DNA from: Norana najaformis
Taxonomy: Eukaryota; Annelida; Clitellata; Crassiclitellata; Hormogastridae
Direction: 5' to 3'
DNA length: 64,000 nucleotides
Assembly: GCA_964023275.1 (NCBI GenBank)
Contig: OZ029928.1
Coordinates: 2,232,001 to 2,296,000 of the forward strand
This document shows, in pieces, positions 1 through 64,000 of the stretch (its first letter is position 1; every line of letters begins with the position of its first letter). A program made the translations under genes and the position numbers. The notes under the pieces are model-generated. The model was not told the origin of the DNA and searched no databases. It worked only from the letters and a program-made list of their open reading frames with translations.

Positions 1-1229
1 AGCAACTCTACATTACGTAACGCCAGCTGAGATGTACATGTTTGACTTTTTGTTGTACCGCTTGAGGAGACGACATTAAAGATCGAGACGCCATGAGGCT
101 ACCGGATAAACGGTCGTGTGATATACTGTAGAATTGGTAATTTATGGACCGCAAAGAAAAACCCGTGTACTAAAAAGGAAATTAGTTTGCCCTGCTACAA
201 GCGTCCACTCTTAATAAAATACATGCTCATGATTTGCGTGGGCCAGTCAGCACGGTGGTAGATCATCAACAAGTCATCATGTCGGATCTATGGGAAATTC
301 ATCTGTATGGCTACCACGGAATTCGGCTGTAATTTTGCTTACAGAGTCGCCAGTCTGCTTTTTCGGAACACACAGCTTATTTACTTAGTCGCTCAAATCT
401 ATAGTGTGATATGTCTGTGATATACCACAGCGACCCGAAGTTTCTGACAGCAACGTAAAATGTGTAGCAGCTTGGCCAGTCAATTCGTACATAATCTGAA
501 CACCATGCCATCTATGAACTTTCAATGGAAATGCGTTAGTTGAGCTCTGCGTATATGCGGGATCCCGCTAGTGGTGACTCTCCTAATTATCTAGGCACTT
601 TTTGTTTACCGATTAATTTTCATCTGGTTTCTGTTCTAGCTTTCAAATAATGTGCCTCATATTCATCAAGTTGAAATTCACATTCAGTTTTGGCTTATCC
701 ATCACAGTCGGCTTTGATGTCATGACAGTGACTTTTTGATTCTTTAGCACGTGTTCCGTTGTTTTCATTTCGCAAAATTTAAAGAACTGCGTTTAATTTA
801 AATATTGTCTTTTAAAACATGCCAAATGAATATGAAACAAACATTAGCTGCATAGAAGGGGTAGGCTACCTGAAATTTGACCACCTGCACCTTCGTTGAA
901 CAGTGTTCCAATTCTCGGCGCCATCCTACTAATGAAGACTAGACATATCGGCAATAGTTCTGCTGTTTCAGCGTCAGTGGCGACATTAAACAAGCCGGGT
1001 GATACGGTGGACGTCGCTGAAGCGTTTGAGCGTTGAGTGATTCCAATTCCGCTAGTTTGAGTCGCAAAACCCGGCTGCAGTAAACAACGGGCAAGCGATA
1101 CAGATCACTATCTAAAACTAGTAAACATCAATCACATGGTCAGGAAGACTGCGTCACGCAGTGGGTCCGGTGACAGAGAAGGAACATTCGCCGAACCTCG
1201 TGGAAGACCGGGGGGACATGCAGTTCAAG
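1..1229. other. No gene recognised
   Basis: No open frame with protein-like composition, no tRNA-like promoter pair and no clear repeat structure was recognised here. It may be intronic or intergenic. Confidence 0.4.
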
Positions 1230-1472
1230 TCAAGGAGGAGCGCAGCCGATATGTGTTCTGGTTGTCTGCTGTTCGAATGCAGAAGTCGGATATATAGTCC
1301 GGAATAAGATCTTCAAGAGCCTTGTATGCGATTTGTGGGTGAGGAACGCGGAGTTTACACGCAGCAGATCGGAGACATGATTGGATGGTGTCCGGTCATA
1401 GATGAGGCGAGCTGCAGAGTTGAGCACTGACTGTATCCGCTCTAGCTGACAATTAGACAGAACCGCTGGCAA
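1230..1472 (-). mobile_element. LINE reverse transcriptase C-terminal fragment
   Basis: The minus-strand translation contains LERIQSVLNSAARLIYDR followed by SHTRLLKILFR. The pattern of a basic residue, IQ, a few residues and AARLI is the hallmark of the thumb region after the palm of CR1/Jockey-type non-LTR reverse transcriptases. Only about 80 codons remain, with no YADD box, so this is a dead 3' scrap. The clade is inferred. Confidence 0.6.
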
Positions 1473-2507
1473 GCTGTTGCAATATGCTACAGTTTATTCA
1501 ATTTGATTCTGTGGAGCATTGAAAAAGGGAATTACAACATCGCATGTGTGGCAAAAATACCTCGATTCCTTCCTCAATTTATACGTTTTCTCATTAACTT
1601 TATTACAACACAGTTTGCAGCGAAGAATAGGTGCTAGAAAATGTTTTTATCCACATAGACAGCTGCATTAGCAGTTTCAATTTTGTTCTCGAAATCTGTA
1701 CCTGTGCTATCGGCTCTACTATTTGTGTCGTACTCGTTGCCCAAGCAAGTTCAAATTCCGAGTCATCGATTAGGAATCTGGAGACAGAGAAATCATTGTC
1801 AGCAAAAATTGCCCAAAATTTGCGCCACTGTTTACTTACCACGCGTCGATGCAATAACTTCATCTTCTTAAAGAATGCTAATTTCGCACTGGAATTTTGT
1901 CAACAAGATTAATGGATAATCATTACTATAACTGCATAATAGTTCATGTAGAATGATTTTAGCACCAAAACAGCTATTTAGTATATTACAACGAGTTTAT
2001 ACGGCATCCCAGGCCTGAAAATATCAATAATTCGCCGGATGAGTTATCTCGGAATCCCCAGCTGCAAAATGGCTACTGCATGAATAACTAGCTTGGCATT
2101 CCCAGGCAGGGGGTTATGGTAGTGATATCTAAAAGATAGGTGCAGTGACATTATAAACAGTGACTTTTCTAGTTATCTGAGTCTTCCTTGCAAACTGATC
2201 AACTCTCTGATTTTATTGACATTTATAGAGTCGTTTAGGTTAGCGTTGATTACTTCTATATCAATTGTTTAAATAGTGTGGCTTAAAATTGTAAACTAGC
2301 AAACATTGAGTAGCCTTGAAAGTTTCAATCTCTTATTTGAGTGCATCATATAAAACTTTTCAATTTTTAAAAATTAAAGGTCGAAATACATATAAATGAT
2401 TTTTCAAAGTATTGTTGCTAAATTTCTAAGTTCTGTATGCATAATAAACCAACGTTGCATAATGATCTATATCACATCCTATGTTCCCAGTTTACAGGAC
2501 TTGCTTT
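1473..2507. other. Unassigned; two overlapping short ORFs only
   Basis: Opposite-strand ORFs of 86 and 93 codons overlap near 1603-1912. Neither shows a recognisable domain or splice context and at most one can be real. The rest is AT-rich and featureless. It adjoins the 3' end of the minus-strand methyltransferase gene. Confidence 0.35.
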
Positions 2508-5500
2508 CTAGTATGGTTTGATATGACGCTCAAAGAAACGAATTATTTCATACAAGGCTGATGTAGGACTTTTACGAAAAAGAAAATCTCTCATAAAAAC
2601 TCCAGGAGCCTGAATATCAATAAACTTATGCGTATCGTAGCCTTTGCTTTGCATAAACGCTTTACATTCTTGCTCGTTACAGATTCCTTTTAAACATTCT
2701 ACAGACAGAACACTCATGTCAATTCGGTCAAATGGAAAAGTGTTGAGTACTTTCAACTCCAGTCCTTCGATATCAAAGCAGAAAAAGTCGACTTTCTGAA
2801 CGTCAAGAGCCAGCAGAAAAGTCTCCAGTGGAAAACAAGTAGCATATTGACTGCTATTCTTGTCTATAGTGGCTTTGTCTATTAGCAGCTGCGGCGTCTC
2901 AGGACCTTTGCCTTTAAAAGGAAGCTGTAGACATTTCCAAAAATAAAAATTTATAATTTTCAGTTATTCTTCTTATTTACTGCTAAATGTAATTTTATGT
3001 AGGAAGTATCTTTGCAACACGGCAACGTCAGTCTTTATATAGAGGATAACAGAGACATTTTGGTACAATAATGGCTATGTTCCCAGGACAAAAGTCTTGT
3101 TGCATCAGTGTAAATACAACTTTTACTTACTTTTGGGTTCTTGTCCTATTTAAGCGGCAAAATCGTGTCACAGTTATTATAATTCTCATATGATCAGAAA
3201 GTTTCAATGGCTCAAAATTTCGAAACTAGGCGACTCATTTATTGATTTTCCTGGTTCTGCCGTTAATTAGGTGTTGTTAACTCAATCATGACTCGCACCT
3301 AATATGTGGAACATTCTTCAGCAGCCGACCCATGGGCCATAGTTTGAGCCGTCTACGTGGAATGAACTCCCTCTTAATCTGCGTGTCCTTCTAACGAAGG
3401 ATGCTAGATGCACTTTCCACCAACAGTTGAAAACTGTCCTCTTTCGCCGGAGCATGGCTGGGAGAAGAGAGTGACACGATAATGGTGAATGCGGTAATAC
3501 CGCGTTACCGCGGATTTTACCTCGGCAATGGTATCAGAAGCGACGATAATACCGTGGGGATGGAATAGAGGCTTGCAATAGTACCGTGGGGATGGAAATA
3601 CGCCCACGGTAATTCCTGTGGTTACAATTGTGGCATTATCAAAAATCACCACTGCATCTTATAATTACTTTCTGCTCTAAATTGTTCTTGCAGATACTGT
3701 CGATTGACTTCTTTTCCTGCATGGGTTACAAAATGCATAAGAACACTCTTTGCTGCATTGATATCTGACTATATAATGAAATGTAACGACCATATAAATA
3801 AAACATGTTAAAAGTATTATCTGTTATATGACCTATTAAGATTACAATATATACATACGTGACCCACTCTGACAACAAAAATCAAGTGGGATTTTTCAGA
3901 TTTTCAGTTTTTTTTTCTGTTGTCAAATAGTGGATTCTAGTATGCCTTGTATGAAATTGGTGTATCATTTATGTAAATAGTCCATATACGGCAGTTTTGG
4001 AGATAATGTCAGTTTCTAAAAAAATTGGGTTTGCGACTTAAGACTCAATTTGTCAGAGCGGGTCACATATGTGTGAGCATTTCATTGTTTTTGCTTCACT
4101 GTGACTGGAATGGGGACGGGGATGGGACAGACCTGAGGGGGACAGGATGGGGATCGGGACAGGTCTAGGTCTAATGGGGATGAGGTGGGGATGGGAACAG
4201 ACCCACTGGTATGGGGTGAGAATGGAGAAAATTTTGTCCCCGTGTGACTCTCTAGCTGGAAGCTCCTCTGGGTATACTACTTAAAGAGGCGTTATATAAA
4301 TGCTCTGAATGAATGACTGAAAAGAACATTCTTGGATATAAATTGAGGTCATAGCAGATTGTAGCTCACTGCCGGGATAATTTTGTTTAAATAATTCAAA
4401 CACTTGCATTGAAGTCTAGGTGCTATCTAGAACATTTGAAGTTTTGCAAGTCAGCGGTCTACAGCGGTACATGTCGCATTCAAATTTATCCACAAGAGGC
4501 TTTACATGTCGTTTGTTAGTATAGTTAATGGTTGATGATTTATTTAATTTCCGGCACCTGAATATGCCAGCATCGTACGGCATACAAATAATAGGGTTTG
4601 GGGAGACAGTTTAAGTCAAGATCTGTTAGTCCAATGAAGCAGCAAAGGCCAAGGAGACGACTCATGGTGAGACGAAAGGCTGGAAAATCTCTTTGCTCAA
4701 CAGATTCAATTCCAACTTATTGTTTAACAGAAAGTTGAGAAGTGCTTTGCTTTAGAACGCTAACTGCTAAAGACTGTACGACAACAATCTGTCCGTACCA
4801 GAGGTTTACTGTATAAGTCGAGTGACTCACGCATGCCAATGAGGAAGTTATTCTGATGGATGTAATATGTCGACAACTAAATAATCCTGGCCCCCACTGC
4901 CGATTGGAAGACTCCGAGAGCGATTCGGTCTATGGGAGATAACCAAGAAGTTTAATCTGGGAAGATTGTGACCCGGAAGGGCGTACTAGATGTCTGCATT
5001 GAATCGGCTAGCCCCAGAGAGATTTCCGATTTCAGATATGCAGATGACATTGCTTTGTTGGTTGACTCTGTGAAAGTACCGCATGAGCTGGTCGATCGTG
5101 TTGACCAGGTTAGCCGCAAACTTAGCTCATTGATTAACGTCGACATGACAAAGGTCATAGGCATTAATAGTGCTAGCTGCTGTAATAAGGTTCAGAATGA
5201 GCAGCTGGAGCAAGTTTATACATTTTCTTACATAGAATCGGTCATCATTGAGGATGCAGAATGTGCAAAGGACATGAGAGCTAGGTTAAACAAAGGTCAA
5301 GAAATTATGGAAACCTTAAAGAAGCTACGCAAATTCATGGTTCATCAGTTAGTACTAGGATGACACTTCTAAATGCCTCATATGGCCAGCAGCAACATGT
5401 GAATGTGAAGGATGGAGCATCAAGAATACTGATGAAATGAGGATAAATGGATTTCAAATGAAGAGATTGAGACTTAATTAAAGCCTACTATTGGCATGAT

Positions 5501-6731
5501 CACTTCAGATTAAGCAACTACCAAACTTTACCTTTGTTTTAAGATGTTACGACGTTAAAAGCACATGCACACGTGGAATTTGATATAATGTTTAGAGTTA
5601 TCGTACTTTAATGGTGTAGTCATGTGGACTGACACATGCATTGATGCTCCAAGCACGGCGGCGTTTAGTTAGGAGCTCTGCAAAATACTCTGGATCCATT
5701 TCAATAAGCAAACCGTCCCGTCCTCGTTGATGCTCAAAGAAGATAGTATTCGATGCCTTTTCACCATCAAGAGCTCCACACTCGACGTAAAACCCATTCT
5801 TCTGTAAAATATACCAGAAACGGGCATAGTTAGCTACACATCCCCGCTTCGGGGTTGAAATCCTGGCCTATCATGTTAAAATGTTAATTTCTTATCTAAA
5901 CATCAATGTATATATATAATGTTATCATGCTTTTTGTATGTCTGCCTTTACCATTTGAAGTCAATCAACTCCATGCTTACCCCGATTTCACATACTGTTA
6001 AATTTGGTGCGGGATTACTGAGTTGAAAAAGTCTGCGAATATTTTACCTTACCTCGTGCTAAGTAAGGAATATTTTTATATTTCTCTTAGCGCGGCATCC
6101 AATTTGTTTTTCAAGGTCACGGCGGCTACATTATAATACAAATTTGGAAAGCAGTCAAACAGTCACCATTATTTTTTTGGCGAAACCTGGTAAAGTTGAA
6201 GACAGTAAATGAACTGACAGATATATAGAAAGACAAAGAGCTACACAGAAACACAAACAAAATGACATTAAATGAAAGAAATAAACTGTATGGTGTATTT
6301 GCCCTTTCATTATTCTGCATAGGTAGATCTCTATCTACTCTACAAGATTACGAAGAAAACAATTGTCATTACCTTTCTGTCAAGAATATTATCAACTTCT
6401 AACACTAGTTGGTTTATTTGTGTTGCGTTTTCAGGATATACGTTTCTACCAGCAGATGGCGGTATCATCATTTCCCGCACCAATTGAACAAGTTCGGGAT
6501 CTCGTGCACGAGCTTTTCTGCTCGTTAGTGAGTCAATTCTTTCGCCAAACGTTCTTCTGAATTCTGCTGTTAATTGAATTCTTGTCTTACTGTAGATTCG
6601 TCGGAAACGATTTCGCTATAGGAAATACGTTTTGCTTCACGAGTAGAGTAATTTCTACATTTCAAGTCGACAAGACCGAGAATTGTTCCAGCAGCCAGAA
6701 AGCAGATTTGAATCCGTAATGCACGCACCAT
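2508..6731 (-). CDS. FkbM-family (Star-like) methyltransferase, 3 exons, possible frameshift
   Basis: Minus-strand exons are 6731-6373, 5801-5607 and 2924-2508. Exon 1 starts at an ATG in good context (ACAATGG) and encodes a hydrophobic N-terminus (MVRALRIQICFLAAG, a possible signal anchor), then RDPELVQLVREMMIPPSAG, typical of Star-like proteins. Exon 2 (65 codons, phase 0 at both ends) reads NGFYVECGALDGEKASNT and GLLIEMDPEYF, the cofactor-binding start of the FkbM domain. Exon 3 has FFCFDIEGLELKVL, the conserved D-x-E-G-x-E motif, and ends at a stop. Donors GTAATG and GTACGA and acceptors ACAG and CTACAG fit. FkbM proteins are SAM-dependent methyltransferases; animal Star-like members are usually membrane-anchored. 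Oddity: exon 1 needs one extra base to keep frame between its two halves, so it holds a 1-bp lesion, an assembly error or a missed splice. The family call is firm; whether the gene is active is not. Confidence 0.75.
3340..4320 (+). mobile_element. LINE 3' end interrupted by a G-rich insertion
   Basis: Frames around 3340-3465 read like the C-terminus of a CR1-type element (W-N-E-L-P-like, then FHQQLKTVLFRRS). The matching 3' UTR and tail (AAGAGGCGTTATATAAATGC, then GAATGAATGA) resumes at about 4240-4320. Between them lies about 765 bp of unrelated DNA rich in GGGGATGG. Flanks GAGAGTGACA and GTGACTCTCT share GTGAC. The middle looks like a later insertion into the LINE, inside the large intron of the methyltransferase gene. 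Confidence 0.45.
4920..5480 (+). mobile_element. RTE/Jockey-like LINE reverse transcriptase fragment
   Basis: The 131-codon ORF at 4968-5363 contains FRYADDIALLVD, the catalytic palm motif of non-LTR reverse transcriptase, then TYSFSYIES-like sequence, AECAKDMRARLNKGQ and LKKLRKF, which match the region downstream of the active site in endonuclease-reverse transcriptase elements. After a frameshift near 5350 the frame continues as EGWSIKNTDEMRINGFQMKR. 5' truncation and frameshifts make it inactive. It lies in the methyltransferase intron, on the opposite strand. Confidence 0.75.
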
Positions 6732-7244
6732 TGTGGACGTTGAACTGACTCATAAAACAAGCAATTGATACTTTTACTGAAAATTAAAAGGTAACTACAT
6801 GAATAAGAACTTACTTTGCTGTCTTAAAACTTGTAAACGTACTGCTGGGTTATATCAGCAGTCGAGACGGACTGTATCATTTTAGTACATTGAAATATTG
6901 GGTTCCCTGACATCAGAGACTAATCTGAATTCTCTCGACGTGAATTCAACAATTCTACACTAGCCATCTGGAATAATCCTCATGGTAACTTCATTCACAA
7001 CAATATCTCGCTAGACATATTCGTAAAACGGCTTAAGACCTATTCTTGCTGTCTTGCTTATATTGTCTGACAGCTGGGAACCACACACGTCTATGATTTC
7101 TCGCCCAGCTAATAGACATATGGCGTGTTAACAATTGCATTACTTACATATGACACTTCTTTCTTCAGTGTTCTGCCCTTAATCAAGTCCAAGAATCCAA
7201 CGACGCCACTCTTCTATGTTCTGTGCCCTTTACTTGACATTTTT

Positions 7245-7675
7245 GTAATCGTAATCGTAATCGTAATCAAAAACTTATACAGCGCCACTTCAAGATAAAA
7301 CTGATCAGAGGCGCTCTCGGCCCAATTTCCCATGACTAATGGGGAATAACACGGTCTTCAAACGCTTGCGGAAAAGAGAGGGAGGAAGAGAGAGGAATTC
7401 CCGCCTAAGGTCACCAGGCAGGTTGTTCCATGAGGCAGGGCCAACAACGGCGAAGCTGCAACGCTGTGCAGTAGTAGTGCGAGCAATAGGAACTACCAGG
7501 TCTCCATGGACTGCCGATCGCAGCAGTCGGCGGCCAGGGACAGAAGAAACAGGGACACAGAGCTCCCTTAGGTAAATAGGTGCACTGCCAACAAGGCAGC
7601 TGCGCACAAGGGCCAGAATGTTAAACTGGATGCGCTCTCGCATTGGAAGCCAGTAGAGTTTTTCCAGCATGAATA
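7245..7675 (-). mobile_element. CR1-like LINE C-terminus with (GATTAC)n tail
   Basis: The minus-strand frame reads LYWLPMRERIQFNILALV, then SAPIYLRELC, ASWNNLPGDLRREFLSLP and FRKRLKTVLF, the canonical C-terminal block of CR1-like elements. It ends just before a 3' UTR containing GAAGTGGCGCTGTATAAG and a tail of four GATTAC-type hexamers at about 7247-7270. The copy at 15340-15680 belongs to the same family. Severely 5'-truncated. Confidence 0.75.
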
Positions 7676-7689
7676 AGGAGATAGCCCTG

Positions 7690-8700
7690 TCTTCTTCCTT
7701 TATTCATCATGTAGTCCAACAAGCATATTCCTTGGTCTCCATGAAATTTTCTTTTCCTCAGTTCTTCCTTCAATCACTGTCCTCAGGAGAGAATTTCCAC
7801 GTAGCATATGATCAATCCAGTTCATTTGTCTCATCTTTATTTCTTCCCTTATCGAATGCAACACCTCCTCGTTCGTATTATGATCCTTCAAGCTGATTTG
7901 GCCAGTCTTTCCTATATTCAGATTTCAAAAGCCTTTAGTTTTTCATTTTCTGCCTTTCCAGTAGTCCATGTCACAGAACCATGCAGTGTTACACTCTATG
8001 TAAGGATTGTTACCATTCTTTTCTTTAGATCCAGATTCAGACTTCCTCTCAGAGGTTCTCCTCTCTTCCAGAATGCTTCCTTTCTCATTGCTATTCTTCT
8101 CTTGATCTCGATACTGCATCTGCAGTCATCTGATATTAAACTTCCAAGATAAAAAACTGGTGGACTATAGAAAAATTATTGTAGTCGATGGTAAAAAACT
8201 GAACTTTTTTACCATCGACTACAATAGTTATAAGTTTTCCTTCGCATTTACTTAATCTTATCAGCTTTGTTTTCTTTCTATTTATCATATTTTTTCCAAT
8301 TTTTGATCAGCGCATCTATTATTCTTTGTAGTCCAGCATTGGTATCTGCTACCATTGCCTGGTCATCTGTAAATCTAATGGCATTTATCAGATTCTTCCC
8401 AATCTTGACTCGGTCACCTATTTTCTCCAGCGCTTCTGTGACCAACATCTGTATGTAGATGTTGAACAGTGAAGGAGATAGTGGGCAGCCTTGTCTGACT
8501 CCTCTGCCTATTCCACCAGGTTGTGAGTTCATTCTCTGTACTCATATTACCACTGACTGGTCCAAGTTCAAGGTTCTTATTAACCATCCAATCTACTCCG
8601 ATTTTTTTGAGTGTTGTCATGAGTTTGTACCATTTCACTCTGTCAAAGGCCTTTTCATAATTCATAAGGCAAATATACAAAAAATCTTTCCTTTGGTCTT
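7690..8700 (-). mobile_element. Non-LTR reverse transcriptase fragment
   Basis: Minus-strand pieces occur in element order: YEKAFDRVKW at about 8640, GRGVRQGCPLSPSLFNIYIQ at about 8500, FTDDQAMVADT (a degenerate YADD box) at about 8370, and a C-terminal WIDHMLRGNSLLRTVIEGR block at about 7800. They sit in different frames, so the element is dead. Motif spelling resembles endonuclease-type LINEs of the RTE/L1 grade and differs from the CR1-like copies nearby. A strong hairpin (8177-8226) interrupts it. Confidence 0.75.
8177..8226. repeat. Perfect hairpin: 22-bp arms, 6-base loop
   Basis: Positions 8177-8198 are the exact reverse complement of 8205-8226, with the six-base spacer CTGAAC. The arms contain TGTAGTCGATGG. 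It interrupts the coding part of the LINE fragment, where one arm still reads as LINE protein (IVVDGKKVQ), so the other arm is probably a local inverted copy made after insertion. Confidence 0.9.
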
Positions 8701-9526
8701 ATGATTTAGAACTTAGGATTTATATTATGAAGAAACTAGCGACTAATTATTATGGAAAGCTAAAGTCTAGGTCCTTTCAAAGAGTTTACGCCCATGCTGA
8801 CAAGGTTTACTGCAAGCAGACTTTTCCAGACTCTATAGCTCCCAAGGAAGAAGATTAACCTCATTGGTGGCACGCACTGACAGCTAACAATTCAAATTAT
8901 GTACGTATTATCTGGCTATATGTGTATGCATCTAAGAACTTATATAGCGCGTTTTAAGAACCTGAAAAAGGCGCTACGTCACGATTGATCAAGGAATCGC
9001 CGACAGTAGTGTGGGGTCAAAGTCTATAGCTATTACGTCTCTAAGGTAATGCATATCTATAATCCGACACTTGCAACAGGTTTTCCGACGCATGAAAGGC
9101 CGTCTTTCGCATATTAGCAATTTTAACCCTCATTAGGTTATACGGGGATAAAAAAGCGCCACCCAAGCCACACTATGGGAAGCAAATAGAGCTTAATGAG
9201 TTGAATAGTGTCGAGTGATGCGATGCATATGACGTAGAACGGCGACGCGAGCGTTCAACATATGCGAATCAATCCTTAGTAACATTCAGTGCGTTCTCTA
9301 TTAAGAACAACGTATACTAAAGTCAATTCCCGTTTTTGGGCAAAGTACGATATATTTACATTGGGGCGAGCGTCCGTGAAAGATTATCCAGTGTGCTCCC
9401 GAGTCACAGCTGAAACTAAAATGTCTGATTCCTCTGTGTGGTCGGTTGCTCCTCGGCGATCAGCCATCGCCTTAGAGAAAAACAGACCACGCGATTACAT
9501 TTGCATATTTAGTCTCATTATCCATC
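8701..9526. other. No gene recognised
   Basis: Contains a short fragment resembling a LINE 3' end near 8940-8970 (TATATAGCGCG, AAGGCGCTACG) and an 89-codon ORF at 9289-9558 with no recognisable motif. Confidence 0.35.
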
Positions 9527-9721
9527 GTGTGGAATCAAGAGAAGTCCCTTCCCTATGACAAGGTGCAAATATCGGACAACTCTGTACACTGGAGAGCACA
9601 ATTCTATAAGCCAGAAGTTAAATTCAATGGCTATGTTGCCGGATATGAAAATCTAGAAACTGGGTCAGATAAGATAGTGTATAGTGGTTATGGGCATGTT
9701 GACAACCAAGAAGCACGTAGA
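9527..9721 (+). CDS. Candidate exon of an unidentified gene
   Basis: A 65-codon open stretch with hydrophilic, globular composition (HWRAQFYKPEVKFNGYV, then VYSGYGHVDNQEARR) runs exactly into a consensus donor (AGA|GTAAGT) at 9722. The ATG at 9527 may not be the true start, since an upstream acceptor is also possible. I do not recognise the domain, and no partner exon was found downstream before the gypsy scrap at 10190. It could be an orphaned exon or part of a degraded element. Confidence 0.3.
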
Positions 9722-10189
9722 GTAAGTTTTCGAATTGTTAAGATAATGTTGGAGTTCATCCCTGACATTGCAAAGATTTTGAAATTGTTGTCAATTTTAA
9801 CTTGCAAGAAAGTTCCACAGAAGTTTTGTTGAACATATGTGCACCAAATGCCTTTGAAATATCAGAACGCTCGTGTTTCACGTTCTCTTCTAGTTAGTAC
9901 TCGTGTTGGCGATGATGTAAATGTTTATTGTAATTACAGAAGTGCAATGTAGTTAGTGTTATGTTACCACAATTTGACAGTGAAGGTAAAGAATTACCCA
10001 TTTTGTTTATTATTAAAAAAAGAAAAGATTGACATCCAAAGAAAATGGGCAACTATTTAGAAACAAGACAATTATGTTGTATGGGCGGTATCTGAACTGA
10101 AAAACATTTGATTTTGGTATATTGTTGTACATACTGTTCAAAACCTATTAATATAGTTGGCTGTTAGCAAGTATAAATCTGTGAGATAG

Positions 10190-10276
10190 TGCCTGGCGTT
10201 AGAAGCCTCAGATCTCGAAGTGAGATATCATAAGGGCAAATTGAATTTGGTGGCAGATTGCCTCTCACGCCTGTAA
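10190..10276 (+). mobile_element. Ty3/gypsy RNase H C-terminal scrap
   Basis: A 28-codon frame ends with YHKGKLNLVADCLSRL and a stop. This is the conserved end of the Ty3/gypsy RNase H domain (typically Y-x-x-G-K-x-N-x-V-A-D-x-L-S-R). Nothing else of the element was recognised nearby. It is unrelated in detail to the element at 20481-21416. Confidence 0.7.
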
Positions 10277-11304
10277 TTGGCTGTTTTGTATTTAAGGTAA
10301 TTTTGTTTGTAACTGATGGCATAAGACTGCATTACGTTTCTGTTTACACATAATCTGGGGCTAATTTGTAACCATGAAAAAGCTATGAGGGTAGCTGTAG
10401 CGGAATTTTATGCTGTTGAGTTAGCAAGTTTAAAGCAAGTTTAGGCGTGTTGAGATAAGGAGCGTCTGTAATGGAACATATCAACGAAAATTGTAACATC
10501 GATGCGTCATCGGTTTTTGGCTTGCTTCGGCATGTCTCTGTCGACTGTTTGTGATTAGCAGCATAACGGTGGCGTTGAAGAGGGCTAACTTCAGCAGTTA
10601 TTATTGCCCGGATATGCCTACCTGTGATTATTAAGAGTGCGAATCGTTGGAGGAACGTTAGAGTGGCGATAGAAGTAGTGTTGATTTAGAAGTTTAATCA
10701 AAACAGTATACAGTAGAAAATTGAAAGGCTTGTTCGACCAAATATAATACGATCGCAAAGTAATTGAGGACTGGCTTTGAGCAGTGTTTAACAGTTTGTA
10801 GTATGCTCCATTTATTGCTTGAGTTACAAATGTCGTTGAGTATTGCGAGAAAAATTATAGGTTCTTATTCGCACAAATTTTTATTTTGGCGATAGAAGAA
10901 CTATTGATTCGGAAGTTTAATCAAACGGTCGGCAATTTTACAAGGTATCTAACGCACCATTCATTTAGATTATTATTTACACATGTACTAAATTATACAA
11001 GACTAAGTTGCTTTAGAATTATTAACGCATGCAGCTGTTATTAAGGAGCATGTGAAAATCCCAAACTTTGCTAGAATAGACGAGTTATAGTTATTTGTCA
11101 TAAATGTCTGTCCCTCTGAGTCCTAGTTCACATAACTTCGAGTTCATCGTAAATTACAAGCAACAGAATTTATCGTCTTCAATTATCTTTAAATGAAACT
11201 CACGGATTTATTACTAGCTTTGCAAATAAATTAATCACTGGGATTTGTGTAATGTCTTATTTACTCCGAGTGGAATTTGCTGCCTTCTTCTTTTGCTTGA
11301 ATAT
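10277..11304. other. No gene recognised
   Basis: AT-rich, no long open frame in any frame, no clear repeat. It may include the 3' UTR of the minus-strand gene that ends at 11305. Confidence 0.4.
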
Positions 11305-12642
11305 TTAGTTTGGGTTGTGTTTTCTGTAGCCTTCGAAGTATGCTAGAGACCAGTTATAACGTTCACTGTTATAGCCATGCATAGAACTCAACAAAGGAGT
11401 TATTGTTTTCCAAATATCCGGAGAAAATGCCTTTAGTGGCATGTAGGCATCGAACTTGCCGTCAAGAGAGCTATTTCCTTTCCACCCACTGCGATCTATT
11501 CGGTCAACTGATGTGTTTCTTGGAATAAACATAACGTGATTACTTCCATATTGTTCTGTCCAATTCTTCATAATGATACTTATCATCATTTGGTCAAGGT
11601 ACCACCCTTGACTTTTGTCTTTAATGACAGGCTGGAGAGCTATTTCACCAAACTCTCTGTATAAAAAATTAAGAATATCTAGACTTGATTTAGGCAGAAA
11701 AGAGTCTTTCTGAGTGATCTTATTCCAAGTCATGACACGCATACCAATATTGGACATTGGTAGCATCTTATATTTCATACCGTAATGTAAAAATGGCGCA
11801 CAGCAGTCGGAGTTCAGAGAGAGTACTGCCATATCTGAACGTAACCGATAAATATCCGGATTAATCGGCCAGAGATCAGCATCGGATGTTACCAGATAGA
11901 CGAAATCTATATCGGCAAATGTTGCACTCAACATATTTGCCGCAAATAGCCTTCCAACCTGACTAATGACTACTGCATTTACTATCGGTGAATAAATGTA
12001 TATTAGAACAGCATCAAGTTCCAGGCATCTTGAAAGGACGTACAGAATTAATGGATCTGAGAAAGATTCATTGGAACAACCAACTACCAAAATAACGCTA
12101 TGGAATCCAATTCTTTTCCAAGCAAGAGTTGTAAGTGGTAAATAAAACATGTAGTCATGTAAATTGACGTTGTCTGTCGTTACAGAAAATACTGCATAAT
12201 TCCTGGAAGAATTTATTGTACCCTCAACACTTAGAAAATTCATCCAGTTTTTATCAGTATCACTTGAAGTCCGTTGGATGCTTTGTTCAGGGTGGCTCTC
12301 TTTGTCGTAGCATTTAATTCTTTTCAAAATCTGACTCTTTAGATCTTCTATTTTTATACGTGATAACGAAATTTCGCCATTTTTCTTAACTCTCGATTCA
12401 TTTGAGACGTTTCTTTTTAAAAATGCAGATGGTGTCCGTTTTATCTGTAATTTGGCCATCACTGATACGGATGACTTCGAAGGCAGATATATATTCAAGC
12501 AGCATATGAAGATTGCAGCCGTAGAAATCATCAAACACAAAATGTTCCTTTTCTTTGATTTTTCCATTTGGAACTTGTCTTTTAAGCAAAAACAACAAAA
12601 ATAATTATTTATAAATGCTCTGTAAGCTTTTTCATATGACAT
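11305..12642 (-). CDS. Intronless type II membrane protein, glycosyltransferase-like
   Basis: A 445-codon uninterrupted ORF, by far the longest non-zinc-finger ORF in the window. A single hydrophobic segment at about residues 33-53 (ILCLMISTAAIFICCLNIYL) follows the basic stretch EKSKKRN, the layout of a Golgi type II protein. The lumenal part holds SDADLWPI at 253-260, a DxD-like metal and sugar-nucleotide motif, and GWYLDQMMIS at 346-355, a pattern common in GT-A glycosyltransferases. Asn-Xaa-Ser/Thr sites are frequent. Met26 just before the basic stretch is an alternative start giving a more typical short cytoplasmic tail. I do not recognise the exact family. A glycosyltransferase role is inferred from the two motifs and topology. 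The lack of introns suggests retroposition or a naturally intronless family; the frame is intact, so it is probably functional. Confidence 0.8.
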   Translation of the reverse strand: MSYEKAYRAFINNYFCCFCLKDKFQMEKSKKRNILCLMISTAAIFICCLNIYLPSKSSVSVMAKLQIKRTPSAFLKRNVSNESRVKKNGEISLSRIKIEDLKSQILKRIKCYDKESHPEQSIQRTSSDTDKNWMNFLSVEGTINSSRNYAVFSVTTDNVNLHDYMFYLPLTTLAWKRIGFHSVILVVGCSNESFSDPLILYVLSRCLELDAVLIYIYSPIVNAVVISQVGRLFAANMLSATFADIDFVYLVTSDADLWPINPDIYRLRSDMAVLSLNSDCCAPFLHYGMKYKMLPMSNIGMRVMTWNKITQKDSFLPKSSLDILNFLYREFGEIALQPVIKDKSQGWYLDQMMISIIMKNWTEQYGSNHVMFIPRNTSVDRIDRSGWKGNSSLDGKFDAYMPLKAFSPDIWKTITPLLSSMHGYNSERYNWSLAYFEGYRKHNPN

Positions 12643-12650
12643 TTTATTTT

Positions 12651-13110
12651 AAGAACTTTGCAGTCCCAAATGCATACAAAGTTGACAAATAATATAAAGC
12701 AAATACCCGGTTTTGCAATTTGTTGCCTAGTACAGCTCCTTCTAAAACATTTACTGCAGGCAGCATAATTTTCCTAGCCGCATTCTTCTTTCTAGCACTG
12801 TTCTCAGGAAGAAGTAAGTATCCTGTATTGGTTATTTTCTTCTCTTTACGGTCTTCAACAGTGTAGCCTACTGCATTAACTCAAGCACTTCAGCTGCTCT
12901 GCGTAATACCCAAGTGATATTTCGTAAATTTCTCCAGCTCTTATTTCCACTGTGTCTAGGTCTTCGAATTTTGTTTTTCTTAGAGTACATAACCCTGACC
13001 TACTGAGCACTTGCTTCATAGAACGTTCATTGCCGTTCATCACTTGTCCTATTACTGGTTTGCTGTGTTCGTCTTCAACATATGCGCCTGAGACCTCGGG
13101 AAACACTATT
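12651..13110 (-). pseudogene. Unidentified coding remnant
   Basis: The minus strand shows two successive open stretches in different frames: 13106-12876 (TKFEDLDTVEIRAGEIYE, ISLGYYAEQLKCL) and about 12840-12651 (YTVEDRKEKKITNTGYLLL, ENSARKKNAARKIM). Both have protein-like composition and would join with one frameshift. It ends a few bases upstream of the start of the glycosyltransferase-like gene on the same strand. I do not recognise the family; a mobile-element ORF is one possibility. Confidence 0.35.
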
Positions 13111-13223
13111 GAAGAATTGAAACATTATAATGTCTTCACTTTCCTAAATTTGTCTGTCTGCTTTCAATGTGCCGTTTATCTTTCATCTTGCAACCGATGT
13201 AATAAGACTATTAGAAATAAATT

Positions 13224-13282
13224 TACAAATTGTAATCATGGTAAAATAATATAATATTATTTTACCATGATTACAATTTGTA
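13224..13282. repeat. 59-bp perfect palindrome
   Basis: Positions 13224-13252 are the exact reverse complement of 13254-13282, with one central base (13253). Each arm is 29 bp and contains AATTGTAATCATGG. No transposon ends or target duplication were recognised around it. Confidence 0.9.
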
Positions 13283-14340
13283 TTTGTATTTAGTACAGTT
13301 TTGAACAACTTCGAAATTTTGTGATGAAAAACCTTGTGGGTATCTAAAATATACTGGAAAACTGGGGCAGCAAATTTTGCGGAAAATATTCCGTTTATTT
13401 CCGGTAACCCTGTTAACAAACGTTATTTGTTAGTTACTGTGAACGTAATTTTTCGCTAATTAGTCACCGGGTTTTAAGCTCGCGTTTACATCTGAATTTT
13501 CTATGACGTAACTCCATGAGTCATTGGTTGTCGACTTGTTTGCGACCAATCAGCCATTGGGTTTGTGACTTGTTTGTGATTGATGATGGCGTCCAGCGAA
13601 GACGCGGGCTGATGTCAGTGCTCAGTGGTTTCTTGCTGGGCATATTCTAAATATACGCCTGTGATTGGTGGGCGTTAGCGCGCATTGACTAACATCTGCT
13701 CTGCATCATAGGCATGTTCCGACAGCTTTTCAGGAATATAAATTTGTTCGGCGGAACGTCGATTCGGTTGGAGTCCCTCGGAGGATTAAGGCATCGAAAG
13801 CGGATATTCGCCGACTTAGAACAGCTGGAGAAAAGAAGATCCGCTCAAAAGACTAAAGCATACCTAGTGGGCATGCTTAGGCAGGATGGATGCTGGCAGG
13901 ACAGGCTATTACAGCAGCTCGCACACACAGATCCTATGCATTACTTCGCTATCAATTTGAACGTATGATGATGCACATATTCTACCGCCATAAACAGCTT
14001 AGTGTGGATATTTTGCCTCCTCTTATGGAAATCAATAAAGACCTTGAATTAAACGCTTGGTCGTCAGCGCTGTAAACGGACCTCGTAAAACGGACGTCAT
14101 TCATTGATAATGAACAATTCCAACTAATAGCACGGTCCTTACTTGGGGACTTTAAAAGGCGTGGCGCCCGTTCAGACGGGCAGCGGTGGCGAAGGATCTC
14201 ACAAGATTAATTCAATGCAAAATGAGCAGGCTCTAGGCCATACGGTCGTTATATAAAATCGTGTACATTTACATTTGTTTACAAAATAATAAAAGTAAGG
14301 TATCCTGTATTCCACAAGAGAGATGTATGGGAGGCGTCTA
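13283..14340. other. Unassigned; two small overlapping plus-strand ORFs
   Basis: ORFs at 13714-13968 (84 codons) and 13890-14075 (61 codons) overlap in different frames. Both have plausible amino-acid composition, but neither has a motif I recognise. AATAAA near 14032 precedes the second stop. They could be two parts of one frameshifted or spliced gene; support is weak. Confidence 0.3.
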
Positions 14341-14349
14341 TCTTCTTTT

Positions 14350-14590
14350 CTTGGCCCTTGGTCCTTGAAATAACGTCCGGCAATGGACGAATCCCAAGGT
14401 CGTGGATGCGGGGCCAGTGCACATCGCAGGACTTGCCGTTTACTTCCCAGCTTACCCTGATACCAAATTATACTGCTTGGTGTGCGAAAATAACTTGCTC
14501 AGGGTCGTTACACGGAGTTGAACCGGCAACCGCATGATCATAGACCAAACCCGTTACCGATAGACCACCGTGCTGCACACATTCACAAAG
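14350..14590 (-). repeat. tRNA-derived SINE (family A)
   Basis: Read on the minus strand, a tRNA-like head carries a box A match (TGGTCTATCGG, 14557-14567) and a box B match (GGTTCAACTCC, 14514-14524) at tRNA-like spacing, so RNA polymerase III could have transcribed it. The head is followed by a non-tRNA body (about 14350-14480) instead of a 3' acceptor stem, so this is a SINE and not a tRNA gene. Confidence 0.6.
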
Positions 14591-14659
14591 GCAGTGCAAA
14601 ACTAATGTTTCGTCACCATTCGTAAATTTTTTTAAACACACGACATTAATTTTCGCCAT

Positions 14660-15339
14660 ACAATAACAGCAGAAAATGTGTTAAATTCTACCCCAATGTA
14701 GAATTGTTATGCATCATCAAGTGAATCTATACAAGAATCAAGAATTTATACAAGAATTCTCAGAATAAGGATCGATGAAATCGCATTTCATTAGGCATAC
14801 ATATGTTAAGTTTGATGCAGTGTTTCGATCGGTTTTGCTTTTCAACAAAGGCGAATTCGAGCTTGCAGAGCAGACATGAAGTCACAGGTAATTTACGCAT
14901 GAATACCTCTGTCAACAGCAGATTAACTTGGCACCTGAAGGTAAACAGCTGGCGATGCGTTCGTTTCGAACTAAGCAGAGCTTGGCAGTTCGTGTACAGC
15001 AGGGCATAGAACATAGAGGGGCTTGGCCAGCCAAGCCTCTGCAATATTCTCAGAATGTGTACCGAGCAATTGATCTGGCCTCGACAGGCTTTGAGCTGCA
15101 AAACCGATAAAGGAAGCTAGGCGTCTGTGGACTGAAAAAAAAATTAAATTTTTTTACGTACTTAACAGTGTACTTAACTGCTTAACGCATTTTTAAATAT
15201 TCTGAGCTAATGACATCACTTTATAATTGTTTTGAAGCCAGACATTACGTAGAAATTCAGTAACATTGATATAGCGGCTTATGCTGGCGTAGGACAAGCC
15301 TGTTTAACTGCATGTTACAGTATTTTTGAACGACGTAAA
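14660..15339. other. No gene recognised
   Basis: Contains only short opposite-strand ORFs near 14760-15110 that shadow one another, with no motifs, plus an A/T-rich stretch near 15138-15156. Confidence 0.35.
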
Positions 15340-15680
15340 ATATATGTCTTGTTGGCTGTGCTCCGCTGTATCTAAGGAAACTCTGCATCCCCCTTTCTTC
15401 CATTCCGGGCCGCAGACCACTGCGTTAGTCGGCTCAGGGTGATCTCGCCGTCCCTCTAGCTCGAACTGCCACCGCTTAGCGCCGCAGCTTTGCTATTGCT
15501 GGCCCTAGCTCTTGGAATGACTTACTTGCCGACCTTCGACGGGAGCTTCTTTCCCTCTCCCCCACCCTCTTCCGTAAGCGCTTGAAGACCGTATTATTCC
15601 CCAGTTCTGGGATGATGGGCCACTGATGAGGCTACTTTGAAGCGGCGCTTTACAAATTTACGATAACGATTACGATGTTT
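15340..15680 (+). mobile_element. CR1-like LINE C-terminus with GATTACG tail
   Basis: Plus-strand reading gives LVGCAPLYLRKLCIPLSS and, in shifted frames, WNDLLADLRRELLSLS-like and RKRLKTVLFP-like blocks. The 3' UTR contains TGAAGCGGCGCTTTACAAAT and ends with ACGATAACGATTACGATG. Same family as the copy at 7245-7675 (LVGSAPIYLRELCVPVSS there). 5'-truncated and inactive. Confidence 0.7.
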
Positions 15681-15879
15681 TAAAAGGCCGCAATCCTAAT
15701 GTGCAATTCAATTATTGTTCGGAGACTATTAGACCAATAGCTATTATGGTTAGTCTGTGATAAGGAAAACACTTATAAACAAAGCAACAGACAAACAAGA
15801 GATATAGCCCTCTCCTCTCATATCTCGCCTTATCTGGCTACCTGGCTGAATTAAAACACAACTCTTTCTCAATATCAAG

Positions 15880-17155
15880 ACTTTATTCCGCCTGGCTACC
15901 ACTTGTGCAACACACTTCGACCCTCTAAATCATCAACTCTTGCAATATCAAAGCGTAGGTCTGGGTTAGACACGGCAAAACTGTTTCCTGGTGTTAGACA
16001 TAGTGGCGATGAGTTTAGTACCTTACTTCCCGTTACAGTACAGGAAGTTGCTAAACTCACCGGAACTGTTCCATCTAAGTCATCACGACTGGACTTCATT
16101 TCGACTTCTCTTGTTAAATCCTGTTCAGATGTGCTTTCTATCCTCATTGCTCGCCTGGCTAATTTCTCCTTTGGTGAAGGCCGTTTTCCCTCAGCATTTA
16201 AAACTGCTCTTGTTACACCTCTACTAAAACCTGATCTTGATAAGGACTGTCTGGCTAATCATCAGCCTATTTCCAATCTGAATAATATCTCCAAACTGCT
16301 TGAACATCTATTTCTCATACGTCTTCAGGGGCATGTAAAATCTTCTCCAAAATTTAGCCCTTTTCAGTCGGCTTATCGTAAACAGCATTCAATTGAGACT
16401 GCTCTTGCTGGCACACTGAACAATATATTTAACTCAATGGATTCTGGCAAAGCATATCTTCTTTTATCCTTTGATTTGAGTGCTGCATTTGATACTGTAG
16501 ATCATGGTATTTTGTTGTCTCGACTCTAAAATTCTTTTGGAATTTCTGATTCTGCTCTTAAGTGCATGTCTTCTTAACTCAAAGATCGTTCTCAACGAGT
16601 GGCAATAAACTTCGATTTGCAGGTCTTGTTTCTACTACATCAAGGCATTTCGTCACATCAGACATTCTCTGACTAATGACATGAATAAAACAGTGGCATG
16701 TGCGCTTGTTGGCTCTCGATTAGATTACGCAAATATACACAGTATATCCTCTTTTATTGTAAAAACGCTCTAGAGAGTTCAAAACTCTCTTTCTAGGGTT
16801 GTTACATGTTCTTCTTTAGCAAATGCATTAGATCGCTTTCGTGAACTTCACTGGCTTCCTGTTGAATAACGAATTAAGTTTAAAATTGCATGCTTGACCT
16901 CTAAGGCTCAGAACACTGGTCTTCCATCATATCTTAATACTTTGTTGACTCCATATCGCCCTCCTCTTGCGTTCTTCTGATACTGGTTTGTTGCAAGAAT
17001 CCAGGTTCAGGACAATTGTAGGATCACGTGCCTTTAACTGTTGTGTTCCTCGCATTTGGAATCGTCTCTCACAAAAGGCCCGACTTGTAAACTCGCTATC
17101 ATCTTTTAAATCACTTCTTAAGACTAACTACTTAACCCTGGCTTTTGCATGATTC
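15880..17155 (+). mobile_element. CR1-like LINE, internally deleted
   Basis: An open frame of 208 codons (15903-16529) covers the fingers and palm of reverse transcriptase: FKTALVTPLLKPDLDKD, a degraded NYRPISNL motif (NHQPISNLNNISKLLEHL), FSPFQSAYRKQHSIETAL and LLSFDLSAAFDTVDHGILL, which carries the first catalytic Asp. The YADD region is missing: sequence jumps at about 16620 to FRHIRHSLTNDMN and SRLDYANIHS. ELHWLPVE-RIKFKIACL and SSDTGLLQESRFRTIVGSRA follow, ending with FKSLLKTNYLTLAFA. So it is a deletion derivative of one LINE copy. It belongs to the CR1/Jockey grade, but to a different family from the neighbouring fragment. Confidence 0.8.
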
Positions 17156-17159
17156 CCTC

Positions 17160-17879
17160 ATGGCCCCTAGTGAACATACATCCGCGCCTCAGATTCAGGC
17201 TTACTGACATTGCGCGCGTTACAAGTGCTTTCAATAAAAAAATAAAAAATAGCCAAATGATTAATTATTGTAATCGAAAAAACAGTCAAAAATTCGAGAT
17301 GTCTACAACATCCAAAGAAAGCTACGATGTGGGAACTAGCTTATTTATAGAAGATCAACCAAAACATAATCGATAGTTGGGTAATTGGAATCGCGATAGA
17401 AATAATAAAAGAGTCAGAAGAGAATATGTGGGAGAAAAGTAATTTCAGTTTTTCACGAAAGACCGGCAAAAGTTTGAAGTGTTGATACGTTCATAGGATG
17501 AATCATTCTCTTAGCAGGTCTTTCACTTAAAACTGAAAACATTTCTTTTCCACAAAATCTTTTCCTGAAACGTACATTTAAAATGAGCGTGAACCCGTAC
17601 CAATCAGAAGCAAGTCAAAAACAAAGTTGACGCGTCGACGTCATGCCGCAGAAATTTTACGTTGTTGTTACATTGTAAAGCTCTGCTATTTACTATAGCA
17701 ACTGACATTACTTTGGGTCTTATACCCAGGTTTAACTGAAACATCAACTCCACTGCGATTGTTCACATATTGCTTCAAACAGGTCAATGTATAGCCGGAT
17801 ATCTCACAATAAGACGAAGTATTTTATAGAAAGAAATTAATCCACTCAGTTATTAACTAAATGCTCTTATTAACAATGG
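17160..17879. other. No gene recognised
   Basis: AT-rich sequence. A short stretch at about 17510-17575 resembles the 3' part of the LINE family at 24500-25067 (TCTTTCACTTAAAACTGAAA). Nothing else stands out. Confidence 0.35.
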
Positions 17880-18016
17880 TAGGAATATTGATAGCATTAA
17901 TATTAGCAGTTGTGGTACCAGTAGTAGCAACACCAGCAGCAGCAACATCAGCAGCAGAGGTAGTAATAGTAATAGTAGGAGCAGTACTAGTAGCTGTTGT
18001 TATTATTGTTGCTACA
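17880..18016 (+). repeat. Imperfect trinucleotide repeat (AGT/AGC/GTT)
   Basis: Interrupted runs of AGC, AGT and GTT trinucleotides (for example CAGCAGCAGCAACATCAGCA) span about 130 bp. No long ORF uses the tract. Confidence 0.75.
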
Positions 18017-18950
18017 TGAAGGCCTCTTTAATTGTATCTCTTAACTCAGTTTAGAAACTCTGCATCTATGTTGGCGTTGTTTCAGAGCGCCATGGATCGA
18101 TACAAATGGATTTACAATTACTAGACCTGAATGGATACAACTTACGGCTTATCACTGCGTTATTCTTCTTCTACGACTGTTGTTTTCGTCTCTCCACAAA
18201 CTCCCTTAGACTTCTACAGACAAGATTGCTCGTTCTTCTAGTGTGTTTTGTAATCGAGGACTTCGGTCGCTGTGTAGCCTACTGGCGTACTTCACGCCCG
18301 TAGTCAAGGGAACGGCAGGTTACTCGCACGGTAATCCCACAAAATTCATATTGGATGGTGAATTTTGATTGGTTCCCTTTTGATTCGATTATTGACAGAT
18401 TGAGGTAGCAGAACAAAGAAGTGCACTTGGTTTAGTTCAACGGCAAAGGCAGCTTATATACTGCTCAGGCTTATAACGACCGACTGACTGCTCTTGTAGA
18501 TGCTAAGGCGTTGTCGCGTCAAAGTCACAACTTGGTTTACGCATTGTGTCAGTTCAAACATTAGGCTAACTGTCATGCTCCAGCACTTCCGTGTCTCTGT
18601 GCATGTGTCCTTGTCTATATCTACAACTATGTATATGCAATGCCTCTTCGCTCTCAGTGTTAGTAATTAATTATTAATTAGCAGCTTTTCTAGCCCCGGC
18701 CTCTAATGTACAAGTTATCAGCCGTTAGCGTTACAGTCAAGCCGGAGTGGCCGAATAGTTTCATTAAAATATATGAATATTATTTTACCCATGTTTAACA
18801 TTAATAATAATCTGAGAACTTCATTAGCGACACTGTAGTAGTGCAACTAAGAAAAATCGTTGTGCAAGACAAATTCGAAGGTGAGTCCGATCGAAAAGTC
18901 AAGAAGGGAATCAAAGGAGACATAAAAACAGTCTACTGATGAAATGAGTT
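18017..18950. other. No gene recognised
   Basis: A 65-codon ORF at 18106-18303 has no motif. Near 18740 the string AGCCGGAGTGGCCGAATAG resembles the 5' start and box A of a class II tRNA, probably a truncated SINE head. Confidence 0.35.
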
Positions 18951-18959
18951 CAACTGATT

Positions 18960-19180
18960 ATGATTTTGGAATGCGACTTTGACTAGAGGCGACCATTGAC
19001 TGATGTCTTGGGCGTTATGATAACGGCGCTGTAGTAGTATTTTAGATTACATTACATTTAGAGATGATTTTTAGTTGAGATCTGAAGGCCAAAACTGACT
19101 TACAGAGCGAACATTTGCCAGAAAAAAGTTCCAGAATCTAGGCGTAGCGGCAGAAAAGGCACGCCTACTTATATCGCATA
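18960..19180 (-). mobile_element. LINE 3' end fragment
   Basis: Minus-strand frames give a CR1-type C-terminal block (FSAATPRFWNFFLANVRSVS-like). A 3' region with CGGCGCTGTAGTAG near 19025 follows, and GCGACCATTGACTGATGTCT at about 18985 recurs with few changes at 62657. It is decayed. Confidence 0.45.
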
Positions 19181-20459
19181 GTCACAGATAAAAACACACG
19201 AGTAGAACCATTAGAAGACAATTAGCCCATTAATTTCGATTAATTCCGCCACTGAAAGAGAACATAGAAATAATGCATGTACTTTGCATATATTTTTTAT
19301 ACTTTTAAACCAGTCGATCCCACTCATCTACGGTTCTAACGCTAATTTTCGATTAAGTAAGTTCTTTGATAATAGAGACATCTGACCAATGCAGTCTATA
19401 TAATTCACACATATATAGTATAGGCTGTGCGTAATGTGCCTCAGCTAAATTCTTTAGCGTCCATATACATAATAGTTCCTCGCATGGGTTGAAGCACCTT
19501 CTTGGATCTGTCACCGTCGACTGGGACACACAGGGGTATAGCGAAGGCTGGTCAAAGTTGTGACGACGGAGGCTGGTATTCGGATGTGCCCTGGGTGTTC
19601 ATATCTCGAATGCTGTCCGTCTGATCCATATCTAATAGGCCAGTATCTATGTTTTCCGCCGACGGTTTCCTCTTATTCATTTTAGGGGCGCTATCCGTCG
19701 GGTCCAATCTATTCATAAGGGCATCCCTATCGTTCCGTTCCTCGAGAGGTGGAGAAGGATGTTAAAAAGAATATGGAGAAGAATGTGGAGGTTGCTGTTG
19801 ATGGCGGTGGCGTTGGAGGAAGAGGATGAAGAGCATGCGGAGGAAAGAGAGGTGTAATAGGTGGTGGAAGTGGTAGTCCTCCGTTAGGATCTCGTCCAGA
19901 CGACGTTTATGTTGGCGAAGCAGTCGCAGACCATGTAGTCGATGAGGTTGCGCTCCCAGTTTTATAGGTGCTGTTGATTGATCAGTTGGCCAAGGGCGCG
20001 GATCTTCAGCCGAACCAGTTCGCCGCTGGAAAGAGACGGCGCAGGAGCTGACTCATAAATACGTCCCACCAAAACCGTAATAGGTTGCTAATATGCACCG
20101 TTTCCGTCTCATATTCCAAGTGACACTTCAGTGTATTATACCTGAATCTTCTTCCTCTAGTGTGTGCGGATCGTTCCAACCAATTGCAAGTGTCATCACC
20201 AGCGAGAGGAAGAGTCGACTGTCCGCCAATGAAGCGTGTTTGGGGACTTCTGTGCAATTTTAATCTCGATAAACGTCTGTCATTTCCTGCCAATTTTCTT
20301 ACTTTTGTCTGTCATCTTTGCCTCACTCGACAGGTACGTTTTTCCTTTAGCGCCTATGTAGACTCCTGTGATAACGAAAAGGTTGGGGTTTGAAGTAAGT
20401 CACAGGGTAGGGTAAGCTGAGGTAAGGAAAGTTATTATCAGGTCAGCTTAAAGGAAAGC
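19181..20459. other. Unassigned, with a purine-rich tract at 19745-19880
   Basis: The interval holds a G/A-rich stretch (GGTGGAGAAGGATG, GGAGGAAGAGGATGAAGAG). A 95-codon minus-strand ORF at 20006-20293 has no recognised domain. Overlapping minus-strand frames near 19900-20060 (GELVRLKIRALGQLINQQ, WERNLIDYMVCDCFANIN) look protein-like but lack a coherent model. Confidence 0.3.
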
Positions 20460-20480
20460 CATATCATTGCGATAATAATA
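20460..20480. repeat. 21-bp direct repeat flanking the gypsy mini-element, left copy
   Basis: The 21 bp ending CATTGCGATAATAATA immediately precede the left LTR and recur exactly at 21417-21437 right after the other LTR. It acts as a target-site duplication but is much longer than the 4-6 bp usual for Ty3/gypsy integrases. Confidence 0.9.
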
Positions 20481-20661
20481 TGTTATTTTATTGACTTCAA
20501 CACGACAACTCCAATCTTGCCAGTTACCGACATTTTATTCTTCTAGACACGTTCTTCTTATACACATGAACACGCCCCCAATCACTGTGCACACATATAT
20601 ACACATCCAGTGTACGCCCTCATCCCGTCACGCCTCACCGGCTAGCAAAACCGTGCTTACA
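20481..20661 (-). repeat. LTR of the mini gypsy element (3' LTR in element orientation)
   Basis: 181 bp, with TG...CA termini, nearly identical to 21235-21416. Confidence 0.9.
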
Positions 20662-21234
20662 TTACCTTTATCCCTCATTTTTCAAGCTCACAAATTGTCT
20701 TTCAAAATTTGTGAACTTGCCACCATTACATACACAACTTATCTCAATAATGCAATCTTATCTACTTTATACATCAATGTAATCTTATCTACTTTATACA
20801 TCACAATCTTGACAAAAAATCAGCAACCGTATTCAACTGCCCTTTCTTGTAATGTATTACTATATCAAAGGTTTGTAACGCTAATGCCCACCGTACCAAT
20901 TTGGCAGACTTCGACATAGATTCGGTTAAATAAGTGAGTGGGTTATGGTCCGTGTAAACATTAATTTTGGATCCAATAACAATTTCTTTCAATTTGTTCA
21001 ATGCCCAAACTATGGCATAAGCCTCATTCTCAACAGTAGCATATCACATCCACTTGTAAAAGGAGGTTACATTATGTCAAAAGGAGAAGTTGAAGAGAAG
21101 AAAGACCACTTGTATCTCTTCTGACAAAATTCTGTGACGACCTGTTATAAGTCTGTCCATACCTAACTGGTTCTTTTTGTTCCGTACCCACTGGAAAATT
21201 TGTTCTGGTCCCACCGCTGCCACCAAATGTGAAC

Positions 21235-21416
21235 TGTTATTTTATTGACTTCAACACGACAACTCCAATCTTGCCAGTTACCGACATTTTTTTTCTTCTA
21301 GACACGTTCTTCTTATACACATGAACACGCCCCCAATCACTGTGCACACATATATACACATCCAGTGTACGCCCTCATCCCGTCACGCCTCACCGGCTAG
21401 CAAAACCGTGCTTACA
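21235..21416 (-). repeat. LTR of the mini gypsy element (5' LTR in element orientation)
   Basis: 182 bp; partner of 20481-20661. It is followed directly by the right copy of the 21-bp flanking repeat at 21417-21437. Confidence 0.9.
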
Positions 21417-21437
21417 CATATCATTGCGATAATAATA

Positions 21438-22820
21438 TGTAGTGCGAGGAGCACAAGTTAATCTAAAACTAGAAGCTATCATCTCAGAATAATCATCATT
21501 TGTTTATATTCTTAAACTTGAAACTTGAAACTTACTAAAGCGCTGATAAAGCGATATTTTCACCATTAAAACACTCCGAATGCTATTTTCAACTTTGAAC
21601 TTATTTAAATTGTTTCCTAATAGGTCATAAGTTGAGAATGAAAGTCAAATAACTTCGATGTATTTGAGCTTACTTCTGAATACCATATAACTGTGTACTA
21701 ATGACGATAAATCTACAGAACTTAAATCCTATGAAGTTTAGTCTGCTAGCGTTAAACTGATACATATATGACCGAGCTAAAAAAAGTGCGCTGTATGAAG
21801 GAACAGTGCTTTCTGTGATTCAGAACAAGTTTTGCATGATTGCAGACAAAGGCGCTAGTATTAGCTGCTAACCCTAAAATGAGTCAGTCTCATATCCAAC
21901 ATAGCAAGGGGAGAAAATGCGCTGAAGAGCAGACAGTTAATTTAGCACCTAGCACTCTGCATGTCTAGCGAAGGCCTTACAAGTCAGCCACAAGCGGAAT
22001 ACTGGATAGTCATCCAGGTAACGAAATACCAGAGGCATGAAGGTCCCATACGACAAATACAGTCTGAGCATTATGCAAATTAGATCGGAAAGACAACAAA
22101 ATATGGATATGAATTCTGATTTTAGCGGTCAGAGGTGTTTGCCAGTCCAGAGACCGAAGGGATTTTGGCTAGAAGCGTGCTAGTACGCAGAGAGGGATCT
22201 GTCGGGAGAGAGATCAGACGGAGCAGACGGATCATTAGGAAGAAGGATTCATCGAGAAACGGCTGAAGGACTCGAAGATAGAAATTCAGAAGACGGGGCG
22301 AACGACGACGACAAGTCTGACATGAAGAGTGTGCAGAATTTCGTTAACATGAATGTGTAACGGAATAGATTAGATGAAGCTGAGTGCTGTCGATTCACAC
22401 ACAGACTCTGCACGGTTGTACAATGTGTTAACGTAGGTGAATTAAATCATTATTTTACAGTAATCCATTGTCTCATTATACATTTATTATTACAGCATTC
22501 AGTTAGCGCCGCTTCAAGAGTATAATCACATGGAATTATCAACTTCTAATGCGCCAGTTCTTAATATCTACGGCACGACCGAGGACGCACAATTTGTGAG
22601 ACTAGTTCACCCACAGGCGCCTGAGTACAGGGCCGAATCAATCAGGCCACATATAATAGCCTACTTGTTAAATATCTCCATGTCTATATTTGAATAGCAG
22701 ATAGTATAAAAGACTACTGAGATACGAGTCTGCATAACTTTAGTCTTGATCATTTGTGCCTTTGTTCCACAGAAGCTCAAGATATGATTAAAGATAAATT
22801 TAATAAGAGTTGTCGTTTCA
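21438..22820. other. No gene recognised
   Basis: No open frame above the 60-codon level and no motif. Continuation of the sequence into which the LTR element inserted. Confidence 0.4.
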
Positions 22821-22822
22821 GC

Positions 22823-23140
22823 CTAAACAAAGTCGACATGTGGGTTAAGGAGTGAATTGGAAGCTAAGTAATCGTTGATCCGAGGAAGTACAATCCGTTC
22901 AGTTAATTTGGAGATGAAAGACAGATTAGAAACTGCAGACCGGTAGTTCGAAAGGATTTCTAGTTCAAGTGATGATTTCATGAGAAGAGGGGTAACAAGA
23001 GAGTTTTTGAAAAGGAGGGGGAAATTACCCGTAGATAGGGAGTGGTTAACTATTTTTGTAATGATTGGGACAAGGACAGACGCACAGTCTTTCAATAAGG
23101 AGGTGGGTATAGGGTCAAGTTCATAATATTTGGATGAGTT
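22823..23140 (-). mobile_element. CR1-like LINE reverse transcriptase fragment
   Basis: The minus-strand frame reads IVNHSLSTGNFPLLFKNSLV, TPLLMKSSLELE, then a damaged NYRPVSNL motif (SNYRSAVSNLSFISKL) and TERIVLPRINDYL. These are the fingers of a CR1-type reverse transcriptase. Only about 90 codons remain. Confidence 0.8.
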
Positions 23141-23234
23141 TAATAGATTCAGTATTTCAGTCTCTGATGTGGGTTGAAAGACAGAGGTGAAGGTGGTGGG
23201 CAGTGATGAGGGGGAAAGGAAGCATCAGCAAATA

Positions 23235-24400
23235 GATTGCAATTATAATTGTAATCTGACATTTATAAAGCGCCACATTAAGAATAAACTCATCAGAGGG
23301 GCTACGGACCCGAACTAGTGATACCACTGTCAAATAATATAGACTCCAGGCGTTTGCGAAACTTCGGGAGGGACAAACTGAGGAGCTCGAGCCGCAGCTC
23401 TCAGGAAAGGCGATTCCAGCTGTTAGGCCAAACATGGGCAAAGCTTCTAAATTGAGCTGTAGCTCAATAGAATAGAATGTCCGGAAACCTCTGGCGAGAG
23501 TATATGGAATTGATCATAGCAAGCTGAGCACGACCACCAAGCCAGACGAACTGGGTCTTACCACAATTGATTCGGAGGCTATTAGAGGACATCCAGAGAC
23601 CAAGGGCAGATGTTGCGTCAAGAATCTCCTCAACCAAAGAGGAAGCCGCATCTGGGCCATGAGTGAAGTCTTTTGTGTCGTCTGCATACCGGTGGACAGC
23701 AACACCCATGGGAAGGAGAACCCGTGCCAAGTCGGCAGTGTACAGAATGTAAAGGAGAGGGGCCAGGACAGAACCCTGAGGGGGCCAAAAGGTACAAGGG
23801 ACTAGGCGGAACTTGTGGGCCCAAAGATAATACAATGGGAGCGATCTGAGAAGTATGATTGAAATCAAAGAAAGGTAGTATCAGTAATGCCAAAAGATGT
23901 TTCCAGACGCTCCAAGAGGAAAGAGTGATTCACAGTGTCAAAAGCAGCGCTAACATCTTAGAAGGCAAGAAGGGTAACCTGTCCACGGTCAAAAGCTTCA
24001 AAGACGTCGGCCAAGAGACGTGTAAAAAGTGATTTAGTAGAGTGAAACTTCCTAAATCCAGATTAAAGAGGAGGCATAAGGGAATTAGGGTCAATATAGT
24101 CAAACCGTTGGACGGGCACATAGGCCTACAATATCTTTCAAGAAGCTTAGAGAGGAAGGAAAGGTTAGATATAAGTCGGTAGTTAAAGATGTCATTGGTG
24201 GTTTTGGAAAGGAGGGAATGTAGAGTATGGCTGATGGTACTAATTTTGACAGAAAAGAAAGAACAAAAGGTGTCAGCTATTGAGGAAGGTGGAAGAGAAT
24301 TTGGAACTGGATCATTTCCAATGGAGGAGTTGGTTAATGATTTTCCAGACAAGGCGAGAATTACAGGATCTGGACCGAACTAATGAAGAGTAAATTCTCT
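23235..24400 (-). mobile_element. CR1-like LINE, frameshifted copy with 3' end
   Basis: Read on the minus strand: FNYRLISNLSFLSKLLERY at about 24160, then FWPPQGSVLAPLLYILYTAD at about 23770, YADDTKDFTHG (catalytic box) at about 23690, SSNSLRINCGKTQFVWLGG at about 23560, and a 3' block near 23400 (WPNSWNRLS-ELRLELLSLS). The 3' UTR has GTGGCGCTTTATAAATGTCA. Pieces lie in different frames, so it is inactive, but motif order is intact. Confidence 0.8.
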
Positions 24401-24499
24401 TTTTAGCTGCAGCAAGAAGTTGATGATGTTTATTTCTGACAGATTTAAGAGTATTTACCATATATTACGTAGAGATTATAGTAAGCTTCAAATTCTTGT

Positions 24500-25067
24500 G
24501 GCAATGAGAAATTGATCAAAAGCGAACATAGTCTTATTCCTCACCTACAACACACTTCAATCCTCCCAACCCTCCTATCTTCGTCAATTATTTACTATCC
24601 AACCACTCCATTCAACCCGCTCCTCATCTGTCCTAACACTTCTTCGCCCTCCCGTCACCTCATTCTTAAAATTTGGAAATCGCTCCATAGCCATAGCTGC
24701 CCCACCCCTTTGGGATAAACTCCCGCCAGAATTGCGACAGTTGTCTGGTCAATCATGCGAACTCACCAACACTTCACCTCTTTCAGTTTCTGCGCAGGTC
24801 TTTCACTCAAGACTGATACACTTCTTTTCCAAAAATCTTATCCTGATTCTTCCTCTTCCCCTTATCTCTCTTCTCGCTTCAATTTCAAACATCATCCACC
24901 GTAGCCGTCCGACTGTCTGCCTGACTCCTGGATCTTGACCTGGAACCGAACCCTTTTGCCTAGCGATTTTGTTTTGACTGAGCGCCTATGAATAAGCTGG
25001 TTCCCGCGACTTAGCTTTCGTTGGGATCTGTAGAAATCTCGAGATTAAGATTGCGATTACGATAGTG
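24500..25067 (+). mobile_element. LINE 3' half (GATTACG-tailed family X)
   Basis: Decayed coding sequence (WDKLPPELRQL-like at about 24715) is followed by GGTCTTTCACTCAAGACTGA, a 3' UTR with GAATAAGCTGGTTCCCGCGA and a terminus ATCTCGAGATTAAGATTGCG. The same family recurs at 25905-26012, 27150-27265 and 44300-45118 (plus) and at 40915-41160 and 53400-54115 (minus). It is absent from the matching place in copy B, so insertion followed the duplication. Confidence 0.7.
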
Positions 25068-25439
25068 AGTTAATTCACTAAAAAGCGATCGCGTATTTAA
25101 TCTCAATCGCAAGAGGACGGAAGTATCGATAATCCAACTGCTAAGTATGTCATTTTGTTTTCATTCAACGCCATTTTGATGAGCTGGACGAACAAAGGAT
25201 TCGTAACTTCTGTATGCATTTCTCTACTGGTTTAGGCGAGTTAGATTGTTTCTGTCATTAATTTCCATTTAAGTATTTATGCATAGTTTTGTATAATTAC
25301 GTGCTACTATAACTCATTTTCATATTACGAATAAGTTTTCTGATTTCAGAGGTCATTTAGTTGTTTCTTAAATTAAACTGTTTCTCTTCCGAAAGCAAAA
25401 TGTTGGTTATTGTTATTATTTGGATTAGTTTTTCTGCAT

Positions 25440-25615
25440 TTATTAAGCGCCATTACCTGACGACGAAGCATCAGTCGATGGCACTTAGCAATTGTGAGTA
25501 AATTACTTGCTTACGGTCCCTACACAGTACCCGTACAAGGGGAGGCTCGAACCCGTACGCGCAGTACTCTGCGTCACTAGTCGGGCGCCCTGGCCATTCA
25601 GCCACCGCAGTAAAG
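25440..25615 (-). repeat. tRNA-derived SINE (family B), copy 1
   Basis: The minus-strand head carries box A (TGGCTGAATGG, 25594-25604) and box B (GGGTTCGAGCCT, 25543-25554). The body runs into CATCGACTGATGC and ends near GGCGCTTAATAAATGCAG. The copy at 63655-63820 shares both the head and this 3' end. It is a SINE and not a tRNA gene: the head lacks an intact acceptor stem. Confidence 0.7.
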
Positions 25616-25868
25616 ACGATGTGCTGTTGGAGGATGAGCACCAAATGGTGGCTGAGGTTCAAGATAAGGAAGAAGTGGATAGGCAGTTGGAGAAGAAGAC
25701 AATTCGTCTAAATATAAAATCTCGAAAACAGTTCAGACTGGTGTTAAATTTCGTCAGCCACGTCAAAGCCAAGATAATGGGCTTCTCGAATAAGCAAGTC
25801 AACAGAAATTACAGAAAAATGGATATCTCTCGTTTCTTTGGTTTGTGAAGTTATATTTCTGATGATTA
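25616..25868 (+). other. Unassigned open stretch
   Basis: A frame at about 25610-25848 (EVDRQLEKKTIRLNIKSRK, FVSHVKAKIMGFSNKQVNR) has coding-like composition but no recognised domain. It lies inside duplication copy A between a SINE and a CA repeat. Support for a gene is weak. Confidence 0.25.
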
Positions 25869-26034
25869 TCACACACACACACACGCACCCACTCACACAC
25901 ACACGCACTGAACCCTTTTTGCCTATCCATTTTGTTTTAACTGAGCCCCTGTGAATAAGCTGGTTCCCGCGACTTATCTTTGGGTGCTGTAGAAATCTCG
26001 AGATTACGATTACACGCACACACACACACACAAG
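25869..26034 (+). repeat. (CA)n microsatellite split by a LINE tail
   Basis: CA-rich repeat at about 25869-25906 and again at about 26011-26033. The piece between (GAATAAGCTGGTTCCCGCGA, then ATCTCGAGATTACGATTAC) is the 3' terminus of LINE family X, apparently inserted into a pre-existing CA tract. Confidence 0.8.
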
Positions 26035-26710
26035 TAATAAAACAAGTAATAACTGTAATGACAGACACCACATAGTGAAACTGTTGTGCTCTGTGTTGCA
26101 GACTGTCTGATATCAAAGCACTTGCACTTTAGCATGCTTTCAGACAGTTTTGTCCAATTATTTTTAAAAGATAGCATTGCACTCCAACTATTGGTCACAA
26201 TTTTTGCAGTTTACTAAGTAAGTAAGTACGACATTTGTTAACACACCATGTGTCCATCGCCTGGGTGAGGATTCATAGGTGTCGATGAATGAGTCACTTC
26301 GGTCAGACAAGAAAATCAAGACGCTACAAATAGGTCAAATAGGTCTTAAGCCGCTTTACTAGTGGTTGTATTGGTATCTTCTCTGTTTCTAGATGTATGT
26401 GGTTTCAAGAGCGGCATTCTTCTGTACAAATTTTAACTTTGACTTTGCTGTTTCCTTTTTGAGTTCACACTTGCAAGAGCTCTTTAACATCAATTATAAT
26501 CTATTTTCTCCTCTCAGCTGTCTTTGAAAATGTTGTCCAGTCTGGAATTTGAAACTTATCTTTCAGCATTAATATGATGGTTTTGTAAAGGCCTTTCAAT
26601 CAATTATAATTATCATTAATCCCAGTATCAAAAGGCTTCAGGTAGCTTTTAGCAAATATGGCATCCTAAAGCAATCATTTTGCTCAAAATGCTAAGTCGA
26701 CAAAAGTCTT

Positions 26711-27500
26711 CATCATACGTAGTTGTGAAGGTGAACATTCTGTGAAGCAGAATGTTTGACGTCCTTTATGCCCTACATCTGTCGCATCTTGCCATAGTGG
26801 CCAAGGAATTATGCCAATGACTACTAGCATTTCAAATGTGGAAGCATTTTATATGTTATTAAAGCATGTTATCCATAGAAAAGCTGGTCCATATTTTTAT
26901 GTAGATAAATTGTAAATTTGAACTTTACCTAAAATGTCCTTCAATGCAAACCCTATGTGGATCTTTGAAACCTGGCAAGTAATTATGTATCATAATGCTT
27001 TTTGATAAAAATATTTTCAATGTTTTAACCATAATCTCAAGATTTCTACAGTGCCTAGTGAAAATGGCACATTCAGACTAAGCCATGGATTTACTCATGA
27101 CATTTAAAAATCAACATTTATATTTTGATTTTGTTCTTCCTGAAAGTGACCCCCTTTTGCCTACCGATTTTATTTTGACTGAGCGACTGTGAATAAGCTG
27201 GTTCCCGCGACTTAGCTTTCGTTGGGCGCTTTAAAAATCTCGAGATTACGATTACGATTGATCATACGCAAATGTAAAGGTGAACATTATGTGAAGCAGA
27301 AAGTTTGATCTTTGAAACCTGACTAGTAATTATGTATCAAAATTGGTTTTTGATAAAAATATTTTCAATGTTTTAACCATAATCTCAAGATTTCTACAGT
27401 GCCTTGTGAAAATGGCACATTCAGACTAAGCCATGGATTTACTCATGACATTTAAAAATCAACATTTGTATTTTGATTTTGTTCTTCCTGAAAGTGACAA
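26711..27500 (+). repeat. Tandem duplication with a LINE tail at the junction
   Basis: About 26955-27150 and 27305-27500 are near-identical (both include AACCATAATCTCAAGATTTC and AGACTAAGCCATGGATTTAC). About 26711-26760 is repeated at 27266-27310. Exactly between the two copies lies a family X LINE 3' terminus (27150-27265). The second copy lacks about 190 bp of the first. Copy B of the segmental duplication has only one version. Confidence 0.85.
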
Positions 27501-27823
27501 ATGAGCATCTGAAGGAAATCAATAGTACTAGAGACTTCATGAAGCAGTTTTAGCAATACAGCTTTATGAGCCGGATCTAAATGTAGAACTGTAATTGATT
27601 GTTGATCAAGAGATGTCATAATTGTCACCTTTTCATAATCTTCAAACAATCTCACTAGCACTTAAGAAAATACTCCTTGCATGGGAAAATCGAATCAGTT
27701 TTGGTCTGCCATACTAAATGAAGTTAGTAAAAAATTTAATGCTGTAATAATATTATGTATTCTTAGTTTCAGAATAATCATTTTGTAAGATAATAATTGG
27801 TGAAAGCTGCGCTTCTATCAACC

Positions 27824-27862
27824 ATGTCGGAAAGCATTTACACGATCATTGCCTTAACATGA
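27824..27862 (+). promoter_or_regulatory. Short upstream ORF overlapping the zinc-finger start
   Basis: ATG at 27824 in strong context (ACCATGTCGG) opens a 12-codon frame whose TGA (27860-27862) overlaps the ATG of the zinc-finger ORF at 27859, forming ATGA. It could affect initiation on the main frame. The paralogue at 55.8 kb lacks this ATG. Relevance depends on transcript structure; a splice acceptor (TTTCAG) lies about 50 bases upstream. Confidence 0.5.
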
Positions 27863-29475
27863 GAACCAATGTTCATAATGAAGAAAAGTCATATATATAC
27901 CAGTTACATCAGAAATCATTTGCACAGGTTGATAATCAGATGAGTCATATTAGAACTGATACTGGAGAAAGATCATGGAAATGTCAGCTTTGTCAGAAAT
28001 CATTTGCAGACTTTCGTAATATCAAGCGTCATATGAGAACCCATACCGGAGAAAGACCATACAAATGTCAGTTATGTCAGAAATCATTTGCTCAAGAGAG
28101 TCATCTGAAGACTCATCTGAGAACCCATACTAAAGAAAGACCATACCAATGTCGGCTATGTCAGAAATCATTTCCTCAAGAGATTCATCTGAAGAATCAT
28201 CTGAGAACCCATACTAAAGAAAGACCATACCAGTGTCAGCTATGCCAGAAATCATTTGCTCAAGAGATTCATCTGAAGAGGCATCTTAGAACCCATACTG
28301 GAGAAAGACCATACTTATGTCCATTGTGTGAGAAATCATTTGTACGAGAGAGTCATCTGAGGAGTCATCTGATAACCCATACTGGAGAAAGACCCTACTT
28401 ATGTCAGTTGTGTAAGAAATCATTTGCACAAGATAGTCATCTGAAGAGTCATCTGATAACCCATACTGGAGAAAGACCCTACTTATGTCAACTGTGTGGG
28501 AAATCATTTGCACGAGAGAGTCATTTGAAGAGTCATCTAAGAACCCATACTGGAGAAAGACCATACAAATGTCAGCTATGTCAGAAATCATTTGCAGAAT
28601 TGGGTCATCTAAAGAGTCACATAAGAACCCATACTGGAGAAAGACCATACCAGTGTCAGCTATGTCAGAAATCATTTGCTAATTTTTGTAGCATGAAGAG
28701 TCATCTGAGAACCCATACTGGAGAGAGACCTCACAGATGTCACCTATGTCAAAAATCATTTGGAGAAGCTTGTTGTGTGAAAAGTCATATGAGGTCTCAT
28801 ACTGGAGAAAAGCCTTACATATGTCACTTCTGTCAGAAATCGTTTTCATGTTCAGGCAGTTTGAGAAGTCACATGAGAAGCCATACTGGAGAAAAAACGT
28901 ACAGATGTATTTTTTGCAAGAGATCATTTGCGCATTTAAAAGATCTGAAGAGGCATACAAGAATTCATGCTGGAGAAAAACTTGATGTATGTGAGGTTTG
29001 TCATGGATCATTTATAGAACCTAGAAATCTAAAGAGACATAGAAGAACCCACTCATGCGAAAAGTCGTTCATATGCAAGAAGCCGTTTATGGAGAGTAAT
29101 TCGCCGATGAAGCATTTTAAATCCCCTCCAGGATTAAAGCCGCAAGATCTTAACTTGAAGATAAAAGTAATTAACCTTTTTGATCAATGCACATCACTGA
29201 GTAGTCCAAATATTAATGATGAAAGAAAATATCTTTTGCTGAAGAAGATACCACATGATTTGAATGAAATTACAGATCTTCCAAAGAAAATTGGAGTTGG
29301 AGAATGTATTGATATGAAAATATTGAAATCACTTGACACTGTAAAACATTTCTTGGCAAAACCTTATGGATGTGGGATATGTGATGGATTGTTTGAAATA
29401 GAGAAGGAATTTCGAGAGCATTGTTTTAGGCATGGCTTTTCTGCACCTGATGATTTATTTGTTGACCTATGCTGA
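27859..29475 (+). CDS. C2H2 zinc-finger protein, 13 canonical fingers (paralogue A)
   Basis: 538 codons in a single exon. A degenerate N-terminal finger ([10 protein letters not shown]) is followed by 13 C2H2 fingers at about residues 40-400, joined by TGERPY or TKERPY linkers, then a broken finger ([10 protein letters not shown]). A tail of about 130 residues has no classical fingers until a final [18 protein letters not shown] unit near the C-terminus. Protein ends DLFVDLC. Such arrays are nuclear sequence-specific DNA-binding proteins, usually transcription regulators. No KRAB, SCAN, BTB or ZAD domain is visible. The start aligns with the ATG of the paralogue at 55813, and a conserved TTTCAG acceptor upstream suggests 5' non-coding exons. 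Frame fully open, so probably functional. Expression and target are unknown. Confidence 0.9.
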
Positions 29476-30199
29476 GTATATTTCTCCATAGTTAACTCAG
29501 AAACGATTTAAATACGCGTTTTGTGTATTGCTGTGATATCATATGCATCGTTCTGTAATAGGCAACCCTAATTTAGTGGGACTTAGGTTCCTTTTGGGTC
29601 TACCATTTGTATCCCAACAATCTATGCAATGGTCAGTGTATTTGTTCTTTTCTTTGTTCATTTTTGGAATCAATAAAGTTTTCATTCATTCATCTTTCAC
29701 AATTTTTTCTAATTACTAAGCATTTTGCTGTACAGAACAGAACGTTGAGCAATAAAATGTCGTGCCTACCAAGAAAACACACGAGTTATTCGCCACATGA
29801 CTAATGAACATGTGGTGGAAATGTGGGGCAAGAAATAGAATAAGGCTGCCATTAAGAGAAGCGGAAATATCAAATGAAACTGAGTAGTCTCTGTGTTTGA
29901 CAAAGACAGAAGGACCCGTCGAGATTGCTTGCACTGAACGAAAATGAAGAGACAAAGGCTGAGAAAGTACAGGATTTTGAGCAAAAAGAACTTCATGTCT
30001 GGAAATGTTTTGGTGAGGCACCTGTGTGGGGGAATGGCCATTGATAATAAATTGGGAAATAGACTTGAAATTTAGTATTCCGTATTCTGTTTGGCAAAGC
30101 GTTTCTGATTTGAGAGTCACGTTTAAAAAGACAAACTTGTCGGATTACAATTGCTGATGATACTTTTTGGTGTCTTTCGAACATGAGTGTGCTTATGAT

Positions 30200-30500
30200 T
30201 ACATTCTATATATGACTGAGATACACAGAACGAGAACGTAACTTCCAGTACAAAATGTAGGCATGTTGATTATACACAAACGTGAAGGTTAAAATTCTGT
30301 TAAGCGGTATCTTGGACCTCCTTTACACCCTAAAAATAGGCAGAACGAACTGATCAAGGTAGTGAATTCCAAAACTTTGGACCAGCTACCAAGAGGACCC
30401 GAAAGCCCAACACCGTTCGGATATAGGACAAAGCAAGAGCCAAAGTGTCAACGGATCGAGTGCAGACTGAAACATTATGAAGTATACGTTGCGCTTCGTA
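30200..30500 (-). mobile_element. LINE 3' fragment
   Basis: The plus-strand string GTGAATTCCAAAACTTTGGA and the following GATCGAGTGCAG are the antisense of a CR1-type C-terminal block (SFGI/WNSL-type). Decayed; related wording recurs at 37250-37360 and 39105-39220. Confidence 0.4.
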
Positions 30501-33500
30501 CATCAATGTAAATAAAGTGAAACCAATATTGCGTTTCGTTTACCTACGATTACTTGTTGGAGCTAGTTTAACAGACTGCTGTATGTATTATACATTCTCC
30601 AGATAATGAATATGTTATCATAGGGAATCAACATTCAGACGAAATGAATGTGCATAAATCATTCCATGTCAAATCAACGCATCTTCCGACAACATCATGT
30701 CCGATTTTCCTGAAAATTGGCATTTATTCATCTTGACAAAAAACTTTCAAAACTATTTAAAATAAGTCAACTCTTGTCCGAAATATAGTTCTTTGAAATT
30801 AGACCAACGCATATTGACCTGAGTAGATCAAATTGCTGTATCTCAGGTTCTTTAGCGCGCGCACACATACACCTACACACACACACACACACATATATAT
30901 ATCTTATTTTATCGACATATAGAAACACACGTACAGGTCATGTTTGATTTGAGAACTGGTTGTTATACCAAGATTAAAGATTTTGTAAGACTTAAAAAAG
31001 TTGGTTTGAAGTCTTTTAGGCGCCTATTCATTAGATACTACAGTACAGGTCAAAGAACAGTACAGAAGCCAGGGATAAGTGCTGCTGAGTTATCTTTAGT
31101 TGTAGTCAGCAACTGAGAAATATACGGTTCGATTACGTCGCCTAGATACTGTGAGATCATAGAAGAATAAAGAGACGGCGCTCACACAATCATTTTCGTT
31201 CTCGAGTTATTCAGCTGTATTGTCTGCAGTTTCTTGGTGCAGTGAACAGACCTGAACCTGCTTGCAAAATAACTAAACTGCCTGGGAGCTACGTCCTCAA
31301 TGTTGCGGTGTGAGCCGCCAAGGCTGGCGGTGGCTGGAAGTTGAACCTTTGCCGAGCACAAGCTTCATCAGATACGAGATCAGCGTAACTCACCTAGATA
31401 TCATTGCCTTTGCTCTGATCTTCGGCAGCAAAGTCATCCAGAAGGTCGGGGTGGAACATGGACCTACTAGAGAAGGATTTAGATGGATAAGTATATCCAT
31501 GTAAACGCAAGTGAAGACTCAAAATGACCATCGTCATAGGCCTACACTGTCAGTGCCATTAATGATATCTTGTTTATAAGGCTGAGTCACAGCGAATTCG
31601 TAAAAGTTTCGGCAACTCACACCATACCAAACCTAATACCTGAACTGGTGGAAGCTCTAGTTTGTTTGCATTTTTGTTTGCATTCGTGCGGTTGCCCTTT
31701 GCTCTCAGGATCTCTCGTTGATCACATTTTGTGCACAATGCAGATTAAAGGTTCAGAGACGCAAGCCTTGTTTTGGGACAATCTGATCCAGGATTTTGCA
31801 TAGTTTGGTCGATTCTGTGACAAACTTAATACATGCATAAATAAACACAACATACACTCGTGATAAATATAATTCTTGGCGATAACTATATCGTGCGAAA
31901 ACTTGTTCGTTATCTTGCACATGACATCAGATCTCTATCAGATCACATCTGTTTCATTTTCCACCGGCCGAGTTTTGCTATGCGTTTTTATACCAGAGGT
32001 TTCATGCAGTGTTCGCGTACTGTTCTTGAGCTTCGTCACCTGTTAATACTGAACAGTGCAAAAGGATGCGATCATTTGTGGTTTTACTTGTGGCCTTCAA
32101 CCTATGTGAGTCATTGCTTAACATGTATATGATTGATTGATTGACTGACTGACTGATTGATTGATTGATTGACTCTTCATTGATCACAAATTCAACGTAT
32201 CAGGTTACACATAAAACATACAGTTTGCCAGGATACAAAAGAAAAACCCAGAAGGGACTAGGGTCCCGCTTCAATAGGGTCACCTGTTAACATCAGTAAC
32301 GTAAGATGGCAATCGACATGTAAACAAAGCAAGTATCATCAAGTAAGCAAACTAAATACGTTATGTACAATCCGAACATAAATGAAACTGAAAATAAAAC
32401 TATATTCAAGTCCAGTGCATTAGACACAATTTTAAAAAGAAAAAGAAAAAGAAGCAGAAAGCTAATGGTTTGTATGAACAATTCAGTTAGCAGTCAAAAG
32501 ATGTTGTTAAATAGTGACGCATCTGCCTTTTAAACAATTTCAAACTTATCAACATACGAATGCTCATTGGTAAATCGTTCCAGATTGAAGGACCAGCTCA
32601 TTTAATATTAAAAAATCGAATGTTGGTGCGAGCAACAGTAAAACATAAAAATAACCCCGAGTCGTAGTAAAATATGAATGATTATGAAGTCTTAGCAAGT
32701 TAACTTAATTAACGGCGTTTCTATTGTCTGAACTATTCTAATCTAACCTAATGACATCAATAGCGTCATTATCATTATACTTAGGCCTAAGTCATGGAAA
32801 TAAAACCGTTGTCAGAATGGTCGGAAAAATAAGAAATCACACTTTGATGGGTTAGTAAGTGGAGACAGACGAACTGTAAGTTTAGATCTATCTGAATTAC
32901 ATGTAAGAACTGGGCAGTGAATTCTAAATCTTCGGATCAACCATCTAGAACGCCTTAGGCTCCACATTGTCTTAGACAAGAGTCAATTTGTCCATTGACC
33001 AAGTGCAGTATCTTCTACAATAATGTCTATATATTCTCTAACCACCTTGTCTTACATACTGTCTTGCACGAGAGAATACAGTTACTGTGGAATACGGCCT
33101 TGAACTTATCTAAGAACTACACTGGACATCTTGCAATAGACATCACAGTGACTGTCCTGTATTACAAAATATTATATGTCGCACTGCTTATCAGCCTAAT
33201 GAAGAATTGCGTGTAGGTAGGTCTGTGTGTGTGTGTCAGTGTGTGTGTGTGTGTGTGTGTAGTGATGGCATCCAAAAATAAAATGTTCAAATTGTATGGG
33301 AAAACACTGCATTTTTTGTATTGTCTAGAACCTGCTAAATATTTACAAAAGATTGCATCAATAAGGGGTGCCATACGAAACTGAAGTTTTACCCATACAC
33401 GTTGCAGAGGCGAAAGTGACAAAATAGTTCTTCAGATTCCCCTTAAAAACACCTCATTCAATATTGAATGCGCTTGGTATATTGCCGTGTGATGTACTAG

Positions 33501-33680
33501 TCCTATGTCCTGTTAACTTGAATTGGTATAGTGAATGAATCGTTTTTTGCAGTTTTAGAGGGCATACAAAGCCCGACATATTGCAAATATCGGTGCTGAA
33601 ATTGCAGCCTGGCCTCTTTCTATTAAGGTTTTTTTTCAAGACCCTAGGTGTAACCTCAAATCTTTGGTGTAATCAACGCA
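30501..33680. other. Gene-free, repeat-rich stretch
   Basis: Contains a CA/TA microsatellite (30857-30902), (GATT)n/(GACT)n at 32128-32173, a decayed LINE 3' region on the minus strand at 32740-33010 (starts CTAATCTAACCTAATGACAT, shared with 37015) and a (GT)n run at 33222-33262. Short ORFs at 31310, 31570 and 31860 have no motifs I recognise. Confidence 0.5.
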
Positions 33681-33689
33681 GCGGACTGA

Positions 33690-34750
33690 AGTACAGGAAT
33701 GAAACAATTGCATAAATGAAGGAAATATTTGCTCCTGATATTCCACTTCTAGTGCGCTGGGACGGCAAGCCTCTGCCTGGTATTTCTGGACAGCCTGGAA
33801 AAGCTGACCGCTTACTTATTCTTATGTAAAGAAGTAGTGGAGCACCTACTAAATGTGTCCAAGTTTCAGAATAGCACAGGACAGACAATGGTTAATGTAG
33901 CTGTAGCGCCAATTACTGGCTGGCATCTTGCTGAGAAAGTGAAGGCCTTTTCTTTCGATTCTACTACAAGTAACTTTGGGGTTAACGCAGAATCTGCATT
34001 CCTCATTGAAGAGAAGATGGCATAAAAGCTACTGTATATCTCCATCTCTCCTGTCAACACTGCATTTTAAGTTATCCTTGGCGGTGTAATCAATTTGTTG
34101 GTTATTTCATCTTCCGGACCCAGCACACAGCTCTTCTAGAGGTTCCAAAGTGCATGCCCTACTGATGGCCATGACCTTGGTATAGAATTGCTGATGGCAT
34201 GTCGGATGACGAAACAGCAGCATGAATGATGCTGTAGAATTATCTATGACATGCTTGCAAAAGGAGGGTCAGTACAGTGATAACTTTAGGAAGCTACACG
34301 GATCACGACCCTCCGGGGGTTGCATCCTGGGGCCATGCCAGATGGATGGACGGATGAGGCTATATATTCCCCCAAGATTTTCCTCTTCCGATCCGAATAC
34401 TACATTACCAAATATGAAGCAAATTTGCTTTTTAAATCAACCTTTTCATCTGCATTTTCTTTCTCGAGGCCTACTTTACCGCTTCTTCATCCATTCAGGC
34501 TCCACTTAACGATCCTGTGGGCTTTGGGCGACTGGTAAATTTAAGGCTATAAATTTAGATGTGGCGAAAGTAGCAATAAGAGCTGTATCACAACACACTC
34601 GTTACCTCAACGAGAGACAAGTCGCCTTTAACTGCTTTGATAATCACATCACTGCTACAAGTAAAGCCGAAACGGTGTGCAGGCTACGAAAACAAAGCCT
34701 TGCCAATGCCATCCCATCTGAACTCAATGAAAAAGCATTGCCTCATTGAA
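33690..34750 (+). pseudogene. Relic of an unclassified transposon-like ORF (family T1)
   Basis: Successive plus-strand frames read MKEIFAPDIPLLVRWDGKPL, then WHLAEKVKAFSFDSTTSNFG with ESAFLIEEKMA, then GPSTQLF-RFQS, then RYLNERQVAFNCFDNHITAT. The frame is broken by stops (34023 among them) and shifts. The order W-D-G-K...F-D-T-T-x-S-N-T-G...L-I-E-x-K recalls a multi-copy uncharacterised protein family seen in many invertebrate genomes and probably carried by a DNA transposon. That recollection is inference. It lies just upstream of the serine protease gene and is presumably unrelated to it. Confidence 0.5.
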
Positions 34751-34866
34751 GCTTACAGTGATATTTTGGACATAATATTTGTATATGAAAAGGAACATAG
34801 CTAGGTGTGCCCCAAGAATTTACAGAAAAAGTTTTATGAGCACCACGCCATTGCTTGTAGGTCAGG

Positions 34867-37800
34867 CGAGGCCCCCGACATTCACTGATGGTGCTCGTCC
34901 GTCTTTCATGATGGGCGGTGAGCAGTACATTACCGGTGGAACGGACACTAGTCCAGGAGAGTTTCCATGGCATCTGTCTATGGAACGACAAGGCGGCGCT
35001 ACTTGGTCGCACAGCTGTCAAGCTACACTTCTGAGCTCAGATTACGGTCTCACTGCCGCTCATTGCGTCGATGGCTCGTAAGTGCAAAACAGAGAACCAG
35101 ACAATCAGTTACTAGGAGCTATTTTAACAAATAAAGTTCTCGGCTGCATATAATTTTACTCGGTTACGCATAATTTATTGTAGGCTTAGTAGGCTACTTA
35201 GTACTTAGTCCTTCCTGTGCAAGCCTGCACATCGGACAACACAGCTTCTCCATTCATCTCTGTCCATCATTATTCTTTCCTCCATCGTCCACGATATCTC
35301 CACACATCTAAGATTGTCTCTGATTGTATCCGCCTGGTCTAAATCCCGCCTGTTTCTTTCTCAGTAATCCTCATGTAATTTAGAATTCTGTCGAAACCCA
35401 GACTCTTTTTCTCTAGCTTGATGACTTTTTCGTTCCTTTTCTCTTTGGTTGAAGAAAAGTGAATCTCCGAACCCTGACTTCCGAAGATCGGATATTCTGA
35501 AGGCTTTTCTGACAGAAGTTTGGCGGTCCACTATCGATCGTAAGATTGTAGGCCCTATTCTTCATCTCTTCTCATCATACCATTTGATTACTGAATATGT
35601 TTCGTTTCAATCGGCGGTTACAAGCGCACCGCAAAATCTTCTTCTTTTTCCCTCTTCGGGCAGGTTGAGATTTCCTGTTGATGTATTTTGAGGCGGATTA
35701 TTCTAAGCAACTGCATGCAATATAAAATAGACTAAATAGACTTTGCCCAGCAACAGGTGACTGATTTTAATCGTTATTTCTCGGATACAATATTTTATGC
35801 ATGGCCTTTGATGCTAGCAGCAGACAAGAACGGTTTGCAACTTTACCTCGACTTCTATCAACGCAAATTTCTGATACAGACAACTTGAGGCGGACGCTAT
35901 ATTTTATTTTCTTCCAAAGTCGCTTTATGACATTTCACGTACTTTCACATATCATGACTTCACACCTAACAAGTTTCATTGGTGTATTTGTATTTATGGT
36001 GGTCGAATCTCAAACATTCAACTGTTAATTATTTAAGGCTTCCGAGCAACATGAGAGTTGTCGCTGGTCAGTATCTACAATCGGACATTACTGGAACTCA
36101 GACAGTATACATTACCACATACCAGATGGTAAGTTCGCCTATTTTGTAAAGCAGGTTTGCACCGTGACGCATTTAGATGCACCTTGTGCGTCTGAGATTT
36201 TCTCTTCCTGAACCCGTTCGATAGGCTCAGTCTCTTGTGTCATTTCTTTCTCAGCTTACTTTTATCAGTTGACTAATTACGCTCTGAACATAAAATTGTA
36301 GGCATGCTAACTCAATTACAGTCGCAATGAGAGTTCCGAAGTTTGGCTGCTGATAAAGAATACTGTATTTGTATGTATACGTGTATGTTTGAATCTGAGC
36401 GTTGTGCAGCGCCTTTCGACAACCTCTCAGAACAGTTGTGATCATGGCTGTCTAATAGTTCTAAACAAATGCACCTTAACACCAGAAGAGAATGTAAACT
36501 GAGCTGAGTTAGAAGAAACAGTACGTATGTTCAGAACAAAACTGTTCCAGAAGGTTGGGCCAACGCGTGAGGGTACATCGTTTTTTCATGTTTATGTACG
36601 GATTGAAGAGACCAGAAGAATATCATGGGCACTGAGGGAAGCGACCCAACCGGGTTAAAGTGGACGCGAAAAGCTACCTAATTTATTCCAAAAGGAGGAT
36701 CCGACCAAACAGAATGAGCTTAGACATAATTTTTCCAGGACAAGAACTTAGTACAGTATGTGTCTTATATAAGCGTCAGGAAGAAAGAATGGAAGAAGGT
36801 CGTTGCACCAACCGCCAGGTTACGCCGAGTTGACTGAGGCAGATGGCAGTGGGAATTATCCAACCTGCCTAGCAAATTCAAATGATTAGACATGGATAGC
36901 TTACCGTCGATGAGTACTCCCAGGTCGCAAAAGGGGCGATGTGAAGCCTATGCTAGGTATGAGGTGAGAAGCTTTTCTTGACAGATTTTTTAAAGTCCGC
37001 CTGTCTTCTATCTAATCTAACCTAATGACTTCTATAGCGCCGTTATAATAATGCTCAAGGCATCGTCGATGGTCGAGTGGTCAAAAGCGCAGTCAAAAAT
37101 CATATACCATTGGAGAAGCCAGTTAGAATTCCGATGGGTCAGAGAAACCAAAAGCCAGGCTACGGTCGATAAGCTAGTTGGAGGAGGTGTGTCTTTAGCT
37201 TAGACCTGAATGACATCACAGAACTGATCGAACGAATAGAACTTGGCAACGAATTCCAAAGACCCGCAACCGACAATTCTCTGGAACTAGACACTGTCCT
37301 TGTACGAGGGACAATACTAAGAGTTGTAGTGTCCACTGATCGAGTGCAATATTTGTTGGTATGACGGTTGAGCTTAGAGGTTGAGCCTACAAGTCATTAT
37401 TGTTCAGAGTGCTATGGTTTTCATAAGATCGAGCACAATGAATGACTTTCCCTGTTGGTGATTTGCTATTAGCACGAGAGTTACGGAGTGGGTCTTGCAA
37501 GCTATTCCAATGATATCTGCATTCTGAACTTTGAGACGCCAATCACTATCGGAGGCAATATTCAGCCGGCTACACTTCCAGCTGACAATAGCAACATCTA
37601 CGCTGGTTACTCCTGCGACGCTATAGGATGGGGCACCATAGGTAAGAGCGCTGATATGCTGCTTTAAATTGCACTTACACGATTAATCATCTTAAATTAG
37701 TGATGATAAGTAGGCAAGGACCGACGAAACTGTTATTCCAATATAGGCTGACCCCGAGTGTGCAAGGCTACACGTCATGAGGCCGAGACCGGAAATCACT

Positions 37801-39867
37801 AGGCCACACTTGGACTCTCAGAACAGATGCAAATCTCATCTTTCTGAATTTTTCTCATTGCTTGTTAGTTATAGGGGCAGTGTGTGCACACTTCCTCGTA
37901 GCTAAAAGCATCTGTGCACACCCTATATATAGAGACGGTATAGTGTGTTTAGTTTGTGTTACCTGGTCGTCTGAAATAGCAATTCCTTTTGTAAAGGTTC
38001 AAAAATAACCTAAGTTGAAGCAAGATAATGTGTCTGGCAACACAGGTTCACCTCTTCAGAAGGCTTCCATTGAAGTCATCACTACCACTCAGTGCCAGTC
38101 TCTTGTTGCTGGTGTCGGTGGAGCTAATATTTGGGACAACCATCTCTGCGCGTACGACCCGGCTCATAACGTTGACGTCTGCGGCGTAAGTTGGTCTATA
38201 TAGATTTACTAATGCGCATAAATGTTAGTGAAGGTTATGTTAGCACTTCATGTTGCGCAAGCCAGCAGCCTTGTTCTACTAGTACTATTTTCGTCTCAAA
38301 TATCAATCTTCTATTGTTCGCAGTATGATTGATATTATTTTAACAAAGGAAAATAATCCGTTATATTCTTCTAATTATTACTGTTATTATTATTATTATT
38401 GTTGTTGTTGTTGCTAAGCCAATAAATATGAATTTGAATCACGGGATGATTGCGCCATATGGCACCTTATCATTGCGCCTAATTCCCCTTGCGGAACTGT
38501 GGAGGCTTTTTCTTCGAACGGCAGAGGCAGAATTACAAAAGGCAATACCTATGGCCGCCTCATCCTTACTTTCATCAGTTACTGTCCTTGGAAAATGCTC
38601 AAGGTTCCGACCTTCAAAGCTGACACCCTTGCCTTTCCTCTGTGGTTGTGCCCAGCACAGACGTCTACCGAACTTGCTGCCCAACTAAATTTGACTTTAT
38701 CTTAAATCCAGGATAAGCTCATATCTGCTAAGTCTAAGCGGTTTGTAACACGCCCTTTCCCGCCCTGATTTACAACTCGGATATTCCCGCATCTAGGAGG
38801 CTGCGCAGCCGGCTTGAGATGTGTTGGCGGCGATTTCATTTACCTTCTCATCTCCTTAAATTCAGACGCCAGTGTCGTAATGTCTTTAAACTTGTCTCAA
38901 CTGCGAAATCCACCTATTTGTCTCATTTGGTCTCTGTTTGCTCCTTTTCTCCTAAGTTGTTATGGCAGGCGCTAACAGGATCCTACACAGCTACAAATGC
39001 AACATAGTACCGAGCACTTCATCGCACTCTTCCCTTGCTGGCATATTGCTGCGCTTCTTTTCTGACAAGAAATACAACAAAGAACGACAGAAAGCAGAAA
39101 AGGAGGCGGCGAATTCCAAAGCTTCAGACTAACCACCGAGAGCGCCCAGGAGACCACTGCTGGTCTGGTGCGCGGCACAGCAAGAGCCAAAAGATCAATG
39201 AATCGCGTATAATTTCCCTGTATGAGGAGTGAGTAAGGGGCCGCGATAGGTAGGCTGATTTAAAGATAGTGCATTGTGAACAATAAGACAGATTTTAAAC
39301 TGGATTATTTGGTCAATGGATAAGCAGTGTTATGAATGCATCACGAGTGAAGTATGTAGCTATTTAGTATTATTTTTTGCTGCTGTAACTACATTCTTTT
39401 CTTTTTAGTAAGTTAAAAGTCATTGTTGGAACTGTGATGCTGTTAATATTGATACCACTCATTAACTTTTTTAGGCAGCTGTAGCTACTCGCTTGCGAAT
39501 TAAATATTAACTTTTCAATTAAAATTTCAATGAAGCTTTTCTAAGCCATTTGCAGCTTGACTTGATAAATAGAAAGCAGACATAACCAGAAAACATGAGA
39601 ATTTTGACAAATATTTTATATGGACAGTTTTTCAGCATTCACTACAACACGACCAAATTAAGTGCGAAAGAGTTGCTAAAACAATCATGATGATAATTTC
39701 AGGGTAGTAGTGGTGGCTCACTGAATTGTCCAGACGTTGTTACCCGCGTTGCTGGTCTTTTATCATGGGTTGTATCGAGTGGTACTGGTAATTGCCTCAG
39801 CAATTACCCATTTATCTACACTCGCACCAGCGCCTACCTGGGCTGGATAGCGTCTCATACTCCATAG
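34867..39867 (+). CDS. S1 (chymotrypsin-fold) serine protease, 5 exons, Asp194 replaced
   Basis: Exons: about 34867-35077, 36038-36128, 37473-37641, 38025-38185 and 39703-39867, with phases 2, 0, 1 and 0, all GT-AG. The activation site reads YITGGTDTSPGEFPWHLSM (IVGG-like). His57 is in LTAAHC, Asp102 in SNDICILNF, Ser195 in GSSGGSL. Cysteine pairs 42-58, 136-201, 168-182 and 191-220 are all present. Asp189 is kept (DVCGGSSGG), suggesting trypsin-like S1 preference, but position 216 appears to be Val (LLSWVVSSG), which would narrow the pocket. The standard GDSGG is GSSGG, so Asp194, which normally bonds the new N-terminus on activation, is Ser. Catalysis is therefore uncertain. The exon with the signal peptide was not found. 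Introns hold LINE debris. Frame intact, so probably a real secreted protein. Confidence 0.85.
36480..37400 (-). mobile_element. LINE 3' fragments in protease intron 2
   Basis: Two decayed minus-strand pieces lie here. 36480-36760 resembles a CR1-type C-terminus (antisense of TTCCAGAAGGTTGGGCCAAC). 37015-37400 begins CTAATCTAACCTAATGACTT, has GCGCCGTTATAATAATGC and runs into antisense LINE C-terminal sequence. The latter matches 32740-33010. Confidence 0.45.
38383..38416 (+). repeat. (ATT)n/(GTT)n microsatellite
   Basis: Short trinucleotide runs, TTATTATTATTATTG then TTGTTGTTGTTGC, inside protease intron 4. Confidence 0.7.
38760..39340. mobile_element. Two LINE fragments in protease intron 4
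   Basis: The plus strand at 38800-38990 reads RRLRSRLEMCWRRFHLPSHL, then FRRQCRNVFKLVSTAKSTYL and SPKLLWQALTG, the linker between endonuclease and reverse transcriptase in CR1/Jockey elements. The opposite strand at 39000-39340 is a decayed LINE 3' end (antisense of GCGAATTCCAAAGCTTCAGA). Their converging orientation shows separate insertions. Confidence 0.6.
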
Positions 39868-40198
39868 GATGAGAATTTCTCTTCAAGACAGCGATTCAAG
39901 GCAACCGGCATTTACAAAGTCAATGAATGGAAGCGGACTGATTAACTGTTGTATTCAACTTATGATAGTTGCGGATTTAATTTTTGAGTTGTATATTTGA
40001 AGAATTATTAAACGTCAAAACCACCAGGAATGTTTAAATTTGTTAGAGGTAATTGTTTATTTAGGTTTTCAAGATTATATCTCACGGCAAATACTTGAAC
40101 TGAACAAAAACTTTTATATATAGTCTATCTATAATAAATGCAGAAATAGAAAAAAAACAATAGTAGAATCAAATCCCGATGCCCATATTCTGCATATA
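39868..40198 (+). other. 3' flank of the protease gene
   Basis: Follows the protease stop. No further ORF. Possible polyadenylation-like AATAAA-type strings near 40133 (ATAATAAATGC). Confidence 0.35.
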
Positions 40199-40370
40199 AT
40201 AATGAAGAAGAAGAAGGAGAAGAAGAAGGAGAAGAATAAGAAGAAGGAGAAGAAGAGGAAGAGGAAAAGAGGAAGAAGAGAAGAGGAGGAGGAAGAAGAA
40301 GAATGATGAAGAAGAAGAAGAAAAGGAAGAGGAGGAAGAGGGAGAGGAAGAGAAAAAGAAAGAGCATTTT
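40199..40370 (+). repeat. About 170-bp polypurine (GAA/GGA)n tract
   Basis: Nearly pure A/G on the plus strand (AAGAAGAAGGAGAAGAAGAA and variants) with rare T interruptions. Such tracts can form triplex DNA and mutate fast. The opposite strand encodes only low-complexity Ser/Phe/Leu. Confidence 0.9.
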
Positions 40371-40914
40371 CTTAAGCCAACCTCGAGAGGCAGCCATGGC
40401 TACGAAGTGTTAACGACTTAATTTTCTTAGCCTTGGCATATAACAGCGGGTGGCCAGTCCTGTCCATCGCAGCGCGATCGCTGTCCACCGACAGGGTACG
40501 GTCGTTGTACTCACTATTGCTCAGTTGGCTAGAGAGTTGGAAGCCAAAATCTCGGCGAAGATTTGAATTCCAGATCTTTCTTTTGAAAATACCGAAAAAT
40601 TTCTTGTTTGGAAATAGACAATTTCACCAGAAAGTAGACCAACAATTTCAATTTTACATATTAATGCAGCCCACAAAAAGTGTGTTTGTGAAGATTTTAA
40701 AAATAATTCGGTGACGAAAGCCGAAAGTTACAAAAAGCGATTAAATCAGTGAGCTCAGCAATTTTTATAGAATTTTTTTATGTCATAAGGAATGTTGAGT
40801 TCTATGGGACTGGAATAATTTTTAAATATTCAAATTATTCATATTTTTACAAACACATGCAAAAATATATGGTGGTGTTTGGGGTTGGAGAGGAGAGAGA
40901 GATAAGAGGAAGAA

Positions 40915-41160
40915 GGGGTGTCAGGATAGGATCTGTGAAAGAGGTATGTTTTCAGTCTTGAGTGAAAGGCCGAAGCAGAAATTGCAAGCGGCGGAGCATC
41001 GACGAGTTACGAGTTTGTATGATGGGTCAGAAAGCTGTAGCAATTCTGGGGGGAGTTTATTCCAGAGTGGTGGGGCAATATGGCGAACATTAATGTCGTA
41101 TGGATAATAGATTGACGATCAGTGGCGAGACATTAATTTTGTGCGACCTTTATACGTTAG
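40915..41160 (-). mobile_element. LINE family X fragment
   Basis: Plus-strand TTTTCAGTCTTGAGTGAAAG and GGGGGGAGTTTATTCCAGAG are the reverse complement of the C-terminal part of the family X copy at 24700-24830. The same antisense block begins the copy at 53400. Confidence 0.6.
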
Positions 41161-41739
41161 AAATAATTAACTACTATCAATGCACGTCCTGAATGACGAT
41201 GGTTTTGCGAGGATCAATGACAACGGTGATGACCACATAAAATCCCTCTACCCGATTCCGATCCAATTCTTTTCAATTAGTCACTAATGCTGAATTGCCA
41301 CAGAACCACTGCGATGTTAAGCTGACATACTGCGGATATATTACAAATGCTGACGTACTGGGCATATAGTAGATGCGCTGGAATCCACTGCATCGACGAT
41401 TATACTACGTATTGAAATCATGCAATACTCTTATACTGAGTTTTAATTCCTCAACGGCTATTTATGCTTGAGGAGTTTGTTACCGGAAGAAAAATTATGA
41501 AATGCACTGTATCATCAGATACGTGGATGTTGCCCCATAAGTTTGTTTTCAAATTGTTTAGCGATGAATAAGTTAAGTGATTATGCTAAATAAAGTGTCC
41601 CGATGCGGATTCTTCCCGGCTGACCAACTGCAATTCGAAGGGACTCTCCAACGAATTACGACTCTGAAATGTGGGTTCAAATCCAAGCGAATACCGATTG
41701 AGTACGTAGATAAGATGAGACGAGATGCGCTGAGATTGG

Positions 41740-42215
41740 ATAGCATGAGATAGCATAAGATAGCATAATATAGCATAAGATAAGATAAGATAAGATTAGG
41801 TAAGGTAAGGTAAGATAAGATAAGACAGGATAGGATAGGATAGATATAGGATAGGATAGGATAGGATAGGATAGGATAGGATAGGATAGGATAGGATAGG
41901 ATAGGATAGGATAGGATAGGATAGGATAGGATAGGATAGGATAAGATAAGATAAGATAAGATAGATAAGAAGATAAGACAAGACAAGACAAGTGTAGATG
42001 TAAATGTACACGGCTTTATAAAGCGACCGTATGGCCTCGATCCTGCTTATTTTTCAATGAATTTATCAGGTGAGATCCCTTACCAACGCTGCCGGTTTAA
42101 ATAAGATAAGATGAGATGAGATAAGATACGATAAGACAAAACAAGGCTAGACATGATAGAATTGGATTGGATTAGATTACATTAGACTAAATTGGATTGG
42201 ATTAGATTAATGATT
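41740..42215 (+). repeat. (ATAGG)n minisatellite with related ATAAG/GGATT repeats
   Basis: About 41740-41825 is built of ATAAG-type units, 41826-41945 of almost pure ATAGG pentamers, 41946-41990 of ATAAG again, with GGATTGGATTAGATT units at 42160-42215. Minus-strand frames through it give only Ile-Leu-Ser-Tyr-Pro repeats and are not genes. Confidence 0.95.
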
Positions 42216-43239
42216 TTTATTATCCTTAACATGCTTTATACTAACTGCAACAACTGCGGTTTTACCACCATCCAAATAGCTAAATTAGAGAAAGTCGTAT
42301 TCACAGTCGCTCATCCGATATACGATTCATGCATGGTTCATTGGATTCGGTTAGTTGCTGGGTAAATAAATATTCAAATACATGAATTATTTATACAAGA
42401 ATAAGCAGAAAGGTTGTACTGGTGCTTCTGGGTATAAAGAAAGGGAGGGAGACATTGAGGCAGAGAAGGAGACGAACGAACCGACGGATGCAGACTGTAT
42501 TTGAATCCTGTAATTGTGATTCGCTGGTGTCGAGCATTTTATACAAGAGCTTTCTAGGTAGTGATTTCCATAATTATATGCATAGGCTTCAACAATGTAA
42601 CAGTTGTCTGATTGCGACCAAACTCGATATTATTGCTGCCCGTTTATTGATTATACGATTTGTGGCTCGGTCTATTGGCAAAACACCATTATTTTAAGGA
42701 CCTCCACATATTTAGCCTAACATCGATGAAGTTCTATATGCAGCATTAAGCAGCTGCCGTACGAAAATCAACTCTCGACGAAAATCTACTTTCGACTCTA
42801 ACCACAAAGTTCTGACCTAAAGTGATGAATCGTCTTGAAGCTGGAGTGTTTGCCTATATAGTGTTTCTAACTTCCTCAGGTGAACAATAAATTAGGCCTA
42901 AAAACAAGACCTGTGCTCTTAATAAACATAATAAATTAGTAAAGAATTTTCCAAGTAAAACTGCATGCTAGGAAAGCCATGATAGCGGAAGTACGAGCTT
43001 TGACCTATAGCTTACTTTTCCTTAGCCGAGATCATGCCCATTGCAGCGTGTTTCTAGCTTGCTTAAATTTCATTAGCCAGCTAAGTGTTTCCTTATATCT
43101 AAATGTCTTGTATTTGCCTAGCATTTGCGACGAAGTGCTGTTTAGTTAAGCACTTATTTACTCTTCTCTCGGCAGGAATGAGTTTTTAAGCTTGCTTTTG
43201 TTATTAGCCTCCAATGACGAGATCTACCTACCTATTGTG
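42216..43239. other. No gene recognised
   Basis: A 91-codon ORF at 42422-42697 has no motif. The interval leads up to the start of the lectin-like gene and may contain its promoter; no clear TATA element was identified. Confidence 0.35.
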
Positions 43240-44299
43240 ATGCCTTTCTATCCTCTGAGGTTGATGGTATGTGTTATGTGGTTGTTTGAAGGTAACTTTC
43301 TGGAGGTGAATACGACGAGACGTAAGCCGACGTTCGCCAGCTCCTTTTTCTCTGATTACGGAACACTCGCCTATCCGTCTTATGCCGTAGATGGAAATTA
43401 CGAAGCGGATTTCGCAGTTCATCCGTGTTTCCAAACAGACGACGGACCAGTTGGGCCGTCGACCTAAAACAGATCGTCTGGATCGACAGGGTCGTTCTGA
43501 CCAGTCGCGGCAATGATCCCTTGTGCTCCTATTGTGGTAAGTATTTGGGACATGATGCGTCATCATGTAAATTATTTAGCGCCACTACAATCGACACAAG
43601 AGGGCGCCATAGTCTTCGGTTGGTTGTCTGTTTGAAAGACAGTCAACCATCTAAAGTTGCACAGCAAGAGTGAAACGTTGGCTACGGGGGACGATTGTTT
43701 GAGCGAAGTGGAGCAATGGCTTCTCCAAGTGCCAGAAACATTTCTTTTTCCAAGCGTTCTGACTGTTTCTGAGACCATTTTCTTGATTCCCCGTCAAATA
43801 GAATCTGCATTTCATAACTGTCTTCTTAGTTGTTCAGAACTGACTCATCCGCTGTAAGTCTTGAAATAACGGATTGCAATTTGTTAGGAGCGACGTTCAT
43901 AATAAAGTCTGCAAAAAGTTTGAATGCGATCAGGATTTCAGTAGAGTTCCTACCTGATATCAAGTGTAGGCCTATATTTTGACTTTAAGACTAGCTTGGC
44001 AAACTTGCCAAATTGTCGCATGTTTTCACTGCACGCGACAGACACTGCAGTGGCTCCCGGATAAGGACTTGATTTCGCTTAAGATCCTTCCACTGATTGC
44101 TCTTTTAGGTCCAGGATAGATCAGAGAGCCCTGCGTTTTTAAAGCGAGCGAACCGGGTCCGCAAACGCTGCGCTGTGCAGTACAGGAGGAGCTATTGGTT
44201 CCGAATCCGTATAGATTTAATAACGGCCAGTCCAACAAAAATTTCCGACCCTCTATCTACTTCGACCTGGACTCTGCCTCCACTCACAACTTTAGTATT

Positions 44300-45118
44300 A
44301 ATTCTCCTGTCCGCAATTCAGATGTGCTTTTTGACCGATCAATTTTTCCTTCGCAGATTCAACCCTATGCTTGACTTCAAAATTGCATCTACCACCGCTA
44401 CATCCACAGTATATGTTAAATTAGACTATTGCAATTTACTTTCTCGAATATTTACACCACCCAAATTAACAGCCTTCAAGCAATCCAAACTGTTCTTGCT
44501 CGCGTTGTCACCAAAACCCCCAAACACCCTAAAATCACCCTCGTTGTCACATCACTTGACTGGCTTATAAACCCGAACATATAGAGTACACAGTCCTATC
44601 ACTTATCTACAACCCAACAATCCTCTCAATAACCAAACCTCTGCCAGTCACTTACAATCCAATCTTTCCGCTCACCCGTTTCTCTTCTGTCCTAATAATT
44701 GTCCGTCTTTCTGTCAGTTCATCCTTAAAATTTGGAAATCGCTTCATAACCATAGCTGCTCCACCCATCTGGAATAAATTCTCGCCAGACTTACAGCAAT
44801 TATCCAATCTATCCTACAAATCACCAACACTGTACTCCTTGCAATCTATATGCAGGTCTTTCACTCAAAGCTGAAAACACCCCTCTTCAACAAACCCCAT
44901 CCTGATTCTTCCTCAACCCTTTATCTGTCTCGCCACTCCAATTCGGAAGACCACCTATCATAACCGGCTGACTACCTGATTTTTTAATTTGGATCGTGGC
45001 CTAACACTGAACCTGACCTCACCTGCAGATAAATTTTTTGACTGAACTCCTGCGAATAAGCTGGTTTTGCGACTTACCTCTGTTTGGGCGCTATGGAAAT
45101 CTTGAGTTTACGATTATG
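44300..45118 (+). mobile_element. LINE family X copy in the lectin intron
   Basis: Contains FNPMLDFKIASTTATS at about 44365 and LDYCNLLSRIF, both typical of the thumb region, then CCCATCTGGAATAAATTCTC, GTCTTTCACTCAAAGCTGAA and the family terminus GAATAAGCTGGTT...TTGAGTTTACGATTATGG. Same 3' end as 24500-25067. Confidence 0.7.
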
Positions 45119-45149
45119 GTTTGCAATACGAGTTAGACAACTTTAACTA

Positions 45150-45205
45150 CAGTGACCGTGTGGCTAAGGCGTCTTTTAAACCTGGGATTGAAGCCCAGGC
45201 TGTTA
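45150..45205 (+). repeat. Possible tRNA-like SINE head
   Basis: GTGGCTAAGGCGTC resembles box A, and GGGATTGAAGCCC resembles box B with one mismatch, but they are closer together than in a tRNA. Weak. Confidence 0.3.
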
Positions 45206-46219
45206 TATTAAATCGACATAGATCAATCTGTCGACCTTTGAGTGTCAGTGCTATCATCTTAGATATGATGGCCTCTTTAAACCGAACACTCCACGCCCAG
45301 ATTAGCTATCAGTTTTTCATTTGAACCTTTGTCTAAACCTCGCGTCAAAATATTATTGTCATCAAAAGGTCTAATTATCACTTAGCGCCTCTGGTAGGTT
45401 GTGAAATCCTCTATTCAAATCATCATATACAAGAGTGGATAAATACACGTCGTCAAAAACTTAAGGATCTGTTTCGCTTGTTTCATCTTTTGGTCCCCAT
45501 CACTTTTGGATCGAAACCCCGGTAGTCGTAACATATAATCAATCAATTTAGTATTTGTTTTACTATTCGTGAATTGAATGTGCTTTTTTATTACAGGTTA
45601 TCTTCAGGATAATTTTACTGTTGGACTAACAAATATAACTCCTAGTTCAAACACGGTCGTCCGAGATAAATATCCACAGTGTGGAACATATCCTGCAGCA
45701 GTCCCTCTTGACGCCAACGTTGCACTCATATGTGGTGCAAGGACTCCAGGACTCCACCAGGAAGATACCTAATTGTCCAACAGCCATTAAATGGACCTGG
45801 AAGTTTAACATTGTGTGAAATTGAAGTGTGGCCCAAGCATACAAGTAAGAGTTTCAAGTCCTCGTCGTTCAGTTGTACAACGGAATCCCGATTCATTCCT
45901 TAATAATTGCCAACACATAATTTGTTGCCTCAAATGTTAGAACTGTTTCTGGGTATATTTGACCTGCTGATTCCAGAAAAGGCACCAGTTTTCTCCCAGC
46001 AGGTCTAGTTTTCGAGATATAGAACATTATGCCATATACCAGTCCTTGCCTCTGCTCGCCCATAAAACATAAGGCTATAGCTATAATTATGTAGTGCTCA
46101 ATTTATTATGTGATACACTAAATAAACATAATAATACAAATACTTAAAAGAAAATGGTAGTACCTGAAACTGTACTTATATGATACCAAACAGAACAAGT
46201 TTGTTATAAAAATTTCAAG

Positions 46220-47891
46220 TCATTCGACACCGAAGAAGCTCCTTTTGTACGATTTCCGAGTGTGGCATCTGCCGGAACAATCGCGCATAATATTCCAGCA
46301 ATAGTCTGCCATCATGTGTGCATCCCATCTTCCTTGATATCGATTTTCCATTGTTTTGATGTCTTGGTGAAATCTTTCACCTTGCTCTTCGCTGAAGTCA
46401 CCAAGATTCTCTGGAAAGCGATCTAAGTGACTGTGGAGATAATGGACTTTAATGCTCATGTTGCAGCCAAGCTTGTTGAAATGAAGAAGCATATCCTTTA
46501 CTAGTTGTGCATAATTGTCTGCCTTCTTGTTGCCAAGAAAATTTTTACTTACAAGAACAAAGGAAGACCAGGCACAAGATTCGATTTCATTCATTGATGG
46601 TATGAAAAGTGGGTCATTCATAAGTTGCCTGATCTGTGGACCATCGAAGATTCCAGCCTTCAATTTTTCCATTGTAATTCCTGGTAACTTGTGTACTATG
46701 TATTTGAAGCATGAACCTTCTTTATTCAAAGCCCTGACAAATTGTTTCATCAGGCCTAGCTTTATATGTAGTGGTGGCAGTATGATCCTATCTCGTGTCA
46801 CCAAAGATTCCTTGATTACATTTTGAGCTCCAACCACCATGTCTTTCCTCGAAGGCCAATCTTTTCTTGTCCAATGTTCATGCTTGGCTCTACTGTCCCA
46901 AAGACACAAAAAGCAGGGATACTTTGTGTAGCCACTTTGTTGACCAAGGAGGAAATTTGCCATCTTCAAGTCTACACAAATTACCCATTGATGTTCTTTG
47001 TATTTTATCTTTTCCAGTACTAAAGAGATGGCATTGTACTCTTATTTCATCTTGGTGGAATGACCGATTGGAATAGAACCAAATTTGTTGCCGTTATTTA
47101 AAAGCACACATTTCAGACCACGTTTTGAACTGTCGATAAAAAGACGCCAATCATCTGGGCTGTAATCCGACAGACCAATTTTCTTCAATAAGTTGCTGAT
47201 GTCATTACAGAATACTAGGTTGTTGTCTTCGGTAAAGAATGGCAGCAAATCCTTTTCTCTGTTTCTATAAATTGTAATTTTCGTTCCAGGCTGAAGTGCA
47301 TTCTTTTCCTTTAGTCTGGACGCAAGCAATTCAGAGGACTTAAGATGGAAAGATTTAAGTCCCTGATCAGATCACTCAACTCTTTTTGGTCAAAACGTTC
47401 ACTGTGTGAAGTTGATTGGAAATCACTGTCACTGCCCCCACTTTCTTCACTTTCGTCATCTTGTCCGATATTGGACATGCAAGTCTCATCGTCTGAGAGC
47501 TGAGGTAGTTCGCGAAAAGGTGGAACTGGTACAATATCCGAATGCGGAACAGGTCTCCTGGCTGAAGGTATATCAGGGTAAGACAACTTGTGACGATTAT
47601 TTCGATTGATGCCTATGATATTAACCATACAAAAGTAACCATCGGTACACCAAATTTCAGGCAGCTTCTCTTTCCAATTGTCCAGTGGCGCAATTGTTCA
47701 ATACAAGTTTTGCATACTGTATGAGGAGCCCATTGCTTATCTTGATCTCCAAGTTTGACACCAAAATAACCTACATATGCTCTTTTTACAAACTCAGAAA
47801 TCGGTTTCCTGTTTGCTTTTAGTGTGTATTCCCCACAAATGTAGCAGAATATGTCTGGATGGTTAATGCAGCTCCGTCTGGAAGTAGCCAT
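46220..47891 (-). pseudogene. Relic of an unclassified transposon-like ORF (family T2)
   Basis: Minus-strand pieces in order: 47891-47613 with two Cys pairs (CYICGEYTLKANRKPISEF, then HTVCKTCIEQLRHW); 47628-47311 (acidic, Ser-rich); 47329-47042 (PFFTEDNNLVFCNDISNLL, then DDWRLFIDSSKRGLKCVLL); and a long open part to 46220 (YTKYPCFLCLWDSRAKHEHW, LPPLHIKLGLMKQFVRAL, EEQGERFHQDIKTMENRYQG). Two frameshifts and an in-frame TAA just after 47045 break it. The C-terminal 250 codons are intact. From memory, this is a multi-copy uncharacterised family common in arthropods and other invertebrates, probably from a DNA transposon; no transposase catalytic triad was identified with confidence. It lies in intron 2 of the lectin-like gene, antisense to it. 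Confidence 0.6.
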
Positions 47892-48770
47892 AACCTTAAG
47901 GATGTTCGCATCTGAGGAATTAAATGACTAACCTAAAAAATAGTAAGAATATGTAGTTATTTAATGCTCACATTCACAGATTGTTCTTGCGACCAACTCT
48001 TCATATGCCCTAAGACGACTGCGGCTGCTCTAGCTTTCAGGAGGCGGTTTATATAGGCTATAAATGCTGACTTCAGCATAATCTATTTACATAGTTCGAA
48101 ACCATGAAACGCTGTATAAGCACAAATAAATTCTAAATGAGGCCATGAATTTAGTGCTGAGTAAGCTGTAGGCTACGGAATAGTTATTTCGTTGAATCAG
48201 CAATATCTCAGCACGCGGCAAGATATGCTGATTTTACATTATAAGGATGTAGGCATTATATGAATCAGCAAGAATTATAATTAGCCATAAATAAAGCTTA
48301 TTATGACATTTTAGTTTTGCCAAAGACATCGTTTAAAGAGTGGACTGGGTTTTCTTCACAAAATCGACGATATCTCAGAAACTAGACCTGATGCACTCAA
48401 TCCAATGACATTTTCTGAATCAGCGCCCAAAATTACCCCAAGAACAGGTCTAAAACCGAAGGCAACAAGAAAAAAATTTTTTTCTGTTGGCCAGTGTAAT
48501 ACATGGCAGCATAAGTCGAATATAATATTTTCGAATTCAGAAAATCTTTCCTTGAAGAGCCAGACATTTGTTATCCTCATTCTCAAGTAACAGATGTTAT
48601 ACATACACTGATTCTTGTTTTGGCTATTGGCATCGGTTGATGCTTTGCACATTAGACACAGGCCTGATAGAGGTTCCAAATTTCAATTACAATTACGTGG
48701 CTACTCATCTGCTCACACCGCTGATGCGTGCACTGATAGCATTTGCAAATATTCTTCCTTTACGCTACAG
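47892..48770. other. No gene recognised (lectin intron 2, distal part)
   Basis: AT-rich intronic sequence with short ORFs only. It ends at the TACGCTACAG acceptor of the last lectin exon. Confidence 0.4.
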
Positions 48771-49099
48771 GTTCTCATTGGAAACGACGGGCAGGCATTA
48801 GATTGTTAGATAATGGAATCGGAGCAGTAGTTGTTGGAGCAGCAAAGGCTTGCATGGCAAGGTGCCAGAAAATAAATGAATGCAATTCCTTCAACTATTG
48901 CTCGCACGACAACTCGTGTCAAATGAACGGTCATCCGAATAGAGTCAACTAGTCAGACGTCTCAACTTCTTTCGACCGCAATTGGTGGCAGCCATATTAT
49001 GATTAAAATGTTAAAAATGTATGTCTAAGACTTTTATCATAGTTATTTTAATGAAACTTTTTACAACTTCGGCCTGTGACATACCGCAAGACTTCTTAC

Positions 49100-49520
49100 A
49101 AATATTCAGGCGTTTATATGCACCAATCGTTTTAACATGCCGGCACTTAAAGACCGGTGTTTAGAAGAGGCCGACTTTTATTCGTACTTCTGTTTAATAG
49201 TCTTTCCGCCGTTTTACTACTTTGCTATTCGATAGCTTCAAGTTTGAAATCAACGTATTTATGTTTCTTTCTACCACGAATACCACTGACTGGCGCCAAA
49301 ACACGACTGTACATCTTTCTCAGCTTTGACTGCCATGTCCAAGTGACAACCTATAGCATCCCCACTGGCATCCAGAATTTTGACCAGCACCCCGGCGCCT
49401 AAACAAGACCCAGCTTGTTTAAGAGACCGGCGTTTATTTGCACATATCGTTTTACCCCAAACTCTGGCTGCTACAGGCTCTGCCGCATATTTTGGACCCG
49501 GTGCTTAAATGAAGTTTTAT
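49100..49520 (+). repeat. Repeats of a GGCGTTTAT motif
   Basis: GGCGTTTATATGCACCAATC near 49108 recurs as GGCGTTTATTTGCACATATC near 49422. Related strings CCGGTGTTTAG, CCCGGCGCCTAA and CCCGGTGCTTAAATG occur between and after. This looks like a small non-autonomous DNA element or its remnants; no clean terminal inverted repeats were found. Confidence 0.35.
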
Positions 49521-50149
49521 AGCATTCTAAAAACTCTGATTCAGGACCATATATTTCCCAAATTAACTGCTTTTTACTAAAAACATTGATTTGTTTCCTT
49601 TGTTCATTATTGTACCATTAAATGTTTTAATGTCACTAACAATTTTATTCTATTATGTTTTACCAATTTATTATTGCTATGCCACCGATTAGCGTGTTTT
49701 TCCACTGGGTTTTTATTTTGTGAGCGTGGAAAACCGAACTCGACAGTTCTTGAACCTGCTGCCTACTTGATTGAATAACATTCAAACCAATATGACAACC
49801 TAAAATCAATTTCCGTATTTGCAAAACATTTTCAGATTAAGTGTTACTTGAATTCAAACTACAAAGAGAAACAGGCAACACAGAATAAACAAAAGTGGTA
49901 CCCACAAACAACTCTACCTCTTTCGTTCGCCAAATTTACATAAAATTGAACGCGTTCACGCCGAGCAAAAGAAAATCAATCAAGTTTGATTTCTACAAGC
50001 CACGCAAGACGTTATCATTTAACCAGCATAGTTCAATTAAACGAAATTTTTAGATTTCGCCAAACAAGAGATCAAATGCAGAAAAACCAAGTTCCTGCTC
50101 AGGGACTTTCCTGTAAGCAAAATGTATCGAAAAGTTCCTACCAACTGCC

Positions 50150-50760
50150 CGAAAAATTGTCGACAAATTCCTTCAGTACATCTTTTAGGACCTTGAATAC
50201 GAAGCCAACAAATTGTCGCGGTTCGGAATTGTCTGTGTTCCCAATGTGTTCTTCCAACCCACTAATCTCTCCATTTCAGTCTGCATGTCACAACTTTCAT
50301 TCAACAAGATGCTGTTGAAAACGATATCATGTGCTGCATGGAAAACGGTAAGGTGACAGAACTTTTCTCTCTAATTTGTCTTCTGCCTTTAATTTTGTTG
50401 ACCATTTGCTTCTTTTGGATCATCTCCAGCACTGGTTTACACCACACCTCTAAGTAAACTGCTGGACACATTCACTAGAATATAATTTCTGTTTGGATGA
50501 CATCCAAATCTACATTTCATTTCACAGTTTGTATTGTCACTCGTCTGTACAGCCGTTTTCCAATGCATTAGAAGAGCTGCGGTCTTCGATGGTGGCTAAT
50601 AAACTCCTCCTTAATCCACAGAAGGCTGAATTTCTACAATTGGGCACTCCGCAGCAACTTAAGAAGTTTGAATAGCTTAAATACTTAAAGCTGGGAAACT
50701 CACCGGTTGAGTTGACTGATGGTGCTCGTGATTTGGGTGCTCTTTTGGATTTCATCATAC
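50150..50760 (+). mobile_element. CR1-like LINE fragment
   Basis: Plus-strand frames give ISPFQSACHNFHSTRCC, LSSAFNFVDHLLLLDHLQ (first catalytic region), then DDIQIYISF (second half of the YADD box) and LLLNPQKAEFLQLGTPQQL, PVELTDGARDLGALLDF. The GVPQGS region is deleted and frames shift, so it is inactive. Confidence 0.75.
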
Positions 50761-50915
50761 TTTTCACAAACTATATAAGTGTTATTGCAAGTCATCATAT
50801 ATGCATATTTATGATATACGCAGAATTAGGCGCTATGTATTAATAAAAGTGATTACATTTGTCTCACAGTTTTGAAATTAATATGTTATGGTAACAAGTC
50901 TGTTAACCCGTTTTT

Positions 50916-50939
50916 GCCCAGTGTTCCAATATCGGAACA
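50916..50939 (+). repeat. piggyBac subterminal palindromic motif, left
   Basis: A 24-bp block ending in the dyad TGTTCCAATATCGGAACA. Repeated exactly at 52513-52536. Confidence 0.85.
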
Positions 50940-51272
50940 TTTCTTAAATTACTTACTTACTTCCATTTTCGCGTCATCTGGTGAATACAAATGAATGCCT
51001 GTCATGGTAAACAGATTTTCTGAGCTATATTGATGAAATAAAATTAGTAATTTGTACGAATAAGAGTTTTCTGGACGGTTTTTATGAGCAGTTGCTGGCG
51101 AGTAAAATATTGACAAATGGCGACGATAAGGTATGTTTATTTCAAAGTGATTTAAATAATGATTTTTCTAGAATTTGCTATTATTGGTACTCCTATATCG
51201 CTCAAATCGCACGTTGATTTTATCGAACTTTTATCACAGAGTTTAGTTTGGAATTTTGGCAACTTTATTGTG

Positions 51273-51310
51273 TGTTCCATTATTGGAACACAGGGCACAA
51301 GTGGTAGTAC
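51273..51310 (+). repeat. piggyBac subterminal palindromic motif, internal inverted copy
   Basis: TGTTCCATTATTGGAACA followed by CAGGGCACAAGTGGTA. Together they are a near-perfect inverted copy (about 35 bp, three mismatches) of the right subterminal block. Confidence 0.85.
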
Positions 51311-52499
51311 AGAATCTGGTTACCGTGCGTCCCTATCATATTTGGTAATGCACAATGTTATTCAGCTGGGTTGAAGATTTTATTCGCTTGCACAGCCCTG
51401 TCATACATGTCAAAAACAAAGAAACTGTTGAAACTTTTTCTTATCGATGTCAGCGGCCTTTGAAGCTAAATTATGTCGTTCTGGATTTGATGGCTGAACT
51501 TCCTGCTGGCATTCCTTTCAAGCTCTATGGTGACCGCTTCTTCACCTCATTGAACCTTGCTGAATGTTTGCGTTACAAGGGCTATGGCTACACAGGCACA
51601 GTCATGTCCAACAGGATGAAGCACTGTCTTATAACAACGAGTAAGATACTGGTGAAGCAGCCATGAGGGTCCATGGACTACAAGCTAGATGCAAAGTCAA
51701 ACTGTATTGTAGTTGCATGGAATGACAATCAGCCAGTGTACATGATCGGCAACGTTCATGGTGTAAATCCCATTGGATCATGTTTGCGTTGGGTGTCAGC
51801 GGAGAAAAAGAAGATGTCTCTTCAGGTTCCGGATGTAGTTGTAAAATACAACATGTTCATGGGAGATGTTGATCGTATGGACCAGAACATTGGCAGCTAC
51901 AGAGTTGTTGTACGATCAAAGAAATGGTGGTGGCCAGTTTTCGTATTCTGCGTCGAGACCAGTTTACACAACGCCTGGCAGCTGTACAGAAAAACCGAAG
52001 AAGGAACTGAACAGTCAATTGATTTATTGGAGTTTAGGAGAACAATTGTAGAGACTTATCTGATGAAATGTGCAGCTGACTCAAAAGGTGTTGGTCGACC
52101 AAAGAACAACAAAGCCTTGGAAAGCCGTGTTCCGGCACCTGTTCGTTTTGATCATACGGATCACTTTTTGGCACCAGCACTCAAGCAGAATAGATGTGCT
52201 GTGTGCCGAAAGAACACAGTGAAAATGCGTGATAAGTGCAAGGTCAATCTCCATGAATCCTGCTTCAAAGCTTTCCACGACAATTGACTTCCTTTTCCAT
52301 GTTTGCGTAGAGAATGGACATTTTGCTAACATTTGGTTGCTGCATTTATGAACTGAAACCCAAACGTCTATTGAATATGAGGGCTTCAACTTTGCCTAGA
52401 GAGTACTGTCGTAATGTTATGAGCCTCTGTACTTAGTTACTTCACTTAAAATAATTCATTGGTGCACTTGCTGATGTTGGCATGGATTATGCTATTGTC

Positions 52500-52536
52500 T
52501 GGTACCACTTGTGCCCAGTGTTCCAATATCGGAACA
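52500..52536 (+). repeat. piggyBac subterminal palindromic motif, right
   Basis: TACCACTTGTGCCCAG followed by TGTTCCAATATCGGAACA. Direct repeat of the left motif and inverted repeat of the internal one. Confidence 0.85.
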
Positions 52537-52673
52537 CGAGGACAAAATCAAAAATAATATGGAATATCTCACAATACATAAAAAAAATAGAGTGGCATAG
52601 TTATTCTAGCATCAAACTGTGTAAGATAAATGAAAATGAAACTGGAAAAAAAAATTGAGCAAAAACGGGTTAA

Positions 52674-53399
52674 TACCGCCCATAATTAATTGCAATTCCC
52701 GATGCCAAAAATGACCATATTTGACACTCTGTAAACTATTTAAAACAAAAACTATAATCTGGATTTTCTGAAAACTTATCAATTGATCTATGCTCTGTCA
52801 GAAAATGCAATAAAAAATAATATTTTTACGTCCCTTTTTGGGAATATTTTTCTCTCTGACCCCTTGTCAGATTTGGTGAATTTTGACCTTCTTTATCCAG
52901 CAGATGTGAACAAGTAATCAAGTCATACTCTGCCAAGTAATTGCCAGCTACACAGGCAGTATACTTATAAAAATTGATTGTATTCTGCCTGGTAAATGTG
53001 AAGATATTGATCACTGAATATTGCAACATTTAAAAACAAAATGAATGTGAAGGCATATTTGACATTTAATACTGCTGAAATCATAGGATATACAATGAGA
53101 ACAATTATATTTTTGTAATCTGCACAAAAAACTCTACAGGTACAAAAATCATCTAAATTGTATTAAAACCTCTAGAGATATCAATTCTTAAAAAGTGGGC
53201 ATCTTGAAGTTTTCCGAAATGCCTTCGGAGGGTGGGGCATGGAATCAACGATATCTTGGAAAGAATGTTAAACATTGCAGAAAATGTTTGGTTTTTCCAT
53301 CCAATACATCTTGCAACATGTGGTTAAAATTTCAGCCAATTCTGAGTTGGTCGAGCAGGAACTTTCCTCAGAATTGGTTGAGTTGACCTGGAATGACCT
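52674..53399. other. No gene recognised
   Basis: AT-rich; no ORF with motifs. Confidence 0.4.
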
Positions 53400-54115
53400 T
53401 GTTTTCAGTCTTGAGTGAAAGACGTGCGCAGAAAGTGAAAGAGGCGAAGTGTTGGTGAGTTCATTTGATGGACCAGATAACTGTCGTAATTCAGGAGGGA
53501 GTTTATTTCATAGGGTTGGGGCAGCTATGGCTAGGAAGCGATTTCCAAATTTTAAGGATGTGGTAACGGGAGGGCGAAGAAGTGTTAGGACAGATGAGGA
53601 GCGGGTAGAACGGAGTGGTTGGATTATAAACAATTGACGAAAATAGGAGGGTTGGGAGGATTGAAGTGTGTTGTAGCTGAGGGATAAGAATTTGTACTCT
53701 ATTCGTTCTGGTATTTGAAGTCAGTGAAGTGATTTGATAAAAGGGGTGATGTGATGGTATTTGGGAGTTTTGGTGACAGCACGAGCGAGAGCATTCTGAA
53801 TTCCTTGAAGGCGATTTTTCTGGGTTTTGTCAATTTTGAGGAAAAGTGAATTACAGTAAACAATTTTTGCATGTGGCGATGGTAGACGCAGTTTTGAAGT
53901 CAAGCATAGGGCGGATTCTGCGGAGGTCACGGATGTGCATGAAGCAAGAACCGGAAAGATTGGTGATATGATCAGAAAAGGAGAGGTTTTGATCGAATAT
54001 TACACATAAATTGCGGACAGAAGAATTTGTATTAAATGTGTTGGTGAGGGAGATAGAAGGGTCAAGAATTTTCTTGAGCTGGTCACGTAGGCCAATAAGT
54101 ATGAATTCCACTTAG
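53400..54115 (-). mobile_element. LINE family X copy
   Basis: Minus-strand reading gives SVRNLCVIFDQNLSFSDHI, SCFMHIRDLRRIRPMLDFKT, then KIDKTQKNRLQGIQNALARA and VTKTPKYHHITPFIKSLH, a continuous thumb-region series for a CR1-type element. It runs through WNKLPPELRQL-like sequence to antisense TTTTCAGTCTTGAGTGAAAG at 53400. It is inactive. Its right end abuts segmental duplication copy B. Confidence 0.75.
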
Positions 54116-54149
54116 ATGGGTTCAGGCATAACAGATTAGAGGTCACCCA

Positions 54150-57100
54150 GGAGATTTGTTTAATTTATGCATGTAAGCAGTTCTTTCAGGTTATTTACTA
54201 ACTATTATGTAGAGCATATGGAATTGCTTCAAGTTCTTGTTACAGCTAGAAATTGAGCATAAGTGCACTTAGTTCTTTAGTATATTCGAGAAGTTACGCA
54301 CGTATATAATTTTAATGTTGTGCTTAATCGCCAGAGGACAGAGGATCGATAATCCAACCTTTAGTTAAAGCATGTTCTTTTTATTCAGCGCCATTTTGAT
54401 GACCTAGACAAAGAATTCATAACTTTTCTGTGCAGCATTATAATGGTTTAGGTGAGTTGCGGACGTTTCTGTGATTAATTACCCTCTAAGTATTTTTAAT
54501 TTATGCATAATTTCGATTACTACAGGGCAAAATTAGCTAACTCACTTCCATATTACGCAATATACTGCGACAGTTTTCTGACCCATCATACAAAGTCATC
54601 CATGCTCCACCCCTTGCAATTTCTGCCTCGGCCTTTCACTCAAGACTGGAAACATTCCTGTTTCACAGTTCCTATTCTGACACCCCTTCTTCATCATGAC
54701 CTGCAGTTTATTAGTAGAGAATTTGAGATTATGCATCGGTTTCTCCCGTTTCCATACATATGTGTTTTAAGAGTGGCATTCTTCTGTACTAATTTTAAAC
54801 TTTGACTGTGCTGTTTTCTTTTTGAGTTCACACTTCCAACAGCGCTTGACACATAAATTATAAATAATTTCCTGCTCATAGTAGTCTTCCAAAATGTTTT
54901 CCTGTCTGATATGTAAAACTGATATGTAAACGTATTACGAGCTTCAAGGCCTTCCACTCTATTGCCATTAATCCCCAAGACAGTCCTTCTGTAGCTTTTA
55001 GCAAATATGACGCCTTAAAGAAATCATTTTCCACAGAGTTGCAAAGTCGGAAAAGTCTAGACCATATGCAGTCGTGAAGGCGAAAATTATGTGAAGCGGA
55101 ATATTGGATCTCCTTTCTAACACAGCAGCCACTGCATCATATTACTGTGGCCAAGAAGTTATGCCAATTGATAACTACTGGTATTTCAAATTTGGAAGCA
55201 TTTAATTTTTTATTTATCCATAGGAACGCTGGCTCATGTTTTTATAGATCTTTGTTATTATGAACTTTACCCAAAATGTCCTTCAATGCAAACTCTGTGT
55301 AGATCTTTGAAACAGGTCTTGCCAATTTTTATGTATTTTAAGTTTACATTATTCAGACTAAGCCATGGATTTACTCAGAAATAGTTTACATGACATTTAA
55401 GCTCAGCATTTACACTAAGTTTAGATTTTGTTCTTCCTGAAAGTGAAAAGTCAGCATTGGAAGGAGATGAACAATATGCTTCTAGAAACTTCATGATTCA
55501 GTTAAATTAACAACTTCGTGAGCCAGATATAGAATTGCAGTTGGTTATTATTCCTCAGTTGTTGTGACTGTCAACTGTTTCATAATCTTTGATTAGTGAC
55601 ATTAACATGCCAGCAAAAATATCTTTCATGAGACCATCAAATCAGTATTTGGACTGTCAGACTGAATTAATATACCGTTAGCCCAAAACTGAATGCTTTG
55701 ATATTATTTGTATTGTTTGTTTCAGAATAATCATTTCATAAGACAATAATTAGTGAAAGCTGTACTTCTACCAACAATTTCAGAAAACATTGATATAGGT
55801 CATTGCCATACTATGGACACCATGGTTCATGATGAAGAAAAACCTAACAAATACCACTTACATCAGAAATCATTTGCACAGGTTGAAAAAAGGACGAGCC
55901 ATACTAGAGAAAGACCATACAACTGTCATTTATGTCAGAAATCATTTACAAACGTTGGTAATTTGAAGAAACACATAAGAATCCATACTGGAGAAAGACC
56001 ATACAGATGCCAGTTATGTCAGAAGTCATTTGCACAAGTTGGTACTTTGAAGCGACACATAAGAATCCATACTGGAGAAAAGCCATATAAATGTCAGTTT
56101 TGTCAGAGGTCATTTGCAGAAGTTGGTCATCTGAAGTGTCATGTGAGAACCCATACTGGAGAAAGACCATACAGATGTCAGTTATGTCAGAAGTCATTTG
56201 CACAAGTTGGTACTTTGAAGAGACACATAAGAATCCATACTGGAGAAAAGCCATACAAATGTCAGTTATGTCAGAAGTTATTTGCAGATCTTGGTTGTCT
56301 GAGGAGTCACACAAGAACTCATACTGGAGAAAAACCATACAAATGCCATTTATGTCAAAAGTCATTTTCACAATCTGGTCGTATGAAGATTCATATGAGA
56401 ACCCATACTGGACAAAAATCATACAAATGTCAGTTTTGTCAGAATTTATTTACTGAAATTTGTAATCTAAAGAGTCACATGAGAACCCATACTGGTGAAA
56501 AACCATACTTATGTCAATTATGTATGAAATTGTTTGCACAGGGGAATCATCTAATGATTCATTTGAGAACCCATACTGGAGAAAAGCCATACAAATGTCA
56601 GTTATGTCAGAAGTCATTTGCAGATGTTGGTAAGTTGAAGACACACATAAGAATCCATACTGGAGAAAAACCACACAAATGTCAGTTATGTCAGAAATCA
56701 TTTACCGTCGCTTTTACTTTGATGGGACACATGAAAGCCCATACTGAAGAAAGACCATACAAATGTCAGTTTTGTCAGAAGTCACTTGCAAACCTTTGTC
56801 ATTTGAAGGCGCTTGCAAAAAGTCATACTAGAGAAAAACCTTATGTGTGTGAGGTTTGTCATAAAGCATTCAGAGAATGTGGAACTCTAAAGAAACACAG
56901 AAGAACCCACATAAGCGAAAAGTCGTGCATATGCAAGAAATCGTTTACCAACAGTAGTTCGCCAATCAAGCATTTTAAATCCCATTCAGGATTGAAGCCA
57001 TCAGATCCTAAATTGAAGAGAAACATAATTAACCTTTCTGATCAATGCGCGTCACGGAGTAATGCAGACATTAATGATGAAAACAATGATCGTTTCTTGA

Positions 57101-57640
57101 GGAATATATATCTCGATTCGAATGAGTTTACAGATCTTCCAAAGAAAACTGGAGTCGGAGAATGTCTTGATATGAAAATATTGAAATCACTTGAGAGTGT
57201 GAAACCTTTTCTGGCAGAACCTTTTGGATGTGGGATTTGTGATGGAATGTTTCAAATACAAAAGGAATTTCTACAGCATTGTTCTAGCCATGGATTTTCT
57301 CCACCTATTGATTTATTTATTGGTCTATGCTGAGTTATAATTGGCCATATTTAAAAAAACTGAAATTCGATTTGAACACTTGTTTTTGTGTATCCCTTTG
57401 ATATCTTCAATTTTTCGAAATGCTAAGCACTTTGCTGTACAGGACAGAAATTTGAGGAATAAAATGTCATGGCTAACAACAAAACAGAAGAGTAATTCGT
57501 CACATATCTAATTAACAAGTATTGGAAATGTGGGGCAAGAAATAGAATAAGACTTCCACTAAGAGAAGAGTAAGTTTCAGATGAAACTGAGCAGTCTTTG
57601 AATTTGACAGTGAAAAGGCATTTGTACAACTTTATATTAA
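54150..57640 (+). repeat. Segmental duplication, copy B
   Basis: Collinear partner of 24395-29960. It is shorter because it lacks most of the LINE and SINE insertions and the tandem duplication found in copy A, though a short LINE-like piece occurs near 54600-54700. Confidence 0.85.
55813..57333 (+). CDS. C2H2 zinc-finger protein, about 11 canonical fingers (paralogue B)
   Basis: 506 codons from the ATG at 55813, chosen because it aligns with the start of paralogue A and because the 20 codons upstream lack an ATG. A degenerate N-terminal unit ([10 protein letters not shown]) is followed by fingers with TGEKPY-type linkers. Finger 11 has lost its first zinc-binding His (HLKALAKSH), finger 12 is canonical, and a broken unit (CICKKSFTNSS) follows. 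The tail ends with CGICDGMFQIQKEFLQHC and DLFIGLC, matching paralogue A. Fingers 2 and 4 are identical in protein sequence, pointing to a recent two-finger duplication. A TTTCAG acceptor lies upstream at 55725. Role by family: nuclear DNA binding, probably transcriptional control. No effector domain is visible. Frame intact. Confidence 0.9.
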   Translation: MDTMVHDEEKPNKYHLHQKSFAQVEKRTSHTRERPYNCHLCQKSFTNVGNLKKHIRIHTGERPYRCQLCQKSFAQVGTLKRHIRIHTGEKPYKCQFCQRSFAEVGHLKCHVRTHTGERPYRCQLCQKSFAQVGTLKRHIRIHTGEKPYKCQLCQKLFADLGCLRSHTRTHTGEKPYKCHLCQKSFSQSGRMKIHMRTHTGQKSYKCQFCQNLFTEICNLKSHMRTHTGEKPYLCQLCMKLFAQGNHLMIHLRTHTGEKPYKCQLCQKSFADVGKLKTHIRIHTGEKPHKCQLCQKSFTVAFTLMGHMKAHTEERPYKCQFCQKSLANLCHLKALAKSHTREKPYVCEVCHKAFRECGTLKKHRRTHISEKSCICKKSFTNSSSPIKHFKSHSGLKPSDPKLKRNIINLSDQCASRSNADINDENNDRFLRNIYLDSNEFTDLPKKTGVGECLDMKILKSLESVKPFLAEPFGCGICDGMFQIQKEFLQHCSSHGFSPPIDLFIGLC

Positions 57641-58480
57641 GAGAAAATTCAATATTGGATTCCATGTTCAAAGGAGTGATAGGTTTGATTTATGTGAACA
57701 GTAAACGATGTGAGGATGATATAACTCCAGATAGCCTAATGTTCTTGCAGCAGAGAAGCGTAAACCTAAAGAAGAGCGTGATGCTTTCAGAAAACTAGCA
57801 CCCAATAATGATACAGTATTATGTTTTGATTTAAAAACGTTATTAAAAAGTCTCCCAAAGTTAAGTATTTCTTGCTGCTTTTATAAACGGAAATTGGATG
57901 TGTACAATCTGACTGGACACTGCTCGTTGATAATTAGAGTTTTGTGATGTTTGGCTTGGGGCAATGTCTGGGCGTACTGGCAAAGTCATGTGAAGGTCAT
58001 GGAAGAGGTTCTAAGCATCAGCCTACAGTGACTAACTTCACTCTGTGGTCAGAAACAGAAATTCTGTTATGATTTGTGCTCTAATATCGATCCTGCTTTG
58101 CCTCAAAAATGTTAAATCAATTTTACACAAATTTGGGGAACCAGGCCACTCAGCAATGCAAAAAATTGATAATATTCATGTGTTCAAATTGAGAAGAAAT
58201 TCAAATTACAGGATGTTTTCAGCCCAGTAGGTCTAATGAGAGTCCTAAAGCATGCAATAGGGTGGCCCTTATTTATATGGCGAAAAGTAATTGCAAATTA
58301 GTGTTAAGTCTCACCCTTTTCAAGATATTCCTTATTATAAAAAATATTATTTGCAAATTTTTTAGCAAAAAAATTAATATTTACAGGTCGCTCAACGACC
58401 CCAATATTTAGCCATACAGTGTAAATTATAGAATTCAAAAATGTTTCCCATCAGTTTGACTAAGCCATGCAAGAAATCAA
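57641..58480. other. No gene recognised
   Basis: Short ORFs only (57598-57798, 58045-58230), without motifs. Confidence 0.4.
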
Positions 58481-58499
58481 GCTATTTTTGGTTAGGATG

Positions 58500-58990
58500 C
58501 CTCTTCAATGCCAGCAGCTGCTGCTTTTCGGTTTCTTCGACGTAGACGGTGGATGGTTGGCCTGTCAACTGCAAGCGCTTCTGGGTCTTGTCCGAGAGCC
58601 CTAGAGGTTTTAAATACCATCATCATGGGGCCCTGTCACTCAGTCCATTTCGATTAAGCGTAGCTGCCAGTTCTGGTAATATAACATTTTGGTGTCTTCG
58701 TTTTCGTGGCGGGTTAGCAGTACTCGTGCTGAGACGTGGATCATGATCTTCACATTCACAATGACTTTCTTGCGAGTCTGTACTGCTGTCCAACATAACT
58801 TTCTCCAATAGGGCGTCTTTCTGAAGTTGGGATCGCTATCGCCTCCTCTGCAGCGTCTCCTCTTTCTCCATCTGCTTCAGCGCCTTGTCGACTGCTGTCA
58901 TGCAGCCCGGTCGTCCCTTTTCCGCTGTGATTCGAGGAAGCGCTTGTCTTCTTGATTCTTTATGAGCTCCATGGCGATAGCATGCGCACA
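58500..58990 (-). pseudogene. Relic resembling the N-terminal part of family T1
   Basis: The minus strand reads MELIKNQEDKRFLESQRKRD at about 58960, then ECEDHDPRLSTSTANPP, NVILPELAATLNRNGLSDRA, and in a shifted frame MVFKTSRALGQDPEALAVDR with PTIHRLRRRNRKAAAAGI. The L-A-x-x-L-x-R...SDR...A...LG.D...L.V.R..I.R.R pattern fits the N-terminal region I associate with the same uncharacterised family as 33690-34750. Frames are broken. The link is from memory and should be treated as inference. Confidence 0.4.
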
Positions 58991-60465
58991 ATGTCAAGCA
59001 GTTCCCCGATCCTATCTAAAAACGTAGCTTCTTTGTCTGAGTCTGGAACTGACGAGTCTTGCTCCAGCCCCTGCCATTCATAGAATAGTTGCTTGAACTG
59101 GAAGTGGGTTGAGAGAGCACTGTTTAGCTGGTGACAAAAACATTACCATAATTACATCCTCGCGGTAATCTGATCTGAACTCACACAAGCCTGGGGAAAG
59201 GCAATTGGTGAATATTGCACCGCTCCCGTCACACGTCGATGCTCGGATGTCAGCGATTTTTGTTTCCATGTAGCCGTGGTAGGTAGCAGCGGAAAAACCC
59301 TGATCTCGAGGTATCTTTATCTTCGTCAAACAGGTGGTTTACTGATTGCCACACACCACGCTGATTGGTGTAGATACTGAAGATGCTGCAGTAGACCTTC
59401 TCGCCTTAGAGCTGGCTCGCATGCATGATCTGAATATACCGATGTTGGTGCCTTCAATCGACGATCCCATATGCCCAGACAAATTAACAGCAGTTGAATG
59501 GAAAAAGTAAGCATTTTTTAACTGTTTGAAGCTTTCATATCCGACAGTGCGACAATAAATTCATTTCACCACAAGTCAATAAATCATTCATCTGGAGGAG
59601 TATTGCGATGGCTAGGCTAGAACAGTGCTTTAAAGTAATTTTGAAGTGACCATTTTATAGGGTTTGCGGAACTTGACCCTCTAAGTCAATAACTACCGTA
59701 ATTGCGGTTTTAGGCTGGAATACTTCAGAAATTATTTACTACTGTTGATGCATAAATGAAAAAAGCTTAGAATCTATAATTTAGAGCTTACAAAACTGTG
59801 GCATGTAAAGCAAAAGGTATACCTAACAAATTTATTTCTTGTGAAAATAAGAAACTTTGGCGTTATTAAACAAGTTTGTTTCCACTTCAATTCTTATATG
59901 CGAGTTTATTAGAGAATTTTTAACCTGTTTTTCGACATTTAGGAAAGCGAAAACCGCTAATTAGACAATCCCATAAGCGATCATCGACTGAGGCTATATA
60001 TGTTACAACATTGGCGCCATGTAAGTTCTTATTAGATTGCATCAGTTTAGATCAGATCATACTAGGTAAGGTTACCGTAGATGAGATTGGCTTCTGATAT
60101 ATTTTGTGCTATTGTTATGCTATAAATGCAAATGAAATAGAATTTTTAAAGTTTTCACCTAAAAGTTAGTTGCATCGTTTAAAAGAAGCAATTTAGCATT
60201 TAGAATTGCTGCTTGTTATGTTTCCAATTTACAGTTGTAATGAAGCTGATGATCGATGCAACAAAGGCCTATAGAATTTGACAGAATGGCTTCCGCCACT
60301 TGTCTCCTGTTGCAATTATAATAATTCGTTAAACAACGTTGTATACAAAGAGACATCGAAAAAACTATTGATGGCTACACAATATACTTTTAACATCTCG
60401 CTTTAATGGTTAGGATTATAGACTAATCGACATGAAATCGAAATAGTCCTGCGCGCTTTAGTCCA
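58991..60465. other. No firm gene
   Basis: Minus-strand ORFs at 59078-59329 (83 codons) and 59326-59514 (62 codons) may extend the T1-like relic but carry no motif I recognise. The rest is AT-rich. Confidence 0.35.
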
Positions 60466-62916
60466 TTAGCCACCTACACAGCGTGTGTACAACTGCATCT
60501 GGCTGCCACTCTTAATACCAGCTTTTTCCACTGTAATGCTGGACCCAAGATTTAATGCGCTACCTGTAAAAGACAAAATTAAAAACAATGGCCTTTTGTT
60601 ATATACAGGAACAGACGAATAATTATGTAAATGCCAAACGAAATTAGCATTATTGTCAGCAAAGCAATGATGTCCAGATGTTTAATTCCACGGCGGTTCA
60701 TCCTATAGTTCAGCAAGCTATCAGCTATTTCGTTCAGCCTGCAATGGCATATAGCCCACATACTTATTGTTACTTCTTAAACATCTTTTGTAAAATCGGC
60801 GCATTAAACACACACCTGTTGGATTGCAATGACAGGCCAAGGAAGCGATTTGGCGAAAGTGATTGGAGCACGAATTTAGAAATACGCAGTGATATTAATT
60901 TGATATTTTAACATCTCAAAGGTTTTTGTCTATTAACAATTTTAAAGCCACTTTTGGCTCGTTCCTTTAAATATCAAATTGCACTGGCTCCCACTTGGAC
61001 GTTGTATGATATATTGAGTAAGCAATACTCTAAGCCTTTAAATGCAAATATGTAGTCTACAGAATAAACCAGATAGGTTAGAATATTGTAAAGATATATG
61101 CAATTCAGTATCTTACCTTGGAAGACCAGATAAACGTTGTCATTGGATCCTAATCCAAACGCTCTGGACACATGTCGAATCAAGGTATCAACAGAGTCAC
61201 TCTGCATAAAAACAAAAATACAGATCTCTCAGATGCAGAACTGTCTTGGACTCTCGTACATTCAACTCTGCTGCCCCCTCAAGGAATGGAACCGACTACC
61301 GATGTTTCTTCAAAGCTCGAGCTTTTTTGCTCTCTAAAAGAAGGGCCTGAAAACTCACTATTTCTCACTGGCTTTCAAACAGCGGGCTTTTTAACTGCTT
61401 TTGCCTGGCGTCTGTTGGAGGCGGTACACGATCGAATATCAGTCAAAATCAAAACTTTCAACAAAGCTCAGAAATGTTGATGAAAAGAAAATTAAATCCG
61501 TGAGGTAAACTAGTGTTTTACCATTTCCATTGTGTGTACTGACTTTTCTGTTGTCTCGGTTTTTTCTTAGGTTTCGTTAGTTTTAGGCTTCTTTATACTG
61601 ACTGCGGTGTCTGTTTCGGTTTTCTGAGGAGCGCGATGTCGGTTCGGTATCGATTAAACTGACTGACCACAACTTTGTATATAATTCAAAGCCTATTTTC
61701 TATTCGGTCTGAGTCTCCACTGGTTTAATTACCAGTATCGTTAACTTAAAATTTATTTTTTGAGAATTAATTAATTTTAAACTTAATTCTTTCAAAGTAA
61801 TTAATTTTAAAATAATAGTTAAATGAACATTAATTATAATATTAATTAATTTCAATATGATTGTGGATAATAATTAAGTTTAAATTAGTTTTGAGAAGAA
61901 TTAAGCTCTTGGTTTTACTGTAGCTACATGAGCGCCGGCTTGATCAGCGTTTTCTCATATTCTTTCAATGTTGGATGCATCAGTTTCAAAGAGCAAAAAG
62001 TTCTAAACGAATTTCGTAGAAACAGGTTTCAAAAGCCTTTGTAGAGAGTTAGAATTGGCTAGTTTGATCGCTATAGCCACAAAATACATAGATTTTTGCT
62101 ACAGTGTACTTTTGCTCGGGCGGACCAGAATGTCATTTCTTTTTTAAATGCCTTGTGTAAAAAACTTAATGCAAAATTTATAACAAAAAATAGAAGTTTG
62201 GAATGAAGCAACGTAAAGAGTGTAATACTCACCGTATTGATGTTCACCGGAATGGTCTTGCCGGTAGGTCCAACAGCGTATACTTGTATGTCTGAGTAAC
62301 AGTGCAAAAATATTGGTCACAATGCCTGGCTGTGTTTTATGTCATTTATTCAGATATATATATATTGCTCAGTAGATGGCGAATCATAGGAGAATATTCT
62401 AGAGTTCTTCAATAACTTCTGTTTTATCTTAACTTTAGGTTGAAATGCATACAAGATAAACGAGTTCATGTCATACAGGTCGTGGAGACGCATAATAAAC
62501 TACGAATTATGCCTATCTGACTTTCTTATCCTACTGAAGGAATTTCCTTTGTATGTCGTTCTGCGACAGATTGTCACATATCACCCATAATAATCACCTG
62601 TCGTTTTGCTACCAGCTTCTGAAGCAGATTTTGCTTTTGACTACGGTCATATTTCAAGCGACCATCGACTGATGTCTTGTGCATTACGATAATGCCGCTA
62701 TTAGATTAGACTTGACTAGATCAGAACATCGCCGGACCCAGTGCTTGGAACAGTCTGCCTGACAATGCGGCGAATGCCCCATCCCTGGACACATTCAAGT
62801 CACGACTCAAGACACATCTTTTAGGATAACTTATGACTGTAGTTGATTTTTGTTTTTTAACCCATGTACAGCGCCCTTTTCTTCGGCCTCGGCTGTGCTA
62901 CGGCGCTATATAAATT

Positions 62917-62992
<76 letters not shown>

Positions 62993-63107
62993 ATAGAACA
63001 GATTACATAAGAAAACAAATCATACGAACTCTGAGCAGTACTCTGCCGGTTAGAATACGAATTAGACCCTGAAAGCAAATCGACCACTTACATTGTAATC
63101 TGGCCAT
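60466..63107 (-). CDS. Divergent ubiquitin-like protein ending in Gly-Gly, 3-4 exons
   Basis: Minus-strand exons: 62291-62233, 61201-61117 and 60563-60466, with GT-AG borders and matching phases (0 and 1). A 16-nt first exon at 63107-63092 (ATG in AAATGG context, donor GTAAGT, phase 1) would supply the start and is tentative. The product is about 85 residues. IQVYAVGPTGKTIPVNINT matches the first hairpin of ubiquitin. SDSVDTLIRHVSRAFG is the helix. NVYLVFQGS covers the Ile44 patch (Val here). ITVEKAGIKSGSQMQLYT and then RCVGG-stop complete the fold. Ubiquitin Lys11 and Arg72 equivalents are kept; Lys48 and Lys63 equivalents are Ser. A free C-terminal Gly-Gly suggests a conjugatable modifier needing no processing. 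Function and partners are unknown. It could instead be a decayed ubiquitin-family copy, but intact frame and splice sites argue against that. Confidence 0.75.
61480..62060. other. AT-rich intronic sequence
   Basis: Very AT-rich, with repeated TTAATTAATTTTAAA-type runs near 61740-61900. It lies in the intron between the first two firm exons of the ubiquitin-like gene. No other gene seen. Confidence 0.5.
62655..62992 (+). mobile_element. LINE 3' end with (ATT)n tail
   Basis: GCGACCATCGACTGATGTCT at 62657 is shared with 18985. From 62738 the frame reads AGPSAWNSLPDNAANAPSLD then TFKSRLKTHLLG and a stop, the CR1-type C-terminus. The 3' UTR has TACGGCGCTATATAAATTG and ends in about 23 ATT units (62917-62992). 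It lies in the putative first intron of the ubiquitin-like gene. Confidence 0.75.
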
Positions 63108-63654
63108 TTAATTTTACAATGATTACAAAGTTAGCCTTTTGCAAAACAAGGCCACACTTAGCAAAACAAAATGATGCTACGAGTTGGCGTATGCTCATTA
63201 ATCACTGGTGCTATTAAATTGCGCGATAACAAGTCTCCAATAAAAAGGCTAGGAACCGCGGCGTCTCGTATGATTTGGCTATTTATAAATAAATTAATAT
63301 ATCGTTAATATCTTCTTAGTAGTGAAGCGTCTGAAAACTTACACGCGGTCTACGATTACTGATGATAGGCTGTGTCACCTCTTGCAATGTTTCACTTTCA
63401 TTGCGACAGTCACATAGACATTGACATTTTCACTGACCGATTCATTACCCTTGGGTCAATTCAGTAGTCAAATATTAACCCTAATTGTTATTTGAATATT
63501 ACAATGGATACTGCGCACTATCAATACGCCCATATTATATTAGTTTTTTCAGATTATGGTGTTGTAGTGCTAGGCCGAAACATGAAAGTAAAGCTCCAAA
63601 ATCTAAGTAGTTCTAAATAGTGTGACCATTTTACGTTATTATGATTTCTGCATA

Positions 63655-63820
63655 CATTAAGCGCCAATGTCTAACAACTAACCATCAATCGATGGCGCTA
63701 AGAAATTGTGAGTGAAGGACTTGCTCAAGGTCCGTACACAGTAATCGTCTCGCGGAGGTCGAACACGTACTCCCCGCGTTACAAGCTGAACACTCTATCC
63801 TATCGGCTACCATGCTCAAC
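63655..63820 (-). repeat. tRNA-derived SINE (family B), copy 2
   Basis: Same organisation as 25440-25615: a tRNA-like head at the right (GGTAGCCGATAGGATAGAG, then a degenerate box B in TGTTCGACC), a body with CGCCATCGATTGATGG, and a 3' end GGCGCTTAATGTATGCAG. More decayed than copy 1. Confidence 0.6.
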
Positions 63821-64000
63821 TTGAGTGTAAAATGTTGCTATTATTAGGTTGCGCAGCACATGGTGTATAAAGCTGCAAAATCATGACTAAAGTACAACGT
63901 GAAAACCTAACAACACTGCTAGGAAAACACCGCAAACACCCTATTTTGAAAAAACTTGGATTCGACATGAAACCTCCAATTCCACTGTCAGCTGACGACC

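Follow-up and report, generated by a model that had tools for sequence, protein, structure and literature searches.

Does the minus strand near one end of this stretch of annelid DNA encode a ubiquitin-like modifier of its own, made with a free C-terminal Gly-Gly, and is it a gene that has been kept rather than a relic? The window, by which we mean the whole stretch of 64,000 nucleotides that was analysed, corresponds to C16:2232001-2296000 (contig OZ029928.1) in the genome of Norana najaformis, and searches were performed on that same genome, which comprises 608,420,607 bases in 17 contigs.

Three minus-strand exons join in phases 0 and 1 to encode a 79-residue ubiquitin-like domain that reads IQVYAVGPTGKTIPVNINTSDSVDTLIRHVSRAFGLGSNDNVYLVFQGSALNLGSSITVEKAGIKSGSQMQLYTRCVGG and runs through CVGG directly into a stop (Table 1). 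The positions and the two junctions, 62233/61201 and 61117/60563, are those originally predicted, and splice scores back them. These scores were obtained with a weight matrix and ranked against the GT and AG dinucleotides in the surrounding 6 kb (354 GT, top 1% from 5.7, median -5.5; 355 AG, top 5% from 1.5, top 1% from 3.6). Both donors, as well as the acceptors of exons 2 and 3, belong to the regional top 1%, and the acceptor of exon 1 to the top 5%.

Table 1. Positions of the ubiquitin-like (Ubl) gene, its candidate upstream exons and its duplicate on contig C3.
Feature	Position	Strand	Description
Conserved Ser-rich open frame, window part	63956..64000	-	MGDKSGRDTPDSGIWSPDDASRRSSVSSTDHSNGMQGRRSSADSGIGGFMSNP; ATG at 64115, past window end; possible N-terminal exon
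Tentative first exon (e0)	63092..63107	-	MARLQ + 1 base; 16 bases; ATG, GTAAGT after
Ubl exon 1	62233..62291	-	First beta hairpin, IQVYAVGPTGKTIPVNINT; acceptor 3.2, donor 6.4
Ubl exon 2	61117..61201	-	Helix and third strand, SDSVDTLIRHVSRAFGLGSNDNVYLVFQ + 1 base; acceptor 4.7, donor 6.4
Ubl exon 3 and stop	60466..60563	-	GSALNLGSSITVEKAGIKSGSQMQLYTRCVGG, then stop; acceptor 4.7
C3 e0 equivalent	C3:29867616-29867601		Layout as in window copy, GTAAAT after
C3 exon 1	C3:29867070-29867012		Acceptor 5.5, donor 6.4
C3 exon 2	C3:29866555-29866471		Acceptor 4.1, donor 1.8 (weaker)
C3 exon 3	C3:29865300-29865203		Acceptor 7.0

At a threshold of E 0.001, a protein search of the whole genome returned five matches, three of them the exons on C16 and two on C3, representing two genes; the third C3 exon was recovered in a local search (E 0.006). 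The C3 gene reads IQVYATGPNSKTITLNISTNDPVDTLIRHVSKAFGLGSSDNTYLVCDGKTLNFGSSLTVGKADIKNGSQMQLCTRVLGG followed by a stop, has the same exons and phases as the C16 copy, is identical to it at 56 of 79 residues, and ends in RVLGG and a stop. A second copy with the same exons and the same ending makes the locus look like a real extra protein tag. The duplication exceeds the gene, with alignable blocks extending from window position 60049 to 67683 when the contig is followed beyond the window.

Elsewhere in the window are two similar open frames that have C2H2 zinc-finger arrays and resemble each other in their C-terminal tails (55750-57333 and 27778-29475, identified by eye, with Pfam applied to the first), and two mobile elements recognised by Pfam, a reverse transcriptase frame (15855-16529) and a DDE_Tnp_1_7 transposase frame (51667-52287). 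A frame at 46220-47041 was grouped with the mobile elements and has no Pfam match.

Comparison of the C16 and C3 copies over 79 codons gave dN 0.17, dS 0.52 and omega 0.34 (bootstrap 0.16-0.68, with 0.3% of 2000 replicates at or above 1), a low value that rests partly on the high synonymous rate: the dS of the pair exceeds the flank rate, which may itself be an underestimate, since it was taken from alignable blocks only. No indel was observed in the 242 coding bases of exons 1 to 3, compared to 5.3 expected from the flanks (37 gaps in 1701 aligned bases; P 0.005). The copies differ at 23 amino acids, fewer than the average of 31 (P 0.0018 and 0.0023 from two starts) in neutral simulations that applied the substitution pattern of the flanking noncoding DNA and the same number of base changes in 4000 runs per start, and that retained runs with stops, which slightly raises the mean. 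The lack of indels and the deficit of amino-acid differences indicate that both frames are maintained. However, exon identity between the copies was 78.0, 81.2 and 78.6% for exons 1, 2 and 3 (about 79% overall), against 81.5% in flanking noncoding DNA, and differences at first and second codon positions (27 of 158) occur at about the rate seen in the flanks. Because the exon DNA is no more conserved than its surroundings, constraint is weak or change fast, and on a fair reading both frames have been kept while constraint was weak or many sites changed fast.

The equality of exon and flank identity would also be expected of a decaying pair, that is, of divergent ubiquitin-family genes drifting towards pseudogenes, and both the weaker exon 2 donor of the C3 copy and the presence of stop-bearing ubiquitin copies in the same genome are consistent with decay. 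We consider this improbable in view of the P values of 0.005 for indels and about 0.002 for amino-acid differences, and because neither copy has a stop or an indel and both have intact GT/AG at the exon 1-3 junctions; the absence of stops is a weak point, since the probability of finding no stop is alone about 0.2. The C3 duplicate, with its conserved Gly-Gly and frame, sustains the earlier claim of a real, maintained ubiquitin-like gene, and the window locus is a new member of the ubiquitin-like family with one maintained duplicate.

Both copies belong to the ubiquitin-like (beta-grasp) superfamily, as each has a whole-domain profile match above the curated cut-off. Pfam Rad60-SLD (PF11976) scores the window copy at 29 bits and the C3 copy at 26.1 (cut-off 23.8), and in the window protein residues 7-77 match positions 1-69 of the 72 in the profile (E 9.6e-7), bearing out the ubiquitin fold that had been proposed. 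The Pfam ubiquitin model gives 20.8 and 15.4 bits, both below its cut-off of 25.4. A search of solved structures gave 261 matching sequences (E up to 10), the best 60 of which are ubiquitin, its chains, fusions or engineered forms, except for two Tako8 rows in which no stretch passes alone; the single ubiquitins among the best 60 score about 18-22 bits (E 0.0017-0.023). In the tree, the pair falls on the ubiquitin side, away from SUMO (support 100/100), on a long branch of its own. The name of the best Pfam model hints at SUMO, but membership was rejected because Rad60-SLD also scores the genome's own polyubiquitin at 66-67 bits and because the tree separates the pair from SUMO. SUMO also has Gln or Glu at the place of Arg72 and a tail after Gly-Gly, whereas the pair has Arg and a stop directly after Gly-Gly. 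Nor is the window protein ubiquitin itself: in addition to scoring below the Pfam cut-off, it has 21/76 identities with ubiquitin (21/74 with NEDD8), with insertions of one and two residues, and the pair ends in TRCVGG or TRVLGG rather than in LRLRGG accompanied by K48 and K63. Unlike ubiquitin, the window gene is one unit with introns and no tail, and has lost K48, K63, K27, K29, K6, K33, R42 and L8. A search for viral relatives gave 26 stretches in viral contigs that matched a pattern, none of which was confirmed, and phages yielded no relative at E up to 0.1.

The original prediction also held that the Gly-Gly end has no tail, and a stop indeed follows Gly-Gly directly in both copies, as in proteins of the FAT10 (UBD) type that are made mature. 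Modifiers made with a mature Gly-Gly are already known (PMC11354881 and PMC6539292), and FAT10, URM1 and ATG12 are reported in the first of these sources as translated in mature form, so that a free Gly-Gly end has precedents. FAT10 was compared by description, from PMC6539292 and PMC9378703: its CYCIGG end resembles RCVGG in having Cys and an aliphatic residue before Gly-Gly, but it has two Ubl domains (PMC6539292) and Tyr at the Arg72 place (PMC9378703), whereas the window protein has one domain and Arg. ISG15 differs in its tandem Ubl domains (PMC8228270), its synthesis as a precursor (PMC11354881) and its LRLRGG end; the assembled exons hold one domain, and the candidate N-terminal exon has no Pfam match. 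URM1 and ATG12 were likewise compared by description; the APG12 profile scores the window protein at 12.5 bits against a cut-off of 22.8, and the Pfam list searched holds no URM1 model.

Other loci of the ubiquitin family were observed in the genome. At C10:1886097-1886549, a 167-residue open frame encodes ubiquitin and, after it, a second, divergent Ubl that ends in VYGGGGVAPDAETG; the layout resembles the tandem one of ISG15, and pieces of a similar second domain occur on C14. The minus strand of C11:20872501-20875500 has a 257-residue open frame, 225 residues of which were scanned, that joins an interferon-induced Ifi-6-16 domain, scoring 80.9 bits against a cut-off of 29.1, to a Rad60-SLD domain of SUMO-like type (26.7 bits against 23.8); it ends without Gly-Gly and might continue by splicing. 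At C14:7848453, C16:8360570, C17:7547701 and C17:7547945, the matches to ubiquitin are interrupted by a stop, and these copies are apparently pseudogenes.

Alignment with ubiquitin gave the following residues in the C16 and C3 copies, respectively: K6 V/T, L8 P/P, K11 K/K, K27 I/I, K29 H/H, K33 A/A, R42 Y/Y, I44 V/V, K48 S/K, K63 S/N, H68 Q/Q, V70 Y/C, R72 R/R, L73 C/V and R74 V/L, with G75 and G76 kept. The predicted replacement of Lys48 and Lys63 by Ser and the loss of Lys27 and Lys29 thus apply to the window copy, the loss of Lys48 being specific to it, and the Lys11 and Arg72 equivalents are retained, as had been proposed for the window copy, in both copies. According to PMC9378703, R72 is the primary specificity determinant for the E1 enzyme UBA1, R42 also contacts E1, and the R72 place is held by Ala in NEDD8, Gln or Glu in SUMO and Tyr in FAT10. 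Retention of Arg72 with loss of Arg42 is compatible, at the level of sequence, with either UBA1 or UBA6 and does not discriminate between them.

These substitutions also suit a Ubl that is not conjugated and acts by binding, its Gly-Gly being either incidental or a signal for degradation at the C-terminus. Proteins that end in glycine are recognised by some E3 ligases. Loss of Arg42, change at residues 73-74, alteration of the Ile44 surface (L8 to Pro, H68 to Gln, V70 to Tyr or Cys) and fast change overall all agree with such a role, but Gly-Gly and Arg72 are kept in both copies though residues 73 and 74 differ between them, and we regard it as unlikely. On balance, we favour the view that this spliced gene encodes a small ubiquitin-like modifier that evolves fast, exists in two old duplicates (C16 and C3), is probably made mature and would be conjugated via its Gly-Gly. 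Counting against this interpretation are an exon identity no higher than that of the flanks and the presence, in both copies, of Tyr at ubiquitin Arg42, the E1 contact described in PMC9378703. The sequences themselves establish the exon structure, the fold family (by profile), the ending, the duplicate, weak purifying selection and the retained Arg72; we infer the expression, activation, choice of E1, conjugation and substrates of the window protein. By analogy, it would most likely be made already mature, with Gly-Gly exposed without processing; this end could then be adenylated by an E1 of the UBA1/UBA6 type reading the retained Arg72, followed by transfer to an E2 and attachment to lysines of other proteins. 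The window copy would act mainly as a single tag and not as a Lys48 or Lys63 chain, because its domain holds only three lysines, none of them at either place.

The first codon of Ubl exon 1 needs one base from an upstream exon, and e0 supplies that base. Its ATG, an in-frame TAA directly upstream and the GTAA after it are common to both copies; its donor scores 4.1 in the window copy and -2.1 in the C3 copy, and the two align with two one-base gaps that cancel each other. The Ser-rich frame (64115-63956) could serve as first coding exon, either the true one or an alternative. The claim that the protein stands alone therefore holds on its C-terminal side, given the stop after Gly-Gly in both copies, and is shadowed on the N-terminal side by this conserved frame. 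It is possible, though not the reading we would put first, that the Ubl exons make up the C-terminal portion of a longer protein, one that has a Ser-rich tail at its N-terminus and is still ended by Gly-Gly. Such a protein may be either a tailed modifier or a Ubl adaptor that is not conjugated; this reading is compatible with the modifier interpretation favoured above. The frame, which precedes exon 1 by about 1.7 kb on the strand of the Ubl exons, was duplicated with the Ubl and has a C3 counterpart with ATG at C3:29870464 that is 86.9% identical without an indel (3.5 expected, P 0.03). It has no Pfam match, and a genome search (E up to 1) gives two hits for it. Changes between the copies fall at third positions in 12 of 21 cases, with omega 0.40, but the bootstrap range (0.16-1.02) reaches 1.02 and one antisense frame, with one stop, gives a similar 0.35. 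The open frames after MSNP are wholly different between the copies, suggesting that the conserved part may end by splicing. Against a longer protein, exon 0 provides another start, neither copy has a phase-1 donor better than -2.8, and the one such donor that they share (GAG followed at the junction by GTTTCA) scores -4.8, compared to the regional GT median of -5.5. As no convincing phase-1 donor was found for the frame in either copy, we retained both the e0 and the Ser-rich-exon models, and the C-terminal Gly-Gly-stop stands under either.

A plus-strand divergent neighbour starting near 63878, considered as the upstream limit of the gene, was dropped because it has no Pfam match and overlaps the minus-strand frame conserved in C3. 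Window positions 63700-63815, between the Ser-rich frame and exon 0, hold a short dispersed repeat, perhaps a SINE, with at least 42 matches including itself (40 of 1569 first-look candidates were scored).

Many ubiquitin-like modifiers are old and widely shared among eukaryotes. It is conceivable, though rather doubtful, that the present pair is a modifier of non-vertebrate origin, derived from ubiquitin, tail-less and probably mono-attached, that is independently analogous to FAT10 and ISG15, its two fast-evolving paralogues keeping Arg72 and Gly-Gly and possibly acting in immunity. Under such an analogy, the rebuilt Arg42 and Ile44 surfaces would change how E1, E2 and receptors read the protein. 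For the question of how a modifier parts from ubiquitin while using, or avoiding, its E1, a fast-changing pair that lies on the ubiquitin side and exposes Gly-Gly would offer a natural test, and the C16 and C3 copies provide this comparison directly, with Arg72 and Gly-Gly fixed and residues 73-74 and Lys48 changed.
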